From Haloarcula laminariae (lineage in GTDB: Archaea > Halobacteriota > Halobacteria > Halobacteriales > Haloarculaceae), in assembly GCF_025457605.1 (NCBI RefSeq), contig NZ_JAMZFY010000001.1, forward strand, positions 806,001 to 870,000: a stretch of 64,000 bases of DNA, read 5' to 3'. Numbering within the stretch: the first letter of the stretch is position 1; each line of letters begins with the position of its first letter. The notes under the pieces were generated by a model. It did no database searches. It was not told the origin of the DNA and saw only the letters and a list, made by a program, of their open reading frames with translations. Shown in pieces: positions 1 to 64,000 of the stretch. The translations under genes and the position numbers were made by a program.

Positions 1-698
1 ACCTGGAGGTGCTGTCTGGCCTGCTGGTTCTCCGTCATATCGGCGTATATCGCCAGCCCGTAGCGGCGGCCGTCCTCGTGCTCTATCGGGAGTCCGCGGT
101 AGGCGAACTGCTGGACGCCGTTTGCCGTCTTGCGCCTGACGAGTTCCGTCGTCACGTTCCCCTCGTCGACCCGTTCGTCGAACCGTGTCGCCTCCTCCGT
201 GTGCGCCGCCGGGACGATGTAGTCGTTCAGCGATTGCCCGACGACGTAGCGGGCCTGAAACCCGAACGTCTCCTCGAAGGCCGCGTTGACGCTCCGGACG
301 ACCGGGTCGCCGTCGGAAAGCTCGTAGACGACCGCGGCGTCGTCCAACAGCTCGATGAAGTTACGCAACTGGACCAGCTGTGACGGCGGCCGGTCGCCCG
401 CTACCGTCTCCCGGAAGACCGTCCCGACTATCGTCCCGAGCGACGCCTCCGACGCCACGGGCGAGAGCTCGATGTCCACCGGGAGCCGGTCCCCGGACAC
501 GACGAAGTGACTGGCTATCGTCTGGCTCGTCTGGCTCTCGGCGACCCGTGCGAGCGCGGTCCGCAGGGCGCCGACGTCCGACGGGGCGACGATGGTCGTC
601 ACCGGCTCCCCGACCAGCGTCTCCGGGTCGCGGTCCAGCCAGTCGGCCAGCGAGCCGGCGATTCGAGTGAACCGAAAGTCCTCATCCAGAAAGAACAT
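1..698 (-). CDS. PAS-domain sensor protein, C-terminus cut by window edge
   Basis: The visible 232 residues hold two PAS-like sensor domains, roughly residues 1-95 and 110-225. The second begins with LVQLRNFIELLDDAAVVYEL and contains the typical VNAAFEETFGF segment. Family knowledge says haloarchaeal proteins of this build usually continue into a histidine kinase core, but that part lies beyond base 1 and is not seen. The ATG is well bounded: an in-frame TAG lies four codons upstream. There is no signal peptide or membrane segment, so it is probably cytoplasmic. It is transcribed away from the mct gene end, with 232 bases between them. Ligand and output are unknown. Confidence 0.8.
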   Translation of the reverse strand, partial: MFFLDEDFRFTRIAGSLADWLDRDPETLVGEPVTTIVAPSDVGALRTALARVAESQTSQTIASHFVVSGDRLPVDIELSPVASEASLGTIVGTVFRETVAGDRPPSQLVQLRNFIELLDDAAVVYELSDGDPVVRSVNAAFEETFGFQARYVVGQSLNDYIVPAAHTEEATRFDERVDEGNVTTELVRRKTANGVQQFAYRGLPIEHEDGRRYGLAIYADMTENQQARQHLQ

Positions 699-930
699 AC
701 GTGCTATCTATCCCGTGGTCCGTGACGCCGCGCGTGGGCCCGGCCGGCACACTCGTCAGTCTCGGACGCTCGACTGCCCCAACGACCGGTCCCCGTAAAC
801 ATATTCCGGCTGTTTCGAACGGTGTGCCAGCGACTAGCTGGTAGTGCCGTGCCGAGCGTACTGTGATAGTCAGCTGCTAGCATCCCACTAGACCGCCGGT
901 CCACCGATGGGGCGGGGCGAGAACGCCCTC

Positions 931-2121
931 TCAGTCGTCGCTCTTGGCGACTCCCCGCCCGCTGTCAGCGCGTTCCTCGTCCAGCAGTTCCTCGCGGTGC
1001 TCGTCCAGCAGGGGCGCCCGCCCCCGCGGCCGGGGCATCGTCTCCGTCATCTTGATTGGGCTCCCAGCGACGGTCATCTCCCCGTCGGCGCCGGGCTGGG
1101 CCACGTCGGCGAGCATCTCCCGGTCGTGGACGTGCGAGTCGGCGAAGATATCCGCGGTGTCCTGCACCGGCGCGGACGGCACCCGGCCGCCGAGCAGGTC
1201 CAGAATCGTCTCGGACTCGTGTCTGCGCGTCCAGTCAGCGATTTCCCCGCGCAACTGCTCGCGATTCGCTAGCCGGCTCGGGGCGTCGGGGTAATCGGCC
1301 GCCAGGTCGGGCCGGTCCATCGCCTCACAGAGCTCCTCCCAGTGGCCGTCCGAGAAGGCGGCGATGACGACGTAGCCGTCGACGGCCTCGAAGGCGTCGT
1401 AGGGAAACAGCGTCGGGTGGGAGTTGCCCTGCCGCGTCGGCGAGTCCCCCTCACAGGAGTACTGGTAGACGGCGCGTTCGGTCAGCGAGACCATGCAGTC
1501 GTACATCGCGGTGTCGACGTACTGGCCCTCGCCGGTGCGCTCGCGATGGTGGACCGCCGCGAGGATGCCGACTGCGTTGAGCGCCGCGGTGAAGAGGTCG
1601 CCCACGCCCGGGCCGACTTTCGTCGGCGGCCCGTCTTCCTGCCCGGTTATCTCCATTACGCCGCCCAGCGCCTGCGCGATGAGGTCGAACGATGGCTGGC
1701 CCTGGCGCTCGGTCTCGCCCGTGCGCGGGTCGCCAAAGCCGCGGATGGAGGAGTAGACGAGCTCCGGATTACGCTCTTTCAGTGTCTCGTAGCCGCAGTC
1801 GTACTTCTCCATCGTCCCGGCCTTGAAGTTCTCCACGACCACGTCGGCCCGCTCGACCAGCGAGAGAAACGCCTCGCGGTCGGCGTCGGCACCGAGGTCG
1901 AGCTCCAGCGAGCGCTTGCCGCGGTTGACGCTCTGGAAGTAGCCGCCGTAGGCCTCCGCGTCGGCGTCGTCGACGTACGGGGGGTTCTCCCGGATGAGGT
2001 CGCCGCCCGGCCGCTCTATCTTTACCACGTCCGCGCCCATGTCGGCGAGCAACATCGTGCAGTACGGCCCGGCGAGGACCTGTGTGAGGTCGAGCACCCG
2101 CAGGTCGGCAAGCGCGCTCAT
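931..2121 (-). CDS. mct: Succinyl-CoA:mesaconate CoA-transferase (CaiB/BaiF family)
   Basis: This 396-residue class III CoA-transferase is of normal family length. It begins MSALADLRVLDLTQVLAGPY, the classic N-terminus, and Asp175 in PGVGDLFTAA is the expected catalytic acyl-carrying residue. In the methylaspartate cycle the enzyme moves CoA from succinyl-CoA to mesaconate. That substrate assignment rests on its neighbours, which encode the enzymes that make mesaconate and hydrate mesaconyl-CoA. A longer reading to 2196 exists. I prefer the start at 2121 because a TATA-like box sits 27 nt upstream, as for leaderless transcripts. It is divergent from mamA. It could act on another dicarboxylate, but the context is strong. 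Confidence 0.88.
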   Translation of the reverse strand: MSALADLRVLDLTQVLAGPYCTMLLADMGADVVKIERPGGDLIRENPPYVDDADAEAYGGYFQSVNRGKRSLELDLGADADREAFLSLVERADVVVENFKAGTMEKYDCGYETLKERNPELVYSSIRGFGDPRTGETERQGQPSFDLIAQALGGVMEITGQEDGPPTKVGPGVGDLFTAALNAVGILAAVHHRERTGEGQYVDTAMYDCMVSLTERAVYQYSCEGDSPTRQGNSHPTLFPYDAFEAVDGYVVIAAFSDGHWEELCEAMDRPDLAADYPDAPSRLANREQLRGEIADWTRRHESETILDLLGGRVPSAPVQDTADIFADSHVHDREMLADVAQPGADGEMTVAGSPIKMTETMPRPRGRAPLLDEHREELLDEERADSGRGVAKSDD

Positions 2122-2145
2122 AGCGAAACCGATAGCGGGCACCGG

Positions 2146-2151
2146 TATAAA
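2146..2151 (-). promoter_or_regulatory. TATA-like box of mct
   Basis: The minus strand reads TTTATA here, centred 27 nt before the chosen mct start codon at 2121. This is the spacing expected when transcription starts at the start codon. A second AT-rich stretch lies at 2161-2176 and may serve as an alternative. Confidence 0.55.
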
Positions 2152-2210
2152 TCCTGGTGATAAATCATTATAAATTCCTTTAGGACGTATTATCATGAAA
2201 GACCATTAGG

Positions 2211-2217
2211 TTTATAT
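2211..2217 (+). promoter_or_regulatory. TATA-like box of the mamA operon
   Basis: TTTATAT lies 29 nt before the mamA ATG at 2243, which fits a leaderless or nearly leaderless transcript. Together with the mct box it makes a compact divergent promoter of about 120 bases driving the whole pathway. Confidence 0.6.
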
Positions 2218-2242
2218 CCGACCCGAAACCAGGACAGAGCAC

Positions 2243-2683
2243 ATGCCCCGTACCGTCATCCTCGGCGTGATCGGTTCCGACGCACACGTCGTCGGTATCA
2301 CGATTCTCGAGCAGGCGCTGTCGGCCGCTGGCTTCGAGGTTGTCAACCTCGGCGTCCAGACCTCACAAGAGGAGTTCGTCAGCGCAGCCAAGTCCCACGA
2401 CGCCGAGGCGGTATTGGTATCCTCCCTGTACGGGCACGCCCGTCAGGACTGCGAGGGGTTCCACGACCGGCTCGCCGAAGCCGGCATCGACGTGCCCACG
2501 TACGTCGGCGGGAACCTCGCCGTCGGGCAGGACGACTTCGAGGACACGCGCGAGCAGTTCACGGAGATGGGTTTCGACCGGGTCTTCGACGCGGAGACCG
2601 ACCCGGAGGAGGCCATCGCCGCGCTGCGCCGCGACCTCAAGCTCACGACCACAGAGGGCGAGCCGGTCAGGGTCGACGGCTGA
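2243..2683 (+). CDS. mamA: Glutamate mutase sigma subunit (methylaspartate mutase S)
   Basis: This 146-residue protein is a stand-alone B12-binding domain. The cobalamin signature DxHxxG is present at residues 13-18 (D13, H15, G18), with His15 the expected lower cobalt ligand. The later SSLYGH and GGNL segments match the rest of the fold. With MamB it forms adenosylcobalamin-dependent glutamate mutase, turning L-glutamate into (2S,3S)-3-methylaspartate. Its length is normal for the small subunit. The stop lies two bases before the mamB start, so the two are surely cotranscribed. The ATG follows a TATA-like box by about 29 nt. Confidence 0.95.
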   Translation: MPRTVILGVIGSDAHVVGITILEQALSAAGFEVVNLGVQTSQEEFVSAAKSHDAEAVLVSSLYGHARQDCEGFHDRLAEAGIDVPTYVGGNLAVGQDDFEDTREQFTEMGFDRVFDAETDPEEAIAALRRDLKLTTTEGEPVRVDG

Positions 2684-2685
2684 CC

Positions 2686-4140
2686 ATGCTCACGGACAGC
2701 AAGCTCCCCGCCGACGAGCTACAGCGCATCGCAAACGACCTGCGCGACGACTGGCACACCGGCCGGACCGTCGACTTCGAGGAGGCCGTCGCCTTCCACG
2801 AGTCCCTGCCCGAGGGCAAGCAGTTCGCCCCCGTGCTGGAGTCGGCCGACCGGCCGCTGTTGCAGCCGCGCGCCGGCGTCCCCTGTCTGGAGGACCAGAT
2901 AGACCTGCTGCGGTATCTCCAGGACCAGGGCGGCGCGGACCTGCTGCCGACGACCATCGACTCGTACACGCGGGACAACCAGTACGAGAAAGCGGAGGAG
3001 GGGCTGGCCGCGTCCAGAAACGAAGACACGGACGAGCTCAACGGCTTCCCCGCCGTCAACCACGGCGTCGAGGACTGCCGGCGGCTCATCCGGGCGCTGG
3101 ACGCCCCCATCGAGGTGCGCCACGGCACCCCCGACGCCCGCCTGCTGGCGATGGTCACCCTCGCCGGCGGCTTCCAGTCCTTCGAGGGCGGCCCCATCTC
3201 GTACAACATCCCCTACACCAAGCGCCACGACCTCGCGACGACCATCGAACACTGGCAGTTCGTCGACCGGCTCTGTGGCGCCTACACCGAGCGCGGCGTC
3301 ACTATCAACCGCGAGCCGTTCGGCCCGCTGACCGGCACGCTGGTCCCGCCCTGCATCGCCATCGCGGTGATGCTCATCGAGGGGAAGCTCGCGGCCACGC
3401 AGGGCGTGCGCTCGGTGACGCTGGGCTACGGGCAGGTCGGCAACCTCGTCCAGGATGTGGCCGCCCTGCGTGCCCTGCGGAAACTGGGCGAGGAGTACCT
3501 CCCCGACGCGGTGACCGTCACGACCGTCTTCCACGAGTGGATGGGCGGGTTCCCGCCCGACGAGGCCCGCGCCAACGGCGTCATCAGCCTCGGCGGGGCG
3601 ACGGCGGCGGTCGCGAGGCCGGACAAGGTCATCACCAAGTCCCCGGAGGAGTTCCAGGGGGTGCCCACGAAGGAAGCAAACGCCGCCGGCCTGCGCACCA
3701 CGCGACAGCTAATCGATATGATGATAGAGCAAGACATCGACCTCGGCGGTATCGACGACGAACAGCGACTCATCGAGCGGGCCACGAAGGCCCTCATCGA
3801 CGCCATCGAGCGGGCCGGCGACGGCGACGTGGCCCGGGGCGTCATCGCCGCCTTCGACAGCGGCGCGATGGACGTGCCCTTTGCCCCCTCGGACGCGGCG
3901 GCCGGGGCGGTGTTGCCCGCCCGCGACGACGACGGCCGCGTGCGCATCTTCGAGTTCGCCGACCTCGCCCTGCCCGCCGACATCAAGGAGACGCACAAGG
4001 CGAAACTCGGCGAGCGCGCCCGCACCGAGGGCCGGGACCAGTCGTTCCGGATGGTCGCCGACGACGTGGACGCCATCAGCGACGGGAAGCTCATCGGTCG
4101 CCCCGCCGGCCACCGGGGAGGTGCCAGCGATGCGGATTGA
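2686..4140 (+). CDS. mamB: Glutamate mutase epsilon subunit (methylaspartate mutase E)
   Basis: The 484-residue catalytic subunit is full length for the GlmE family, which folds as a TIM barrel and binds substrate and cobalamin with MamA. The stretch YLQDQGGADLLPTTIDSYTR near residue 85 and GVPCLEDQIDLLRYL just before it are characteristic. It catalyses the radical carbon-skeleton rearrangement of glutamate to 3-methylaspartate. It starts two bases after mamA and overlaps the mal start by 11 bases, a sign of translational coupling. I see no truncation or frameshift. Confidence 0.95.
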   Translation: MLTDSKLPADELQRIANDLRDDWHTGRTVDFEEAVAFHESLPEGKQFAPVLESADRPLLQPRAGVPCLEDQIDLLRYLQDQGGADLLPTTIDSYTRDNQYEKAEEGLAASRNEDTDELNGFPAVNHGVEDCRRLIRALDAPIEVRHGTPDARLLAMVTLAGGFQSFEGGPISYNIPYTKRHDLATTIEHWQFVDRLCGAYTERGVTINREPFGPLTGTLVPPCIAIAVMLIEGKLAATQGVRSVTLGYGQVGNLVQDVAALRALRKLGEEYLPDAVTVTTVFHEWMGGFPPDEARANGVISLGGATAAVARPDKVITKSPEEFQGVPTKEANAAGLRTTRQLIDMMIEQDIDLGGIDDEQRLIERATKALIDAIERAGDGDVARGVIAAFDSGAMDVPFAPSDAAAGAVLPARDDDGRVRIFEFADLALPADIKETHKAKLGERARTEGRDQSFRMVADDVDAISDGKLIGRPAGHRGGASDAD

Positions 4141-5443
4141 GTCGGTCCGGGCGATTCCGGGGGTCTCCGGCTTCTTCTTCGACGACCAGCGGGCCATCAA
4201 AGCGGGCGCCACCCAGCGGGGGTTCGCCTACGACGGCCCGCCGAAGACGGCGGGGTTCGAGCGGGTCCGCGAGGCCGGCGAGTCGCTCATCGTCGAACTC
4301 CAACTCGCCGACGGGACCGTCGTCACCGGCGACTGCGCCGCGGTGCAGTACTCGGGCGCCGGCGGCCGGGACCCCCTCTTCCGCGCGAGCGAGTACCGAC
4401 CCGTCGTGGAGGGCACCGTCGCCGACGCGCTCCGGGGCCGTGACGCCACGCTGTTCCGGGACAACGCCGAGACGCTCGAAGCCATGGACGCCCAGCGCTC
4501 CGGCGGCGACCGCCTGCACACCGCCGTTCGCTACGGGGTCTCACAGGCCCTGCTGAACGCGGCAGCGAAGGCGCGGGGCGTGACGCCGACCGACGTGCTC
4601 GCCGCGGCCTATGACACCGAGCCCGCGACCGAGCCGGTGCCGGTGTTCGGTCAGTCCGGCGACGAGCGCTGGACCAACGCCGAGAAGATGCTGCTGAAGG
4701 GCGTCCCGGTGCTCCCCCACGGCCTGTTCAACAGCGTCGAGAAGGTGGGCCGGGAGGGCGAGACGCTGCGCGAGTACCTCTCCGGGCTCTCCGAGCTGGC
4801 CGACACGCTCGGCTCCGAGGGGTACGACCCGCGCTTCCACGTCGACGTCTACGGCATCCTCGGGGAGGTGTTCGGCCCGCCCTACGACCGCCCCGAGGTC
4901 ACGGACTACTTCGAGTCCCTGCGGGCGGCCGCCGCGCCCTACCCGCTGCAGGTCGAGGGCCCGATGGACGCCGGCAGCCGCGAGGCCCAGATCGAACGGA
5001 TGGCCGAACTCCGCGGGGCGCTCGACTCGGCGGGCGTCGATGTCGACATCGTCGCCGACGAGTGGTGCAACACCTTCGACGACGTGCGGGCGTTCGTCGA
5101 CGAGGGCGCGGCCGACGTGGTCCAGATAAAGACGCCCGACCTGGGCGGCATCCAGCGCTCCGCGGAGGCGGTGCTGTACTGCGACGGCACCGACACCCGC
5201 GCGTATCTCGGCGGCACCTGCAACGAGACGGTCACCTCCGCGCGGGCCTGTGCCCACGTGGCGCTGGCGACCGATGCCGCACAGGTGCTGGCAAAGCCCG
5301 GGATGGGCTTCGACGAGGGGTTCATGGTCGTCACCAACGAGATGCGGCGGGCGACCCGCGTGACCGCCACAACCGGAGGGTGCGCGGTCGCCGGCGAGCC
5401 GAGTAGCGAGGCGCGACCGACGGGAGGTGGCGACGATGACTGA
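4130..5443 (+). CDS. mal: Methylaspartate ammonia-lyase
   Basis: This 437-residue enolase-superfamily lyase removes ammonia from (2S,3S)-3-methylaspartate to give mesaconate. The catalytic Lys is residue 334 in VQIKTPDLGG, close to Lys331 known for the family. The metal-site acidic residues lie in DVDIVADEWCN and earlier in HVDVYG. The reading frame is open further upstream, but the ATG at 4130 is preceded by a good Shine-Dalgarno GGAGGTG at 4117-4123, which decides the start. It overlaps mamB by 11 bases. The last 20 or so residues form an acidic, glycine-rich tail that looks like a lineage-specific extension. Confidence 0.94.
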   Translation: MRIESVRAIPGVSGFFFDDQRAIKAGATQRGFAYDGPPKTAGFERVREAGESLIVELQLADGTVVTGDCAAVQYSGAGGRDPLFRASEYRPVVEGTVADALRGRDATLFRDNAETLEAMDAQRSGGDRLHTAVRYGVSQALLNAAAKARGVTPTDVLAAAYDTEPATEPVPVFGQSGDERWTNAEKMLLKGVPVLPHGLFNSVEKVGREGETLREYLSGLSELADTLGSEGYDPRFHVDVYGILGEVFGPPYDRPEVTDYFESLRAAAAPYPLQVEGPMDAGSREAQIERMAELRGALDSAGVDVDIVADEWCNTFDDVRAFVDEGAADVVQIKTPDLGGIQRSAEAVLYCDGTDTRAYLGGTCNETVTSARACAHVALATDAAQVLAKPGMGFDEGFMVVTNEMRRATRVTATTGGCAVAGEPSSEARPTGGGDDD

Positions 5444-6518
5444 CTGGACGGCCCCCGACGCCATCGACTGCTCGGACGAGCGGCTCTTCGGGACGCTGCT
5501 CGACCGCGCCGAGACGCGCGAGAAGGGCCACTACTTCGAGTTCTTCGACGAGGGCGACGAGATACACCACGACCCCGGACTGCGGCTCAGCCAGCACGGC
5601 AACGAGGAGTGGATGGGCCAGACGCTGAACCACGACCCGGCCTACTGGCGGCCCGACGACGCCCGGGAGCGGGGGTTCGACGAGCCGCCGGCCCACCCGG
5701 ACTACCTGCTGGCCTGCGTGATGGGCGTCACCGTCGAGGACCTCTCGGAGAAGGGCGGCTACTTCCTCGGCCGGACGAACGTCGCGTTCCAGCGGACCGC
5801 GTATCCGGGGACCGAACTGGACGTGACCTCCACCGTCGTCGACACCCGGACCTCCTCGTCGCGTCCGAACTACGGCATCGTGACCTGGGAGTCCGTGGGC
5901 CGGGACCGCGAGACCGGCGAGGAGCTGGTCTCCTACGAGCGGACGAACATGATACCGCGGCGCGAGCCGATGGCGGCCGACGGGAGCGGCACGGTGGCGG
6001 ACGACAGCTCCCCCGCCGACGGCCCCGAGCTGCCCCCGACACTCGTCACCCCGGATGGCGGCACCTTCGAGGCGTTCCGCACGGCGCTCGACCGCGCTCG
6101 GGACGCCGACGCCGCCGTCGCCTACCGCCACGAGCGGGGCCGGACGATGGACGAGCGCCTCGTCGCCGGCCTCCCGCTGGCGACGCTCAACACGGCCCGC
6201 CAGCACCACAACCGCGACGCGATGGCGGACTCGCCGTCCGGCGACATCGTCGCCTACGGCGACGTGACCCGCTCCATCGCGCTGGCACACGCCCGCTCGG
6301 ACGAGGCGACCTACCGCGAGCGGCGCTTCGAGAACGAGCGGTTCCACGACTTCGTCACGCTGGGTGACACCATCTACGGCTTCACCCGCGTGCTGGACTG
6401 CGATAGCGAGGCCGGCCCCCCGACCGCGGGGGCCGTGACCTTCGAACACGTCGCGTTCAACCAGGAACACAGCCCGGTCTACAGCGGCCGGCGAACCGCA
6501 CTCATCACCCGACAATGA
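5436..6518 (+). CDS. mch: Mesaconyl-CoA hydratase (MaoC-like)
   Basis: The 360-residue protein has the double hot-dog build of MaoC-like mesaconyl-CoA hydratases. Examples are PHYFEFF-like KGHYFEFFDEGDEIHH near the N-terminus and GRTNVAFQRTAYPGTELDV in the middle. It adds water to mesaconyl-C1-CoA to form beta-methylmalyl-CoA. A GTG at 5427 is possible, but it is itself part of a Shine-Dalgarno GGAGGTG (5423-5429) placed seven bases before the ATG at 5436, so the ATG is chosen. The stop overlaps the next start (ATGA). Position in the operon strongly supports the function. Confidence 0.9.
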   Translation: MTDWTAPDAIDCSDERLFGTLLDRAETREKGHYFEFFDEGDEIHHDPGLRLSQHGNEEWMGQTLNHDPAYWRPDDARERGFDEPPAHPDYLLACVMGVTVEDLSEKGGYFLGRTNVAFQRTAYPGTELDVTSTVVDTRTSSSRPNYGIVTWESVGRDRETGEELVSYERTNMIPRREPMAADGSGTVADDSSPADGPELPPTLVTPDGGTFEAFRTALDRARDADAAVAYRHERGRTMDERLVAGLPLATLNTARQHHNRDAMADSPSGDIVAYGDVTRSIALAHARSDEATYRERRFENERFHDFVTLGDTIYGFTRVLDCDSEAGPPTAGAVTFEHVAFNQEHSPVYSGRRTALITRQ

Positions 6519-7555
6519 CACGACTCTGCCGAACTTTCCAGACCGCACCAGCCGCCGTGCCGAAAGACAACAGCGCGAAGTTCCTCGACTCGGGACTCAC
6601 CAGCGAGGGGTTCTCGACGCCCGATTGGCTCGTCCCCGACATCGAGGACGGGACCGCTCCCTCGATGAAAGCCGAGGCCGTCGACAACATCGTCGACCGG
6701 TTGCCCGACCACGCCCCCGACTTCGCGGGCGAGATACTCCCCCGCGTGGAGTGGGCCTACGACGACCCACAGTTCCGCGAGCGCGGCACCGAGCAGGTCC
6801 GCCGGCTCGCGGACGAGGTCGGCGACCACCTCGACGGGTTCGTCTTCCCGAAGGTGGGCCGCGTCGACGACGTGCGCGAGGCGGCCGGGATGCTGGCCGA
6901 GGCCGAGCGCGAGGCGGGCCTCGACGACGGCGCGCTCGATATGGCTATCATCCTCGAGACCGCGCCCGCACGCTCGGACCTGCGGGAGATATGCCAGTTC
7001 GCGGCCGACTCGCGCCTCTCCGGGCTGGTCTTCGGCCCCGTCGATTACACCGCGGAACTGGGCGGGCGCGCGCTCGGCGGCGAGCGCCCGCGGTGGGACG
7101 GGCTGCTGGAGGCGCTCTCGAACGAGACCAGCGCCGCGGGCGTCGTCTCCATCGGCGGCCCCTTCGACCAGCTCTTTCACGAGCGGGCGGGCGTCACCTA
7201 CTACAACGCCGAGGGGTACGCCGACCAGGTCGAACACGAGGCGACCATCGGTATCGACGGCTCCTGGTCCCTCCACCCCAAACAGACCGCCCAGGCCAAC
7301 CGCATCCACATGCCGAGTCCCGAGGAGCTGGACCGGGACCTGACCAAGATTGAGGCGTTCAACGACGCCAAGCGCGAGGGGACCGGCGCCGTCGTCGTCG
7401 ACGGCCAGATGGTCGACGAGGCCACGTACAAGAACTTCGCCAACACCGTCCTGCAGGTGCGGGCCATCGACGAGACCCACCCCGGACAGACCGGCGAGTT
7501 CTACGACGCCGGGCTGCTGGAGCGGACGCTGGACGTCGACCTGATATTCAACTGA
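6515..7555 (+). CDS. citE: Beta-methylmalyl-CoA lyase, CitE-like (HpcH/HpaI family)
   Basis: This 346-residue protein belongs to the HpcH/HpaI aldolase and citrate-lyase beta family. Visible motifs are LVPDIEDGTAP near residue 40, FVFPKVGRVDDV near 110 and ILETAPARSDL near 150, which carry the acidic metal ligands of these lyases. In the methylaspartate cycle it splits beta-methylmalyl-CoA into glyoxylate and propionyl-CoA. It may also act on malyl-CoA, since haloarchaea have CitE paralogues with different roles. It shares an ATGA overlap with mch, making it the last gene of the operon. The assignment to this exact lyase is context-based. Confidence 0.85.
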   Translation: MTRLCRTFQTAPAAVPKDNSAKFLDSGLTSEGFSTPDWLVPDIEDGTAPSMKAEAVDNIVDRLPDHAPDFAGEILPRVEWAYDDPQFRERGTEQVRRLADEVGDHLDGFVFPKVGRVDDVREAAGMLAEAEREAGLDDGALDMAIILETAPARSDLREICQFAADSRLSGLVFGPVDYTAELGGRALGGERPRWDGLLEALSNETSAAGVVSIGGPFDQLFHERAGVTYYNAEGYADQVEHEATIGIDGSWSLHPKQTAQANRIHMPSPEELDRDLTKIEAFNDAKREGTGAVVVDGQMVDEATYKNFANTVLQVRAIDETHPGQTGEFYDAGLLERTLDVDLIFN

Positions 7556-7961
7556 GCGTCCCGGCTTCGCGGTGTCGTTACTGGCTTGGTCGTGTTTACT
7601 TTAGCAGAAACCGACTCAGAGAGCCAGAAAGCCCCCGCGTTCTCAGCTCCCGCGGCTCGCTGCGCCCTTCACTCGCTTCGCTCGTTCCAGTGCTTGCATC
7701 GCCGGGGTTCGCTGAGAACGCGGCCCCTTTCAGCCCCACCCATGACGGTTGGTCAACCGGCTTCGGGTGGGGCTGAAAGGGGCGGCTGGCTCCAGGAAGG
7801 CGGCCGACGCAAGGACCGCAACGCAGTGAGGACCACAGCGAGGCCCCTGACTGGAGCCAGCTGGGGCTTTCTGGCTGTTTGCCGACGGTACCGCTTAACT
7901 ACACACTGCTCTGTGTTTCGACCGAGTATGTAAGTGTCAGTAGTGTCAATTAGACAACCGT
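7556..7961. other. Gene-free stretch holding an inverted-repeat element
   Basis: These 406 bases follow the methylaspartate operon. One frame on the plus strand stays open through much of it, but its composition and the strong inverted repeats argue against a gene. The bulk is the element at 7622-7876. The last 80 bases are AT-richer and probably hold the promoter of the next gene, for example around TATGTAAG near 7927. Confidence 0.6.
7622..7876. repeat. Nested inverted-repeat (MITE-like) element
   Basis: Two perfect 14-base arms close the element: AGCCAGAAAGCCCC at 7622-7635 and its reverse complement at 7863-7876. Inside it are 22-base arms at 7720-7741 and 7765-7786 (core CCCCTTTCAGCCCCACCC) that pair with one mismatch around a 23-base loop. 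There is no transposase gene. Part of the right end (7869-7884) recurs exactly at 49510-49525, so this is likely one copy of a dispersed non-coding element. Confidence 0.65.
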
Positions 7962-8411
7962 ATGGACGAAATCGAACTCGGACAGGCGACGATAGTCTAC
8001 GAGGACCCGGAGGAGGGCGTCATCCAGGACACCGTCGACAACGAGGAGATAGTGTACGCCCGCGACCACTGGATGGTCCGGACCGGCACCGACGAGGACG
8101 GCAACGACCTGATGAAACAGATTCCCAAGGAGCGCGTCCACCGCGTCGACCGCACCGTCGAGAAGTTCGAGGACCAGGCCGGGACCGTCCGGCGGCGGGT
8201 CGAGTCGCTGGCCAGCGACCTCCGCGAGCGGATTCCGGTCGACGTCGGCGACGGCGGGCGCCGCGAGACGATGCAGTCCGAGCCCGAACAGCAGGAGGAG
8301 GCCCGGACGATACCGGTCGATGACAGCGGTGTTCACGAGCAAGGCGCCTCGGAGGCACAGTCGGAAAGCGAACCCGGCGGCGGCGTCGAAGACGACTCCG
8401 ACGTCCGGTAG
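7962..8411 (+). CDS. Acidic conserved hypothetical protein
   Basis: I do not recognise this 149-residue protein. Residues 1-55 look like a small beta-rich folded domain (IELGQATIVYEDPEEGVIQD). Residues 55-90 can form a helix. The last 60 are very acidic and Gln/Ser/Gly-rich, likely disordered. There is no signal, membrane segment or metal motif. It converges on the aminotransferase gene. It is probably a haloarchaea-specific cytoplasmic protein. Confidence 0.7.
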   Translation: MDEIELGQATIVYEDPEEGVIQDTVDNEEIVYARDHWMVRTGTDEDGNDLMKQIPKERVHRVDRTVEKFEDQAGTVRRRVESLASDLRERIPVDVGDGGRRETMQSEPEQQEEARTIPVDDSGVHEQGASEAQSESEPGGGVEDDSDVR

Positions 8412-8431
8412 CGCGAGCCGCCGCGTTCGGC

Positions 8432-9550
8432 CTACCCGAAGTAGTCGACCAGCCGCTCGGCCGCCGTCTCGACCCGGGGTGTCGTCAGCGAGAAGCGCAG
8501 CGAGTCGGTACGGGCCTCGCCGAAGGCCGCGCCGGGCATCCCCGCGACGCCGGCCTCGTCGACCAGCCGCTCGGCGTTGTCGAACGTGCCCGGGAAGTCG
8601 GGGAACCGGGCCAGCACGTAGAAGCCGCCGTCGGGGTGGGTGTAGACCGCGCCCGCTTCGTCGAGCGCCGCACAAAATCGGTCGATGCGCCCTCGGAGCC
8701 GGTCGCGGGCGGCCTCGTAGTAGGCGGCGTCGGTCGTCTCCATCGCCCGCTGGACGGCGTACTGGGCCGGGCGGGAGCCGCTGACGTTGGTCAACATGTG
8801 CCGCGTCGTCGCCCGCTCGACGAGGCCGCCGGTCGGCCCGTCGGCCGGTGGGAAGACGGCATAGCCCACGCGGAAGCCGGTGATGGCCATCGACTTCGAG
8901 AAGGCGTTCGTCGCGACGACGTTGGGCGACGCGCAGTCGAGCGCGGAACTGAACCGCCCCGAGTAGTCGAAGTGGTCGTACACCTCGTCGGAGACGAGCA
9001 GGGCGTCACACTCCTCGGCGACGGCGGCGAAGGCGGCCATCGCGTCGGCGTCGTACACCGCGCCGGTCGGGTTGTTCGGCGAGTTGACGACGATGACCGC
9101 CGTCTCCGAACTCGCCGTCGCCCGCACCGCCTCGGGGTCGAGCCGACCGTCGGCGCCGACCGGGACAAACGTCGTCTCGGCGTCGAGGAAGTTCGCCCGC
9201 CCGGCGTAGTAGGGGTAGACCGGGTCCGCGAGCAGTATCTCGTCGCCGGAAAAGCGGTCGAGCCCGCCGGTCATCGCGAGGTGGTTGGCCTCCCCGGCGC
9301 CGTTCGTGACGACGACCCGGTCCTCGGTGACGCCGTGGCGGGCGGCGATTTGTTCCCGGAGCCCGCGGAGCCCCCTGCTCGGGGCGTACTGGAACGCCGC
9401 GGCGTCGCCGTCGGCGTACTCGCGCAGTCCGGCTCGGACGCCGGCCGGCGGGTCCCAGTCCGGGCTGCCCGAGACCATGTCGACCACGTCGCGGTCGGCG
9501 CGAGCGGCGTACTGCATGACCCGGTAGAACTGCGGGGTCTCGTAGTCCAT
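8432..9550 (-). CDS. PLP-dependent aminotransferase, class I/II
   Basis: The 372-residue protein is a fold-type I aminotransferase. Key features are the substrate-binding NSPNNPTGAVYD, the cofactor-binding SDEVYDHFDY, the Schiff-base lysine in NAFSKSMAITGFRVGYA and the carboxylate-binding Arg of SLRFSLT near the C-terminus. It probably transfers amino groups between aspartate or another amino acid and 2-oxoglutarate, but the sequence does not fix the substrate. It converges with the acidic hypothetical gene and stands about 40 bases from the next small gene on the same strand. Confidence 0.85.
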   Translation of the reverse strand: MDYETPQFYRVMQYAARADRDVVDMVSGSPDWDPPAGVRAGLREYADGDAAAFQYAPSRGLRGLREQIAARHGVTEDRVVVTNGAGEANHLAMTGGLDRFSGDEILLADPVYPYYAGRANFLDAETTFVPVGADGRLDPEAVRATASSETAVIVVNSPNNPTGAVYDADAMAAFAAVAEECDALLVSDEVYDHFDYSGRFSSALDCASPNVVATNAFSKSMAITGFRVGYAVFPPADGPTGGLVERATTRHMLTNVSGSRPAQYAVQRAMETTDAAYYEAARDRLRGRIDRFCAALDEAGAVYTHPDGGFYVLARFPDFPGTFDNAERLVDEAGVAGMPGAAFGEARTDSLRFSLTTPRVETAAERLVDYFG

Positions 9551-9587
9551 ACCGTCCCTGGACGGGCCGACGGACTTTGCTCTTCCG

Positions 9588-9731
9588 TCACTGCCTGACG
9601 TACAGCGTCACCCCTCCGACGACCACGAGGAGTATCCCCCAGAAGAGGTCCGTGCCCGGCAGAAAGCCGAGCAGGAGCGTCACGATGCCCGAAGAGAGGA
9701 GCGACCAGCCGACCGTTGTCCGATAGGCCAT
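9588..9731 (-). CDS. Small two-helix membrane protein
   Basis: This 47-residue open frame encodes MAYRTTVGWSLLSSG followed by two hydrophobic helices (residues 7-25 and 29-44) and ends just after a short charged tip. It sits 37 bases upstream of the aminotransferase and reads the same way, so the two may be cotranscribed. Codon use fits the surrounding genes. The function is unknown. Confidence 0.5.
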   Translation of the reverse strand: MAYRTTVGWSLLSSGIVTLLLGFLPGTDLFWGILLVVVGGVTLYVRQ

Positions 9732-9890
9732 ATGACACGTCCGGGGCCGGAACTGAAAGCTTCAGGGGCGGTTCGTCGGCGCGTCGCCGAAAAGAAGGCC
9801 ACGGGCCGAACCGCGTCGAGCGGTCAGTTGGAGCCCGTCCCCGTGATTTGCCGGAGCCGTCCCGGCAAACCGCCGGTTCGACCGACCGTC

Positions 9891-10763
9891 TCAGTCGTCC
9901 GCGACGGCGCCGGCGTCGCGCTGGTTGACGTCCAGCTCGCCGACGACCTGGGTGTGGGGGTACGGGAACCCGATGTCCGCCTCGTCGAAGCGGTCCATCA
10001 CCGACTCGGTCAGCTTGTGCTTGACGCCGCCGGCGCCGGTCTCCTGTGGGTTGATCCACATCCGGGCGTTGAACACGATGGCGGAGTCACCGAGGGTGGT
10101 GAGGGGGGCCGACGGCGCCGGGTCCGCCAGGACGCCGTCGATGGCCTCGATTTCTTCGATGATTATCTCCCGCGCCTCGTCCACGTCGGAGCCGTAGTCG
10201 ACGCCGAAGTCGACCGTGACCCGACGGGTCTCGTGGGCCTGCGTGTTCTTCACGACGGCGTTTGCCAGCTCGCCGTTCGGAACCGTCAGCTGCTCGTTGT
10301 CCCACGTGTCGAGCTTCGAGACGCGGAGGTTTATCTCGCGGACGATGCCGCCGTTGCCGTCCCACTCGATGTAGTCGCCGACCTCGAAGGGCTTGTCCTT
10401 GAGGATGAAGATGCCGGCGACGAAGTTCTCGATGATATCGCCCGCGGCGAAGGCGACACCCAGCGCGAGCGCGCCGGTGATGGTCGCGAAGGCGGCCAGA
10501 ATCGTCGGGAAGCCGGCGACGGTCGCGGCGACCGCCACGGCGCCAAACAGCGCGACGGCGCCGGCGATACTGGAGCCGAGACTCACAATCGCGGGCGAGA
10601 ACTCGCGGGCGTTGAGCGTCCGTTTGGTCATCCTGACGAGGACGGACTTCCCCACCAGATACAGGACGACGAACGCGACGACGAACGTCACGACGGTCAG
10701 CAGGAACGATACCACCGCTGGCACGAGCCCGGCGGGCGCTTCCAACTGTAACAGTGTGGGCAT
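9891..10763 (-). CDS. MscS-type mechanosensitive channel
   Basis: The 290-residue protein is a small-conductance mechanosensitive channel. It has about three membrane helices (residues 15-40, 60-85, 85-110). The glycine/alanine-rich pore helix GALALGVAFAAGDIIENFVAGIFI is followed by the beta domain with KPFEVGDYIEW and VPNGELANAVVKN. It lets solutes out during osmotic down-shock, which is useful to a halophile. The ATG at 10763 is chosen over an adjacent GTG three bases upstream. A TATA-like GTTATATAC lies about 31 nt upstream. Confidence 0.9.
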   Translation of the reverse strand: MPTLLQLEAPAGLVPAVVSFLLTVVTFVVAFVVLYLVGKSVLVRMTKRTLNAREFSPAIVSLGSSIAGAVALFGAVAVAATVAGFPTILAAFATITGALALGVAFAAGDIIENFVAGIFILKDKPFEVGDYIEWDGNGGIVREINLRVSKLDTWDNEQLTVPNGELANAVVKNTQAHETRRVTVDFGVDYGSDVDEAREIIIEEIEAIDGVLADPAPSAPLTTLGDSAIVFNARMWINPQETGAGGVKHKLTESVMDRFDEADIGFPYPHTQVVGELDVNQRDAGAVADD

Positions 10764-10916
10764 CACACCCTTACCAGCACGTTTAGCAGTATATAACTAA
10801 TTGTTATCACTAGCACGGCGGCCACAACATATTTATTCACCTTCGCTCGGCGGTTCAACTAACGGGCCCGCGCCACGGCTGAACGCTTATTCGGCCGCCG
10901 GCCGAACCACCGAGAC

Positions 10917-11423
10917 ATGACAGAGGACGACCCAATCGAACAGCGCGTCGGCGCGGCGCTACGCGAGCGCGACGAGAACGTCGCGGTCGCCGAGTCCTGC
11001 ACCGGCGGGCTGGTCGGCTCGCTGGTGACCGACGTGTCCGGTTCTTCGGCCTACTTCGACCGCTCGCTGGTGACCTACTCCTACGAGGCCAAACAGGAGC
11101 TGCTCGCCGTCTCCCGGGAGGCCCTGGACGACCACGGCGCGGTCTCGGAGCCGGTCGCGGCCGAGATGGCCCGCGGCGTCAGGGACACCGCGGGGACCGA
11201 CTGGGGCGTGGCGACGACGGGCGTGGCCGGGCCGACCGGCGGCAGCCCGGAGACCCCTGTCGGGACCGTCTACATCGCCGTCGCCTGCGCGGCCCCCTGG
11301 GAGACGGGCGAGTCGGGCTGTACGGTCTCACACTACGAGTTCGAGGGGTCCCGGACCGAGGTGAAAGCGAAGATCGCTCGTCGGGCGCTGGCGGAACTAT
11401 TGGAAAAAGTACAGAATCAGTAG
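10917..11423 (+). CDS. CinA C-terminal domain protein (nicotinamide-nucleotide amidase)
   Basis: This 168-residue protein matches the stand-alone CinA C-terminal domain. It shows VAVAESCTGGLVGSLVTDVSGSS near residue 22 and the conserved TTGVAGPTGGSPETPVGTVY near 100. Family members deamidate nicotinamide mononucleotide and help recycle pyridine nucleotides. It is cytoplasmic and normal in length. It lies 37 bases before a membrane hydrolase gene on the same strand, so they may share a transcript. Confidence 0.88.
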   Translation: MTEDDPIEQRVGAALRERDENVAVAESCTGGLVGSLVTDVSGSSAYFDRSLVTYSYEAKQELLAVSREALDDHGAVSEPVAAEMARGVRDTAGTDWGVATTGVAGPTGGSPETPVGTVYIAVACAAPWETGESGCTVSHYEFEGSRTEVKAKIARRALAELLEKVQNQ

Positions 11424-11460
11424 CAAGAGCTTTCGGTCGGGGTGTCGTCGAGCCGGCTGA

Positions 11461-11967
11461 ATGAACAAACGTGGCCACGTTCTGAACGCGGTCCTGTTGA
11501 GTATCGGGTTAGGATACGTCCTCGACCCGTCCGGGGACGTTTCGACGTTCGCGACTATTGCCGAAGTGTTCCTTCCGGTGGTCCTGGGGGCCCTGTTCCC
11601 GGACGTCGACACCGCCTTCGGCAAGCACCGCAAGACCCTCCACAACCTGCCGGTGCTCCTGCTGTTTTTCGCCCACCCGGTGTACCACGGCGGGAACCTC
11701 CAGTGGGTGTGGCTCGGCGTCCTGACACACTACGTGCTCGACATGGTCGGGTCGCGGCGGGGCATCGCCCTCTTTTACCCCATCTCGGACACGGAGTACG
11801 GCTTCCCGACCGGCGTGACCACGTCGAGCGACCACGCCGAGGTCGTCACCGTCGCTATCACGATACTCGAACTGGCCGCCGTCGGCGCGCTGGTGTACGT
11901 CCTCCCGACGTATCTCCCGCCGGAAGCGACCGAGGTGCTGACCAACGCGCTCGGGTCGGTCGCCTAG
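11461..11967 (+). CDS. Membrane-bound metal-dependent hydrolase (YdjM/DUF457-like)
   Basis: The 168-residue protein carries MNKRGHVLNAVLLSIGLGYV at the start, PDVDTAFGKHRKTLHN around residue 47 and LTHYVLDMVGSRRG around 93. These His/Asp clusters between four hydrophobic helices are typical of the YdjM-type inner-membrane hydrolases. Its substrate is unknown. It converges with the PHP gene, overlapping it by four bases. Confidence 0.8.
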   Translation: MNKRGHVLNAVLLSIGLGYVLDPSGDVSTFATIAEVFLPVVLGALFPDVDTAFGKHRKTLHNLPVLLLFFAHPVYHGGNLQWVWLGVLTHYVLDMVGSRRGIALFYPISDTEYGFPTGVTTSSDHAEVVTVAITILELAAVGALVYVLPTYLPPEATEVLTNALGSVA

Positions 11968-12725
11968 TACACTTTCACGTCGTCGAACGCCCCGCCGTAG
12001 GCCACGTGGTCGGGGTGGGTCGGTGCCGTACCCTGCAGCATGACGCGGTCGAACTTCTCCCAGCTGTTCTCGTAGCCCAGATGCGCGAACTCGACGCCGC
12101 GGCGGAGCGTGTGAGAAACCCCCTTGCGGTGGCGGATGTCGCGGCTGACGCCCGCCCGTAGGGCGGCTGCGAAGGACGACTCGTCGGCGAAGGGCTCGTC
12201 GAAGGCGACCCACGCCTCCCCGATGGTCCCCGGGAGATGCGCGTACGACGACGTGAACGTCGGCAGCCCCGTCCGGTCGGCGAGGCGGCTGGCGCGCCGG
12301 CTGTGGTGGGGCAGGAACTTGGGGTTGTACACCTCGATGGCGTCGATGGTCTCCCGGTAGGTCTCAAGCTCCTCGGGGCCGAGACTCACCGAGAGGAAGC
12401 CGGGGTGGGGGACCAGCACCGCCGCCCCTTGTCGCTGCAGTTCGGCCATGGTCCCGTCGAGCGTCAGGAAGTCGGGCACCATCTCCTCCAGGCCCACGGC
12501 AAGTATGTGGCGCCGTCGCTGCCAGGTCCCGGTGAACAGCTCGCGGCCGGGGTAGACGGTGAGTTCCTCGTCGGAGAACGACCGCGCCTTGGCCCGGATG
12601 TCGGGCAGGCGGGTGAAGTGGGGTGCATACACCAGCGCGTCGAGCCCGCGCGCTTTCGCTCGTTCGACGACCTGGTCGTCGAGAACCTTCACGTGCAGGT
12701 CGACGGTGAACCCCTCGCTCGTCAC
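11964..12725 (-). CDS. PHP-domain metal-dependent phosphoesterase
   Basis: This 253-residue protein has PHP-fold motifs in order: VDLHVKVLDD near the start, YAPHFTRLPDI, YPGRELF, VLVPHPGFLS and SSYAHLPGTIGE. These supply the His and acidic residues for a three-metal site. It likely hydrolyses a phosphoester, substrate unknown. The first motif is DLHVKV instead of the common DLHVHT, so one metal ligand may be changed. The start is GTG at 12725 with an AT-rich CATAAT about 25 nt upstream, consistent with a leaderless message. Confidence 0.8.
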   Translation of the reverse strand: MTSEGFTVDLHVKVLDDQVVERAKARGLDALVYAPHFTRLPDIRAKARSFSDEELTVYPGRELFTGTWQRRRHILAVGLEEMVPDFLTLDGTMAELQRQGAAVLVPHPGFLSVSLGPEELETYRETIDAIEVYNPKFLPHHSRRASRLADRTGLPTFTSSYAHLPGTIGEAWVAFDEPFADESSFAAALRAGVSRDIRHRKGVSHTLRRGVEFAHLGYENSWEKFDRVMLQGTAPTHPDHVAYGGAFDDVKVY

Positions 12726-12826
12726 GGGTCGGGTTACCCCGGTCGCCCCATTATGGGTTTCTATTTCGGGAAGTGTCGCTGTGCCGTGGCGAACGCTTTT
12801 ACCATCGGGGTGCCTGCCTCACAGCA

Positions 12827-13117
12827 ATGCCACGCTGGGAGTGTGCCATCGAGGGCGACGACAGCCAGTTCGACCGCGTCGAGGAGCTCATCGTCCACCA
12901 GTCGAAAGAGCACGACCGCATCACCTGCAAGGTCTGTGGGACCGTCGTCCCCGACGGCTACTTCGCCATCAAGCACGCCTTCGACGAACACTCCCGCGCC
13001 GAGTACGTCCGCGCCTACGACGCCTCCGCCGCGGAGGTCCGCCGGCGCGAGAACATCAAGGAGTCCATCGAGTCCGAGGCGGACATGAACGAAGTCATCG
13101 AGCGCCTGGAAGGGTGA
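12827..13117 (+). CDS. Small putative zinc-binding protein
   Basis: The 96-residue protein has one CxxC (TCKVCGTVVPDGYFAIKHAF) followed by two histidines in KHAFDEHS, forming a C2H2-like site. The C-terminal half is an acidic helix. It may bind nucleic acid or protein. The ATG at 12827 is preceded by TTTTACC about 28 nt upstream, which supports this start over one 54 bases earlier. It is divergent from the PHP gene. No exact function can be given. Confidence 0.75.
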   Translation: MPRWECAIEGDDSQFDRVEELIVHQSKEHDRITCKVCGTVVPDGYFAIKHAFDEHSRAEYVRAYDASAAEVRRRENIKESIESEADMNEVIERLEG

Positions 13118-13146
13118 GGCCGCCAGCCACCCCGAACTGACGGCGG

Positions 13147-13815
13147 TCAGGGCCGCGACCGGAGATAGCCCCCGACCCCGATGGCGACCGCCCCGAACAG
13201 CACCGACCCCAGCCGCAGGAGGGTCCCCCTGTGGGTCGCCGGCGGCGTCCCCTGCCGGACCGTCAGCATGTCGTACGTCGCAATCACCTGTCGCCGCTGT
13301 TCGACCCGCTGCTCTCTCGACTGCTCGGGCGACGTCTCCGTGGTCTCACCGCCCGACGCCGTCCGACCGTCCGCCGCTTCCTCGGAATTCGGCGACTCAA
13401 CCCTGATACGGTCGACCGGCTCGTCGGGCGGCGGGAGGTCGGCGTTGTCGGGCCGCTCGATGACGACGCTGGTGCGTCGCTGGCGCTCCTCGTACTCCTC
13501 CGAGGTAGTCACCTCGCCGACGTTGTTCGCCTCGTCGTACGGGAACTCGGGTGCCCCCTCGCCGACCGGCACGGTGTACTCGTGGTTCGGGGAGCGCAGC
13601 GAGGACACGTATATCTCCTGACCCCGCTCGGAGAGGTTTTCGTACGCGATGACGGTGTAGCCCTCGGCTTCGAGTTGCGAGCGGTTCTCCATCGTCCCGT
13701 CGCCGGTGTCGTGGTAGAGCACCTGCTGGACCGGGAACAGGGCCGGAACGAGCAGCGCGGCGACACCGACCACGAGCAGGACCATCGCCGCGGTCCGGGC
13801 CGTGTCGTCGACCAT
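13147..13815 (-). CDS. Membrane-anchored protein of an ABC exporter operon
   Basis: This 222-residue protein has a hydrophobic helix at residues 10-30 and another at 198-216, with a large acidic extracellular-type region between. I do not recognise the family. Its ATG overlaps the stop of the ABC permease gene (ATGA), so it is the third gene of the operon and likely part of, or a helper for, the same transporter. No Cys lipobox is seen. Confidence 0.75.
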   Translation of the reverse strand: MVDDTARTAAMVLLVVGVAALLVPALFPVQQVLYHDTGDGTMENRSQLEAEGYTVIAYENLSERGQEIYVSSLRSPNHEYTVPVGEGAPEFPYDEANNVGEVTTSEEYEERQRRTSVVIERPDNADLPPPDEPVDRIRVESPNSEEAADGRTASGGETTETSPEQSREQRVEQRRQVIATYDMLTVRQGTPPATHRGTLLRLGSVLFGAVAIGVGGYLRSRP

Positions 13816-14663
13816 CAGAGGTCCGCCCCCTGGAACCGCCAGTAGCCAAGCGCCAGTGGCACCGCCAGCCAGACGGCGAAGACCAGCAGCGACATCTCGT
13901 CACCGAGATACGCCGGCAGCGTATCGCCCTCCCCGGCCCGCTGGAGGACCTCCCGCTCGAACTCAGAGGGAACCACGAGGTTCATCGCCTTCCGGTAGGC
14001 GATAAGCGGGCTGGTGTAGAGGATGGCGTTGTAGAGGTCGACGTTCGCCTCGAACCCCAGCAGCGTCTGGTGGACGTACCGGACGAGCAAGGCGACGCTG
14101 ACCCCCGGGATGACATACAGCAACACCAGCCCGAAGTACGACCCCACCGCGGCGGCGATGGCCCGGCTCCGCTCGGCGACGGCGGCCGACAGCGACACGG
14201 CGACGGCAACGAAGACGGCCGCGTAGAGCCACGAGACGACGAACATCCCGACGATGACGCCCAGCGGGAGGGCGCCGTTGCGGGCCACGGCCATCGCGGT
14301 GGCAGTGGCGAACATGAACGCGACCCCGGCCGTGACGACGCCGAGCCGGCTCGCCAGCTTCCCGAGGAACACGTCGCGGCGGCTGTTTGGCAGCCCCAGC
14401 AGGAACTTCACGCCGCCGCTCTCCCGTTCCCCGGCGATGGCCATGTAGCTGGCCACCAGCGCGACGATGGGGAGGAGGAGTCCGAAGACCCCGCCCATGG
14501 TCCGGAACAGCTGTATCACGGTCTCCCGCGGGGTGAGCCGATAGCCCGAGACGCCGAAGGCGATGACCGCCGTCATCAGGCCCAGAAACGTCGCCACGGC
14601 CCACAGCGCCCGGGACCGCCGCGCCGCCGTGAAGTCCTTCCGGGTGACATCGCGCAGCGTCAC
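13815..14663 (-). CDS. ABC-2 type transporter permease
   Basis: The 282-residue protein has about six membrane helices and the NatB-like organisation of ABC-2 permeases. An N-terminal amphipathic start (TLRDVTRKDFTAARRSRALW) precedes the first helix, and GERESGGVKFLLGLPNSRRD is the typical cytoplasmic loop. It probably exports ions, lipids or peptides with the ATPase encoded just upstream, overlapping by four bases. The cargo is unknown. Confidence 0.87.
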   Translation of the reverse strand: MTLRDVTRKDFTAARRSRALWAVATFLGLMTAVIAFGVSGYRLTPRETVIQLFRTMGGVFGLLLPIVALVASYMAIAGERESGGVKFLLGLPNSRRDVFLGKLASRLGVVTAGVAFMFATATAMAVARNGALPLGVIVGMFVVSWLYAAVFVAVAVSLSAAVAERSRAIAAAVGSYFGLVLLYVIPGVSVALLVRYVHQTLLGFEANVDLYNAILYTSPLIAYRKAMNLVVPSEFEREVLQRAGEGDTLPAYLGDEMSLLVFAVWLAVPLALGYWRFQGADL

Positions 14664-15595
14664 TGCGGGACCTCCTCGGCGGCGCGAGCGTCGTCGCGGC
14701 CGCCGCCGGTCAGGTCGTTGAACAGCGTCTCCAGGGAGACCGTCTCGGAGCGGATGTCCTCGACGGTCGCGCGCTCGGCGACGTGGGTGACCACGTCGAC
14801 CTTCGCGGCCGGGTCGGTGCAGTCGACCACCAGCGTCCGGTCCTCGACGGTCGCCCGCGCGACCCCGGACAGGGCGTCGACGCCGAGTCCCGTCGGCGGC
14901 GTCGTACAGTCCAGATGCAGGGTGGCGTGTCCGCCCGCGTTCTCGCGCAGCCCTTCGATGCTGTCGACGGCGACCAGTTCGCCCTCGTTCATCACGCCCA
15001 CCCGGTCGCTGACCGCCTCGACCTCCGAGAGGATGTGACTGGAGAAGAAGACGGTCGTCCCCTGGTCGGCCCGCTCGCGGACCACGTCGCGCAGCTGCTG
15101 GATGCCGTTGGGGTCCAGCCCCGTCGAGGGCTCGTCCAGAATCAGGAGGTCGGGGTCGTCCACCAGCGCGATGGCGAACGCCAGGCGCTGTTGCATCCCC
15201 TTGGAGTAGTCACCGGCCATGCGGCCGCCGTCGCCGGCCAGCCCCACGAGGTCGAGGAGTTCGTCGGGGTCGTCGTCGGCCCGCTTCGTCCGGATAGCCC
15301 ACGAGAGATACTCCCGCCCCGTCAGGGGGTCGTCGAAGCCGTACCCCTCCGGGAGCACCCCGACCCGCTCGCGTATCGCCTCGGGGTCGGTCTGTGCGTC
15401 CTGTCCGAGCACCTCGACGCTCCCCGCCGTCGGGCGGATGAAATCCAGCAGGAGGTTGATGGTCGTCGACTTCCCCGCGCCGTTGGGCCCGAGAAAGCCA
15501 AAGACCTCCCCCTCGTCGATTGTGAGGTCGAGGTCGTCGACCGCGACCACGTCACCGAAGCGCTTCGTCAGCCCGTCCGTTCGAATAGCTGCCAT
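14660..15595 (-). CDS. ABC transporter ATP-binding protein
   Basis: The 311-residue ATPase has a Walker A (GPNGAGKSTT, residues 36-45), the signature DYSKGMQQRLAFA, a Walker B LLILDEPSTGLDP and the switch His in SSHILSE. The C-terminal 90 residues are the extension common in ABC-2 exporters. It powers the permease encoded immediately downstream. A TATA-like GTTTTAC lies about 35 nt upstream of the ATG. A 13-base inverted repeat ACATGTTACATGT at 15710-15722 lies further up and might be an operator. Confidence 0.93.
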   Translation of the reverse strand: MAAIRTDGLTKRFGDVVAVDDLDLTIDEGEVFGFLGPNGAGKSTTINLLLDFIRPTAGSVEVLGQDAQTDPEAIRERVGVLPEGYGFDDPLTGREYLSWAIRTKRADDDPDELLDLVGLAGDGGRMAGDYSKGMQQRLAFAIALVDDPDLLILDEPSTGLDPNGIQQLRDVVRERADQGTTVFFSSHILSEVEAVSDRVGVMNEGELVAVDSIEGLRENAGGHATLHLDCTTPPTGLGVDALSGVARATVEDRTLVVDCTDPAAKVDVVTHVAERATVEDIRSETVSLETLFNDLTGGGRDDARAAEEVPQ

Positions 15596-15997
15596 CTTAT
15601 AACCGAACCGTCATCACATGGGAGTGTAAAACTTCCCGACGGTTCGACCGGATTTTGACCGACGGCTCGGGGACGACGTTGTACAATCAGGCCTGTATCG
15701 GGGGCCAGTACATGTTACATGTCCGAAAACGGACGCGGAGGGAGACCGCTCGTAACTCGGTGGTTGCGGAGAGAGCTATCTCCACCTGGGGCTCATCGGC
15801 GGCCGAAACGTGAGCGAAAATGCGGGACCTCATGGTTCGTAGGACCCCCGGTCCCACGCTCATCACGAAAAGCGCGTCGCGTCTTTCGGACGACTCAGTT
15901 CGGTCCCGCGAACCGGCGGCTTCACCGCCGGGGAGAGACCGCCCTTCGGCGCCTCACGGGTCGCTGCGCTCCCCGCTCGACCTGTCCGAAGAGCGCT
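15596..15997. other. Gene-free stretch between the ABC operon and spt5
   Basis: These 402 bases separate the start of the ABC operon from the end of spt5; both genes lie on the minus strand. The part near 15600-15730 holds the ABC promoter and two small palindromes, TTGTACAA at 15679-15686 and ACATGTTACATGT at 15710-15722. The part near 15914-15997 holds hairpins with loops such as CGGCGG-CTTCA-CCGCCG (15914-15930). I see no convincing gene. Confidence 0.5.
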
Positions 15998-16010
15998 TCA
16001 GCGCTCTTCG
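15987..16010 (-). terminator. Hairpin enclosing the spt5 stop codon
   Basis: CGAAGAGCGC at 15987-15996 and GCGCTCTTCG at 16001-16010 form a perfect 10-bp stem with a four-base loop. The complement of the TGA stop codon of spt5 lies in the loop. It may help end transcription or protect the message; no T-tract is obvious just after it, so intrinsic termination is uncertain. Confidence 0.5.
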
Positions 16011-16435
16011 CTATCCAGCACGCGAATCTGGTCCCCGCGCACGGTGACCGGAATCGGGACCGTCGCCTCGTACAGTTCGACGGTGACCTGGTCCTTGCCC
16101 TCGTCGATGCGCTGGACCTGGGCCTTCTCGCCCTTGAACGGGCCGGCGATGAGTTCGACGATGTCGCCCTCGGCGATGCCCTCCACGTCGGGTTTCGGCG
16201 AGAGGAAGTGTTCGACCTCCGCCATCGAGGACTCGCCCTGGACGACGCCGTTGGCGTGGGGAATCTCGTCGAGGATGCGGTCGAAGACGTTGTGGTCGTC
16301 GGCCTCGACCATGACGTAGCTCGTCAGCGAATCGGGCGCCAGCGCCGCGTGGATGTCGGGCTCCTCGCGGTTGATTATCATGTCCGCGACGGTCCGCTCC
16401 TGGCTCGCCGTGGTTTTGACTGCGTAGATACCCAT
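15998..16435 (-). CDS. spt5: Transcription elongation factor Spt5 (NusG family)
   Basis: The 145-residue archaeal Spt5 begins [20 protein letters not shown] with the NGN domain (residues 1-85). It is followed by a KOW domain, [20 protein letters not shown] near residue 93. It binds the RNA polymerase clamp with Spt4 and raises processivity. It lies four bases after secE, the usual archaeal pairing. Its length is normal. The stop codon sits within a strong hairpin. Confidence 0.95.
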
Positions 16436-16439
16436 CTGC

Positions 16440-16619
16440 TTACACCGGCTTGCTGCCCGGGACGAACGTCATCAGGGCGAAGATGATGAAGCCGATGAGT
16501 CCCACCAGGACGATACCGGCACCGGCAATCTTTGCAATCTGTGAGAACTCCTCCCAGTCGGGCGTACTCGCCAGTTTGAGTACGCGAACGTAGGAGGTGA
16601 GGTCGTACGGAACGTTCAT
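16440..16619 (-). CDS. secE: Preprotein translocase subunit SecE (Sec61 gamma)
   Basis: This 59-residue protein begins [20 protein letters not shown] and has the amphipathic helix and single membrane helix (residues 36-55, [17 protein letters not shown]) of SecE/Sec61 gamma. It is a core part of the SecYEG channel in the membrane. It directly precedes spt5, as in many Euryarchaeota. The short length is normal for archaea. Confidence 0.92.
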
Positions 16620-16683
16620 GCGTGGCCCTATCCGCCGGTGGCTTTTCTATATTGTGGTCGGCGTCGGTGGCGGCTAACCCCGC

Positions 16684-16950
16684 TCAGTCATCGGCGACGG
16701 CGCTCGGGCCCGCACTGGCGGGCGTCGCCGTCGGGGCCGCTCCCGAGTCCCGGTCGAGTGCCTGCACCGTCTTCGACATCTGTTCGGAGACCACAGTCTG
16801 TTGCTCGCACAGCCGCTGGGTGGCGGCCCGCAACTGCTCTACGGCGTCGCCGAGACCGGTCGTGTTGGTGTTGAGTTCCGCCATCGAGTCCCCGAGGTCC
16901 GAGAGCGCGCTGCCCACGTCGGTGTCGTCAGCCGCTGCGTCTGTGGCCAT
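16684..16950 (-). CDS. Small helical protein downstream of an MCP gene
   Basis: This 88-residue protein is mostly one predicted helix (residues 10-70) with heptad-like spacing in LSDLGDSMAELNTNTTGLG and VEQLRAATQRL. The ends are Ala/Thr-rich and acidic. It has no signal or membrane segment. It starts 52 bases after the MCP stop on the same strand and may be cotranscribed. An adaptor or coiled-coil partner of the transducer is possible but is only inferred from the position. Confidence 0.6.
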   Translation of the reverse strand: MATDAAADDTDVGSALSDLGDSMAELNTNTTGLGDAVEQLRAATQRLCEQQTVVSEQMSKTVQALDRDSGAAPTATPASAGPSAVADD

Positions 16951-17002
16951 ACAACGAACGAAGCACCAGGCGCGGGTGTGGGTACCCCCTAACTAGTTAG
17001 CA

Positions 17003-18535
17003 TCAGTCGCGCCCGGCGCCGTCCCCGGACAGGCGGCTGACGGTGGCGTTTATCTCGTCGACCTGTCGGGCCTGTTCCTGGGTGCTCTCGGCGGTCGCCT
17101 GCATCTCGGCGGAGATGTCTTCGGCCCGCTCGACCACCTGGTCGAGCATACTCGCTATCTCTTCGGTGCTTGCGGCCTGGTCGTTCGTCGCCGCGGACAC
17201 CTGTTCGATGCCCTCGGCCGTCTCCTCGATGGCGGTGACGATGTCGGTCAGCGCCTCGGTGGCCGACTCGACCTGTTCGATACCGCGCTCGACCTGCTCG
17301 GTCGTCTCCTCCAGGTTCTCGACGGTCTCCTGGGTGTCGGCCTTGATGCGCCCGACCATCTTCTCTATCTGCGAGGCCCGTTCCTGGGACTCCTCGGCGA
17401 GGTTCTTGACCTCGTCGGCGACGACGGCGAAGCCCTCGCCGGCCTCGCCGGCTCTGGCGGCCTCGATAGAGGCGTTCAGCGCCAGCATGTTCGTCTCGTC
17501 GGCTATCTCGTCGATGACGTCGACGATTTCGTCTATCTCGTCCATCCGGTCCCGCAGCGAGGTCACGTCGTCGGTGACTTCCGCGGCCGACTCGCCGACC
17601 TTCTGCATCACGCGCTCGGTCTCCTCGGCGGTCTCCTGGACCTCCGAGGCGGCCTCGTCGGCGTTTCGGGCCGTCGAGGCCACCTGGTCGCTCGTCGAGG
17701 CTATCTCCTCGACGGTCGCCGAGAGGTTCGACACCTCTTGGCTGACGCTCGCGAGGGCCTCCGACTGCTCGTCGGAGATGTCGGACACGCGCTGGCTGCT
17801 GTCCGCGACCGACTCGACGGAGTCGTGGAGGTCGTCGGTCCGGCCGGCGACGTCCGAAACGATGTCGTCGAGCCGCGCCGCCATCTGGTTGAGCGAGTCG
17901 ACGACGTCGAGCAGCTCGTCGTCGACGTACCCGGTCTCGTCGACGGACGCGCGTGACTGGAGGTGCCCGGCCTCGATGTCGGCCATCGTCGACTGCAGCT
18001 CGGCGACTATCCCCCGGAGCTGCTCCTGCCGTTTGGCGTCCTCGGTCCGGTCCTGTATCATCTCGACGACGCCGGTCAGTTCGCCGTCGTCGTCGTATAT
18101 GGGCGCGGCGCTGAACCGGATGTGTCGGTCCTCGCCGCGGGCGTCTTTCATCACGCTCTCGTCGGCGTACAGCGCGTAGTCGACGTCGTCGACGCGGGGC
18201 ACGTCGTACTCCTCGTCGCAGTCTTCCGGGGCCTCTATCACCTTCTCTGCGAGGGTCATCGACCGCCGCCCGTCGTGGTAGAACGCCGGCCCGACGACGC
18301 CGTGTTCCTCCGTGAGTTCGACCGCTCCGGCCTGGGACTCCCCCGTCAGGGCCGCGAGCGAACTGTTCCAGTGCAGAATGTCGCCGTCGGCGTCGAGAAC
18401 GAAGATAGGCGTGTCGATGCGGTCGAGAATCATCCGGTAGTGGAGTTCGTCGGGAGCCCGGGTAGGGTCGGTCACCACGCCACCGTCCGGCGTCGCCTCT
18501 CTGTCCGCATCTGTCGGTCGGTCCTCTCTTCGCAT
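17003..18535 (-). CDS. Cytoplasmic methyl-accepting chemotaxis transducer with PAS domain
   Basis: The 510-residue protein has no membrane segment. A PAS domain covers residues 30-165 (MILDRIDTPIFVLDADGDIL). After it come a helical linker and an MCP signalling domain with the hairpin tip IEAARAGEAGEGFAVVADEV and flanking Glu-rich methylation helices. It should pair with CheW and CheA to steer the archaellum from an internal signal such as redox or a small ligand. An extension to a TTG at 18586 is open, but the ATG at 18535 has a TATA-like box centred about 31 nt upstream. It sits between secE and ftsZ1, an unusual place. Confidence 0.9.
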   Translation of the reverse strand: MRREDRPTDADREATPDGGVVTDPTRAPDELHYRMILDRIDTPIFVLDADGDILHWNSSLAALTGESQAGAVELTEEHGVVGPAFYHDGRRSMTLAEKVIEAPEDCDEEYDVPRVDDVDYALYADESVMKDARGEDRHIRFSAAPIYDDDGELTGVVEMIQDRTEDAKRQEQLRGIVAELQSTMADIEAGHLQSRASVDETGYVDDELLDVVDSLNQMAARLDDIVSDVAGRTDDLHDSVESVADSSQRVSDISDEQSEALASVSQEVSNLSATVEEIASTSDQVASTARNADEAASEVQETAEETERVMQKVGESAAEVTDDVTSLRDRMDEIDEIVDVIDEIADETNMLALNASIEAARAGEAGEGFAVVADEVKNLAEESQERASQIEKMVGRIKADTQETVENLEETTEQVERGIEQVESATEALTDIVTAIEETAEGIEQVSAATNDQAASTEEIASMLDQVVERAEDISAEMQATAESTQEQARQVDEINATVSRLSGDGAGRD

Positions 18536-18561
18536 ATGGAACAACAACTCTTGGACGGTGG

Positions 18562-18571
18562 TATAATATTT
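18562..18571 (-). promoter_or_regulatory. TATA-like box of the cytoplasmic MCP gene
   Basis: The minus strand reads AAATATTATA, centred 31 nt before the ATG at 18535. This supports the ATG over the upstream TTG, which would lie inside or above this box. Confidence 0.5.
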
Positions 18572-18710
18572 ATCATAATAGAACAATATGAATTCGGATT
18601 ACGTTCGGCAGACGCCGAAGCGCTCCGTACTGCGCCTCGCTGCTGCCCGACTATCGAGGACGCCACAGGTGACCGCTCCGCCTAGATACAGAGCCTCGAA
18701 CGGAGACCGG

Positions 18711-19877
18711 TCAGTCCACGTAGTCGATTTCTTCGCTGGCCTGCTGGCCCGCTCGCGCCTGCTGACCCTCGCTTTGCCCGTAAATCTGTGGGCTCTCGAC
18801 GCCGGTGACCACTATCATCGTCTCCATTTTCCCCTCGAAGTCGTTGTTGACGGAGGCGCCCCAGATGATGCGGGCGTCGGGGTCGATGCGGTCGTATATC
18901 TCCTCGACGACGCCCTCGGCCTCCTCGATGGACATGTCGGGACCGCCGACGACGTTGACCAGGGCGGAGTTGGCGCCGTCGAACTCCACGTCCAAGAGCG
19001 GCGAGCGAAGCGCCGACCGGATGGAGTCTTGGGCCTTGTTCTCAGAGTCGCTCTCGCCCAGCCCTATCATGGCGACGCCGCCGTTCTCCATGATAGTCCG
19101 GACGTCGGCGAAGTCCACGTTGACCAGGCCGGGCTTGGTAATCAGTTCGGTCATCCCCTTGACCGAGCGCATCAGCACGCGGTCACAGATTTTGAAGGCG
19201 TCCTGCAGGGGCATGCTGGGGGCGTAGTCCAGCAGGCGGTCGTTCGGAACGACGATGACGGTGTCGGAAACGGAGCGCAGGCGTTCGAGGCCGGCGTCGG
19301 CGTTGGCCCGTCGGCGTTCGCCCTCCGCGGTGAAGGGGATGGTGACGATGGAGATAGTGAGCGCCCCCTCCTCCTGTGCGGCCTGGGCGACGACGGGGGC
19401 GGACCCGGTTCCCGTTCCGCCGCCGAGCCCGGCCGTGACGAAGACCATGTCAGACCCCGAGATAGACTGCTGGATGTCCTCGATATCCTCCTGGGCGGCT
19501 TCTTCGCCTATCTTCGGGACCGAGCCGGCACCGCGACCGCCGGTGCGCTCGCGGCCCATCAGAATCTTCGTGTCGGCCTCCACCTCGTCGGCGAGGTGCT
19601 GGGCGTCCGTGTTCGCGGCGACCAGCTTCGCGCCGTGGATGCCCTCCTCCATCATCCGCGTGACCGTGTTGCCGCCGGCGCCGCCACAGCCGACGACGGT
19701 TATCTTGGTTTCGAGGTCCTTGACGACGCTCGCGAGCTCGTCGTCGGTCATCGTCCCGGACGTGGAGGGGTCCTCCCGCTCCGGGGTCGGTTCGTGCTGG
19801 CTGTTGGCCTCGGGGTCAGCGCTCTCCTCGCGCTCCCCTTCGGCCTCGTCGATGGCGTCGTCGATAATCGAGTCCAT
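18711..19877 (-). CDS. ftsZ1: Cell division protein FtsZ1
   Basis: The 388-residue tubulin homologue has an acidic N-terminal tail of about 55 residues, then [18 protein letters not shown], the tubulin signature [12 protein letters not shown], and the T7-loop acidic residues in [11 protein letters not shown]. It polymerises at mid-cell with GTP. The sequence type matches FtsZ1, the scaffold FtsZ of haloarchaea, rather than FtsZ2. That assignment is from family knowledge and proximity to secE-spt5. The start is an ATG 27 bases inside a longer GTG-started frame. Confidence 0.9.
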
Positions 19878-19970
19878 ATTTAAATCCCCGTTGCAGACGA
19901 ACACTCATTAGTTTTCCCCCTGTGTCAGACGGATGACTGACAGCTCTGCGGCCACTCTCGGGCCGATTTC

Positions 19971-21353
19971 TTACAACGTAAAGCGACGTATACGCTCGCT
20001 GTGGACCGTCTCCGGCTCTATCTCCCGCCCGTCGACCTCGACGGACCGGCCGGCGGACAGCTTCCCGTACTTCGGCCCTTCGGGGATGCCGAGCGTCTCG
20101 GCGAGCTCCGGGTCGAACCGCTGCTCGCGGGCGCGCAGCCCGTCGCCGTCGCGCTCGACGCTGTCGTAGCGCTCCCGGAGGACATCGGCCAGCGCGTCGA
20201 CGACGGCCGAGCGCTCGGCCCCCGCGGCCAGGACGGCCGGCCCGGTGACGACGGTGCCCTGCTGTGTCGTCCCGAACGCGAGCGTGTTCGCCGCGAACCA
20301 GTCGCGGACGCGCTCGGCGTCGATACCGGTCGCCTCCGAGACGAGCTCCTCGGGCAGGGTCACGACGTCCCAGTCGTCCGGCGGGTCCGTCGCCGCCTCG
20401 CCGAAGCGGAGGCCGTCGTCGACGGGGCCGACCGCTGCCTCCACCGACTCGACGAACCCGAGCGGGACGCCGGTCGTCTCGCGGACGAACCGCTCGCCCA
20501 CGACGCGGTAGCCCAGCGACTCGACCGTCTCGGCGAGGTCGGGGTGGCCGCCGGTGACGAGCGCGTACTCCGCGCCGCTGGCCGCGACAGCGCGCCCGAG
20601 GACGGTCTCGTACTGGTCGTCGATGTCGCCTGCCGACGTATCGTCCGCGAGCCGCACCCATTCGCTCAGGTCCGACAGACACCAGTCGGCCCCGATGTGA
20701 CCGACCGCCCAGTCGGTCTCCCGGGCGACCCGCTCGAACTGGGGGACGTAGTGGCCCCCGCCGAAGCCGACGAGCTGGCGGCGGCGTCCCCCCTCGTCGG
20801 GCGCGTCGGCCGGGACGCCCCGCAAGTCCAGAATCGCCCTGGCGGCTGCCCGCGCCGCCCCGGGGTCGCGCCACTGTGGCTCGGCGCTGCCGACCTCCAC
20901 GAACATCGACGGGACGCCCACCTCGGTCGGGCCGTGGTGGGTACACTCCATCCCCACGTCGTACCCGTCGGGGGCGTGGTCCGCCAGCGCGTCGAGGACG
21001 GCGCGGTGGGCGTTCGGGGCGGCGCGTGCGAAGCGGCCGCTCTCGCCGCCGTACTCGGCCTCGCCGAAGTTCCCGGTGTGATGGGCTGTCAGCAACTGTC
21101 CGGTCTCGCCGGCGTGTTTGGAGGCGAAGACCAGCAGTTCGGGGTCGTCGAACGCCGTCGCCGCGTGTTCGAGTTCCAGGTGGGGCCCGTCGAACTCCCG
21201 GAGTTCGGCCCCGTCGGTCCGGTAGACGGTCCCGCCGCCGTCGGCGTCGGAGCGGTCGTCGTCGACCGTCTCGGTCCAGTCGGCCGCGTCGAGCAGTTGC
21301 TCGCCGATGTGCGTACTGGCCTCGTCGGCCCGCGAAACGACGATAGCGAGCAT
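19971..21353 (-). CDS. dtdA: D-aminoacyl-tRNA deacylase DtdA
   Basis: This 460-residue protein matches the archaeal/plant GEK1-type D-aminoacyl-tRNA deacylase. It begins MLAIVVSRADEASTHIGEQL, and contains the metal-site motifs CTHHGPTEVGVPSMFVEVGS and GFGGGHYVPQF. It removes D-amino acids from tRNA to protect translation. Its ATG overlaps the stop of the exchanger gene (ATGA), so these are cotranscribed. The length is slightly larger than the family's usual 250-450 because of a C-terminal domain that haloarchaea share. Confidence 0.9.
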   Translation of the reverse strand: MLAIVVSRADEASTHIGEQLLDAADWTETVDDDRSDADGGGTVYRTDGAELREFDGPHLELEHAATAFDDPELLVFASKHAGETGQLLTAHHTGNFGEAEYGGESGRFARAAPNAHRAVLDALADHAPDGYDVGMECTHHGPTEVGVPSMFVEVGSAEPQWRDPGAARAAARAILDLRGVPADAPDEGGRRRQLVGFGGGHYVPQFERVARETDWAVGHIGADWCLSDLSEWVRLADDTSAGDIDDQYETVLGRAVAASGAEYALVTGGHPDLAETVESLGYRVVGERFVRETTGVPLGFVESVEAAVGPVDDGLRFGEAATDPPDDWDVVTLPEELVSEATGIDAERVRDWFAANTLAFGTTQQGTVVTGPAVLAAGAERSAVVDALADVLRERYDSVERDGDGLRAREQRFDPELAETLGIPEGPKYGKLSAGRSVEVDGREIEPETVHSERIRRFTL

Positions 21354-22738
21354 CAGTCCGCCAGCTCCTCGTGGACCGGCTCACGGCCTATCGCGGTCCG
21401 GAAGGCGTCCCCGGCCAGCCCGAACAGCTCCGCGAGGGCCCGCCGCCGTAGCGCAAACAGCGCCGTCCCGATGACGAGGTACAGCACGGCGTAGCCGACG
21501 AGTAGCTCGTAGCTGTCGAACGGCAGCCCCACGAGGTCCCGGATGAGGGCGAATTCGAGTATGACCTGGGAGATGAACAGCCCGAAGAGGACGACGGCCT
21601 CGCGGATGGATATCTCGAAGTTACAGAGGATGGCCAGCGCGAAGTACGACTGGGCGGCGGTAATCCAGATTTCGGCGGCCTGCTTCTGGTCGAACGGCAA
21701 GGTCCCGAGGCCGCCCAGCGCGATGGAGTAGACGACGGCGATGGTCCCGATGAGCAGCGTCCACTGGTTGAGCTTCGAGGAGATGAGCGCGTTGAACCCG
21801 GCCGTCGACCGGGCCTTGTTGACCAACACCGCGACGACGATGAGTTCGGGCGACTCGCTGGCCAGCGGTGCGACCCACTGAATCATGAAGAACTCGGGGA
21901 TGCCGTTCTGGAGGCCGATTTCCTCCAGACCGTGGGCAAAGGGCTCGACGGCGGTGAAGATGAGCAGCCCGGAGTACGCAAACAGCGTGAGGACGACGAG
22001 CGGGCGCCACGGCAGCGACCAGCCCTGGAAGTACTTGGGGACGCCGACGGTGTGGTCGGAGGTCTCCACGTCGGACTTCAGGACGAGCCCGATGTAAGTG
22101 ACGTACAGCCCGACCAGGAACAGCGTATCGAGCAGCCCGATGCCGCCCCCCAGCGGGACGAGGAAGGCCCACCCGGTCGCCAGAAAGAGGAAGGTTATCT
22201 CGGTCGCGATGTCGCGGTCCAGCGCGACCGCGTCGTTGAGGAGCCCGTCGCGGTTCTTGACTGCCGGGTCCCGGGTCTTGGCCGCCCGCCAGACGGTGAA
22301 GACGGCGATACCGGCCCAGCCGATGCCGATGAGGATGCGGTTCGCGCCGGTCATGTTCGCGATGGCCAGGTTCGCGTCGTGACAGCCCCGGGCCAGCGTC
22401 GTCCCGCTTGCCTCTATCTCTGCGGCGGTCAGCTGGCTACATGCCTCTGCCGTCGCGCCGCCCGCCCCGGCGTTCCAGGCGTACAGCGCGTCGACGGCGT
22501 ACTCGGGCGCGACCGCGAGCACCGCGAGGACGGCGATAGCGAAGGCCCTGGGTACGTCCTTCTCCGCGGTCTCGGCGCCCCACGCCAGCAGAAACGACGC
22601 GCCGAGAACGGCCAGTCCGCTCACCCCGACGGTCGCCACGTTGTCGAGTTCGATACCGAGGAGCAACACGGCGACCCAGCCGACGGTCAACAGCGCTGCG
22701 GCCCCGACCTGCACGAGTGGATGACGGAGGCGACTCAC
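21353..22738 (-). CDS. Sodium/calcium exchanger family membrane protein
   Basis: The 461-residue protein has about ten membrane helices. The acidic residues of the alpha-repeats are visible in VLAVAPEYAVDALYAWN and VAPLASESPELIVVAVL, both typical of the CaCA superfamily. It probably trades Na+ or H+ for Ca2+ or another cation. It starts with GTG at 22738, the first start codon before the hydrophobic region; a longer open frame exists upstream but overlaps aroE on the other strand and is rejected. Cotranscribed with dtdA. Confidence 0.82.
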   Translation of the reverse strand: MSRLRHPLVQVGAAALLTVGWVAVLLLGIELDNVATVGVSGLAVLGASFLLAWGAETAEKDVPRAFAIAVLAVLAVAPEYAVDALYAWNAGAGGATAEACSQLTAAEIEASGTTLARGCHDANLAIANMTGANRILIGIGWAGIAVFTVWRAAKTRDPAVKNRDGLLNDAVALDRDIATEITFLFLATGWAFLVPLGGGIGLLDTLFLVGLYVTYIGLVLKSDVETSDHTVGVPKYFQGWSLPWRPLVVLTLFAYSGLLIFTAVEPFAHGLEEIGLQNGIPEFFMIQWVAPLASESPELIVVAVLVNKARSTAGFNALISSKLNQWTLLIGTIAVVYSIALGGLGTLPFDQKQAAEIWITAAQSYFALAILCNFEISIREAVVLFGLFISQVILEFALIRDLVGLPFDSYELLVGYAVLYLVIGTALFALRRRALAELFGLAGDAFRTAIGREPVHEELAD

Positions 22739-22903
22739 TAGGCGTTCACAGCGGCGGTCAGGTGGAAAAGGTTGCGAAACGTCCGCTAGTAGGGGGGAAC
22801 TACGCCGCCGTTTCCGTCTCCCCTGCCTGTGGTACGTCCCGCCGACGCCCCCGCCCGCGACCGGAGCGTGGCGTTCAATAGCGGGGGCCACGCCCACGGA
22901 GGT

Positions 22904-23701
22904 ATGGAAGTCTACGGACTCATCGGGAACCCGGTCGGGCACTCGCTGTCGCCGCCGATGCACGAGGCGGGCTACGACGCCCTGGGCATCGACGCGAAGT
23001 ACGTCACGTTCGAGCCGCCGGCCGACGAGGGGGCGGCGGCCGTCGAAGCGGCCGACAGGCTCGGTGTCGCGGGGCTGAACGTCACTCTCCCGTTCAAGCA
23101 GGACGTACTCGAGGCCGTCGAGACCGACGACCTCGCCGCGCGTATCGGCGCGGTCAACACTATCGACCTGACTGGTGAGACGCCGCGAGGGTACAACACG
23201 GACGCCGTCGGCGCGGTCCGCGCGCTCGACCACCACGACGTGGCCCTCGATGGGACGGCGGTCGTCGTCGGCGCTGGCGGGGCCGGCCGCGCCGTCGCCT
23301 TCGGGCTGGCCGACGAGGGGATGACCGTCGAGATAGCCAACCGGACGGCCTCGAAGGCCGACGACCTGGCCGCCGAGGTGCCCGGCGCGGGCGGGCACTC
23401 GCTCGACGGGCTCGACGACCTGCTGTCCGGCGCCGACGTGCTGGTCAACTGCACCAGCGTCGGGATGGACGAGGACGCGACGCCGGTCCCCGCCGACGCG
23501 CTGCACGGCGACCTCGCGGTCCTCGATGCGGTGTACTCCCCAATCGAGACGCGGTTGCTCCGGGACGCCGCGGCGGCCGGGGCGACGACCGTCGACGGCG
23601 CGTGGATGCTGCTGTACCAGGGCGTCGAGGCGTTCGAGCGCTGGACCGGCGAGACGGCGCCGGTCGACCCGATGAACGCGGCGCTTCGGGACGGCCTCTG
23701 A
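22904..23701 (+). CDS. aroE: Shikimate dehydrogenase
   Basis: This 265-residue enzyme reduces 3-dehydroshikimate with NADPH in aromatic amino acid synthesis. Motifs are [15 protein letters not shown], the catalytic Lys in [22 protein letters not shown] with the catalytic Asp, and the nucleotide loop [18 protein letters not shown] at 22904 is the start; a longer frame begins 75 bases earlier. GGAGGT lies directly against the ATG, too close to act as a ribosome site. The message may be leaderless. Confidence 0.95.
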
Positions 23702-23818
23702 GACGGGCTGTCGCGGACGCGGACCCGGTGGCGGCGCGGCTCCGGACAGGGAGACGCGGTCCGCCTGAGGAGTACTCTACCAGCAAGAGATTAGTGTCGG
23801 GGCACAGAACAGGAGCGT

Positions 23819-24475
23819 ATGGGTTTGCTTCAGAAGCTGAAATCAGCACTCGGGCTCGACGAAACGGGGTCGTCGGAGTCGGGTCGCTCCGGCGACGTGG
23901 ACGTCACCGTCGAGCGTGAGCCCTCGACGGAGGACGAGGACGCGGTCAAGGGAACCGAGACGGCCAGTAGTGGGGAGTCGACGGGCGAACCGGATGGCCC
24001 GGGGACCAACGGCGCCGAGAGCGGGGACTCGTCGGTCGAGGAGGCCGAGGTATCGGCCGGCGAGCCCGACACGGCCGCTGCGAGCGCGAGTGACGCAGCC
24101 GACGACGCCAACGCGGACACTGTCGACGACACTGAAGCTGACACTGTCGACGACACCGACGCGGATACCGAAGCCGACGACGCCGATGCGGACACCGAAC
24201 CTGACGACACTGCTGCGGACACAGCTGACGACGACACTGACACGGACACTGCAGCAGACGACTCCGACGCGGACGCGCCCGCCGACACGGCGGGCAGCAC
24301 CGACCCCGTCACGGAGCTGAACGGCATCGGTCCGGCCTACGGGGACCGACTCGCCGGTGCGGGCATCGACACTGTCGGCGAGCTGGCCGACGCCGACGCC
24401 GCCGACCTGGCGGACCGCATCGAACTCGGCGAGAGCCGCGTCGCCGGCTGGATAGAGCAGGCCAACAGCTACTGA
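23819..24475 (+). CDS. Acidic low-complexity protein with C-terminal helix-hairpin-helix domain
   Basis: The 218-residue protein starts MGLLQKLKSALGLDE, an amphipathic helix. Residues 20-160 are a disordered acidic tract rich in Asp, Thr and Ala with short repeats such as ADTVDDTEADTVDDTD. The last 55 residues form a helix-hairpin-helix unit (TELNGIGPAYGDRLAGAGI) that binds DNA non-specifically or nucleotides in other proteins. The DNA under the tract (24110-24290) is repetitive and likely to vary in length between strains. The role is unknown. Confidence 0.8.
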   Translation: MGLLQKLKSALGLDETGSSESGRSGDVDVTVEREPSTEDEDAVKGTETASSGESTGEPDGPGTNGAESGDSSVEEAEVSAGEPDTAAASASDAADDANADTVDDTEADTVDDTDADTEADDADADTEPDDTAADTADDDTDTDTAADDSDADAPADTAGSTDPVTELNGIGPAYGDRLAGAGIDTVGELADADAADLADRIELGESRVAGWIEQANSY

Positions 24476-24566
24476 TTCTGCGACGGTATCGGCTGTCCGG
24501 CCGGCGCGGCGCCGGGATACTGCCCGAACCGCAAACGAGTTACCCGCCGGGCTGTTGCTACCGGTA

Positions 24567-26039
24567 ATGCCACGGGTCGAGACGAGCCGCGACGCCTACG
24601 AGGCTCTCGCTGCCGACGCGCCGCCGTCGGCCCGGATTCCCGTCGTCGTCTCGGTCACCGTCGACGACCCCTTCGCGGCGTACCGCCGGGCTCGCGACCC
24701 GACCGGCGGCGTCTATCTCGGGACGACCGGCGGGCAGTCGGGCTGGGGCTACTTCGCGACTGCGCCCGCCGAGTTCGTCGAGGTCGGGCCCGACGACAGC
24801 CCGGCGCTCGCCGCACTGGCCGACGCGCTGGCCGGCGACACCCTCGTCCGGGGCGACTGTGAGGTCCCCTACCCGTGCGGCGCTATCGGCTGGCTCTCCT
24901 ACGATGTCGTCCGCGAACTGGAGTCCCTCCCGTCGAGCGCCGTCGACGACCGCGCCCTGCCACGCCTGCAGCTCGCCACTTACGACCGCGTCGCCGCCTG
25001 GCCGGAGCCCCGCGGCGACGGGCCGGTCGAACTCACGATTACGGCGTGTCCGCGCCTGCGCGACCACGAGTCCGCCGGCGCGGCCTACGAGTTCGCCCGC
25101 CAGCACGCCCTGGAGCTGGCTCGCACGGTCGGCGAGGGCGACCCCTCCGTGGGCGACCCGCCGGCGTCGACCGACAGCGCCGCCTTCGAGAGCGACTGCA
25201 CGCGCGAGGCCTTCGCCGAGCGCGTCCGGACCGTCAAGCAGTACGTCCGCGACGGCGACACCTTCCAGGCCAACGTCTCACAGCGCCTCTCGGCGCCCGC
25301 CGCCGTCCACCCGGTCGAGGCGTTCGACGCCCTCCGTCGGGTGAACCCGGCGCCGTACTCGGCGCTGGTGGAGTTCCCCGGCGTCGACCTCGTCAGCGCG
25401 AGCCCCGAACTCCTCCTGCAGCGGGACGGCGACGACCTGGTGACCGAACCCATCGCCGGGACCCGCCCGCGGGGGCCGACCGAAGCGGAGGACGAGCGCC
25501 TTGCCGAGGAGCTGCTGGGGGACGAGAAAGAGCGAGCCGAACACGCGATGCTGGTCGACTTAGAGCGCAACGACCTCGGGAAGGTGAGCCGCTTCGGCAG
25601 CGTCGAGGTCACTGATTACCGCCGGGTCGACCGCTACTCCGAGGTGATGCATCTCGTCTCGGAGGTCCGGGGGACACTCCGCGAGCGTGCCACGCTCGAG
25701 GACGCAATCGCCGCGGTGTTCCCCGGCGGCACGATTACGGGGGCCCCGAAACCGCGGACGATGGAGATAATCGACGAGGTCGAGCGGACCCGTCGGGGCC
25801 CATACACCGGCTCAATCGGCATCTTCGGATTCGACGGCCGGGCGACGCTCAACATCGTCATCAGGACCCTGGTCGGGTACGGCGACGAGTACCACCTCCG
25901 GGTCGGCGCGGGCATCGTCCACGACTCAGAACCGGACCGGGAGTACGCGGAGACCTTAGACAAGGGCCGAGCGCTGATTACGGCGGTCGACGAGGCGCTG
26001 GGCGAGCGCGCCGACCTCTCCGTGGGGGGGTCGACGTGA
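24567..26039 (+). CDS. pabB: Aminodeoxychorismate/anthranilate synthase component I
   Basis: The 490-residue chorismate-using enzyme has the family signatures PIAGTRPRGPTEAEDERLA and FPGGTITGAPKPRTMEIIDE. With its glutamine amidotransferase subunit it makes aminodeoxychorismate (folate path) or anthranilate. The presence of the pabC-like lyase immediately downstream favours the former. The motif has Ala where classical PabB has Lys, as in anthranilate synthases, so the assignment is not certain. A start 12 bases earlier is possible. It overlaps the next gene by four bases. Confidence 0.82.
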   Translation: MPRVETSRDAYEALAADAPPSARIPVVVSVTVDDPFAAYRRARDPTGGVYLGTTGGQSGWGYFATAPAEFVEVGPDDSPALAALADALAGDTLVRGDCEVPYPCGAIGWLSYDVVRELESLPSSAVDDRALPRLQLATYDRVAAWPEPRGDGPVELTITACPRLRDHESAGAAYEFARQHALELARTVGEGDPSVGDPPASTDSAAFESDCTREAFAERVRTVKQYVRDGDTFQANVSQRLSAPAAVHPVEAFDALRRVNPAPYSALVEFPGVDLVSASPELLLQRDGDDLVTEPIAGTRPRGPTEAEDERLAEELLGDEKERAEHAMLVDLERNDLGKVSRFGSVEVTDYRRVDRYSEVMHLVSEVRGTLRERATLEDAIAAVFPGGTITGAPKPRTMEIIDEVERTRRGPYTGSIGIFGFDGRATLNIVIRTLVGYGDEYHLRVGAGIVHDSEPDREYAETLDKGRALITAVDEALGERADLSVGGST

Positions 26040-26659
26040 CCGAGACGCTGGCGCCCACCGTTCTCGTCGTCGACAACTACGACTCCTTCGCCTACAACCT
26101 CGTCCAGTACGTCGGCGAGGTGGTCCTGCGGCTGGGCGGGAGCGAGGACGACGTGGTCGTCCGGCGCAACGACGCCGTCACCGTCGACGCTGTCCACGAC
26201 CTCGACCCCGACGGCATCGTCGTCTCGCCGGGGCCCGGCACGCCACAAGACGCGGGCATCTCGATGGCGACTTTCGCCGAACTCGACTATCCCACGCTGG
26301 GGGTTTGCCTGGGTCACCAGGCGCTGTGTGCCGCCAACGGCGGCGATGTCGGCCACGCCGACGCCGTCGTCCACGGGAAGTCCTCGGTGGTGACACACGA
26401 CGGCGAGGGCCTCTTCGAGGGCGTCCCGGACCCCGTCGAGGTGGGCCGGTACCACTCGCTCGCGGTCGACCGCGACGACCTGCCCGATGCGCTCGAAGAG
26501 ACCGCTCACACCGTCGACGACGCGGAGGCCGACATCGTGATGGCGGTCCGCCACCGCGAGGCCCCCCACGTCGGCGTCCAGTTCCACCCGGAGAGCATCC
26601 TCACCGACCACGGGAAGACCATGGTCGAAAACTTCTGTCTGTCATGCAATACCACGTAA
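26036..26659 (+). CDS. pabA: Glutamine amidotransferase subunit of pab-type synthase
   Basis: The 207-residue class I amidotransferase delivers ammonia from glutamine to PabB. It has VVDNYDSFAYNLVQY at the start, the oxyanion SPGPGTPQDAG, the nucleophile in LGVCLGHQALC and the His-Glu pair in GVQFHPESILT. It starts with GTG inside a GTGA overlap with pabB, indicating coupled translation. It overlaps pabC by 16 bases. Confidence 0.9.
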   Translation: MTETLAPTVLVVDNYDSFAYNLVQYVGEVVLRLGGSEDDVVVRRNDAVTVDAVHDLDPDGIVVSPGPGTPQDAGISMATFAELDYPTLGVCLGHQALCAANGGDVGHADAVVHGKSSVVTHDGEGLFEGVPDPVEVGRYHSLAVDRDDLPDALEETAHTVDDAEADIVMAVRHREAPHVGVQFHPESILTDHGKTMVENFCLSCNTT

Positions 26660-27516
26660 ACGGCGAGCTCGTTCCCGAGAGCGAGGCCACGGTGTCGGTG
26701 TTGGACAGGGGGTTCATGTACGGCGACGCGGCCTTCGAAACGCTGCGAGTGTACGGCGGCGACCCCTTCGAGTGGGCGGCCCACCGCGACCGACTCGGGC
26801 GCACGGCCGAGGCGCTGGGCTTTGCCGACGCTCTCCCCGACGACCTGCGCGAGCGGGTCGACGAGACGCTCGCCGCCAACGACCTGACCGAGGCGTACTG
26901 CAAGGTCTCGGTCTCTCGCGGGGTCCAGCCCGGAAAACTCACGCCGGGCCCCGAGGTCGACCCGACCGTCGTGGTCATCGTCAAGCCGCTCCCCAGGGGC
27001 GGCCGCGACGGCGAGCGGCCCTGGGACGGCCCCGCGACGGTCCAGACCGTCCGCACGCGCCGGGTGCCCGACGAGGCGGTCCCCGCGGACACCAAGAGCC
27101 ACAACTACCTGAACGGGATTCTCGGCCGGCTGGAGCTCCGCCGGTCGGCCGGCGACGGCACCCCCGCCGACGAGTGTCTCCTGCGCGATACCGACGGGAA
27201 CCTCGCCGAGGGCGCGACGAGCAACCTCTTTTTCGTGACCGAGAACGGCCTCCGGACGCCCAGCGCGGAGCTGGACCTGCTACCCGGCGTCACCCGGGAT
27301 ATCGTCATGGACCTCGCCCGGGACGAGGGGTTCCCCGTCGAGACGGGCGCGTACTCGCTGGACGCGCTGCGAAACGCCGACGAGGCGTTTCTCACGAACT
27401 CCACGTGGGAGATTCGACCCATCGAGACGGTCGACGGCATGGGCGTGGGCGCCGGCCCGATGACGAAGCTCCTGCAGCGGCTCTACGACGAGCGCGTCGA
27501 GGCCCGTCACTACTGA
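26644..27516 (+). CDS. pabC: Aminodeoxychorismate lyase-like class IV aminotransferase
   Basis: The 290-residue fold-type IV PLP enzyme begins MQYHVNGELVPESEATVSVL. The Lys of the Schiff base is in AVPADTKSHNYLNGILGRL, and the phosphate-binding loop is in NLAEGATSNLFFV. Next to pabBA it most likely converts aminodeoxychorismate to p-aminobenzoate. Branched-chain and D-amino-acid aminotransferases share this fold, so those remain alternatives. It is translationally overlapped with pabA by 16 bases. Confidence 0.83.
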   Translation: MQYHVNGELVPESEATVSVLDRGFMYGDAAFETLRVYGGDPFEWAAHRDRLGRTAEALGFADALPDDLRERVDETLAANDLTEAYCKVSVSRGVQPGKLTPGPEVDPTVVVIVKPLPRGGRDGERPWDGPATVQTVRTRRVPDEAVPADTKSHNYLNGILGRLELRRSAGDGTPADECLLRDTDGNLAEGATSNLFFVTENGLRTPSAELDLLPGVTRDIVMDLARDEGFPVETGAYSLDALRNADEAFLTNSTWEIRPIETVDGMGVGAGPMTKLLQRLYDERVEARHY

Positions 27517-27712
27517 GTACACCGGTCTGCTGGCCCCCTCACACGTTCGACTGACCGGCCCATGTCGGCTGTCCGGGAGTCGCGCCCGGCGCGTGTCGGA
27601 GGGTTTCTCGCGGCTGCTACAGCGATGACAGCGCCCGTCCAGCGGCCGGAGGTGGCCCTGTGAGTGTTACGTGGACCGAGTGATTGAAACGGGCGACCCG
27701 CCTACCCCGCCC

Positions 27713-28129
27713 ATGGACGCGGACAGTCGCATCGCGGCGGTCGAGGAGGTACCCGAGGACGGCAGCCTCCTCTTTACCGTCCGCGAGGGATTCGATACGT
27801 CGGAAGCGATTCTCGTGGCGCTCGCGGACGGCGTCGTCGCCTTCGAGAACTACTGCCCCCACTGGACCGATGTCCGCCTGGACAAGGGCAGCGGCGCGAC
27901 GGTACGGGAGGACGAACTGGTGTGTGAGAAACACGGTGCGACGTTCGAGCGCGACTCCGGGAGCTGTACCTTCGGCCCCTGTGAGGGCGCGGTTCTGGAG
28001 ACGGTCGATATCACCGTCGCGGACGGCGATATCTACCTGACCGACGACCGGTACGAGTTCGAGAACAAGGGGCCCTCGGGCGACCACGACCTGTCTTCCG
28101 GCGGCCGAATCGGCTTTTCAGGCCAGTAG
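27713..28129 (+). CDS. Rieske-type [2Fe-2S] ferredoxin-like protein
   Basis: This 138-residue soluble protein carries the two Rieske boxes: CPH in NYCPHWTDV and CEKH in VCEKHGATFER. The first is CxH and the second CxxH, the usual cluster pattern. It lacks the disulphide cysteines of respiratory Rieske proteins and has no signal, so it is like dioxygenase-type ferredoxins or nitrite-reductase small subunits. A GTG at 27671 would add 14 residues; the ATG is preferred. It stands alone, so its electron partner is unknown. Confidence 0.8.
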   Translation: MDADSRIAAVEEVPEDGSLLFTVREGFDTSEAILVALADGVVAFENYCPHWTDVRLDKGSGATVREDELVCEKHGATFERDSGSCTFGPCEGAVLETVDITVADGDIYLTDDRYEFENKGPSGDHDLSSGGRIGFSGQ

Positions 28130-28180
28130 GCCCGGCTGTTTACTACCGAGTGGCCGGCCCGGGTAAAGTTGCAGTGGAAC

Positions 28181-28187
28181 TATAAAT
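28181..28187 (+). promoter_or_regulatory. TATA-like box of small zinc-ribbon gene
   Basis: TATAAAT is centred 25 nt before the ATG at 28209 and only 19 nt before the ATG at 28203. This favours the second ATG as the leaderless start. Confidence 0.55.
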
Positions 28188-28208
28188 TGGTGTGTGGTAC
28201 CAATGACC

Positions 28209-28346
28209 ATGACGCGCGAAAACCGCACGGAGGCCGAGGTGTGCCCGGAGTGTGACAACAACCCCGTTGTTCTGGAGAGCGGCGGCTACTTCTGTGACTG
28301 CTGTAACGAGGAGTTCACCCGCGCGGACCTCGTGACGCTCACGTAA
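28209..28346 (+). CDS. Small zinc-ribbon protein
   Basis: This 45-residue protein has CPEC at residues 11-14 and CDCC about 18 residues on (GGYFCDCCNEEF), a compact zinc ribbon. It resembles the N-terminal ribbon of archaeal TFB, but no cyclin-like domain follows. Small single-ribbon proteins are common in haloarchaea, mostly of unknown role. The start choice is set by the TATA spacing; two more residues are possible from the ATG at 28203. Confidence 0.75.
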   Translation: MTRENRTEAEVCPECDNNPVVLESGGYFCDCCNEEFTRADLVTLT

Positions 28347-28401
28347 GCTCCGCAGGGGGTATCGTCGCGCGGTATCGGCCGTCCAATCTGCACCTCTCCC
28401 G

Positions 28402-28692
28402 TCAGCCGATTCGGTAGGCCGGCTCGGCGACGCTCTCGGCCTTGCACTCGGGACAGCGACTCGGCCGGTTCGTCAGGTCGTCGAAGTCGGTGAAGCCACA
28501 CTGGTTGCACTCGGGGGGCGCGACGAGCAGTTGCTCGTCCGTCGCGTCGAGGGACTTCGCGATGTGTTCGACGTGTGTGAGCGCGGTGCTGGTCGGAATC
28601 TCGAAGTCGTTGGCTATACTGCCCGCGGCCATGGGCTCATCGCGCAAGCGGTCCGCGATGCGCTGGCGCGTCGTACGACTTGCCTCGCGCAT
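28402..28692 (-). CDS. Transcriptional regulator with HTH and Zn-ribbon
   Basis: The 96-residue protein has an N-terminal helix-turn-helix (residues 5-50, QRIADRLRDEPMAAGSIAND) and a C-terminal zinc ribbon with C-x2-C pairs ECNQCGF and RCPECKA. This is the HTH-plus-Zn-ribbon regulator family seen widely in archaea. It may respond to metals or redox. It converges with the zinc-ribbon gene. Target genes are unknown. Confidence 0.82.
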   Translation of the reverse strand: MREASRTTRQRIADRLRDEPMAAGSIANDFEIPTSTALTHVEHIAKSLDATDEQLLVAPPECNQCGFTDFDDLTNRPSRCPECKAESVAEPAYRIG

Positions 28693-28822
28693 GCCTGGGC
28701 TACGGCGTCACGGCTAATAGAAGTTAGTGGCCGACAGCGTCGTACGGTTTCTTATAGATTATTTCCGGATACCGCCGACCCCGCAGTCGGCAGCTGTCGG
28801 TGAATCGTGACAGTAACCGGTA

Positions 28823-30766
28823 TCAGTCGGTCTGTACCGACCGCGGACCGGTCCCGGGTGCGTCGTCCGAGAACACCTCCGTCTCGGCCGCGCCGACGGT
28901 AAAGGACGACAGGAGGTCCTTGAGCTGGTCGGCCCGTTCGTTCAGCGCCAGCACGCTCTCGCTCACTTCGCTCATCGAGGCGGCCTGTTCCTCGGCCGCC
29001 GCGGAGACGTTCGTCGCCTCCGCGGAGTTCTCGTCGCTTATCTCGGAGACTTCGCCCGCCATCGAGACGACTTCTTCGGCCGTGGCCGCCTGGTCGTCCG
29101 TCGCGTCGCGTATCTCCCGGATACCGGCGTCGGTCGCCCGGGCGTTCTCCCGGACCGTCGCGAACGCGTCCGCGACTTCCTCGACCGCCTCGACCCCTTC
29201 GGTCATGCTCCGGTTGGCCGCCTCGCCCTTCTCGACCGTCGCCGCCACCTGTTCCTGCGTCGCTTCGATGAGCCGCTCTATCCGGGTCGCCGACTCCTGG
29301 GTCTCCTCGGCGAGCTGTTTGACCTCCCCCGCGACGACTGCGAAGCCGTCGCCGCTGCCGTCGCCGCTGCCCGCTCGGGCGGCCTCGATGTTGGCGTTCA
29401 GCGCCAGCATGTTCGTCTGTTCGGCGATGTCGCCGATGAGCTCGACGATGTCGCCGATCTCGTCCATCCGGTCGTCCAGCTCCCGGATACCGGTCACCGT
29501 CTCGTCGAGGGACGCTTTGACCTCGCGGACGTCCTCGGCGGTCTGCTGTGCCGTCTGTTCGCTGTCGGCCGCGACGTCGGCGGACTCTGACGCCGTCTCC
29601 GCGACGGTGTCGGCGGACGCGGCGACCTCCTCGACCGTCGCGGAGAGGTCCGTCATCTCGTCGGTCACGGTTTCGAGCATCTCCCGCTGTTCGTCGGTGC
29701 CGTCGGCTATCTGCTGGATGGACTCGCTCACGTCCGCGCTCGTCCGCGAGACCTCGCTCACGCTGCCGTCGGCCTCCTCGCTCCCGGCCGCCACCTCGTC
29801 CGCGAACGACTGTATCTCCCGCATCGTCGCCTCCGTCTCGGCGACCATCTCGTTGAACGCCTCGGCGATTTCCCGCATGGCCTCGCTGTCGGTCGTCGTC
29901 TCCAGTCGGACCGTCAGGTCGCCGTTTGCCGCCCGCGCCATCGCGTCGCTGTAGTCGCTGGCGGTTTGCTCCAGTTGCTCGTTCAGGCGCTCGACCTCGC
30001 GTTGCTTCTGCTGGGCCGTCTCCTCGGCTTCCTCGGCCGCCGCTCTGGCCGCCTCGACCTCGGCTTTCTTGGCTTCGAGGTCGTCTATCTCGTTGCGCTT
30101 TTGCTCGACCTCCTTGAGTTGCTCCTGGACCCGCTCGCGGGACTTCTCCGTCGAGTACCACTGCGCCATCAGCCCGACGGCCGCCGCGCCGACGAAGGCC
30201 GCGTGAATCGCTCCCCACACCATCGGGTGTTCCATGGCCGCGATGTGGTTGTACACCCGGCTCGCGTCGATGACACCGAAGACGACGTGGGAGACTCCCA
30301 CGCCGACGAAACCGACCGCGAAGGGGAGCCAGTCCTCGTACAGCGCCAGGATGATGAGTGCGACGAAGAAGTGGAAGTGCGCTTCGATGAAGCCGCCGGA
30401 AAAGAAGACCAGCGTCGTCGAGGAGACCACGGTCCCCAGCGACGCGAGTGCGGTCCGGCTCCGACGGCTGAACCGCGGCCACAGCGCGAGCGCTCCCAGC
30501 CCGCCGATGACCGCGAGATTCAACGCTACCCGCCAGAGCGGCACCGCGGGAATCGTCGCCCCGGTGAGGACCGCTTCGGTCCCCTCGTAGAGGCCCAACG
30601 CGAGCAGGAAGGGGATATGTGCAAACAGCACCAGCAGAATCCGCCGGTGGCGGTTCCGCCACGTCGATTCCGGAATCGTGTCACCGCTCGGGATGTATCT
30701 GAGAAACTCGCGGACCGACCCGACCGGGCCCGTCGTATCGTTATCCCCGATACCTATACCTACCAT
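28823..30766 (-). CDS. Membrane chemotaxis transducer with six-helix sensor (HtrVIII-like)
   Basis: The 647-residue protein has about six membrane helices in residues 45-210, including [18 protein letters not shown], where two histidines sit like haem ligands. A similar region in Halobacterium HtrVIII resembles the haem-copper oxidase subunit and senses oxygen. Then come a coiled coil, HAMP-like linker and MCP signalling domain, with [10 protein letters not shown] and a repeated GSGD at the tip. It probably senses oxygen or redox for aerotaxis. A TATA-like GTATAAG lies about 25 nt upstream of the ATG. Confidence 0.82.
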
Positions 30767-31088
30767 ACGTCCCTAGACGGCATACCGACTTATACCCGTT
30801 TCCGGCGGATTTCATCTCGTGATAATTCTGGCAAGAGACGAGTGATAACTAGGTACATGGGGCTTCACACGGCGATGGCGACGGCCCGGCCCGCCGCGCG
30901 GGCGTCGAGCCCGTTCCCCGCTCGCGCCGTGCCCTCGACCGGCGGTTCGTGGCCGCTCGTTTCGGACGTGGGAGAAATGAAATCGAACCAACCATTTAAT
31001 TGCGGCGCCAGCGTACCGTCTACGCAGTGATTTTCTCTGTTCACGGCATCCGAGTGCATCGATGTGGCCCACCAGTCCGAGGGAGACG
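30767..31088. other. Intergenic promoter region between two divergent membrane-protein genes
   Basis: These 322 bases separate the membrane MCP (minus) from the next gene (plus). The MCP TATA-like box is near 30787-30795. Further AT-rich spots are at 30830-30855 and around 30988 (CATTTAATTG). I see no gene; a frame extension to 31062 in the next gene is weak. Confidence 0.4.
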
Positions 31089-32108
31089 ATGAGTTTCGCG
31101 GATGATATCGACGGACTCCGGAGCTGGGCCCCCATCCCGACGGGGGACGGCGGTATCAGCCTCGGCCGGTGGCTGTTGCTCGAAGGCAACCGGTACGCGG
31201 TCACCGGAGCGCTCCTGACGGTGACGTTCGTCTCGATTCTGACTATCGGTTCGGTGTGGACCTTCGAGATGCACCGGCTGCTCGTGGAGACCCAGGCCGT
31301 CCAGACCCTCCTCACCACTTTCCTGAGCGGCATCATCCTGCTCGTGTCCATCGTCGTCTCGATAAACTCCATCATCCTCTCGTACGACATCACCCACGTC
31401 AGCGACCAGCAGGACCGCATCGAGGGAATGATGAGCTTCTGGCGTACCCTCAGCAAGATCTCCGACGCCGACGAGAGCCCCACGGACCCGAACACCTTCC
31501 TCCAGGTGATGGCCGACGTTATTCGCCGGAAGGCGAGGGAGCTGGAGGAGTCAACTCGAGGCAGTGAGGAAACTTTCACCAGGGAGATACAGGAGTATCT
31601 CGACCAGATTGTCGGCACCGCCGAACACATCGAGAACTCGCTTACGAACGTCCGCGGCGGCAAGTTCGGTGTGCTGTGGATCGGGCTGGAGATGGACTAC
31701 GGCCCGCTGATGAGCCGGTCGCGCCGGCTCAAGGCGACGGACGAAGACGTCCTCTCCGACAGCGGAGACGACAACGTCGAGGAACTGCTCCAGGCCCTGG
31801 AGCTGTTCGCGACGGGGCGCGAGTACTTCAAGACGCTCTACTACAACCAGGAGATATCCGAGCTCTCCCGGACGCTACTGGTCGTTTCGCTGCCGGCCAT
31901 CGTTGTGACGGCGTCGACGATTCTCGCCATCAACGCCCAGCTCCTGCCGGAGATGTGGATGTTCGGCATGCCGCCGCTGCTTACGTTCGTGAGCATCAGC
32001 TTCGCCGTCGCGCTGTCCCCGTTTATCGTGCTCACCGCCTACATGCTCCGGGTCGCGACCGTCGCCCAGCGGACCAACGGCGCGGGGCCGTTCGTTCTCC
32101 GGTCCTGA
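31089..32108 (+). CDS. Uncharacterised four-helix membrane protein
   Basis: The 339-residue protein has two membrane helices early (residues 37-60 and 72-95) and two late (262-285 and 297-325). A cytoplasmic, mostly helical domain of about 165 residues lies between, with HVSDQQDRIEGMMSFWRTL. I do not recognise the family. The layout resembles small channel or sensor membrane proteins. It is divergent from the MCP gene and converges with a thioredoxin-reductase-like gene. The start is the ATG at 31089; one 27 bases earlier is open. Confidence 0.7.
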   Translation: MSFADDIDGLRSWAPIPTGDGGISLGRWLLLEGNRYAVTGALLTVTFVSILTIGSVWTFEMHRLLVETQAVQTLLTTFLSGIILLVSIVVSINSIILSYDITHVSDQQDRIEGMMSFWRTLSKISDADESPTDPNTFLQVMADVIRRKARELEESTRGSEETFTREIQEYLDQIVGTAEHIENSLTNVRGGKFGVLWIGLEMDYGPLMSRSRRLKATDEDVLSDSGDDNVEELLQALELFATGREYFKTLYYNQEISELSRTLLVVSLPAIVVTASTILAINAQLLPEMWMFGMPPLLTFVSISFAVALSPFIVLTAYMLRVATVAQRTNGAGPFVLRS

Positions 32109-32120
32109 GACGACGGGGTG

Positions 32121-33194
32121 TTAGTCGTCGTCCGCGGCGGCTTCCGGCTCGTCCTCGTCGACCGGCCGCGGCCCGGCGGCGTGGCCCTCGTGGCCGAGCG
32201 CCGTGGCGAAGAGTTCGGGCGAGACTGCGGGCACGTCAACGTCTTCGACCGGCCCCTCGCTTTCGATGTCCTCGACCGAACGCGGGTATTTCCGGAGGTC
32301 CTTGTGGATAGCGATGCCGGCGTCGGCGCCCTCGCCCATCGCCACCGGAATCTGGTTGTGGCCCGGCGTCAGGTCGCCGACGGCGTACACCCCGGGAACG
32401 CTCGTCTCGCCGTGGTCGCCGACGGCGACGGTGCCGTCGTCGTTGCGCTCGACGCCCAGCCCGTCGGCGATTTCGGCGTGGTAGTCCGACCCCAGCATCG
32501 GGAAGCCGCCCTTGTACTCCCGGACGCTCCCGTCCTCGAACTCGTAGGCTTCCAGCCAGCCGTCGTCGTCGGTGCGTTTGCCCGAGAGCTCGGTCTCGAC
32601 GACCTCGACGGGGTGGTTGTCGAGCATTTTCTGTGTGTCCTCGCTCCACTCGGGCTCCTCGCCGCGGGTCAGGATGTCCACGTCGTCGGTGTAGTTCAGC
32701 ATAATCATCGCGACGTAGGCCGCCGACTCCCCTGTGCCCATCACGAAGACGGGCTCGCCGACGAACATGAACGCGTCACAGTGGAGACACCAGTGGAGCC
32801 CCTTCCCGGTGCGGGGCAGGGGCGGGTCGGGCCGCTCGTCGGAGAAGCCGGTGGCCAACACGACGCGCTTGACCGTGAGGTCGCCGTCGGCCGTCGTCAC
32901 GTCGAAGCCGTCCGTGTCGTCGAGCGGTTCGACCGACTCCACGAAGCCACGCCGGTAGGTCCCGCCGTAGTCCTCGACCTGCTCCCGGGCCGTCTGGAGG
33001 AACTCGTTGCCGCTCACGTCCTCGGTGACGCCGATGACGTTGTGGGTATCGGTCATCATCGCGGCCCGGCCGCCGCCGCGGTTGACGACGACGGTGTCCA
33101 TCCCCAGGCGGGTCGTGTACAGCGCGCTCGTCAGTCCGGCGGGTCCCCCGCCGACCACGGCCACGTCGTAGTCGAACTGCTCGTCGGTATACAT
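32121..33194 (-). CDS. Thioredoxin reductase-like flavoprotein
   Basis: This 357-residue protein has a FAD-binding N-terminus (VAVVGGGPAGLTSALYTTRL), a CLHC redox pair in HWCLHCDAFMF, a second nucleotide fold VFVMGTGESAAYVAM and the FAD motif VYAVGDLTPGHNQIPVAMG. It should reduce thioredoxin or a disulphide substrate using NAD(P)H. The CxxC is C-L-H-C, as in haloarchaeal TrxR-like proteins. A C-terminal acidic tail of about 40 residues is added. Converges with the membrane protein gene. Confidence 0.85.
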   Translation of the reverse strand: MYTDEQFDYDVAVVGGGPAGLTSALYTTRLGMDTVVVNRGGGRAAMMTDTHNVIGVTEDVSGNEFLQTAREQVEDYGGTYRRGFVESVEPLDDTDGFDVTTADGDLTVKRVVLATGFSDERPDPPLPRTGKGLHWCLHCDAFMFVGEPVFVMGTGESAAYVAMIMLNYTDDVDILTRGEEPEWSEDTQKMLDNHPVEVVETELSGKRTDDDGWLEAYEFEDGSVREYKGGFPMLGSDYHAEIADGLGVERNDDGTVAVGDHGETSVPGVYAVGDLTPGHNQIPVAMGEGADAGIAIHKDLRKYPRSVEDIESEGPVEDVDVPAVSPELFATALGHEGHAAGPRPVDEDEPEAAADDD

Positions 33195-33374
33195 TGAAAG
33201 CCTCTAGGGGTTCGACCGATAAAAACGGCCGACATCCGGGAAGACGCGGGCGGCCAGCCCCGCTCGCGCCCGTCCGACGCCCCGGCGCCCATCCGCCACC
33301 GTTTAAGTCTCCAGGTCGACACGTCCCGATATGACCCGACTGCGTCTTCACCCCGCAGGCGCGCGGAGGGCCCG

Positions 33375-34694
33375 ATGGTAGACCTCGTTTTCTCGCTCGG
33401 TCAGCTCCTCATCGCGCTCGTACTCGTGGTACTGAACGGCTTTTTCGTCGCGACGGAGTTCGCGTTCGTCCGGGTGCGCTCGACCTCCGTCGAACAGCTG
33501 GCCGAGGAGGGCCGAGCCGGCTCGGAGACGCTCCAGGACGTGATGGCTAACCTCGACGACTACCTCGCGGTCACCCAGCTCGGCATCACGCTGGCCTCGC
33601 TGGGGCTGGGGTGGGCCGGCGAGCCGGCGGTCGCGTCGCTCATCGAGCCGGTCCTGGGGCCGCTCCTTCCGGCGGACCTGCTTCACCTGGTCGCCTTTGC
33701 CATCGCGTTCAGTTTCATCACCTTCCTCCACGTGGTCTTCGGCGAACTCGCGCCCAAGACCATCGCCATCGCCGAGGCCGAACGGATTTCCCTGCTGGTC
33801 GCGGCCCCGATGAAGCTGTGTTACTACCTGTTTTACCCGGGGCTGGTCGTGTTCAACGGGACCGCCAACGCCTTCACGCGTCTCATCGGCGTCCCGCCGG
33901 CCTCCGAGACCGAGGAGTCACTCGAAGAGCGTGAGATTCGGCGCGTGCTGGCCCGCTCCAGCGAGCAGGGCCACGTCGACACGGCCGAAGTCGAGATGAT
34001 AGAGCGCGTCTTCGACCTCGACGACACCACGGTCCGGACCGTGATGGTCCCGCGGCCCGACGTGGTGACCATCCCGGCCGACGCCTCGCTGACCGAGATT
34101 CGGGAAACCGTCCTGTCGGCCGGCCACACCCGCTACCCGGTCGTCGACAGCGACGACCAGGACGAGGTGGTCGGCTTCCTCGACGTCAAGGACGTGTTGC
34201 GCGCCGTCGAGGAGGACGGCGAGACGACGGCGGCCGAACTGGCTCGCGGCCTCCTCATGGTCCCCGAGACGGCCACCGCCGACGACCTCCTGTTGCAGTT
34301 CCGCGAGGAGCGCCAGCAGATGGCCGCGGTCGTCGACGAGTGGGGCGCCTTCGAGGGTATCGTCACCATCGAGGACGTCGTCGAGGCCGTCGTCGGCGAC
34401 CTCAGGGACGGGTTCGACGTCGACGAGCGCGAGCCGGCCGTCCGGGAAGTCGGCTCGGATCGGTACGACATCGACGGGAGCGTCCCGCTGGCGCTGGTCA
34501 ACGACGAGCTGGGGTCGACCTTCGAGAGCGACGGCGTCGAGACAATCGGCGGACTGGTGCTCGCGCGGCTGGGCGAGATTCCGGAGCCGGGCGACAGCGT
34601 CGAGGCCGCCGGCTACCGCATCGAGGTCGCCACCGTCGACGGCGCCCGAATCTCGACCGTACTGGTCGAGCCCCTCGATACGACTGCCGAGTAA
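33375..34694 (+). CDS. CNNM/CorC-type membrane protein with CBS domains
   Basis: The 439-residue protein has a CNNM membrane domain of four helices (residues 1-160, GELAPKTIAIAEAERISLL), a pair of CBS domains (210-335, VMVPRPDVVTIPADASLTEI) and a CorC/HlyC C-terminal domain (345-430). Relatives handle Mg2+ or Co2+ transport. The hemolysin name used in some annotations is historical. It stands alone. Confidence 0.9.
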   Translation: MVDLVFSLGQLLIALVLVVLNGFFVATEFAFVRVRSTSVEQLAEEGRAGSETLQDVMANLDDYLAVTQLGITLASLGLGWAGEPAVASLIEPVLGPLLPADLLHLVAFAIAFSFITFLHVVFGELAPKTIAIAEAERISLLVAAPMKLCYYLFYPGLVVFNGTANAFTRLIGVPPASETEESLEEREIRRVLARSSEQGHVDTAEVEMIERVFDLDDTTVRTVMVPRPDVVTIPADASLTEIRETVLSAGHTRYPVVDSDDQDEVVGFLDVKDVLRAVEEDGETTAAELARGLLMVPETATADDLLLQFREERQQMAAVVDEWGAFEGIVTIEDVVEAVVGDLRDGFDVDEREPAVREVGSDRYDIDGSVPLALVNDELGSTFESDGVETIGGLVLARLGEIPEPGDSVEAAGYRIEVATVDGARISTVLVEPLDTTAE

Positions 34695-34771
34695 CCGCCC
34701 GCTACGGGCTGTCCCGGCGGTATCGGCTGCAAAAACAAGTTTCTTTGACCCGCTGGCTGATGGGCCTTGCA

Positions 34772-36580
34772 ATGGCCGACTCACACGGCCCCACCGGGCC
34801 GGCGGATGACGATGACGGGGCCGAGGAAGTCCCCGTCACGGGCGAAGTCGTACCCGACAAGTTCTCCTCCGACGAGGTGTTCCAGCGCATCGTCGCCGAC
34901 GCCGACCACGAGATAACCTCCGGGGTGCGAGAGCTGTTCTTCAGCGCGCTCGCCGGCGGCTTCGCTATCACCATCACGCTGCTCGTCTACGCATCGATGT
35001 ATCCGAAGACGGACAGCTCCATCGCGGCGGCGCTCCTGTATCCCATCGGCTTCATCTACATCATCATCGGGGGATACCAGCTCTACACCGAGAACACGCT
35101 CCCGCCGGTGGCGCTGACGCTGGAGCGTCTGGCGTCGATTCCGGCGCTGCTTCGCCACTGGGGCATCGTCGCGGCGGGCAACTTCGTCGGCGGGGCTATC
35201 GGCGCGGTCGTGCTCGCCTACGGCGGCGTGTTCAGCCCCGAGGCGGCGACCGTCGCGGCGAATCTGGCCGCCGAGGGCGTCTACGAGACCTCCAACGTGG
35301 AGCTGTTCTTCAAGGGGGCCTACGCGGGGCTCATCGTCGCCGGCGTCGTCTGGATGAACTTCGCCGCCCGGGACACGGTCACGCGGCTGCTTGTGGTCTA
35401 CATCGCCTTCCTCACGATTCCGCTCGCGAACCTCTTTCACGTGGTCGTCTCCTTCACCGAGGCGACGTTCCTGATGCTCACCGGTGACCTGCCGCTGCTG
35501 CTGGCGATGACTGACTTCATCGTCCCCGTGATGCTTGGCAACACCATCGGCGGCGTCGTGTTGGTCACCATCGTCAACTACTACCAGACGACGGAGGACC
35601 GACTGGAGACGGCCCGGTTCGAACACGTCCGGCGGCTCAGCGTCCGGGAGTGGCTGCTTGGCAACCTCGCCGGTCGGTCGTACGTCCCGCTTGTCGACAC
35701 CGTCGAGGACTTCGTCCGAGACCCTCAGTCCTACCGCGTTCTGGTTCCGATCGCGAACCCGCGGACCGAGTCGACGCTGGTCGAGCTCGCCTGTGCGCTG
35801 GCGAGCACCCGAGAGAAGGGGACGGTCCACGTCGCACACGTCGTTCAGGCGCCCCAACAGAGCAGCGCCATGGCCGACCGGGAACAGCGGGACCGAATCG
35901 TCGAGGAATCGTCGGGTCAGCTCGACGACCTCGACCGCCTGGCCGAGCAGTACGACGTGAAACTCGAGACGTCGACCATCGTCTCCCATCGCTCGTTCGA
36001 GGTGGTGTTCGACCGCGCGACGCGGACCCGCCCCGACCTCGTGTTGATGAACTGGGAGGAGGACGGGCTGTGGGCCAGCGCCCGCGCCGAGCGGCCCCTG
36101 GCCGAGCTCACGAACCAGCTCCCCACCGACTTCCTCGTCGTGAAGAACCGCGGCGGGGACGCCTCACGCATCCTCGTCCCGACTGCGGGTGGGCCGGCCT
36201 CGGACCTGAGTGCGGACGTCGCTCGCGGGCTCCGCAGCGCCGTCGGCTCGGAGATAACCCTCCTCCACGTCGCCGAAAGCGGCGAGCGCGAGGCGGGCGA
36301 GGCATTCCTCGCCGAGTGGGCCGAGAGTCACGACCTCGGGGACGCCGCTCGTATCGTCGACGATTCGGGCGATGTCGAGAGGGCCATCGAACGGGAAGCG
36401 GCCGACCACACGATGGTGATGCTCGGCGCGACCGAGCAGGGTATCCTCTCCCGGTTGGTCACCGACTCCCTCCACTTGAACGTCGTCGACGAGGTCGAGG
36501 GGACGGTGTTGCTCGCCGAACGCGCGACCGACCGGTCGCTCCTACAGCGGCTTATCGGGGCCGGACGGCGGGAGAAGTAG
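34772..36580 (+). CDS. Formate/nitrite-family channel fused to two universal stress domains
   Basis: This 602-residue protein joins a six-helix FNT channel (residues 55-275, motifs GVRELFFSALAGGFAITIT and AAGNFVGGAIGAVVLAY) to two universal-stress-protein domains. The first starts near residue 320 (YRVLVPIANPRTESTLVELA), the second near 466 (SRILVPTAGG). FNT proteins pass formate, nitrite or hydrosulphide. The stress domains may bind ATP and gate it. The second ends in MVMLGATEQG, close to the ATP loop. ATG at 34772 chosen; another at 34760 is possible. Confidence 0.87.
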   Translation: MADSHGPTGPADDDDGAEEVPVTGEVVPDKFSSDEVFQRIVADADHEITSGVRELFFSALAGGFAITITLLVYASMYPKTDSSIAAALLYPIGFIYIIIGGYQLYTENTLPPVALTLERLASIPALLRHWGIVAAGNFVGGAIGAVVLAYGGVFSPEAATVAANLAAEGVYETSNVELFFKGAYAGLIVAGVVWMNFAARDTVTRLLVVYIAFLTIPLANLFHVVVSFTEATFLMLTGDLPLLLAMTDFIVPVMLGNTIGGVVLVTIVNYYQTTEDRLETARFEHVRRLSVREWLLGNLAGRSYVPLVDTVEDFVRDPQSYRVLVPIANPRTESTLVELACALASTREKGTVHVAHVVQAPQQSSAMADREQRDRIVEESSGQLDDLDRLAEQYDVKLETSTIVSHRSFEVVFDRATRTRPDLVLMNWEEDGLWASARAERPLAELTNQLPTDFLVVKNRGGDASRILVPTAGGPASDLSADVARGLRSAVGSEITLLHVAESGEREAGEAFLAEWAESHDLGDAARIVDDSGDVERAIEREAADHTMVMLGATEQGILSRLVTDSLHLNVVDEVEGTVLLAERATDRSLLQRLIGAGRREK

Positions 36581-36638
36581 CCCGGATTCGATGCGCGGGC
36601 CGGCACTGAGATACAAACGACGACCGAGACGATAGCGC

Positions 36639-37274
36639 CTAGCCGAAGTTCTCGACTTTCGCGTCATCGGCGTCGACGCCCGCCGCTTCCAGCGCCGCGG
36701 TCGCGTCGTCGAGGAAGTCGGCGAAGCCGTAGATGAACACCTGGCCGCCCTCGCCGGTCGCCTCGGCCACCGCGTCGGTCAGGTCGGCGTCGCCGTCGAG
36801 CAGATGGACCAGCACGCCCCGCTCCCGCAGCGCGTCCAGGCGGCCCTCGTGAATCGGCGCGTCGTCCCGGTAGACGAGGGCGGCGTCGTTGCCGTCCGCG
36901 AGCGCGCGCTCCGCGATACCGATGGCCGGGCCGATGCCGGGGCCGCCGGACAGCAGGACCGCCCGCGACTCCCCCTCGTAGTAGTCCGAGCCGAACGGGC
37001 CCGCGATGCGGAGCGAATCGCCGGCTTCGAGCGCGGCCAGGTGGGGCGCGACGTCGCCGTCGGGGTCGATACCGACCGTCATCTCGAACTCGCCGTCGAC
37101 GTCGGGCGAGGAGATAGTGTAGAAGCGCGATTCGTCCTCGCCGTCGACCGAGAGTGTGAGCTTGACGAACTGGCCGGGCTGGGCCGAGAAATCGTCGGGG
37201 GTCTCGACGTCGATAGCGATGGCGTCGGGGCCAACGTCGCGGACGGCGGCGACTGTGAGTGAACGTTCGTCCAT
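36639..37274 (-). CDS. Ferredoxin/flavin-NAD(P)H reductase-like oxidoreductase
   Basis: The 211-residue protein has a FAD-binding domain with SRFYTISSPDVDGEF and an NAD(P)-binding domain with LLSGGPGIGPAIGIAERALA. This FNR family moves electrons between NAD(P)H and ferredoxin or flavodoxin. It is divergent from korA, 119 bases apart, so it could serve the ferredoxin pool used by that enzyme. A start 78 bases upstream is open, but the ATG at 37274 begins with MDERSLTVAAVRDV, typical of the fold. Confidence 0.82.
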   Translation of the reverse strand: MDERSLTVAAVRDVGPDAIAIDVETPDDFSAQPGQFVKLTLSVDGEDESRFYTISSPDVDGEFEMTVGIDPDGDVAPHLAALEAGDSLRIAGPFGSDYYEGESRAVLLSGGPGIGPAIGIAERALADGNDAALVYRDDAPIHEGRLDALRERGVLVHLLDGDADLTDAVAEATGEGGQVFIYGFADFLDDATAALEAAGVDADDAKVENFG

Positions 37275-37393
37275 ATCGGCGACGTAGCGGTACGGAGACA
37301 AGGGAATTTCGGTCGTTGGTGGCCGCAGGACAACACACGCGTGCACCCGCACACAGAAGCCTTTTTACCCGCCACAGGCTATCAGTTGGCAGT

Positions 37394-39166
37394 ATGCCAG
37401 ACGACCTCAACTGGGCCATCGGCGGGGAAGCCGGCGATGGAATCGACTCGACCGGGAAGATATTTGCACAGGCGCTTTCCCGGGCCGGTCGACACGTCTT
37501 CACTTCCAAGGACTTCGCCTCACGGATCCGTGGCGGCTACACCGCCTCCAAAATCCGGACGTCGGTCGACCGCGTCGAGAGCGTCGTCGACCGGCTGGAC
37601 ATCCTCATCGCGTTGACCGAACGGACGGTCCACGAGAACGAGGAGGAGCTCCACGAGGACAGCGTGGTCATCTACGACGGCGAGCGCTCGACGATGCAGG
37701 ACGTCGAGGTCCCCCACGGCGCGACCGCTCTGGAGGTCCCGCTCAAGCGGCTGGCCGAGGAGGCCGGCGGGGCCATCATGCTCAACGTCGTCGCCCTGGG
37801 CGCGGCGTGTGAGGTGACGAACTTCCCCATCGAGAACCTGGACGAGAGCCTCCAGAAACGCTTCGGCGACAAGGGCGAGGCCATCGTCGAGAACAACAAA
37901 AAGGCCGCCCGCAAGGGCCAGGAGTACGTCCGCGAGGAGTTCGACTACGACTTCGGCTACGACGTCGAGACCACCGACGAGGACTACGTCCTGCTCAACG
38001 GCGACGAGGCCATCGGCATGGGCGCCATCGCCGCCGGCTGCCGGTTCTACGCCGGCTATCCCATCACACCGGCCACAGACGTGATGGAGTACCTGACAGG
38101 CCGCATCGACCAGTTCGGCGGCAAGGTCGTCCAGGCCGAAGACGAGCTGTCGGCGATTAACATGGCTCTGGGCGCGGCGCGGGCCGGCGCGCGCTCGATG
38201 ACCGCCACGTCGGGCCCGGGCATCGACCTGATGACCGAGACGTTCGGCCTGGTCGCGACCAGCGAGACGCCGCTGGTCATCTGTGACGTGATGCGGAGCG
38301 GCCCCTCGACGGGGATGCCGACGAAACAGGAACAGGGCGACCTCAACATGACGCTGTACGGCGGTCACGGCGAGATTCCGCGCTTCGTCCTCGCGCCGAC
38401 GACGATTTCGGAGTGTTTCTGGAAGACCGTCGAGGCGTTCAACCTCGCCGAGAAGTACCAGACGCCGGTCTTCCTCGTCTCGGACCTCGCGATGGCCGTC
38501 ACCGAGCAGACGTTCTCGCCCGACACCTTCGACATGGACGAGGTAGAGGTCGACCGCGGCAAGGTTGTCGACGAGAACGACATCGACGCGTGGCTCGACG
38601 AGAAGGGGCGCTTCCAGGCCCACTTCGCCGCCGCCGACGGCATCTCCCCGCGCGCGTTCCCGGGCACGACCGACGGCGCACACATGACGACCGGGCTCGA
38701 ACACGACGAACTCGGCCGCCGGACAGAGGACACCGAGGTCCGCGTCGAGCAGGTCGACAAGCGAAACCGCAAGGTCGAGACCGCCAAAGAGGAGGAGGAG
38801 TTCGACTACCGAGAGTTCGGCGACCCCGAGGCCGACACGCTCGTCATCTCGTGGGGGTCGAACGAGGGCGCGATGCGCGAGGGCATGGAGCTGCTCGCCG
38901 CGGAGGGCATCGACGTGCGGTTCATCTCGGTCCCCTACATCTTCCCGCGGCCGGACCTGTCCGAGGAAGTCGAGGCGGCCGAGACGACCATCGTCGTGGA
39001 GTGTAACGCCACCGGCCAGTTCGCCGACGTCATCGAACACGACGTCCTCGAACGGGTCGAACGCATCAACAAGTACACCGGCGTCCGCTTCGACGCCGAC
39101 GAACTGGCCGAAGAAGTGAAAGCGACCCTTGAGGGGTCGACGACAGCGGAGGTGGAAGCAGAATGA
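37394..39166 (+). CDS. korA: 2-oxoacid:ferredoxin oxidoreductase alpha subunit (fused gamma-alpha)
   Basis: The 590-residue subunit has a gamma-type domain first (AIGGEAGDGIDSTGKIFAQA) and the alpha domain after (YPITPATDVMEYL near residue 220). The RIRGGYTASKIRTS segment, next to residues binding CoA or 2-oxoacid, is like KorA of haloarchaea. With KorB it oxidises 2-oxoglutarate (perhaps pyruvate) to an acyl-CoA, reducing ferredoxin. Its ATG at 37394 follows a T-rich TATA-like stretch by about 28 nt. It overlaps korB by four bases. Confidence 0.85.
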   Translation: MPDDLNWAIGGEAGDGIDSTGKIFAQALSRAGRHVFTSKDFASRIRGGYTASKIRTSVDRVESVVDRLDILIALTERTVHENEEELHEDSVVIYDGERSTMQDVEVPHGATALEVPLKRLAEEAGGAIMLNVVALGAACEVTNFPIENLDESLQKRFGDKGEAIVENNKKAARKGQEYVREEFDYDFGYDVETTDEDYVLLNGDEAIGMGAIAAGCRFYAGYPITPATDVMEYLTGRIDQFGGKVVQAEDELSAINMALGAARAGARSMTATSGPGIDLMTETFGLVATSETPLVICDVMRSGPSTGMPTKQEQGDLNMTLYGGHGEIPRFVLAPTTISECFWKTVEAFNLAEKYQTPVFLVSDLAMAVTEQTFSPDTFDMDEVEVDRGKVVDENDIDAWLDEKGRFQAHFAAADGISPRAFPGTTDGAHMTTGLEHDELGRRTEDTEVRVEQVDKRNRKVETAKEEEEFDYREFGDPEADTLVISWGSNEGAMREGMELLAAEGIDVRFISVPYIFPRPDLSEEVEAAETTIVVECNATGQFADVIEHDVLERVERINKYTGVRFDADELAEEVKATLEGSTTAEVEAE

Positions 39167-40026
39167 GCTCTGACATCCGATTCACGGACTTCAAGTCCGA
39201 CAAGCAACCGACGTGGTGTCCCGGCTGCGGCGACTTCGGGACGATGAACGGCATGATGAAAGCGCTGGCCGAGACCGGCAACGACCCCGACAACACCTTC
39301 ATCGTCGCGGGTATCGGCTGCTCGGGCAAAATCGGGACGTACATGCACAGCTACGCGCTGCACGGTGTCCACGGCCGCGCGCTGCCGGTCGGCATCGGCG
39401 TCAAGATGGCCAACCCCGACCTCGAAGTGATGGTCTCGGGGGGCGACGGTGACGGCTACTCCATCGGCGCGGGCCACTTCATCCACGCGGTGCGGCGCAA
39501 CGTCGACATGAGCTACGTCGTCATGGACAACCGCATCTACGGGCTCACCAAGGGCCAGGCCTCGCCGACCTCGCGGGAGGACTTCGAGACCTCGACGAGC
39601 CCCGACGGGCCGAACCAGCCCCCGGTCAACCCCAAGGCGCTGGCCCTGGCCGCCGGCGCGACGTTTATCGCGCAGTCCTTTTCCTCGAACTCCCAGCGAC
39701 ACGCCGAACTCGTCCAGGAGGCCATCGAACACGACGGCTTCGGCTTCGTCAACGTCTACAGCCCGTGTGTCACGTTCAACGACGTCGACACCTACGACTA
39801 CTTCCGGGACACCATCGAGGACCTGGGGGAGACGGACCACGACCGACACGACCGCGAGCAGGCCAAAGAGAAGATTCTGGAGGGCGACAAGGAGTACATG
39901 GGTGTCCTCTACCAGGACGAGGACTCGGTGCCCTTCGAGGAGCGCGAAGGCGTCGAGGGCTCCATGGCTGAGATTCCCGACGGCGCGCCCGAGGGCGCGA
40001 TGGACCTCGTGAGAGAGTTCTACTAA
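39163..40026 (+). CDS. korB: 2-oxoacid:ferredoxin oxidoreductase beta subunit
   Basis: The 287-residue subunit binds thiamine diphosphate and a [4Fe-4S] cluster. Cluster cysteines are visible in WCPGCGDFG, GIGCSGKIG and SPCVTFND; the ThDP motif is SGGDGDGYSIGAGHF. It starts within an ATGA overlap of korA. Its length and the FTDFKSDKQPTWCPGCG start match the KorB type. A long run of hairpins begins five bases after the stop. Confidence 0.87.
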   Translation: MSSDIRFTDFKSDKQPTWCPGCGDFGTMNGMMKALAETGNDPDNTFIVAGIGCSGKIGTYMHSYALHGVHGRALPVGIGVKMANPDLEVMVSGGDGDGYSIGAGHFIHAVRRNVDMSYVVMDNRIYGLTKGQASPTSREDFETSTSPDGPNQPPVNPKALALAAGATFIAQSFSSNSQRHAELVQEAIEHDGFGFVNVYSPCVTFNDVDTYDYFRDTIEDLGETDHDRHDREQAKEKILEGDKEYMGVLYQDEDSVPFEEREGVEGSMAEIPDGAPEGAMDLVREFY

Positions 40027-40030
40027 AGAA

Positions 40031-40217
40031 CCTTTTTCATCGTCGCCTTTCCTCGGCCGCCGAAGGCGGCCTGCGGGAAGGCTCCTCGAAAAACGTCCTC
40101 AGAAATCGAAGATTTCTGATGGGCTGCGGTAGAGCTTCGCTCTACCGAACGTTCATGAAAAAGGCGCGATTCGCGGCCACGGCCGCGAATCGCGTGAACC
40201 GGCGGCTTCGCCGCCGG
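40031..40217. repeat. Array of five near-perfect hairpins
   Basis: Five inverted repeats follow each other: 40055-40071, 40100-40118, 40127-40147, 40165-40194 (two 14-base arms and a two-base loop) and 40199-40217. An outer pair, 40031-40040 with 40155-40164, encloses three of them. Loops are mostly GAA or TTC. It lies just after korB. It could end transcription in steps, or be a repeated RNA structure. Confidence 0.7.
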
Positions 40218-40279
40218 ATGCTCACGCTCGACAGCCTACCTTCCCCGACGCACGGCACAAAGGCCGCGCCCGGCCGTGT

Positions 40280-40474
40280 TTACTGGGACTCCGGTGGCTG
40301 CAGTTGCTCCTCTTCTTCCGCTTCGCCGCCCCCGTCTCCTTCCTCGCCCCCGCCGCCGTCCTCTTCGTCTTCTCCGCCACCGGGATTGCCACAACCAGCG
40401 AGGCCAGCCGTTCCGATAGCTACACCGGTACCGAGCAGGAAGCGACGTCGTGACGGACCGTCATCTCTTTTCAT
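40280..40474 (-). CDS. Small Tat-exported lipoprotein
   Basis: The 64-residue precursor starts with twin Arg (RRRFLLGTGVAIGTAG) and a lipobox LAGC at about residue 27-30. The mature part is only 35 residues, very rich in Gly and Glu, with no recognisable domain. Haloarchaea make many lipoproteins this way. The start is the ATG at 40474; a TTG two codons upstream exists. The role is unknown, perhaps a short surface anchor. Confidence 0.7.
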   Translation of the reverse strand: MKRDDGPSRRRFLLGTGVAIGTAGLAGCGNPGGGEDEEDGGGGEEGDGGGEAEEEEQLQPPESQ

Positions 40475-40602
40475 ATTCAATGAGTCCCTTCGCTGTCATC
40501 TAAAACTATGGCCGGCGTCCGCAGGCGCGGCTTGTCGGGTTCGACCGGCGTACACAACTGGGTTGGGGGCGAGCCCTTATGCCGGGGCCCGCTACCTGTG
40601 CT

Positions 40603-41973
40603 ATGCACGTCTTCTGGCACCAGCGGGACCTCCGTCTGCGCGACAACCGCGGGCTCGCGGCCGCGGCGGCCGAGGACACCGTCGTCCCGGTGTTCGTCGT
40701 CGACCCCGAGCTCCGCCGTGTCGTCGGCGACCGCCAGTGGGCCTTCTGGCTGGCGGGCGTCCGGGAACTGCGAGCGCAGTACCGCGAGCGGGGCAGCGAC
40801 CTGCTCGTCCGTGTCGGCGACCCGGCGATGGTCCTCTCCGCCGTGGCCGACGAACACGACGCCGACCGGGTCTACTACAACGAGCACTACCGGCCCGTCC
40901 GTCGGAAGCGCCAGCGGGCCGTCGAAAACGCGATTCCGACCACCGCCGTCACCGACCTCACGCTCGTCGACCCGGCCGCCCTCGACTCGCGCTACGAGAA
41001 CCACAGCCGCTTTCACGAGGACTGGCAGGCCCGCGAGAAGCCCAGTCCGGCTCCGGAACCCGATGCCGGTTCGCTGGCCGATATCTCGGCCGGTCAGACC
41101 GTCCCCGAGTCGGATGCCGACATCGAACTGCCGCCTTCGGGCTACGAGGCCGCACGCGACCGCTGGGAGCGGTTTCTCGCCGACGGTATCGACTCGTACA
41201 GCGACACGCGCGACGACATGCGGGCGGCCGTGGCCCGTCCCGTCGGCGCGGTGTCGCGTCTCTCACCGTACCTCGCGGCGGGGATGATAGGAGTTCGTGA
41301 GCTGTGGGCCGACGCCACCGAGCGCTACGAGGCCGTCGACGGCGACACGCGGCGCAACGTCGAGAAGTACCGCTACGAGCTCTCCTGGCGCGAGCAGAAC
41401 TACAATCTACTCGCCCACCACCCGTCGCTGCCCGCCGAGAACTACAAATCGTTCCCGACAGCCATCGCCTGGGAGAACGACCCCGAGAAGCTCGCGGCCT
41501 GGAAACGCGGCGAGACGGGCTACCCGCTCGTCGACGCCGGGATGCGGCAGCTGAACGAGGAGGGGTACGTCCACAACCGCCCGCGCCAGAACGTCGCCTC
41601 CTTCCTGACGAAACACCTGCTGGTCGACTGGCGCGAGGGGCTGGCCTACTTCGAGGCGCAGCTGCTCGACCACGACCCGGCGAACAACGCCGCGAACTGG
41701 CAGTGGACCGCCTCCACCGGCACCGACTCGGTCGATGTGCGTATCTTCGACCCGGTGGCCCAGATGAGCAAATACGACGACGGCGCGGACTACGTCACCG
41801 AGTACGTCCCCGAGCTCCGGGGTCTGGACCCGGCGACAATCGTCGACTGGCCGACCCTGCCGCCGGCAGAACGCGAGCGGCTCGCGCCGGAGTACGCAGA
41901 CCCTATCGTCCACCGGGACGAGGCCTACGAGCGCGCCCAGCGGGTGTTCGAGACGGCGCTTGGCAAGCGCTAA
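40603..41973 (+). CDS. phr: Deoxyribodipyrimidine photolyase
   Basis: The 456-residue protein belongs to the photolyase/cryptochrome family: N-terminal antenna domain (HVFWHQRDLRLRDNRGLA) and C-terminal FAD domain (LSWREQNYNLLA and the conserved NRPRQNVASFLTKHLL). The segment ANNAANWQWTASTGTD is a strong family mark. It repairs cyclobutane dimers using blue light, which is important for a sunlit brine. A TATA-like CTTATG lies about 24 nt before the ATG. Some haloarchaea have a cryptochrome sister, so repair activity is inferred. Confidence 0.9.
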   Translation: MHVFWHQRDLRLRDNRGLAAAAAEDTVVPVFVVDPELRRVVGDRQWAFWLAGVRELRAQYRERGSDLLVRVGDPAMVLSAVADEHDADRVYYNEHYRPVRRKRQRAVENAIPTTAVTDLTLVDPAALDSRYENHSRFHEDWQAREKPSPAPEPDAGSLADISAGQTVPESDADIELPPSGYEAARDRWERFLADGIDSYSDTRDDMRAAVARPVGAVSRLSPYLAAGMIGVRELWADATERYEAVDGDTRRNVEKYRYELSWREQNYNLLAHHPSLPAENYKSFPTAIAWENDPEKLAAWKRGETGYPLVDAGMRQLNEEGYVHNRPRQNVASFLTKHLLVDWREGLAYFEAQLLDHDPANNAANWQWTASTGTDSVDVRIFDPVAQMSKYDDGADYVTEYVPELRGLDPATIVDWPTLPPAERERLAPEYADPIVHRDEAYERAQRVFETALGKR

Positions 41974-42081
41974 CCGGCCAACGGCGAACTCGAAGGGGCC
42001 GCCTGAACCGACAGACGAGAGGGGAGCGCCGCCGGTACGCTCCCCCAAAGACCATAACCGTTGACCGACCACTCCACTGCA

Positions 42082-43428
42082 ATGGGTGAGGCGAGCGACG
42101 ACCGAGTCTGCTATGTCATCAGCGACCTCCACATCGGCGGCGACGAGCAGCTGGAGGAAGTGGCGTTTCTCGACGAGTTACTCGAATTCCTCTCCCGGCT
42201 CGAAGCCACGGACGAGGACGCCGAACTCGTCATCAACGGCGACGCGTTCGGGCTGTGGGAGTTCACGCAGGTCGAGGGACTCCGGAAGTTCGACGCCCTC
42301 GTCGACACCTACCCGGAGCTGTTCGAACAGCTCCGGGCGACCGGGGAGAACGTCGACATCACGCTGTTGCCGGGCAACCACGACCACGAACTGGCGGCCT
42401 ACGAGGAGTACGTCGAGCGGTTCGCGGCGTACAACGTCGACCTGGTCCAGGCCGAGTCGCTGCGGCGGGCGGTCGGTGACCACGCGGTCCACTTCGAACA
42501 CGGTCACCAACAGGACCCCAACAACCGCATCGAGGCCTGGGGCGACCCTAACGCGACGCCGCTTGGCTACTACTACAACACGCTCGTCACGAGCCGTGCG
42601 GGCCAGCTCTCGGACCGCGGCCGGTACAACTGGCTCAAGGACGTCCAGGCGGTGACGCCTACCGAGCGGATGCCGGTGTGGCTGTTCTCGAAGTACTTCT
42701 ACCGGGAGATGAACCCGGTGCTTCGGTACGCGCTGGTGCCGTTCCTGTTGCTGTTCAACGTCAGCGCCGTCCTCGCCGTGGTCGCTGGGCTCGACCTGCT
42801 GGGCGTCTGGACGACGCCGGTCGACGCGACCACCGCATTCCTCGGGCAGTTCGGGGCCGCGGGCACCGCGGTCTGGTTCCTGCTCGCGGTCAACGTCGCC
42901 GTCACCGGGCTCCTGTTGCTGGTAGGCATTCCGCTCTACCTGCTCAGACGGGACATCAGACAGACGATAAACCGCTTTGGGGTCTTTGAGACCGACCTGA
43001 CCGTCGACGCCGAAGCGCCCTACGCGGACGCCGCCGAGGAGATATTCGACGACGAGCCGCGAACGTCCGTCTACTGCTACGGCCACACCCACCGCCCGAC
43101 GATGCAGGAAGTCGACGGCGGCCTGCTGGTCAACACCGGGACGTGGCTCAAGCGGCTCCACCGCCGCGACGGCGTCATCGGCGTCCTCCCGCCGGTGTTC
43201 TACCCCTCCTACCAGCTCTGTGCCGTCCGAATCGCCGCGGAGGCCGAGGGCCTGGCCGTCGAGTACGAGCCCATCCAGAAACCGAGCCCGAGCCCCGAGG
43301 AGCTGACTCTCACCGAACGGCTGCTCACGCTGGGGCGGAGGCCCGACACCGAACTGCCCGACCGCAGGGTCGTCGCGGACGAACCGGGCGACGAGCCGGC
43401 GGCCACCGAGCCGGGACAGCTACAGTAG
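42082..43428 (+). CDS. Metallophosphoesterase with two inserted membrane helices
   Basis: The 448-residue protein shows the calcineurin-like metal motifs in order: SDLHIGG (D15, H17), NGDAFG near 54, LPGNHDHE near 98, HFEHGHQ near 140, and YGHTHRP near 334. Two hydrophobic helices (about 217-240 and 259-288) lie between the fourth and fifth motifs, so the enzyme is membrane-bound, with the domain likely cytoplasmic. The closest type is the UDP-2,3-diacylglucosamine hydrolase family, but that substrate is absent in archaea. The true substrate is unknown. Confidence 0.82.
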   Translation: MGEASDDRVCYVISDLHIGGDEQLEEVAFLDELLEFLSRLEATDEDAELVINGDAFGLWEFTQVEGLRKFDALVDTYPELFEQLRATGENVDITLLPGNHDHELAAYEEYVERFAAYNVDLVQAESLRRAVGDHAVHFEHGHQQDPNNRIEAWGDPNATPLGYYYNTLVTSRAGQLSDRGRYNWLKDVQAVTPTERMPVWLFSKYFYREMNPVLRYALVPFLLLFNVSAVLAVVAGLDLLGVWTTPVDATTAFLGQFGAAGTAVWFLLAVNVAVTGLLLLVGIPLYLLRRDIRQTINRFGVFETDLTVDAEAPYADAAEEIFDDEPRTSVYCYGHTHRPTMQEVDGGLLVNTGTWLKRLHRRDGVIGVLPPVFYPSYQLCAVRIAAEAEGLAVEYEPIQKPSPSPEELTLTERLLTLGRRPDTELPDRRVVADEPGDEPAATEPGQLQ

Positions 43429-43477
43429 CTCCGGGTCAGCGGAACGGCAGTCGGCGAAACGGGGGAGGTGTCCGATA

Positions 43478-43484
43478 ATTTTAT
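43478..43484 (+). promoter_or_regulatory. TATA-like box of lipoprotein gene
   Basis: ATTTTAT is centred 29 nt before the ATG at 43510, supporting this start over a longer frame from 43468 whose first codons would precede the promoter. Confidence 0.45.
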
Positions 43485-43509
43485 CGACCCACTGACTGTA
43501 TTCGGCCCG

Positions 43510-44544
43510 ATGACCGACCGGTCCCGCTGTACCGACGACACTCACACGTTCGGCGGGAGCCGCCGCCGGTATCTGGCGGCGCTCCTCGCACTCGCCGGCG
43601 GCGCCCCGCTCGCCGGCTGTGCCTCGGAGAGTGGCAGTTCCCCCGCGTCGGAAACGCCCGCTGCCACGGACGCCGCGACGGCGCCGACTGGGACTCGGTC
43701 GACGGGTGGTACCGACGGCCCAGCGCTTGGCGACGTCGTCGAAGACGACCGACTGGCCGTAGTCGCCTACAGTGTCGGTCGCTCGGCGGACTTCGAGAGC
43801 CTGGAGGTGTTGAACGGCGACGGACACGTCGTCGTCGAGATGGGCGTCAAGAACACTCACGGGAGCGAGTACGTCGGCGTCTCGTCCCGCGGGGGCTTCA
43901 CGCTCCGAGACGCCGACGGCACCGAGTACCACCCGACGGTGGCCGGGCCCGAACCCCGGCTAGACGCCGGCGCGCTCGCCCCGGGGGAGGCCGCCCGCGG
44001 GTTCGTCACGTTCGACAGGGTCCCAGCGGACGCGACGGGGTTCTCAGTCGACGTCGCCCCCACGGCCGGACCCGGCGACCTCGGGCGGGCCACGATAGAC
44101 CTCGAATCGGACGGCGAGGGCCGGACACTCACCCACGACTTCGCGGTTCCGGTACACGACCTGGGCGACACCACCGAGTACCGGGACACGCGCTTCACCG
44201 CGGACGCGGTCCGCACCTCGACGGGCGACGGGGCTGTCACGCCGCGACCGGGACACGAGTTCGTCGTCGTCGATATCACCGTCGAGAACACGGCCGACGA
44301 CGAGCTGTTCGTCAACACACCGGTTCAGGCCGACCTGAAAGACACGGCGGGCCGGACCTACGACCTCTCCACGGACGCGATACTGGCCTTCGAGGACGTG
44401 GCCGCGTCCGTCACTGTCGACCCGGAAAGCAGTGTCCACACGGCGCTCGGGTTCGAAGTCGAGGCGGGCCTCGAACCCCTGTATCTGGTCGTGGACCTCG
44501 ACAGCATCTGGGTCGGCGGGCGGACGTTCTACCGGCTCCGGTGA
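43510..44544 (+). CDS. Tat lipoprotein with two DUF4352-like domains
   Basis: The 344-residue precursor has twin Arg in GGSRRRYLAALLAL and a lipobox LAGC near residue 37. It is followed by a low-complexity Ser/Thr linker and two repeats of an immunoglobulin-like domain (VEMGVKNTHGSEYVGVSS and VVDITVENTADDELFVNT). Such domains are found in surface lipoproteins that may bind ligands or scaffold proteins. It stands alone and converges with the DDxxD protein gene. Function unknown. Confidence 0.8.
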   Translation: MTDRSRCTDDTHTFGGSRRRYLAALLALAGGAPLAGCASESGSSPASETPAATDAATAPTGTRSTGGTDGPALGDVVEDDRLAVVAYSVGRSADFESLEVLNGDGHVVVEMGVKNTHGSEYVGVSSRGGFTLRDADGTEYHPTVAGPEPRLDAGALAPGEAARGFVTFDRVPADATGFSVDVAPTAGPGDLGRATIDLESDGEGRTLTHDFAVPVHDLGDTTEYRDTRFTADAVRTSTGDGAVTPRPGHEFVVVDITVENTADDELFVNTPVQADLKDTAGRTYDLSTDAILAFEDVAASVTVDPESSVHTALGFEVEAGLEPLYLVVDLDSIWVGGRTFYRLR

Positions 44545-44577
44545 GGGGGGCGGGGCCGCTCTCGACGGCCGCAGTTC

Positions 44578-45741
44578 TCAGCGGTGGCCGGGCAACACGT
44601 CGGGCTCGCCCGAGCGGTAGATGTACTCCACGGCGACGCCGGTCAGCGGCGAGTCCGCGGCCGTGGCGTACTCCTTTGCCAGGTCGAGATACCGCTCGGT
44701 GATGTCGACGACGTGGGTGTAGGCCGCCCGGTCGTCCGGCCGGAGGAGGTACTCCGCCGTCACGGGGGTTAGCTGCCCCTCGGCGCGGTCGTCGGCGTAG
44801 TCGTCCACGTCGTCCAGCCACACCTGCGCGCCGATGATGGCCAGCACGATGGCCTTCGCGAAGTCGTCGTCGATGTCCAGCCCCGCCAGCCGGTAGAGGT
44901 CGAGCATCCCGTCGTAGATGACGCCGACGCGGGCGTACTGGGTCTTGCTGTAGGGCAGGCCCTGTTCTTCGGCCGACAGGGCGGCCGGGGGCTCGTCGTA
45001 GTCGGCGAACTTGTACCCCTCGCGGATGGCGTCGACGGCGTCCCCGTCGCCGGCCTCCGCGTCCGCCATCAGCCCGCGGAAGTAGTCGTCGCGGTCCTGG
45101 TGGGCCTCGCTGTAGTCGACGGCCCACTGGTAGGCCTCGCCGACTCGGTCGGGCAGGTCGGCGAGCAGCCCGTCCAGATGGGACTGCAAGGTCGCCTGTG
45201 CGACTTCGGCGACCCGGCGGCGGTCGGCTTCGCTCGCGTCGAAATCGACCTCGAAGTCCTCGAACTCGGCGTCGTTGATGGCGTCGCGCATGTCGCCGTC
45301 GACCAGGGCCTCGATGGAGAGGCGGGTCATCTGCTCGGCGCGGACGACCCGCTCGCGCGGCGTGAGCGTCGGAGCGTCGCCGTCGAGTGCCGTGTCCTCG
45401 ACCGGCGGAACGCCGGCGGCGATGTCGTCGCCGACGGGGTCGGTGTCGGCGTCCTGCCGGGCCGCCCGGTAGACGTACCCCAGCGTCAGTCGCGCGGGCA
45501 GGATGAGCTTCGTGTCGTAGCTGAAGTCGACGGGGCGGCCGAACTCCTCGGCCAGGGCGGCCTCGATACGGTCGTAGACGTCGTCGAGCATCCGCTCGGT
45601 CCGGTCGTCTATCTCGGATTTCAGCGAGAGGCTGCCGTAGTCGAACACGCCCGTGTCGGCGTAGTAGCCAAGCACCGAGCGGAGCGCCGTCGGCAGCCGC
45701 CGCCTCCCCGCGAGCGCGGCCGCGCCTGTTTTGAGAACCAT
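44578..45741 (-). CDS. Isoprenoid synthase-like protein with a DDxxD motif (uncertain)
   Basis: I do not recognise the exact family of this 387-residue all-helical protein. A single aspartate-rich motif, LDDVDDYADDRAEGQLTP near residues 309-326, resembles the second metal motif of squalene/phytoene or prenyl synthases (D-x-x-E-D...GR-x-x-x-P). No clear first motif is visible, and 100 residues of acidic linker lie in the middle. Divergent, 115 bases away, is a geranylgeranyl-reductase-like gene, which suggests isoprenoid or membrane-lipid chemistry. The ATG at 45741 begins the protein; a longer frame is open upstream. Confidence 0.55.
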   Translation of the reverse strand: MVLKTGAAALAGRRRLPTALRSVLGYYADTGVFDYGSLSLKSEIDDRTERMLDDVYDRIEAALAEEFGRPVDFSYDTKLILPARLTLGYVYRAARQDADTDPVGDDIAAGVPPVEDTALDGDAPTLTPRERVVRAEQMTRLSIEALVDGDMRDAINDAEFEDFEVDFDASEADRRRVAEVAQATLQSHLDGLLADLPDRVGEAYQWAVDYSEAHQDRDDYFRGLMADAEAGDGDAVDAIREGYKFADYDEPPAALSAEEQGLPYSKTQYARVGVIYDGMLDLYRLAGLDIDDDFAKAIVLAIIGAQVWLDDVDDYADDRAEGQLTPVTAEYLLRPDDRAAYTHVVDITERYLDLAKEYATAADSPLTGVAVEYIYRSGEPDVLPGHR

Positions 45742-45856
45742 CTGTCGTGTCCCGGTATGGACACTGCTGTGACTGGCGGCTTCTTTACCCTTTCGAGAGG
45801 CGGAGCCGGGAGCCGATAAAGCAAGACTGATTACGTACACGGCAAACCCATGAGTA

Positions 45857-47092
45857 ATGCGTGACCGCTTTGACGTGGTAATCGCCGGGGCTGGTCCCGC
45901 CGGCGGCCAGTGTGCCCGCGACCTGGCCGAGCGGAACTACGACGTGCTGGTCCTCGAAACCGAGCCCGAAGACGAGTTCCCCCGTCAGAGCAACAAATCG
46001 ACGGCCGGTACCTTCCCGTCGGCGATGACCGCCTTCGCCATCCCCGACGAGGTCGTGATGCAGTACACCGACGAGGTCGTCCTCGAATCCCCGAACGACC
46101 ACTACACCCGCACCCAGACCGGCGCCGTCCTGGAGTTCGCCGAGTTCAAGCGCTTCCTCGTCGAGGACAGCCGCGAGAAGGGCGCGACCTACCGCTTCGA
46201 CTCCCGCGTGTCGGCCCCCATCATGGAGGACGGCGAGATTGCCGGGGTGCGGTACGACGGCGACAAGGAGGTGTACGCCGACATCGTCATCGACGCCACC
46301 GGCCCCGCCGCGCCGCTGGCGAAGAAACTCGACGTCTGTAACCTGGAACGGGAACACCAGGCCATCGGCATCGAGTACGAGTTCGAGAACGTCGCGGTGA
46401 ACCACGACGACTACGCCGACCTCCGGGACGCGATGATGCTCCGCCTGGACCACGACCTCGCCCCGGGCGGCTACTCCTGGATATTCCACACCGGCGAGGA
46501 CACGGCGAAGGTCGGCCTCTGTTACATCCAGAACGGCTCCCACCACAAGTACGCCAAGGAGGGGATGGGTATCGACGACTATCTGGAGTACTGGCTCGAT
46601 ACGGACCCCCGCTTCGACGACGCCGAGCGGATAGAGGGGACCCAGGCCCACCGGGGGTCGGCCCACATCCAGCCGCCAAAGTCGATGAGCACGGACAGCT
46701 TCATGGCCATCGGCGACACCGTCCCCACCATCGACCCGCTGTGGGGCGAGGGCATCCACAAGGGGATGAAGTCGGCCCGCGCCGCCGCCGCCACCGTCGA
46801 CGCGGCGCTGACCCCCGACGAGCCACAGACGGACGCCGACACCCTCTCCGTGTACGACCAGCTCTGGCACCGCGACGTGGCTCCGAAACACAACGCCCGG
46901 CTGATGATGACCGAGCTACTGTATCTCGCCCCCAACGAGCGATACGACGAACTGATGGACGACCTCCGGCGGACCGACAGCAACACGCTCGAACAGATAA
47001 ACCGCGGTGACCGCCGCGCCATCGCCGAGCTCGCTCACATCTCGGACCTCTCGCTGCTGGCGAAGTACGCCAAACGGCGGCTGTCCCGCTAG
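45857..47092 (+). CDS. Geranylgeranyl reductase-family FAD-dependent oxidoreductase
   Basis: The 411-residue flavoprotein has a Rossmann start (DVVIAGAGPAGGQCARDLAE) and the second FAD motif MAIGDTVPTIDPLWGEGIHKGMKSA. It resembles the geranylgeranyl reductases that saturate the isoprenoid tails of archaeal lipids or quinones. The catalytic details are not fixed by sequence. It is divergent from the DDxxD protein, hinting at a common pathway. The first ATG (45850) is out of frame; the start is at 45857. Confidence 0.8.
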   Translation: MRDRFDVVIAGAGPAGGQCARDLAERNYDVLVLETEPEDEFPRQSNKSTAGTFPSAMTAFAIPDEVVMQYTDEVVLESPNDHYTRTQTGAVLEFAEFKRFLVEDSREKGATYRFDSRVSAPIMEDGEIAGVRYDGDKEVYADIVIDATGPAAPLAKKLDVCNLEREHQAIGIEYEFENVAVNHDDYADLRDAMMLRLDHDLAPGGYSWIFHTGEDTAKVGLCYIQNGSHHKYAKEGMGIDDYLEYWLDTDPRFDDAERIEGTQAHRGSAHIQPPKSMSTDSFMAIGDTVPTIDPLWGEGIHKGMKSARAAAATVDAALTPDEPQTDADTLSVYDQLWHRDVAPKHNARLMMTELLYLAPNERYDELMDDLRRTDSNTLEQINRGDRRAIAELAHISDLSLLAKYAKRRLSR

Positions 47093-47284
47093 CCGGAGAG
47101 TGTGTCGGAAGGTTGCGGTTGAAACGAACCATCGCAGCGACAGCGCGGTCCCGTCGCCACGGTAAACGGCGAGTGGGATATCCGCTCTGCCACTTTGATG
47201 TCCGGTCGGCCCACTGGTATCGTCGCTGTCGGCGCCGGCCCGAGTGCGGCAACTTTTTCTCCGACCGGCGGGGACCCTGAGCCA

Positions 47285-48004
47285 ATGAGTGACAGCCCCG
47301 TGGGCGTGGTCGGCGACACGACGGTGGCCGACCGGCTCCGCGAGGCGGGCGTCGCCGTGGAACCGGGCACCGCCGACAGCGTCCCGACGACGGAGCGGGT
47401 CGTCGCCGTCGGCCGGCCGGCGCTGCGGGCCGTCGCGGTCGCCGACACCGACCCGCTGGTGCTTCCGGTCGACGCCGGCCGGGGCGTCCGCTCCGTGGCC
47501 CGCGAGGCCGTCCCGGCCGCCGTCGCGGGGCTGGACGGGGCAGACGCGGAGCGCCACCCGATTTTCGACGTGTCGGCGGCCGGCGTCGACGCCGGAACCG
47601 CGGTCTTCGACGTGACGGCCGTCACCATGGAGGCCGCCCGCATCTCGGAGTACGCCGTCGAGACGGCGAGCGACGTGGTGGGACAGTTCCGCGCCGACGG
47701 GGTGACCCTGGCGACGCCGGCGGGTTCGACGGGCTACGCGCGCCGCGTCGGCGGGCCGGTGGTTGCGCCGGCCGAGTCGGCCGGCGTGGTCGCGCCCATC
47801 GCCCCGTTCCAGACGAACCCGGACCACTGGGTGGTCTCGCTCGATGGGCTCTCGGTATCGATAAAGCGCGACGAGGCGACCGTCGCGCTGTATGTCGACG
47901 GCACCGAGACGACGACCGTGTCACGAGGGGAGTCGGTCCGCTTGCGCCGGGGGCAGTCGCTGCGGGTCGCTGTCCTCGGGGAAAGCCGTTCCCGGTTCCG
48001 CTGA
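47285..48004 (+). CDS. NAD kinase-like protein lacking the GGDGT motif
   Basis: The 239-residue protein has the C-terminal NAD kinase fold: TPAGSTGYARRVGGPVVAPA from residue 144 and VVAPIAPFQTNPDHWVVS after. The N-terminal half lacks GGDGT, where the catalytic Asp should be; at that place is VVAVGRPALRAVAVADT. It is shorter than true NAD kinases (about 270-290). It may bind NAD(P) or ATP without making NADP. A longer frame upstream is open to 47195. It is a paralogue or regulator rather than the main enzyme. Confidence 0.72.
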   Translation: MSDSPVGVVGDTTVADRLREAGVAVEPGTADSVPTTERVVAVGRPALRAVAVADTDPLVLPVDAGRGVRSVAREAVPAAVAGLDGADAERHPIFDVSAAGVDAGTAVFDVTAVTMEAARISEYAVETASDVVGQFRADGVTLATPAGSTGYARRVGGPVVAPAESAGVVAPIAPFQTNPDHWVVSLDGLSVSIKRDEATVALYVDGTETTTVSRGESVRLRRGQSLRVAVLGESRSRFR

Positions 48005-48053
48005 CCTCCGGAAATTGGAAAGACACTAATGGCCGTCGTACACAGAGTCAGGT

Positions 48054-48515
48054 ATGCAGCCAGACGTCATCCTCTTCGGGCCGCTGGACACCGTCCTCGG
48101 GAGCGAGGGACCCGGCGGCGTGCTCGTCATCGAGTACGTCCTGTTGGCGCTCGTCCTCGCTAACTTCGGGACGCGACTGCTTGCCCACCGACGCCACGAG
48201 TCCCAGTACGAGGAGGGCGGTGCGGAGGAAATCACCCGCCATCCGGCACACATCGCGAGCAACGTCCTGTTGATTCTCACGTCGTTCCTCTACATGACCA
48301 TCGCCCACCACGGCGGGATGGTCATGTCGGTGCTCGTCCTCGGGGCAGTCATCACTGACTTCTTCGAGTTCGAGTCCCGCAAGGTCGAAGCGCGACGCGA
48401 CATCCCGCTCGAACGGCCCAAGGGCGCCATCGTCGCCGTTCTGGTCCTCGCGATGTACGCCAGCTACCAGGCGCTGTTCTGGCTCATCAAGGACCCCTGG
48501 TCCGCGGTCATCTGA
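48054..48515 (+). CDS. Four-helix membrane protein next to the respiratory island
   Basis: The 153-residue protein has about four membrane helices (residues 24-42, 66-84, 87-105, 124-145) and a conserved-looking charged loop HRRHESQYEEGG. I think it is a haloarchaea-specific family found next to cytochrome bc genes, but I recall the family name only loosely. It converges with the small subunits of that island. A role in complex assembly is inferred from position. Confidence 0.68.
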   Translation: MQPDVILFGPLDTVLGSEGPGGVLVIEYVLLALVLANFGTRLLAHRRHESQYEEGGAEEITRHPAHIASNVLLILTSFLYMTIAHHGGMVMSVLVLGAVITDFFEFESRKVEARRDIPLERPKGAIVAVLVLAMYASYQALFWLIKDPWSAVI

Positions 48516-48773
48516 CGGCGGCCGCTTCTCGCAGTCCGTCGCTTCCTTCTCGCGTTTCGCGGCGCCACCTGTGCCCGGCGGTTTCGGAAACCATCAGTCG
48601 TGACTCGGCGCACACGTATCGGTTCAACTACTCTGTGAAGCGGACCGTCACCCATCCTGTCCCGGTCCTCCCGCTACTGCCCGCTCGCTGTATTCACCAC
48701 GGCCTGCGGTCGGCCGGCGTTCAGTTGCGACTCGGCTCCCGTCTCGCTACTCCAAAAGACGACCTGTCGGCGT

Positions 48774-49046
48774 TCAGGCCGAGCGCTCGTCGAGGTACTC
48801 GCGCAGTTCGCTGGCCAGGGGGATGAGGACCCAGAACGTCAGCGCGCCGAAGACGGCAAACCAGAAGAACGCGTCCATCAACAGCAGCGCTGCGGAGTCG
48901 AACACCGTCAGGGACTCCGCCGGCGGTAGCTCACCGATGAGCTGTGCCCCTTCGAAGCTCGGCGTCCGGTACCAGCCCGCGATGGTCATCCAGCCCAGGC
49001 CGCCAACCATGAGGGCGGCGAACCCTTTCATGAACTCGTCAGCCAT
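48774..49046 (-). CDS. Small two-helix membrane protein of the bc island
   Basis: The 90-residue protein has two membrane helices (residues 8-27 and 52-78) and ends in a charged helix SELREYLDERSA. Its ATG is within the end of the preceding gene (eight-base overlap), so they are coupled. A frame extension is open upstream but would overlap more. The family is probably a haloarchaeal accessory subunit of the bc complex. Confidence 0.72.
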   Translation of the reverse strand: MADEFMKGFAALMVGGLGWMTIAGWYRTPSFEGAQLIGELPPAESLTVFDSAALLLMDAFFWFAVFGALTFWVLIPLASELREYLDERSA

Positions 49047-49377
49047 TACTAGAGGGTTCGTCAGCGTCGTCTTTAGACTTTCCCATCTCTTCGGTGCGAA
49101 AGCGCGTCGAAAACGCATAGACCACGGTCCCAGCGAGGATGAGCCCGATGCCCAGAACGGCGATTGGGACGTCTATCTCCGAGGCCGGGGCCGACGCTCT
49201 CTCGGTCGCCACGTCGACGAGTATGAACCCGCCGACGACGCTCAGTATCGCAAACAGCGTCGAGAACACCGTCACAGTCTTGTAGAGGCGAAGCGGCACC
49301 ACGACTTCCCGCTGTTTGCCCTCGCCGCTGCTGGTTATCTGGGGCGGGTCCTCGGCGCTCGACTCGTCCTCGCTCAT
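49039..49377 (-). CDS. Small two-helix membrane protein of the bc island
   Basis: The 112-residue protein has two membrane helices (residues 30-52 and 66-88) and acidic, disordered ends (SEDESSAEDPPQ). It overlaps the start of the next gene by eight bases. It is separated from the cytochrome b C-terminal gene by 240 bases, which hold a repeat-like fragment. Likely a lineage-specific helper of the quinol-oxidising complex. Confidence 0.72.
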   Translation of the reverse strand: MSEDESSAEDPPQITSSGEGKQREVVVPLRLYKTVTVFSTLFAILSVVGGFILVDVATERASAPASEIDVPIAVLGIGLILAGTVVYAFSTRFRTEEMGKSKDDADEPSSNG

Positions 49378-49440
49378 TGGCGTCCCTAGGTGCGGCAGCT
49401 ACTTCACTGCGGCGAGACGGGGTGGGAATCGCCGTCTGTT

Positions 49441-49591
49441 TTCACAGCGACGGTGGTACCGTGGCGGCGGGCAGCCAGAAAGTCCCTGGGAATCGAACGG
49501 GTCGTGGCCTTCTGGCTGTTTGCCGGGATGACAGCAGGAACTGCTATGGGTTTCTACGTATGGACAGTCTCGACTCAGCGTTCACAGCGAC
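49441..49591. repeat. Short repeat-containing spacer related to the 7.6-7.9 kb element
   Basis: AGCCAGAAAG at 49473-49482 pairs with CTTCTGGCT at 49509-49517. The 16 bases at 49510-49525 are identical to 7869-7884 at the right end of the nested element. Identical 11-base direct repeats TTCACAGCGAC lie at 49441-49451 and 49581-49591 and might be target duplications, though this is weak. No gene is seen in this 240-base spacer. Confidence 0.4.
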
Positions 49592-49617
49592 CCAGGAAAA
49601 CGGCGAAAACGAGTTCG

Positions 49618-50388
49618 TTATTTCGGCGGCCGCAGCCGGTAGTACCGGCGGTTGAGCGTGAACATGTACCCCTCACGCATGGTCTTCAGCACCGCGTAGG
49701 TGATCGTCGCGCTGATGATGGGCACCAGGAACGTCAGGTCGAAGAGGAGGTGCGAATCCATCGGGACGAGGTTCTTGATCGACAGGGCGGCGATGGTCAG
49801 GCTGAAGACGACGCCGGACATGCCGACGGCGGCCCAGAACGGCTGCTCGACGGGGCGTCGCGCCGACCCCTTGTTGAGGAAGGGGACGATGGCGACGAAG
49901 CCGACGACCACGACGTTTGCAAGCACACCGTAGGTTCGGTCGGCCATGATCTTCTGGCCGCCGAGAATCGACAGGTCGGGGTTCAGCGGGCCGAGTTTCA
50001 GCAGGCCAAAGGACCAGTAGAGATACCAGTCGGGCAGGATGATGGCGGGCGTGACCTGGGAGTTCGCGGGGTTTGGCATCTCCGGCGGGAGCGCCGCCGC
50101 CACGAACAGTATCATCCCGACGAAGAAGCTCGTCAGGGCGAGGTTGCGCATCATCTCGTGGGGCCAGGCCGGGAACGCCAGCACGTCCCGTTCCACGTAG
50201 TCGGACTGCTGGCGCAGGTCCTGGTCCTCGCGGCGGCCGCGTTCGAAGTACTCGTAGGTGAGCCGGGACAGGCCCTGCGTGCGCTGCTTGCGCTCGGACC
50301 ACGAGGGGGTCTCGTCGTCCGGGGCGACGATACCCGAGCCCGAGCCGTCCGTGCGAACGTCGTCGGTGTCTGAGTCGTTGTCGCTCAT
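49618..50388 (-). CDS. Cytochrome b, C-terminal subunit (subunit IV-like)
   Basis: The 256-residue protein starts with a 75-residue acidic tail then has about four helices. It carries the quinol-oxidation motif as PDWY (ILPDWYLYWSFGLLKL). In known complexes, PDWY accompanies low-potential menaquinone, PEWY high-potential quinones. It corresponds to the C-terminal half of cytochrome b or to subunit IV of cytochrome b6f. It begins four bases after the end of the cytochrome b6-like gene. Confidence 0.9.
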   Translation of the reverse strand: MSDNDSDTDDVRTDGSGSGIVAPDDETPSWSERKQRTQGLSRLTYEYFERGRREDQDLRQQSDYVERDVLAFPAWPHEMMRNLALTSFFVGMILFVAAALPPEMPNPANSQVTPAIILPDWYLYWSFGLLKLGPLNPDLSILGGQKIMADRTYGVLANVVVVGFVAIVPFLNKGSARRPVEQPFWAAVGMSGVVFSLTIAALSIKNLVPMDSHLLFDLTFLVPIISATITYAVLKTMREGYMFTLNRRYYRLRPPK

Positions 50389-50392
50389 TGTC

Positions 50393-51196
50393 TTAGTGTG
50401 GTTCCGCGATGCCCTGCATCCAGACGATGCCGATGTGGAGGGCGATGACGGCGGTCGTGATGAACGGCAGGAAGAACACGTGCAGGATGTACATCCGTTG
50501 CAGCGTGGACTGTGAGAGGGTGAACCCGCCGAACATCAGCTGTGCGACCCACTCGCCGATGAGCGGGATCGAGAGTGACATCTCGACGCCGATCTGGCCC
50601 GCCCAGTAGGAGAGCTGGCTCCACGGGAGCAGGTAGCCGGTGTACCCGAAGACCAGCGTCAGCGAGATGAGGATGATGCCGATGAGCCAGTTGAGCTCGC
50701 GCGGTTCCTTGTACGCGCCCGTGAAGTAGACGCGGAGCATGTGGAGGAACACGGCGGCGACCATGATCTGGGCGGCCCAGCGGTGGACCGAACGCAGGAA
50801 GTACCCCAGGTTGAGCTGGCCCATGATGAGCATCACCGAGTCGTACGCCACCGTCGCCGACCCGTCGGCGGCCGCCGCGGCGGGGGCGTAGTAGAACCCG
50901 AGCAGGGCGCCCGAGATGGCGGCGACGATGTACGCGACGGTCGAGAACGAACCGAGCGCGTACAGCGGATACCAGTACCAGAACTTGTTGTCGAGGTTGT
51001 ACTGCTCGGTGTGGCTCTTCGGCATCTGCATGTTGACCTTGTAGTAGAGATCTTCGAGTATCTCCAGGTAGTCAACGACGCGCAGGCGCTTGTCGAGCCA
51101 GATGAGTGCCGTCAGGTAGACGGTTTCCAGCGGTGACAGCTCGCGGGATTTCATCCACCCTTTGTGGTCGTGGTCGTCTTTGCGTTCTAAGCTCAT
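50393..51196 (-). CDS. Cytochrome b (b6-like) N-terminal subunit
   Basis: The 267-residue protein holds four main helices with the haem ligands. The first pair is in FLRSVHRWAAQIMVAAVFLH (13 residues between His). The second pair is HVFFLPFITTAVIALH, with 14 between, the spacing seen in cytochrome b6, not in bc1 b. There is no Cys in the whole chain, so the extra haem of b6f is absent. It oxidises menaquinol with the Rieske protein. It lies seven bases after the Rieske gene, in the same operon. Confidence 0.93.
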   Translation of the reverse strand: MSLERKDDHDHKGWMKSRELSPLETVYLTALIWLDKRLRVVDYLEILEDLYYKVNMQMPKSHTEQYNLDNKFWYWYPLYALGSFSTVAYIVAAISGALLGFYYAPAAAAADGSATVAYDSVMLIMGQLNLGYFLRSVHRWAAQIMVAAVFLHMLRVYFTGAYKEPRELNWLIGIILISLTLVFGYTGYLLPWSQLSYWAGQIGVEMSLSIPLIGEWVAQLMFGGFTLSQSTLQRMYILHVFFLPFITTAVIALHIGIVWMQGIAEPH

Positions 51197-51202
51197 GGTT
51201 GG

Positions 51203-52066
51203 TTATCCCTCGGTCTGTGGCGGGCGCGGCAGCGCCACGAACTGTTTCTGGACGGGGCTGAACGGGTCGTACACCGACTGGTGACACTGACAGTAGATGG
51301 CGTTCTCGGCACCGAAGTTCGCGCTCCCCTCCTGGGTCTTGAAGCCGGGGACACAGCAGAAGTGCGTACACTTGTTGAGCCAGGCGATAAAGCCCTGGTC
51401 GGTGGCTTCCGAGATGAAGTCCTGGATGCTACTGGAGAGGCTACTGTACTTCCCTTCGCCGTTGGCCATCTTCTCGACCTCGACGGAGCGGATTATCTGG
51501 GCCGAGACGCCGCCCTCGTCCGTCGAGCGCCAGTTGGCGCTGGCGGGCTTGCCGATTCCGGCGTTGCCGATGCCGTTGCCCCACTCCTGGTAATCGTCGA
51601 ACATGTCGACGGTCAGCGTGGCGCCCTTCTCGTATTCTCCCTGCCATTCGAAGTCCCCTTGAGTGTTGAGCAAAGCGTTTTCGGCTTCGGCCTGGGGGTA
51701 AATCCCGGGCGACGTCTGGACACCGCAGTACTGGAACCAGGCTGAGGAGTAGTCGATGCCGCTTCCGCCGTAGTCCCTGTCGATAGCGACGCCGGCCTCT
51801 TCGTCGTACTCCGGCCAGTGTCCCTTCAGTTCCCCGCCGTCTATCTCGATGGGGATGATGGGCATCCCGCGCGGTGCGGGACCGTCCGTGTTCTCGACGG
51901 CGACGAAAGTGGTCGTCCCGCCACCTTCGCCGGAGGAACTGGTCAGCGAGTCGGCCGCCGCGGCGCCGCCGACGCCGACCGCCGAAAGCGCCGCGCTACC
52001 GACGACACCCGATACGAATCGTCGTCTTCCGGTCTCAGCCGGATACTTGTCTTCGTCTAGTGGCAT
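51203..52066 (-). CDS. Rieske iron-sulphur protein of the bc complex
   Basis: The 287-residue precursor has a Tat signal (GRRRFVSGVVGSAAL) and the two Rieske boxes CTHFCC and CQCHQSVYDP near the C-terminus. It has the Cys pair for the stabilising disulphide. A long beta domain (residues 60-200) of haloarchaeal type is inserted. It accepts electrons at the quinol site outside the cell. The ATG is at 52066, one base after the preceding gene's stop. A longer frame is open but lacks support. Confidence 0.92.
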   Translation of the reverse strand: MPLDEDKYPAETGRRRFVSGVVGSAALSAVGVGGAAAADSLTSSSGEGGGTTTFVAVENTDGPAPRGMPIIPIEIDGGELKGHWPEYDEEAGVAIDRDYGGSGIDYSSAWFQYCGVQTSPGIYPQAEAENALLNTQGDFEWQGEYEKGATLTVDMFDDYQEWGNGIGNAGIGKPASANWRSTDEGGVSAQIIRSVEVEKMANGEGKYSSLSSSIQDFISEATDQGFIAWLNKCTHFCCVPGFKTQEGSANFGAENAIYCQCHQSVYDPFSPVQKQFVALPRPPQTEG

Positions 52067-52067
52067 G

Positions 52068-52487
52068 TTATTTCTTGTAGTAGGGGTAGACAGCGCGTTT
52101 GACAGTCTCAACGAGTTGGTCCTTGTCGGCCATACTGGCCCCGTCGACGTCGTCCTGCCGGATGTAGAGGTCCTCCCACTTGCGCCGGCGCTTCTTGACG
52201 ATCATCACGTCGGGGAGGAACTCCTTGCGGTACAGCAGCATGATGAAGGCCAGGTCGATGAAGATGGCCGTCAGGACGCCACCGAGGAACATGTTGGCCT
52301 CGATGAGGCTGACAGTCAGCGTCGCTCCGATACCGGACGCCCAGCCGGCTATCATACCGTAGGTGAAGAGGCCGACGAGGCCGACCTGGATGACGGTCAG
52401 GAGGACGATGCCGACCGCCGCGGCCGTGCTCTCACGCGGGGGCTCGTAGCGGTGGATATCGCCGTAGGTGGAGCCTTCCGACGCCAT
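52068..52487 (-). CDS. Small membrane protein between halocyanin and Rieske genes
   Basis: The 139-residue protein has two or three helices (residues 22-45, 52-78, 78-100) and a Lys/Arg-rich C-terminal cytoplasmic part (KKRRRKWEDLYI). Its ATG overlaps the halocyanin stop by four bases (ATGA). I believe it is a family found only in haloarchaeal bc islands. Likely a structural subunit, inferred from its invariant place in the operon. Confidence 0.75.
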   Translation of the reverse strand: MASEGSTYGDIHRYEPPRESTAAAVGIVLLTVIQVGLVGLFTYGMIAGWASGIGATLTVSLIEANMFLGGVLTAIFIDLAFIMLLYRKEFLPDVMIVKKRRRKWEDLYIRQDDVDGASMADKDQLVETVKRAVYPYYKK

Positions 52488-53161
52488 CAGTTGTTCCCTC
52501 CGCTGGTGTGGGGCGACTCACCGTACTTCAGCTGGAAGAAGGTGAAGATGAGCGGGATGATGACAGCAAGCCCCGCCCCGAAGCCGACGTAGTGGGGCTG
52601 GATGGGGACGCCGGCTTCGTGGGGGTCGACCTCAACGGGGCCGCCGCCGCCGAGCGACTGTGTCGGGTAGTCCTCCCCGACGACGATGCTGCCCTTCATC
52701 TGGAGCCCTTCGTGGGGGACACAGACGTAGTTGTAGATGCCGTCCTCTTCGAACGTGTGTTCGTAGTTGACGCCGGAACTGGAGACGGCCTCGCCCGAAT
52801 CGAGCGGGCCGTCGCCGTTCGAAACCACGTTGTGACTCCCGTCGCCGGTCCAGTCCCACTCTACGGTCGCGCCGTTGTCGACGTGGACGGCCGGCGGGCC
52901 GAAGCCGTAGGCGCCGCCGTTGGCCTGTACACCGACTTCGACCGTTACCGTGTCCTGGCCCGTCGCGTCGACGGTGCTACCGGGGCCGGAGAAGTTCCCG
53001 ACGTCGTCGAGGTAGCCGCCGAAGTCCGGGGCTGTGTCGCCGCCGCCGCCGGACTCGGTGCCCTCCTCCTGGGCTGCGGCCGGGCCGGCAGCGCCGAGGG
53101 CCGCCGCACCGGCCGTGGCACCCCCCGCCGTCTGGACGAATTCCCGCCTGTTCATGTTCAT
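52487..53161 (-). CDS. Membrane-anchored halocyanin (blue copper protein)
   Basis: The 224-residue precursor has a Tat signal (MNRREFVQTAGGATAGAA), a cupredoxin domain (residues 60-160) and a C-terminal membrane helix (VGFGAGLAVIIPLIFTFF). Copper ligands are visible: His in GSHNVVSN, then C, H and M in CVPHEGLQM. It is the probable electron acceptor of the Rieske protein, taking the place of cytochrome c. The ATG at 53161 is 25 nt below a TATA-like box. Confidence 0.92.
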   Translation of the reverse strand: MNMNRREFVQTAGGATAGAAALGAAGPAAAQEEGTESGGGGDTAPDFGGYLDDVGNFSGPGSTVDATGQDTVTVEVGVQANGGAYGFGPPAVHVDNGATVEWDWTGDGSHNVVSNGDGPLDSGEAVSSSGVNYEHTFEEDGIYNYVCVPHEGLQMKGSIVVGEDYPTQSLGGGGPVEVDPHEAGVPIQPHYVGFGAGLAVIIPLIFTFFQLKYGESPHTSGGNN

Positions 53162-53183
53162 CCGGATTTCAGGACTGTGTTTG

Positions 53184-53189
53184 TATAAA
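53184..53189 (-). promoter_or_regulatory. TATA-like box of the halocyanin-cytochrome operon
   Basis: The minus strand reads TTTATA, 25 nt above the ATG at 53161, typical for a leaderless message that then covers the rest of the bc operon. Confidence 0.6.
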
Positions 53190-53307
53190 CCCACCGGATA
53201 CCGCCCGCAGGGACCGTTACGCACCGACTTCGTCGGCGACTTCGCGCTCCCCGTCGCTTCACTCGCGGCGTCGCCGCTCGGGTCTGCTGTGGCCGCCTTG
53301 GTCGGCC

Positions 53308-54111
53308 TCACTCCCCCCGTCCGTCCTCGTCCGTGAGTTCGGGGACGAAGTCGGGGCGCTCGCCGTCCTCCAGGCCGATGGCGCGCAGCCGGTCGCGGTA
53401 CTCCTCGGCCCGGAACTTATCGGAGAGGCGCGCGTTGGCGACGGTGAAAAACAGCACAAGCGAGACGCCGATGAAGGCGAGCCCGCCCACGACCAGGAAC
53501 TCGATGTTCGTCCCCGGGCCGCCCAGCCCGAACGCCCCGAGCAGCGCGAACACCGCCCCCGCGAGCATCGCCAGGCCGGCGAGTAGCTGTACGCCGGCGA
53601 TGACCTGTAACATGCGGTTGCCGAGCTCGCCCCCGCCCTGTGGGACCGCCTCGGGCTCCGGCAGCGGGTTCTCCGGCACCGTCTCCGGCACCTCGTAGCT
53701 CTCCATCGAGCACAGCGCGACGGTCGGTTTCACGTCCCGGAGGACGGTCCCTTCGCCCTCGACCGAGCCGTCGGGGTAGACGATAGCGTACCCCTCGTCG
53801 GAGTAGGCCAGCACGCGCGGGGGGTTCTCGCTTCGCTCGATGCGGGCGAACACGTCCCGGTTGGCCACCCGGCTCCGGAGGTCGCGTTCGACGCGTGACA
53901 GCAGTTCCCCGCCGGTTATCCAGGAGTCCTCGTCGAAGGCGGCGTCCCACTCCTCGGCGGTCATCTCCGCCATGTCGGCCGGGCCGAAGTCGTCGAAGTC
54001 GTACTTCTCTTCGACCTGCTCACGGAGCGCCTCGACGTCCTCGGAATCGGTTTCCGTGGGACTTCCATCGTCCTGTCCCGCTCGCACCTGCTCGTCCGAG
54101 GAATCGCTCAT
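53308..54111 (-). CDS. Two-helix acidic membrane protein upstream of halocyanin
   Basis: The 267-residue protein has an acidic N-terminal half, a soluble region (residues 60-150), two membrane helices (173-197 and 203-227) and a short cytoplasmic end. I cannot name the family firmly; I recall it as one of the haloarchaeal bc-island proteins. It sits 146 bases upstream of the halocyanin promoter on the same strand. Perhaps a helper in complex assembly. Confidence 0.72.
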   Translation of the reverse strand: MSDSSDEQVRAGQDDGSPTETDSEDVEALREQVEEKYDFDDFGPADMAEMTAEEWDAAFDEDSWITGGELLSRVERDLRSRVANRDVFARIERSENPPRVLAYSDEGYAIVYPDGSVEGEGTVLRDVKPTVALCSMESYEVPETVPENPLPEPEAVPQGGGELGNRMLQVIAGVQLLAGLAMLAGAVFALLGAFGLGGPGTNIEFLVVGGLAFIGVSLVLFFTVANARLSDKFRAEEYRDRLRAIGLEDGERPDFVPELTDEDGRGE

Positions 54112-54172
54112 CGCGTCGACCTACGTGGGGCGTGCCCGTTAGCGTGACGATTGTGGCTCCCCGGCGACGCGC

Positions 54173-54379
54173 CTATCCGAAGTAGAGGACGCCGCCGCCG
54201 GAGGGCAGGTACTCGGCCTGACACGCCCGACAGGTCACCATCCCGAAGCGGTCGAAGCACTGCTGTTCGACCTCACAGATTTCGCAGGTCGCGCGCTCAC
54301 CGTAGTAGTATTCGCTTCGTTTCGCCGGGGAGCTCATGCCGCCCGCGCCAGCATCACGACGGTTCGCCGAACCAATCAT
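54173..54379 (-). CDS. Small double-CxxC zinc-binding protein
   Basis: The 68-residue protein has ATCEICEVEQQC and VTCRACQAEYLP, two CxxC pairs that can hold one zinc ion. The N-terminus is polar. An alternate ATG at 54337 would give 54 residues. An AT-rich stretch lies around 54410-54420, allowing a start near 54390. The family is unknown; tiny zinc proteins are common in haloarchaea and often regulatory. Confidence 0.65.
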   Translation of the reverse strand: MIGSANRRDAGAGGMSSPAKRSEYYYGERATCEICEVEQQCFDRFGMVTCRACQAEYLPSGGGVLYFG

Positions 54380-54588
54380 TGTCTGGCCATACGTACCGGT
54401 TCTATCGACATAAGTCTATATCTGAACGATTTTTTGGCCGATATGGTGTAGATGTAGTAAATAAAGATGGGGAAGTGGACGCGACTGGCCAGCAACTGAA
54501 CCGTGCGTGACCGATGGCACGACGCGGCGGGTCCGGCGGCAGGCCGTCGTTCCGGCACGTTTTACCGGCCCCTGTCCTAACGCCGAGC

Positions 54589-55071
54589 ATGGTGTCGGAC
54601 GCGCTTATCGCATCCGTCGTGTTCGTGTCGGTGACCCTCAGCTTCCCGTGTTTCCTGTACGGCGCGTACTACATCATCGAGACCGAGCCGGTCACGTGGG
54701 GCGTGCTCGTCCACCACCTGAAGTTCGTCGGGACCGGGCTGGTGCTGACGACGGTCCCGATGTTGCTCTGGATGGCTCCCCGGCTGCCCAACCAGCTCGG
54801 CGGGCTCTCGGCCGTCCACGCCTACCTCGGCCTGCAGGCGTACGCCCTGCTGCTGTTCGGCGGGACTGGCATCGTCCGCATCTTCCGAGCGAAGCGCCGC
54901 CACGACCTCTACAACGACTACGACCAGGACCTGCTCATGGACGAGATCGGGGGCGAGCAGATGGACCACTGGCGCTCCCGGCTCCGAATCGGCGTCTTCG
55001 GCTACGTCATCTTCTGGATACTCGCCTATATCGTCGGCACGGTCCGGTTCGTCCTCCGCTACGCCGTCTGA
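54589..55071 (+). CDS. Four-helix membrane protein next to the bc island
   Basis: The 160-residue protein has about four helices (residues 5-28, 40-60, 72-95, 130-155) and conserved-looking histidines in VHHLKFVG and VHAYLGLQAYALL. These might bind haem, as in DUF420-like or b561-like proteins, but this is a guess. A TTTTACC box is 27 nt before the ATG at 54589. It is divergent from the zinc protein and converges with nth. Confidence 0.68.
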   Translation: MVSDALIASVVFVSVTLSFPCFLYGAYYIIETEPVTWGVLVHHLKFVGTGLVLTTVPMLLWMAPRLPNQLGGLSAVHAYLGLQAYALLLFGGTGIVRIFRAKRRHDLYNDYDQDLLMDEIGGEQMDHWRSRLRIGVFGYVIFWILAYIVGTVRFVLRYAV

Positions 55072-55075
55072 GCGC

Positions 55076-55759
55076 TCACCACGCCTCGCCCGACGCGAGG
55101 TCGATATCGCTGTCGCCCTTCTCGGAGGGACAGATGTCGGCCAGCACGCACTCACCGCACTCGGCCGAGCGGGCGCCACACACCGCCCGCCCGTGGTCGA
55201 TGAGCAGATGCGTGAACTGTTGCCACTCGCTCTCGGGGACGATGTCGAGCAGGTCCTGCTCGATGGCCTCGGGCCGTTCTTCCTCGGTCAGGCCGAGCCG
55301 CCGGGAGATTCGCTGGACGTGGGTGTCGACGACGATGCCCTCGACGATGTCGTGGCCGTGCTGGAGGACGACGTTAGCAGTCTTGCGGCCGACGCCCGGC
55401 AGGTCGGTCAGGTCGGTCATGGTGTCGGGCACCTCGCCGTCGTGTTCCGCGACGATTTTCTCGCCAATGCCTTTCAGGTAGCCGCCCTTGTTGTTGTGGA
55501 AGGTGATTCCGTAGATGTCCTCCGCGAGCTGCTCCTCGCTCGCTTCGGCGTAGTCCTCCGGGGACTCGTACTTCTCGAAGAGCGCCTGCGTGACCTCGTT
55601 GACGCGCTCGTCGGTACACTGGGCCGAGAGGACGACGGCGACGAGCAGCTCCAGCCGGTTCGCGTAGTTCAGCGAGATGGTCGAGTCCGGATACGCCTCG
55701 TGGAGCCGGTCGACGACTTCCTCGGCCTGTGCCTCGTGACTCGAAAGCGGTGTTCCCAT
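55076..55759 (-). CDS. nth: Endonuclease III (DNA glycosylase/AP lyase)
   Basis: The 227-residue enzyme has the HhH-GPD fold with catalytic Lys in LPGVGRKTANVVL and Asp in VVDTHVQRISRRLG. A [4Fe-4S] loop C-x6-C-x2-C-x5-C closes the C-terminus (CGARSAECGECVLADIC). It removes oxidised pyrimidines in base excision repair. The start is at the ATG 55759. A frame extends further but begins with non-conserved sequence. Confidence 0.93.
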   Translation of the reverse strand: MGTPLSSHEAQAEEVVDRLHEAYPDSTISLNYANRLELLVAVVLSAQCTDERVNEVTQALFEKYESPEDYAEASEEQLAEDIYGITFHNNKGGYLKGIGEKIVAEHDGEVPDTMTDLTDLPGVGRKTANVVLQHGHDIVEGIVVDTHVQRISRRLGLTEEERPEAIEQDLLDIVPESEWQQFTHLLIDHGRAVCGARSAECGECVLADICPSEKGDSDIDLASGEAW

Positions 55760-55809
55760 ACCGCTTCCTGTGTGCCGGGCGACTTTGGGGTGTCGCTCTC
55801 GCCGCCGAC

Positions 55810-57489
55810 TCACTCCCGTGGCAGGACCAGCGTGAACGCGTTCCCGTCGTCGTAGCGGTACTCGATGTCACCGTTGACCGCGGTGAGACACCAGTTCACG
55901 ACCCACAGACCGATACCCTGTCCGTGCTGGAGTGGGGTCTCGTCCCCCTCGCGCAACACCGCGGTCTCGCTGTCGGGAATCCGCTCGTTGTCGTCCCGGA
56001 CTTCGAGCCGGACCACCGAGTCGTCCCCCGGCGGTGACCCGATGGTTATCCCCACCCTGGGCCCGTCCGCCGACGCGTGTTTCAGGGCGTTCTCGGTCAG
56101 GTTCGACAGCGCCAGCTCCAGCACCTCGGGCTGGGCGTGGACCGTCGGGTCCGCGACCTCGATGTCGGTCGTTATCGTCGCGTCCGGATACTGCATCAGG
56201 AATTCCTCGCGGACCGCCGCGACCACCTCGTCAAGCGCGACCGGGCGGGCGTGTAACACCTGCTCCTGCAGGCGGTCGAACTCGCGGACCTTCTCGCCGA
56301 TAGAGAGCAACCGGTCGCCGGCGCGGACGATTGTCCCGGCCTGTCTCTGCAGCTCCGGGTCCCCGACGCTATCTTCCAGGGACGAGGCGAACCCCTGGAT
56401 GACCGTCATCTCGTTGCGGAGGTTGTGTCTGAGCACGCGGTTGAGCACCGACAGCTGCTGCTTGCGACGCCGCTCCTCCTGGAGGTCGTACAGGACGACC
56501 ATCCCGCCGACCCGGCCGCCAGTCGGGTCCGAGAGCGGGGTGTAGGAGACGGCGAACGTTCCGCCGTGTGCCCCCTCGATGTCCACCTCGCCGGTCTCTT
56601 TGAGCGTCGACAGCGTGACGCCGGTCAGCCGCTCCAGCGGCACCGGGAGGGCGGCCGTCTCGCCGAACAGCTCCTCGGCGCTGTCGTTCAGCTTGACGAC
56701 CTCGTCCTGCGTGTCGATGACCACGACCGGCTCGGTCAACGAGTCCAGCCCGGTCTGCTCGGCGACCCGCTGTGTGGCCGGGTTCGTATCGAACATGTGT
56801 GTCCCGACGAAGGCGTAGAGGTCGAGCGAGACGTGGACGACCATCAGCGGCGCCGTGAGATGCAACTGTGGCGCAGGTCCCAGTTCGAACAGCCACAGCA
56901 ACACCCCGACGGTGGGCGGGGCCGTGCTCAGGATGACCGCGGTCACCTCCCGGCGATACAGCGGCCCGTAGCTGATGATCGCGCCGACGAGCAACAGCGA
57001 CCCGACGGCGGCGGTCCCGACACAGAACAGGATGGCGAACACGCCCCAGGGCCGGATGGCGTACTCGACCGTGGCCAGGCCGAAGACCGGGTCGAGGCGG
57101 AACTGGCTCCACACCAGCCCGTGTGTGGCGTTCGTCACGGTCAGCCCGACAGTCAGGAGCGGCACGAACATCACGACCGCAAACAGCGGGCTCCGGATGA
57201 GGTCCGCGCGGCCGGTGTAATCGAGGCCGAAGGCCAGAAAGAACGGCCCCATGAAACACATACTGATGAACGACAGCGTCTCGAAGGCGACCCGGAGCGC
57301 GGGGTCGAAGACGAGCAGCGAGAGGCCGTAGGTGACACAGAACACCGCCACGTTGGCGATGTTCCCCATGAACCACGCCGCGCCCGGCTTGTCGCGGTAG
57401 CCGTAGAGATACTGGAGCAGGTACACCGCGCCGACGCCGGCGACTAAGGAGGCGGCGATAACCCCGACGCCGAACAGGTCGGGTCTCAT
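55810..57489 (-). CDS. Sensor histidine kinase with 7TM N-terminus and PAS domain
   Basis: The 559-residue protein has seven or so membrane helices (residues 5-230, the 7TM sensor type), a PAS domain (250-345), the H-box LNRVLRHNLRNEMTVIQGFA with the phospho-accepting His, and an ATP-binding domain ending with LALSNLTENALKHAS and GQGIGLWVVNWC. It lacks an obvious receiver domain. The start ATG overlaps the stop of a small upstream reading frame (ATGA). Signal is unknown. Confidence 0.9.
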   Translation of the reverse strand: MRPDLFGVGVIAASLVAGVGAVYLLQYLYGYRDKPGAAWFMGNIANVAVFCVTYGLSLLVFDPALRVAFETLSFISMCFMGPFFLAFGLDYTGRADLIRSPLFAVVMFVPLLTVGLTVTNATHGLVWSQFRLDPVFGLATVEYAIRPWGVFAILFCVGTAAVGSLLLVGAIISYGPLYRREVTAVILSTAPPTVGVLLWLFELGPAPQLHLTAPLMVVHVSLDLYAFVGTHMFDTNPATQRVAEQTGLDSLTEPVVVIDTQDEVVKLNDSAEELFGETAALPVPLERLTGVTLSTLKETGEVDIEGAHGGTFAVSYTPLSDPTGGRVGGMVVLYDLQEERRRKQQLSVLNRVLRHNLRNEMTVIQGFASSLEDSVGDPELQRQAGTIVRAGDRLLSIGEKVREFDRLQEQVLHARPVALDEVVAAVREEFLMQYPDATITTDIEVADPTVHAQPEVLELALSNLTENALKHASADGPRVGITIGSPPGDDSVVRLEVRDDNERIPDSETAVLREGDETPLQHGQGIGLWVVNWCLTAVNGDIEYRYDDGNAFTLVLPRE

Positions 57490-57599
57490 CCGGCCCCGCG
57501 CGGGGCCGCGGCCGTGACAGTCACGCCCGCGGCTCCCAGTCGCGGGCCGGTCCCTGGCTCGACCCCGAGCCGACCCGGCGACACAGCTACTCGTAGCAT
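57486..57599 (-). CDS. Putative 37-residue upstream peptide coupled to the kinase
   Basis: A short frame MLRVAVSPGRLGVEPGTG... runs from an ATG at 57599 to a TGA at 57486-57488 that overlaps the kinase ATG. A TATA-like ATTTTAT lies about 32 nt above 57599. If this is a real leaderless start, the kinase would be translated by coupling. The peptide has no known domain and its codon use cannot settle the matter. Confidence 0.35.
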   Translation of the reverse strand: MLRVAVSPGRLGVEPGTGPRLGAAGVTVTAAAPRGAG

Positions 57600-57751
57600 C
57601 TTCGCACCTTCAATATCCTCACCGAGAGATAAAATACTACTCCAACACGACGCGCCGGGTCGATACCACTCGGTTACGCGCACGGCCGGCCGGCCCGCCG
57701 CTCAGCGGGGCCGCGTGATTGCGGACGGCGCCGGGATGCCGACGAAACCGA

Positions 57752-58792
57752 CTACTCGTCGCCGTAGGCCTCGGGGTAGGCCTCGGCGAGCAGCTCGGGC
57801 TCGTCGGTCAGTCGCTCGCGCACCGGGTCGATGACGTCGGAGATGGCCGCGCCCGCGGCGGGCTTGAGGTCAGCGGGGTGGAGCTCCCCCGAGAGGAAGT
57901 CGTCCTCGACCTCGTCGTAGCTGTCGTAGGTCAGGTCGCCGCCGTACTCCTCGGGCCGCTCGACGACGAAGGGCTCGTCGTCGACGGCCAGTATCGGGAA
58001 GACCAGGTGGTCGAGGTATTCGAGGACGCCGTTGTCCTCGACCTCGCCCGCGGGACAGTACGCCTGTCCGATTTTCTCCTCGACGGTCTCGGGCGAGTCG
58101 GTCAGGTTCACCTTCGAGGCCGCGTCGGAGGCGCTCATCTTCCCGCCCGACAGGCCCGACAGCAGCGGCGCGAAGACACAGACCGGCGAGTCGCCGCCGT
58201 GGTCGGGGAGGACCTCCCGAGAGAGCATGTAGATGCCCCGCTGGTCGACCCCGCCGTAGGCGATGTCGGCGTCGAGGGCCTTCACGTCGAGGGTCTGCAT
58301 CAGCGGGTAGATGAGCCCGCCGAGGTTGGGGCTCTCGGACTCGCGGACGACCTCGCTCGCGGCCCGCTGACTGCGCGCGATGGTCGTTTCGGCGGCCATC
58401 CGGTACATCTCCAGGGTGTACTCCTCGTCCAGCTGGAAGTCGGTGCCGCGGACGAACTCGACGTCCTCGGGGTCGGCGCCGGCCGCCTCTATCATCCCCT
58501 CGATGGCCGTCTCGTAGTAGGCCGAACGCGCGTCGAGCAGGTCGAACGGGCTCTTGTTGTCGTCCAGGTGGGCGTGGAGGTCGGCGATGAGGACGGTCAC
58601 TTCGACGCCCGCCCGCAGGAAGTCCGCGAGCTTGCGCATCGTCGTGAAGTGCCCGATGTGCATCTCGCCGGTCGGCGCGTAGCCGATGTACGCTGTCGGG
58701 TCGCCGTCCTCGAACAAGTCCCGTAGCTCCTCTTCCTTGACGACCTCCTGTGTGTGTCTGCTCACGAGGTCGATTCGTTCGGCGGTGTTCAT
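57752..58792 (-). CDS. tyrS: Tyrosyl-tRNA synthetase
   Basis: The 346-residue class I synthetase has the HIGH motif in IGYAPTGEMHIGHFTTMRKL and KMSKS as GGKMSASDAASKVN. The tyrosine-pocket residues are in YGGVDQRGIYML. The archaeal type lacks the C-terminal RNA domain, so the length is normal. The ATG at 58792 is chosen; a longer frame of 76 residues is not supported. It is divergent from the next small gene. Confidence 0.95.
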   Translation of the reverse strand: MNTAERIDLVSRHTQEVVKEEELRDLFEDGDPTAYIGYAPTGEMHIGHFTTMRKLADFLRAGVEVTVLIADLHAHLDDNKSPFDLLDARSAYYETAIEGMIEAAGADPEDVEFVRGTDFQLDEEYTLEMYRMAAETTIARSQRAASEVVRESESPNLGGLIYPLMQTLDVKALDADIAYGGVDQRGIYMLSREVLPDHGGDSPVCVFAPLLSGLSGGKMSASDAASKVNLTDSPETVEEKIGQAYCPAGEVEDNGVLEYLDHLVFPILAVDDEPFVVERPEEYGGDLTYDSYDEVEDDFLSGELHPADLKPAAGAAISDVIDPVRERLTDEPELLAEAYPEAYGDE

Positions 58793-58874
58793 ACACTCCG
58801 GTCCCCGCTCGGGCGAGTAAAACGTTCCCCTGTCGGGTCGGTGTGCCCAAGTCCGTCCAGCCCGTGGGTAGACC

Positions 58875-59312
58875 ATGTACACCGGCAAGACGGAGAAGGC
58901 GTGTTGCCTCTGTGGGAACCCCGACACCGACAGCCGGCTGGACCTGCCCCCGCGGGCGGTCCCGCTGCTGAAACACTCCTCGGCCATCGCCTGGCGGGAC
59001 ATCGTCGGGGAGGTGTCCATCTATTTCTGTGACTCGGACTGGGAGGCGGTCCGGGACCTCGTCCTCGAAACCGGGATGAGCCCCCTCCCACGGTGTAACG
59101 TCGCCCGCGCCTCCTTCGACCTCCGCTCGGACTTCGAGGCGCTGCTCAACGATATCCGCGACGAGCCCGACCACTCCGAACTGGAGGCCGAGATGCGGGC
59201 CGAGGCCGAGCGACTGCTCGAAAACCGGGACGACCCCTACGTCGAGGAGCGCGACATCGTCGAGGCCCGCGTGATTCAGTGGGTCTTCGAGGACACCGAG
59301 GCGTCGGCCTGA
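58875..59312 (+). CDS. Small Cys-containing conserved hypothetical protein
   Basis: The 145-residue protein starts MYTGKTEKACCLCGNPDTD, with cysteines (CCLC) fit to bind metal, then YFCDSDWEAVRDLVLE with another Cys, and a helical acidic end. It is a haloarchaea-type family of unknown function. The ATG is 82 bases from the divergent tyrS start. Perhaps an RNA- or zinc-binding helper. Confidence 0.72.
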   Translation: MYTGKTEKACCLCGNPDTDSRLDLPPRAVPLLKHSSAIAWRDIVGEVSIYFCDSDWEAVRDLVLETGMSPLPRCNVARASFDLRSDFEALLNDIRDEPDHSELEAEMRAEAERLLENRDDPYVEERDIVEARVIQWVFEDTEASA

Positions 59313-59360
59313 CCGGTCGGTCGCGTCCTGCGACGCCAGACAGGAGCCATCCCGGCGTGT

Positions 59361-60785
59361 CTACCCGCCTGACCCCGCCGACTCGACGGGCGTCGACCGG
59401 GGCTGGTCCGCGAACCGGAGCCGTATCCGGTTGCCGGCGGGTTCGCGGTCGACGGTTATCCGCCCGTCCATCAGGTTCAGGACCCAGTAGGCCAGCCAGA
59501 GCCCCAGCCCGGTGCTGTGGTAGATGTCGCTCATCTCGTACTCGCCCGTCAACACCTGCGCCTCGTTCGCCGGTATCGGCGGCGCGTCGTCCCGTATCTC
59601 GATTACGACGTGTCTGTCTTCGGCGCGGACGGTCACGTCTATCTGTGGCGCCGACCGGTCGCTGTGGCGGACGGCGTTCTCGACGAGCTCCGTAACGGCC
59701 AGGTGGAGCTGGGGTAACACGGACGCGTGGACCGACGAGAGCCCGTTGACGTCGATATGCGCCGAGTCGAACCGGTCCGCGACGACCTCGACGCCCCGCT
59801 CGACGACCGCTCTGACGTCCCGGCGCTCGAAGCGGACGTCCGTCGTCAGGATGTCGATGATGTCGCGCTGTTTCTCCGCGCTGTCCATCAGCTCCTCGCC
59901 CGTCCGCCGAATCACGGCCACGCGCTCGCTCGTCTCCGGCGCCTGCTCCTCGATGAGTTCGGCCTGTCCGAGGATGGTCGTCAGGTCGTTGCGGAGGTTG
60001 TGGCGCAGGAGCTTGTCCATCACACAGAGCTGGCGCTGTCGCCGCTTGCGGTCGGTGACGTCCCTGCTGAACCCCGTGATACGGACGACGGACCCCTCCT
60101 CGACGATGGGTTCGGCCTGCACCCACACCGACACTTCGTAGCCGTATTCGGGGTTGACCCGGTACTCCATCTCGGCGGGGATTCCCTCGGAGAGACGCTC
60201 CATGGCTTCCTTGACCCGGGGTCTGTCGTCGGGGTGGACGGTCTCGATGAACGACGCCGGGTCCTCGCGGAGTTGCTCGACCGGTTTCCCGTACATGTCC
60301 TCGTAGGCGGGGTTCACGAACAGGAGCTCGGACCAGTCGCCGGAGAACATCCAGAGGACGTCGCCGGCGACGGCCGACAGCTCCTGTAGCCGGGTCGCCG
60401 TCTCGGCCTGTTCGCGTTCGGCCGCGACCCGGTCGGTGATGTCCCGCGAGCTGACCACGTAGCCGTCGAGGGCCGCGTCGGTGAGATTCGACACTCGGCT
60501 CTCCAGCCACACCCACGAGCCGTCGCTGGCGCGGAACCGATACTCCACCGTGTTCTCGGTGAATTCGTCGGCGGCAATCGTTCGCTCGAACGTGTCCCTG
60601 GCCTCGGCGACGTCGTCCGGATGGATGTAGTCGAAGGTGTTCTCCCCGACGATGTCGTCGGGCTCGTACCCGAGCGTCTGTTCGACGGCATCGTTGGCGT
60701 AGGTCATTTTGCCCCGCTCGTCGAGCAGGACGATTTTGTCCTGGACGTGGTCCAGCAGGACGCCCAGCGACGCCGATTCGACCAT
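59361..60785 (-). CDS. PAS-PAS sensor histidine kinase
   Basis: The 474-residue cytosolic protein has two PAS/PAC units (residues 5-130, 145-250, each ending in DITDR or DVTDRK), then an H-box MDKLLRHNLRNDLTTILGQA and an ATP domain with LHLAVTELVENAVRHS and STGLGLWLAYWV. No receiver or membrane part is seen. It stands next to a TATA-like TATTATAC on the minus strand near 60822-60830. Signal is unknown, perhaps redox or light. Confidence 0.9.
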   Translation of the reverse strand: MVESASLGVLLDHVQDKIVLLDERGKMTYANDAVEQTLGYEPDDIVGENTFDYIHPDDVAEARDTFERTIAADEFTENTVEYRFRASDGSWVWLESRVSNLTDAALDGYVVSSRDITDRVAAEREQAETATRLQELSAVAGDVLWMFSGDWSELLFVNPAYEDMYGKPVEQLREDPASFIETVHPDDRPRVKEAMERLSEGIPAEMEYRVNPEYGYEVSVWVQAEPIVEEGSVVRITGFSRDVTDRKRRQRQLCVMDKLLRHNLRNDLTTILGQAELIEEQAPETSERVAVIRRTGEELMDSAEKQRDIIDILTTDVRFERRDVRAVVERGVEVVADRFDSAHIDVNGLSSVHASVLPQLHLAVTELVENAVRHSDRSAPQIDVTVRAEDRHVVIEIRDDAPPIPANEAQVLTGEYEMSDIYHSTGLGLWLAYWVLNLMDGRITVDREPAGNRIRLRFADQPRSTPVESAGSGG

Positions 60786-60890
60786 TACACGCCGTTAGTT
60801 CGCCGCCAATGTAAATGGGGAGTATAATACTTGTTACACGTGTGATACGGCGACGGTTGGCTCTCACCGGGCCGTGTGACCCCAGGGCAA

Positions 60891-60916
60891 TACCCAAACG
60901 GTTTTGAGTACCCAAA
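60891..60916 (+). promoter_or_regulatory. Direct repeat TACCCAAA in the asd promoter
   Basis: TACCCAAA occurs at 60891-60898 and 60909-60916, 18 bases apart, on both sides of the likely promoter element GTTTTGAG. The asd ATG at 60931 is 15 bases after. It may be an operator for an amino-acid-responsive regulator such as an Lrp-type protein, which is conjecture. Confidence 0.4.
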
Positions 60917-60930
60917 GCAGACGCCAAGCT

Positions 60931-61968
60931 ATGTCTGTACGCGTAGGCGTTCTCGGCGCCACAGGGGCAGTCGGACAGCGACTCATCCAGCTACTCGACC
61001 CGCACCCGGAGTTCGAAATCGCCGCACTCACGGCGAGCGAAGCCAGCGCCGGAAAGACGTATCGGGAGGCCGCGAAGTGGCGCGTCGACGCGCCCATCCC
61101 GCAGGACGTGGCCGGAATCGAGGTCGGCGAGACGACCCCCGCGGCCGTCCCCGACGACGTGGACCTCATCTTCTCCTCGCTTCCCTCCAGCGTCGGCGAG
61201 CAGGTCGAACCAGAGTTCTGTGAGGCCGGCTACGTCGTCTCCTCGAACTCCTCGAACGGCCGGATGGACGACGACGTCCCCCTCACCATCCCCGAGGTCA
61301 ACGCCGACCACGTCGACCTCATCGAGGTCCAGCGCGACGAACGCGGCTGGGACGGCGCGCTCCTGAAGAACCCCAACTGCTCGACGATTACGATGGTCCC
61401 CGCACTGGAGGCCCTCGACCGCGCCTTCGAGCTCACCGACGTCCGCGTCTCCACGCTGCAGGCCGTCTCGGGCGCGGGCTATTCGGGCGTCTCCTCGATG
61501 GAGATAATCGACAACGCCATCCCGCACATCGGCGGCGAGGAACAGAAGATGGAGACCGAGTCCCGCAAGCTGCTGGGCGAGTTCGACGGCGCCGACGTGC
61601 AGCTGCACGACATGGACGTGGCCGCCTCCTGTAACCGCATCCCCACCCTCGACGGCCACCTGGAGAACGTCTGGGCGGACACGGCCGAGGACGTCACCGC
61701 CGAGGAGGCCGCCGAGGCGATGGAGGCCGTCACCGGCGTCGACCTCCACTCCTCGCCGGCCCAGCTCATCAAGGTGTTCGAGGAGCCCGACCGACCACAG
61801 CCCCGCCTCGACCGCAACACCGAGGGCGGGATGGGCGTCGCAGTCGGCGGGTTCCGCGAGACGACCGACGGCGTGCAGTTCAACTGCCTCGCCCACAACA
61901 CGATGCGCGGCGCCGCGGGCGCGTCCATCCTCAACGGCGAACTGCTGCACAAGCGCGGCTACCTGTAA
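60931..61968 (+). CDS. asd: Aspartate-semialdehyde dehydrogenase
   Basis: The 345-residue enzyme has the NADP fold VGVLGATGAVGQRLIQLL, the catalytic Cys in LLKNPNCSTITMVPAL and the later motif LQAVSGAGYSGVSS. It reduces aspartyl phosphate to the semialdehyde on the way to threonine, methionine and lysine. It is an archaeal/fungal-type Asd. An extension of nine residues to 60904 is open but overlaps the TATA region. It lies 145 bases from the divergent histidine kinase. Confidence 0.95.
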   Translation: MSVRVGVLGATGAVGQRLIQLLDPHPEFEIAALTASEASAGKTYREAAKWRVDAPIPQDVAGIEVGETTPAAVPDDVDLIFSSLPSSVGEQVEPEFCEAGYVVSSNSSNGRMDDDVPLTIPEVNADHVDLIEVQRDERGWDGALLKNPNCSTITMVPALEALDRAFELTDVRVSTLQAVSGAGYSGVSSMEIIDNAIPHIGGEEQKMETESRKLLGEFDGADVQLHDMDVAASCNRIPTLDGHLENVWADTAEDVTAEEAAEAMEAVTGVDLHSSPAQLIKVFEEPDRPQPRLDRNTEGGMGVAVGGFRETTDGVQFNCLAHNTMRGAAGASILNGELLHKRGYL

Positions 61969-62007
61969 GCCGGCACACTCTTTTCGCCGGCGCGAAAAGG
62001 GCGGCGT

Positions 62008-62391
62008 ATGGTCTCCCGCGATAGCAAGGTCCAAGTCGGCGTCGTCGTCGCCACGATGGCGCTCGCGACGCTCTGGGTACGCTTCGGAACGACGGGCACA
62101 GTCACGTCGGGGCTCTTCGTCGCCGCCTGCTACGTCTTCCTCTTTGCCGGCTCCCACGCGTATCTGGCCACGCGAGGCGACGGCGAGGACGTCCCAGTCG
62201 CCGCCCGGTGGCGGTTCGTCGCGGTAGTCAGTTTCGCCGTCGCTGCCGTAGTGGTCGGCAACAGTTACAGCGGCGTCGAGCTGGGCAACTGGCAATTCTC
62301 GACAGCCGTCTGGGCGCTCGTAGCGGTCGTCTTCGGCGCCTACGTCGCCTACGAGGCCCGCGACGGCTATCGGGCGAGCCGCGGGCCGTAG
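62008..62391 (+). CDS. Four-helix membrane hypothetical protein
   Basis: The 127-residue protein has four helices (residues 8-26, 31-53, 68-85, 95-116) and short charged ends. No motifs are recognised. It starts 39 bases after asd on the same strand and may be cotranscribed, but no functional link is clear. It ends at the end of the hydroxyacid dehydrogenase gene on the other strand, with no bases between. Confidence 0.7.
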   Translation: MVSRDSKVQVGVVVATMALATLWVRFGTTGTVTSGLFVAACYVFLFAGSHAYLATRGDGEDVPVAARWRFVAVVSFAVAAVVVGNSYSGVELGNWQFSTAVWALVAVVFGAYVAYEARDGYRASRGP

Positions 62392-63345
62392 CTACAGGTC
62401 GACCTGATTCCGCAGCCCGTCCCACGACCCCGTCTCCTCGGCCCGGCGGACGTTCTCCGCGACGATGTCGGCCAGTCGCTCGTAGTACTCCGGGGTGTGG
62501 CCGGCGTTGTGTGGCGTGAGCAGGACGTTCTCGAAGTCCCACAGCGGGTGCTCGCCCGGGAGCGGTTCGGGGTCGGTCACGTCCAGGACGGCGCCGCCGA
62601 CGTGGTTCCGGCGGAGAGCGCCGACCAGCGCGTCGGTGTCGACGACCGGGCCGCGGGCGACGTTCACGAGGACCGCGTCGGGATGCATCGTCCGGAGCAG
62701 CGACCCGTCGACGAGCCCGCGGGTCTCGTCCGTGAGTGGGCAGGCCAGCGCGACGTACCGCGCGTCGGCGACCGCCTCGTGGATGTCATCGTAGCCGTAC
62801 ACCTCGTCCGCGGTCGTCTCCTTCTCCGGGGAGTGGCGCACGGCGACTGTCTCCACGCCGAAGCCGTCCAGTCGGTCGAGGACGGCCGCCCCAATCGCGC
62901 CAATCCCGACGACACAGACGCGGCTGCCGGCGAAGTCGCTGGCCCGGAAGGCCTGCCAGACCCGGTCGCGCTGCTGGCGCCGAGCCCGCAGGAACCCCCG
63001 GGCCATCGACAGCCACGCGCCGACGACGTACTCCGCGATGTTCGGGCCGTGAACGCCCGAGGCGGTCGTCAGCGCGACGCCGCGCTCGGCCAGCGCGGAG
63101 AGGGGCAGGTGGTCGTAGCCGGCGTAGGTGCTGGCGAACAGCCGCAACTCCTCGGCCCGCTCCAGCAGCGACTCGTCGATTGCACCGCCCGTGACGACCG
63201 TCGCGTCGGCCACCAGGTCGCGCTCGGCGGCCGGCGTCCGCGCGACCGTGACCTCGCGGTCGGGGAGCCGCTCGCGCAGGGCCGACGCGTACTCCGCGGG
63301 GGCCATTCCGTGGACGCTGTGACGGCGGACGACGATATCGGGCAT
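62392..63345 (-). CDS. D-isomer-specific 2-hydroxyacid dehydrogenase
   Basis: The 317-residue oxidoreductase has an NAD-binding motif VCVVGIGAIGAAVLDRL, the catalytic Arg in LVNVARGPVVDTD, Glu in VTDPEPLPGEHPL and His in LLTPHNAGHTPEY. It reduces 2-oxo acids or oxidises D-2-hydroxyacids. The exact substrate (glyoxylate/hydroxypyruvate, phosphoglycerate, lactate) is not set by sequence; glyoxylate would fit the methylaspartate cycle but is conjecture. Confidence 0.85.
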   Translation of the reverse strand: MPDIVVRRHSVHGMAPAEYASALRERLPDREVTVARTPAAERDLVADATVVTGGAIDESLLERAEELRLFASTYAGYDHLPLSALAERGVALTTASGVHGPNIAEYVVGAWLSMARGFLRARRQQRDRVWQAFRASDFAGSRVCVVGIGAIGAAVLDRLDGFGVETVAVRHSPEKETTADEVYGYDDIHEAVADARYVALACPLTDETRGLVDGSLLRTMHPDAVLVNVARGPVVDTDALVGALRRNHVGGAVLDVTDPEPLPGEHPLWDFENVLLTPHNAGHTPEYYERLADIVAENVRRAEETGSWDGLRNQVDL

Positions 63346-63434
63346 GGCAGTGACGTGGGCCGGCAGCGCAAAAAACGGTGGCGGCGGTCTCGGGCTTGTG
63401 CGCTCCCGCTCAAGACCCGCCCGGTGGCCGATTG

Positions 63435-63459
63435 AACGGTCGTGAACGGTCTAAACGGT
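63435..63459 (+). promoter_or_regulatory. Three helically phased AACGGT repeats
   Basis: AACGGT is found at 63435-63440, 63445-63450 and 63454-63459, with 10- and 9-base spacing, about one helical turn. It ends eight bases above a TATA-like GTATATG (63467-63473), which is 29 nt before the response-regulator ATG. It is a good candidate for an operator, possibly activator- or self-regulated. Confidence 0.55.
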
Positions 63460-63498
63460 AGCCGGTGTATATGAGACAGTCGGCCGAGGACTCCGGTA

Positions 63499-64000
63499 TG
63501 ACAGAGACCGCCGGGACGGTGCTGGTCGCCGACGACGACAGCGACATGCGCTCGCTGTACCGTTGCTGGCTGGCCCCGTCCTACGAGGTGCGGGTCGCGC
63601 CGGACGGCGACGAAGCGCTCGCCGCAGTCGACGACACAGTCGACATCGTCGTGCTCGACCGGGAGATGCCCGGGCGGGACGGCGTGGCCGTCGCACACGA
63701 ACTGGCGCGGCGGGACGTCGACCCCGCGGTCCTGATGATAAGCGCCGTGACGCCGGACGTCGACCTCCTCGACATCCCGGTCGACGACTACCTCCAGAAA
63801 CCGGCAGCCCACGAGACGGTCCGCGAGCGAATCGACCGCGCCGCCGCCGTCGCGGAGTGTTCGGACCGGGAGCGCCGCCTCATCGCGCTCGACAGGCGCC
63901 GGCGGATAGTCGAGACCCTCGTGGCCCCGTCCCGGCTCGCCGAGGACCCGCGGTACCGGCGCACTGCCGACTTGCTCGACGGTGACGGTCCGGAACTCGA
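63499..64000 (+). CDS. Response regulator receiver protein (HalX-like), cut by window edge
   Basis: The first 167 codons are seen. A receiver domain with the acidic pocket VLVADDDSDMR, the phospho-Asp in IVVLDREMPGRDG, the Ser/Thr segment LMISAVTP and the Lys in DDYLQKPA spans residues 8-115. A helical region after it (ERRLIALDRRRRIVETLVAP) resembles the HalX domain common in haloarchaea. The C-terminus is off the window. The ATG has a TATA-like box 29 nt upstream. Confidence 0.88.

Follow-up and report, generated by a model that had tools for sequence, protein, structure and literature searches.

The five genes at 49618-53161 on the minus strand of the window (the whole 64-kb stretch of Haloarcula laminariae DNA examined here) are best read as encoding a haloarchaeal complex III, in which electrons are predicted to pass from menaquinol to a Rieske protein and then to halocyanin. 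This path is well supported by sequence, since halocyanin is the first gene of the transcript in nearly all genera, most carriers lack CCM, and an archaeal outgroup has a cytochrome c at the halocyanin position; menB is present in the genome. The menaquinol-to-halocyanin idea is itself largely already published (PMC8305020; Baymann 2012), haloarchaeal petABC having been described as resembling b6f, with menaquinone as the quinone and halocyanin as the probable carrier (PMC8305020). To the whole scheme, which combines a haloarchaeal complex III with a permuted Rieske protein, halocyanin in place of cytochrome c and DUF7318 as a hairpin subunit, we assign a probability of roughly 0.78.

In this scheme, PetB and PetD would together make up a divided cytochrome b that carries two b haems, as four conserved histidines suggest, and menaquinol would be oxidised at a Qo site marked by PDWY. 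The first electron would pass to a Rieske protein whose sequence shows it to be circularly permuted, and then to a C-terminally anchored halocyanin acting as substitute for cytochrome c1/f, while the second would reach, by way of the b haems, a site of quinone reduction that may lack covalently bound haem cn. DUF7318 would serve as a structural subunit equivalent to the N-terminal hairpin of a QcrA-like Rieske protein, now detached, with DUF7319 as likely obligate partner of the complex. The operon is collinear with qcrC-qcrA-qcrB and would be its counterpart, with halocyanin in the place of the cytochrome c gene, qcrA both divided and permuted, and qcrB divided as well. The joint claim of a bCu enzyme, in which a fixed, C-terminally anchored halocyanin is integral in place of cytochrome c1/f, the haem cn site is lost, the Rieske permutant carries an additional Cys114-Cys237 disulfide and the QcrA hairpin persists as a separate subunit, DUF7318, stands at even odds in our estimate.

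Organization of the operon

The features of the locus, all on the minus strand and listed in the 5' to 3' direction of that strand, are as follows.

53308..54111 (-), DUF7319, a soluble domain and two transmembrane segments (PF24003), upstream of halocyanin
53184-53189 (-), TATA-like box TTTATA, 5' of halocyanin, read directly from the letters
52487..53161 (-), halocyanin (TIGR03102, 154 bits, cut-off 93.8; PF00127)
52068..52487 (-), DUF7318, two-helix membrane subunit (PF24002; NF050121 matches)
51203..52066 (-), Rieske 2Fe-2S protein, read as circularly permuted from segment tests and outgroup comparison (CTHFCC...CQCHQSVYDP; Rieske_proteo E 2.5e-7, below cut-off)
50393..51196 (-), PetB, cytochrome b6-like (PF00033, E 1.7e-44; closest PDB structure spinach b6, E 1.2e-43)
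49618..50388 (-), PetD, C-terminal half of cytochrome b (PF00032), four hydrophobic segments
50023-50034 (-), PDWY motif in petD
49039..49377 (-), DUF7315, small membrane protein (PF23997), usual downstream neighbour by synteny, role uncertain
48774..49118 (-), DUF7314, small membrane protein (PF23996), usual downstream neighbour by synteny, role uncertain

The position of TTTATA relative to the halocyanin start fits a leaderless transcript. A TATA-like box lies 15-50 nt 5' of halocyanin in 33 of 35 genus representatives, and none was found ahead of DUF7318, Rieske, petB or petD in the same survey, in agreement with the original prediction that halocyanin comes first in the operon. PDWY is present in every haloarchaeal b6-type petD extracted. 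The order halocyanin-DUF7318-(Rieske)-petB-petD is kept across genera, as judged by synteny of haloarchaeal loci; the Rieske gene is unlinked in family f4 and in genome G021, where the remaining genes stay together. The b6-type petB, the permuted-type Rieske gene and DUF7318 occur in an identical set of 138 of the 194 class genomes.

An outgroup operon, represented by a single MAG contig, encodes a cytochrome c (CVSCH), a DUF7318-like protein, a Rieske protein in canonical order, petB and petD, so that the cytochrome c occupies the position of haloarchaeal halocyanin. Its petB shows 48% identity and retains the Cys35 equivalent in YCLGG; within the class of this outgroup, petB relatives were found in G389 only, of 58.

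A split cytochrome b

A cytochrome b core with four haem-ligand histidines, together with a Rieske protein, places the complex in the Rieske/cytochrome b superfamily. The first reading of the locus as b6f-like can be kept in part. As it had stated, cytochrome b is split into separate petB and petD genes, a trait common to b6f, and PDWY is present at the expected quinol site in petD. The second histidine pair of petB (H239 and H254) is indeed separated by 14 residues, but this spacing, cited as a b6f trait, is not specific to b6f: HX14H is also present in unsplit cytochromes b of the nar type and of Rhodococcus and Streptomyces, and we rejected it as a b6f marker. Moreover, hydropathy gives petD four hydrophobic segments, in place of the three helices of b6f subunit IV, its helix-H region aligns to actinobacterial cytochrome b, and actinobacterial qcrCAB is similar in gene order and in the QcrA-like hairpin. 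The plasmid search returned chiefly cytochromes b of bacterial bc1/bcc type. Resolution in the cytochrome b tree is poor, and origin was not inferred from it.

Halocyanin, haem c and haem cn

The halocyanin protein has a Tat-like signal, one cupredoxin domain with the copper ligands His, Cys, His and Met, and one C-terminal transmembrane segment, which bears out its description as membrane-tethered. The ligand motif C-x2-H...M and the C-terminal transmembrane segment are present in 35/35 genera. Halocyanin is proposed as the electron acceptor replacing cytochrome c1/f. No CxxCH motif, likewise as originally noted, occurs in the eight proteins of the island, nor in any window ORF of at least 100 aa, and the H. 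laminariae genome has no Cytochrom_C_asm (CCM) or Cytochrome_CBB3 match; the cytochrome f or other c-type subunit of a b6f complex was found by neither route.

It could be speculated that the complex is nevertheless an ordinary b6f/bc enzyme, its c-type cytochrome being encoded elsewhere or its haem attached in an unusual way, with halocyanin only a mobile downstream carrier. Reports of c-type haems in haloarchaea from biochemistry (PMC4429474; PMC8305020) and Cytochrom_C_asm matches in ten of the petB carriers speak for this. As c-type cytochromes were purified from haloarchaea in older work without known genes, the "haloarchaea paradox" (PMC4429474), a non-standard covalent haem in haloarchaeal complex III is possible. 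Nonetheless, the ordinary enzyme appears improbable given that the conserved operon encodes no CxxCH protein, that 128 of the 138 carriers, H. laminariae among them, have no Cytochrom_C_asm match, and that halocyanin sits where the outgroup has its cytochrome c.

A comparable question concerns haem cn, which the original prediction took to be missing. Its underlying observation holds, as both petB and petD of the window are free of Cys. Among the haloarchaeal petB loci fetched, Cys occurs only in L034 and L059, where it sits in a loop at 112/122, away from the position of b6 Cys35. By alignment, that position is Ala80 in the window petB and Ala, Ser or Thr across haloarchaea, whereas b6, Bacillus and the outgroup have Cys there. 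The known covalent anchor is therefore lost; absence of the haem itself goes further than this, non-covalent or other binding being possible. Retention of the haem cn pocket with a non-covalent haem would accord with the preserved YxLG context of the Cys position, yet we consider it improbable, in view of the substitutions at Cys35 and at the Arg207/Lys208 positions, which are Trp (Trp259 in the window) and Met/Val/Ile. The Arg207 position is not decisive, because the outgroup, which has the Cys, has Trp there too.

A circularly permuted Rieske protein

Pfam gives no Rieske domain in the window Rieske protein, which was detected by NCBIfam and profile comparison only. Its elements are as follows.

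51821..51883 (-), Pro-loop strand GPAPRGMPIIPIEIDGGELKG (GPAPR...), residues 62-82, N-terminal here, C-terminal in canonical Rieske proteins
51725..51727 (-), conserved Cys114 in QYCG, invariant in alignment A1, which may pair with the additional Cys237
51353..51370 (-), first cluster loop CTHFCC, residues 233-238, the canonical Gly replaced by an additional Cys
51269..51292 (-), second cluster loop CQCHQSVY, residues 259-266, with Ser and Tyr kept

The two Cys and two His ligands and the disulfide pair, CTHxCC, and the Ser and Tyr of the second cluster loop are each found in 74/74 extracted sequences. As this Ser and Tyr raise the redox potential (PMC12954380), they predict a value above that usual for menaquinol enzymes, which counts against the scheme.

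We classify the haloarchaeal Rieske protein, on sequence evidence, as a natural circular permutant. In the haloarchaeal copies checked, the canonical order of cluster loops followed by Pro loop is reversed. Residues 53-80 reach 23-29 bits when compared with residues 200-225, behind the cluster, of four nar-type Rieske proteins, while shuffled sequences gave at most 3.5. In 20/20 targets (19 nar-type and one outgroup) this N-terminal part aligns, in reversed order, at one and the same place of the strand that follows the cluster. The outgroup Rieske protein L205 aligns as two blocks in exchanged order, with E-values of 1e-9 and 3e-4, and comparison with actinobacterial QcrA gives the same exchange. 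Both Cys114 and Cys237 are also present in L205. The permuted fold rests on these comparisons because an AlphaFold2 model of the window protein alone reached a pLDDT of only 35 and was not used.

The GPAPR segment is short, at about 27 residues, Bacillus QcrA has no match to it, and the haloarchaeal C-terminus carries its own conserved ALPRP, all of which would suit a chance or convergent match without permutation. We regard this as very unlikely, given the scores and constant placement above. In addition, the Pro-loop element is missing from the haloarchaeal C-terminus, where a median of 52 residues is left from CTH to the end, and the outgroup match runs on as far as the YCGV cysteine.

DUF7318 and DUF7319

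DUF7318 shares homology with the transmembrane hairpin at the N-terminus of actinobacterial QcrA, and with the subunit beside the nar-type Rieske protein (19/19 loci, hhalign E 2.8e-7). DUF7319 is the obligate genomic partner of haloarchaeal complex III: it is present in 137 of the 194 class genomes and, among petB carriers, missing from G021 only. It is probably transcribed separately from the halocyanin operon; a TATA-like box lies ahead of it in only 2/34 cases. PDB profile searches with either family returned nothing usable. The order of the Rieske elements, DUF7318 and DUF7319 had not featured in the original prediction.

Comparison with known systems

Complex III is a textbook enzyme, in which the moving cluster of the Rieske subunit drives a bifurcated Q cycle. 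A second haloarchaeal Rieske/cytb complex was reportedly described by Baymann and colleagues in 2012. The literature searched, with Baymann et al. 2012 outside it, mentioned neither circular permutation of a Rieske protein, of which a prior description is possible, nor DUF7318/QcrA homology, DUF7319 co-distribution or Cys35 loss. If true, a natural Rieske permutant functional beside a Qo site would show the range of possible topology, two haloarchaeal DUF families would gain a likely home, and an operon-level exchange of cytochrome c for a copper protein would be supported, with a bearing on the paradox of haloarchaeal cytochromes c without genes.

The closest system is complex III of Haloferax volcanii, PetABC (HVO_0841, HVO_0842, HVO_2620; PMC8305020), which is the same complex, with a split b6-like cytochrome b, menaquinone and halocyanin as likely carrier. 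The b6f complex shares the point at which cytochrome b is split and the HX14H second histidine pair, whereas the haloarchaeal complex is without Cys35 and cytochrome f and has a four-segment PetD and a permuted Rieske protein. The menaquinol:cytochrome c reductase of Bacillus, QcrABC, has in common with it a split cytochrome b, PDWY and menaquinone use, but keeps the Cys (YCFGG in 80/80), has cytochrome c fused in QcrC and a Rieske protein without the Ser; the Bacillota loci were retrieved with a QcrB query, and the returned loci alone serve as evidence. The actinobacterial bcc complex, qcrC-qcrA-qcrB, resembles the haloarchaeal one in gene order, in the N-terminal hairpin of QcrA and in helix H of the C-terminal half of cytochrome b, and differs in having a single canonical QcrA, an undivided QcrB and a dihaem cytochrome c as QcrC. 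Similarly, the haloarchaeal nar-type Rieske/cytb complex has a DUF7318-like subunit adjoining its Rieske protein and HX14H, but its cytochrome b is unsplit and has PDWF, and its Rieske protein follows the canonical order, with CTHAGC in most cases.

Operon organization and distribution

The genes at 49618-53161 form a complex III operon with the following members.

53161-52487, minus strand, halocyanin
52487-52068, minus strand, DUF7318 (PF24002), a putative membrane subunit
52066-51203, minus strand, Rieske protein
51196-50393, minus strand, petB
50388-49618, minus strand, petD

All 35 genus-level loci with a full operon share the order halocyanin-DUF7318-(Rieske)-petB-petD. A single family, f4, and genome G021 have the Rieske gene unlinked, with DUF7318 and halocyanin staying in place. 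A TATA-like box was identified upstream of halocyanin in 33/35 genera and none was found in this survey before the next four genes, so that halocyanin, as originally predicted, heads the transcript. The neighboring upstream family, DUF7319, is probably transcribed apart from it.

In one sample of 194 genomes of the class, b6-type petB is present in 138 (142 matches minus four weak ones to the nar-type, a second haloarchaeal kind with unsplit cytochrome b). Operon-type Rieske and DUF7318 each occur in 138 genomes, with the same listed carriers, and DUF7319 in 137, G021 being the only petB carrier without it. Extra copies of operon-type Rieske were seen in some haloarchaea (loci L178 and L179), some of them on plasmids of Haladaptatus, Halobaculum, and Halorussus. 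Locus L067 (G159:C19) holds a second petB copy, ~74% identical to that of the window, with the other operon genes not detected within the 12 kb fetched. Near the operon, on the opposite strand, DUF7313 (48054-48515) encodes a membrane protein often found close by in variable position and strand; the region downstream (45857-47092) codes for an FAD-dependent protein whose matches are to geranylgeranyl reductase and lycopene cyclase-like proteins.

Rieske protein and DUF7318

The window Rieske protein has no Pfam Rieske match, and its ligand motifs, CTHFCC and CQCHQSVYDP, are near the C-terminus. In canonical Rieske proteins the element GPxPRxLPQLPI...G.L comes after the cluster loops; in this protein it occupies residues 62-82, on the N-terminal side of the cluster. 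When residues 53-80 were used as a profile, post-cluster residues 200-225 of four nar-type Rieske proteins scored 23-29 bits (shuffled control maximum, 3.5 bits), and a longer profile of the segment finds that position in 19 nar-type proteins and also in the outgroup locus L205, from genome G389 of another class in the same phylum. BLASTP against the L205 Rieske, which has the canonical order, likewise aligns residues 169-276 with 90-189 of L205 (E 1e-9) and 62-116 with 202-235 (E 3e-4), two blocks that have changed places, the latter extending to the YCGV cysteine, and profile matches of actinobacterial QcrA to haloarchaeal Rieske are swapped in the same way. GPA[PT]R occurs once, N-terminal of CTHxCC, in 72/74 extracted sequences, some from overlapping loci; the exact motif is absent from L174 and L178. 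Bacillus QcrA does not match the N-terminal segment profile, and the comparison therefore rests on nar-type, actinobacterial, and outgroup proteins. At the level of sequence, the haloarchaeal operon Rieske is circularly permuted in the copies checked, and a permuted fold is predicted.

The Gly of CTHLGC is replaced by Cys in 74/74 haloarchaeal sequences, whereas nar-type and Bacillus Rieske proteins have Gly there. Cys114 (QYCG) is also conserved, and both cysteines are present in L205 (CPHACC, YCGV); the pair is a reasonable candidate for a second disulfide. The two residues that raise the Rieske potential (PMC12954380), the Ser and the Tyr behind the second loop, are both kept, in contrast to the Bacillus QcrA examined, which is without Ser.

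DUF7318 aligns with the N-terminal hairpin of NF050121, the model for actinobacterial QcrA (window E 0.004; locus L040 E 5.6e-5). In 19/19 nar-type loci the gene immediately preceding Rieske is an ORF that matches the DUF7318 profile (hhalign E 2.8e-7), and the L205 counterpart matches PF24002 over the cut-off. DUF7318 is thus a membrane hairpin associated with Rieske proteins, which forms part of the chain in QcrA and is a separate protein in archaea. One such nar-type subunit (L183:3022-3594) combines an N-terminal weak CopD match with the DUF7318-like hairpin.

Cytochrome b and c-type cytochromes

The original observation is confirmed by the genes, the lack of Cys and CxxCH, the histidine pair, PDWY, and Ala80. 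PetB best matches spinach cytochrome b6 in the PDB (E 1.2e-43), with Ala80 at the b6 Cys35 position, and window PetB and PetD are both cysteine-free, as anticipated. Among the haloarchaeal loci fetched (at least one per genus), displayed rows have Ala, Ser, or Thr at this position, and PetB cysteine occurs in only two, both in a loop. The cysteine is retained in spinach and cyanobacterial b6 (PDB), 80 Bacillota QcrB, and L205; on the simplest reading, it would have been lost in the haloarchaeal line. The proposed PDWY quinol site is present in window PetD, and the suggested survey of other Halobacteria finds it in every b6-type PetD extracted. The predicted spacing of the second histidine pair also stands (H239/H254, 14 residues between); its use as a b6f marker is rejected because unsplit nar-type, Rhodococcus, and Streptomyces cytochromes b checked share it. 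Subunit IV of b6f has three helices, whereas PetD here shows four hydrophobic segments in a simple hydropathy scan; when its profile is compared with an actinobacterial cytochrome b, the alignment runs through the helix-H region.

CxxCH is absent from all eight island proteins, in line with the prediction, and the Haloarcula laminariae genome gave no Cytochrom_C_asm or Cytochrome_CBB3 matches; the former were found in only 10/138 petB carriers. Against an absence of cytochrome c stand older accounts of c-type cytochromes in haloarchaea, with no genes assigned to them (PMC4429474; PMC8305020).

Comparison with known systems

The L205 gene order (cytochrome c, DUF7318-like, Rieske, PetB, PetD) matches the haloarchaeal operon. 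Its cytochrome c has CVSCH and a C-terminal hydrophobic stretch, and in haloarchaea halocyanin, likewise C-terminally anchored, takes that position. L205 PetB is 48% identical to that of the window. Its PetD is fused to a 4Fe-4S domain; this protein (L205:7096-8064) carries a ferredoxin-like dicluster C-terminal to the cytochrome b half, with QmoC/HdrC model matches. The base composition of L205 agrees with three other G389 contigs, and G389, an incomplete assembly, is the only one of the 58 genomes in its class to carry such a locus.

Baymann et al. 2012 reportedly deals with the split haloarchaeal complex. That work is cited in PMC7599335. The core claim, menaquinol to Rieske to halocyanin in a b6f-like complex, is not new, since haloarchaeal petABC have been described as resembling b6f, with menaquinone as the quinone and halocyanin as the likely carrier, and about one third of haloarchaea as lacking the complex (PMC8305020). 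What does appear to be new is that the Rieske protein is permuted, that DUF7318 is homologous to the QcrA hairpin, that the gene families are distributed together, and that halocyanin stands where the outgroup has cytochrome c. In actinobacteria the gene order is qcrC-qcrA-qcrB (cytochrome c, Rieske, cytochrome b), to which the order in haloarchaea and L205 corresponds.
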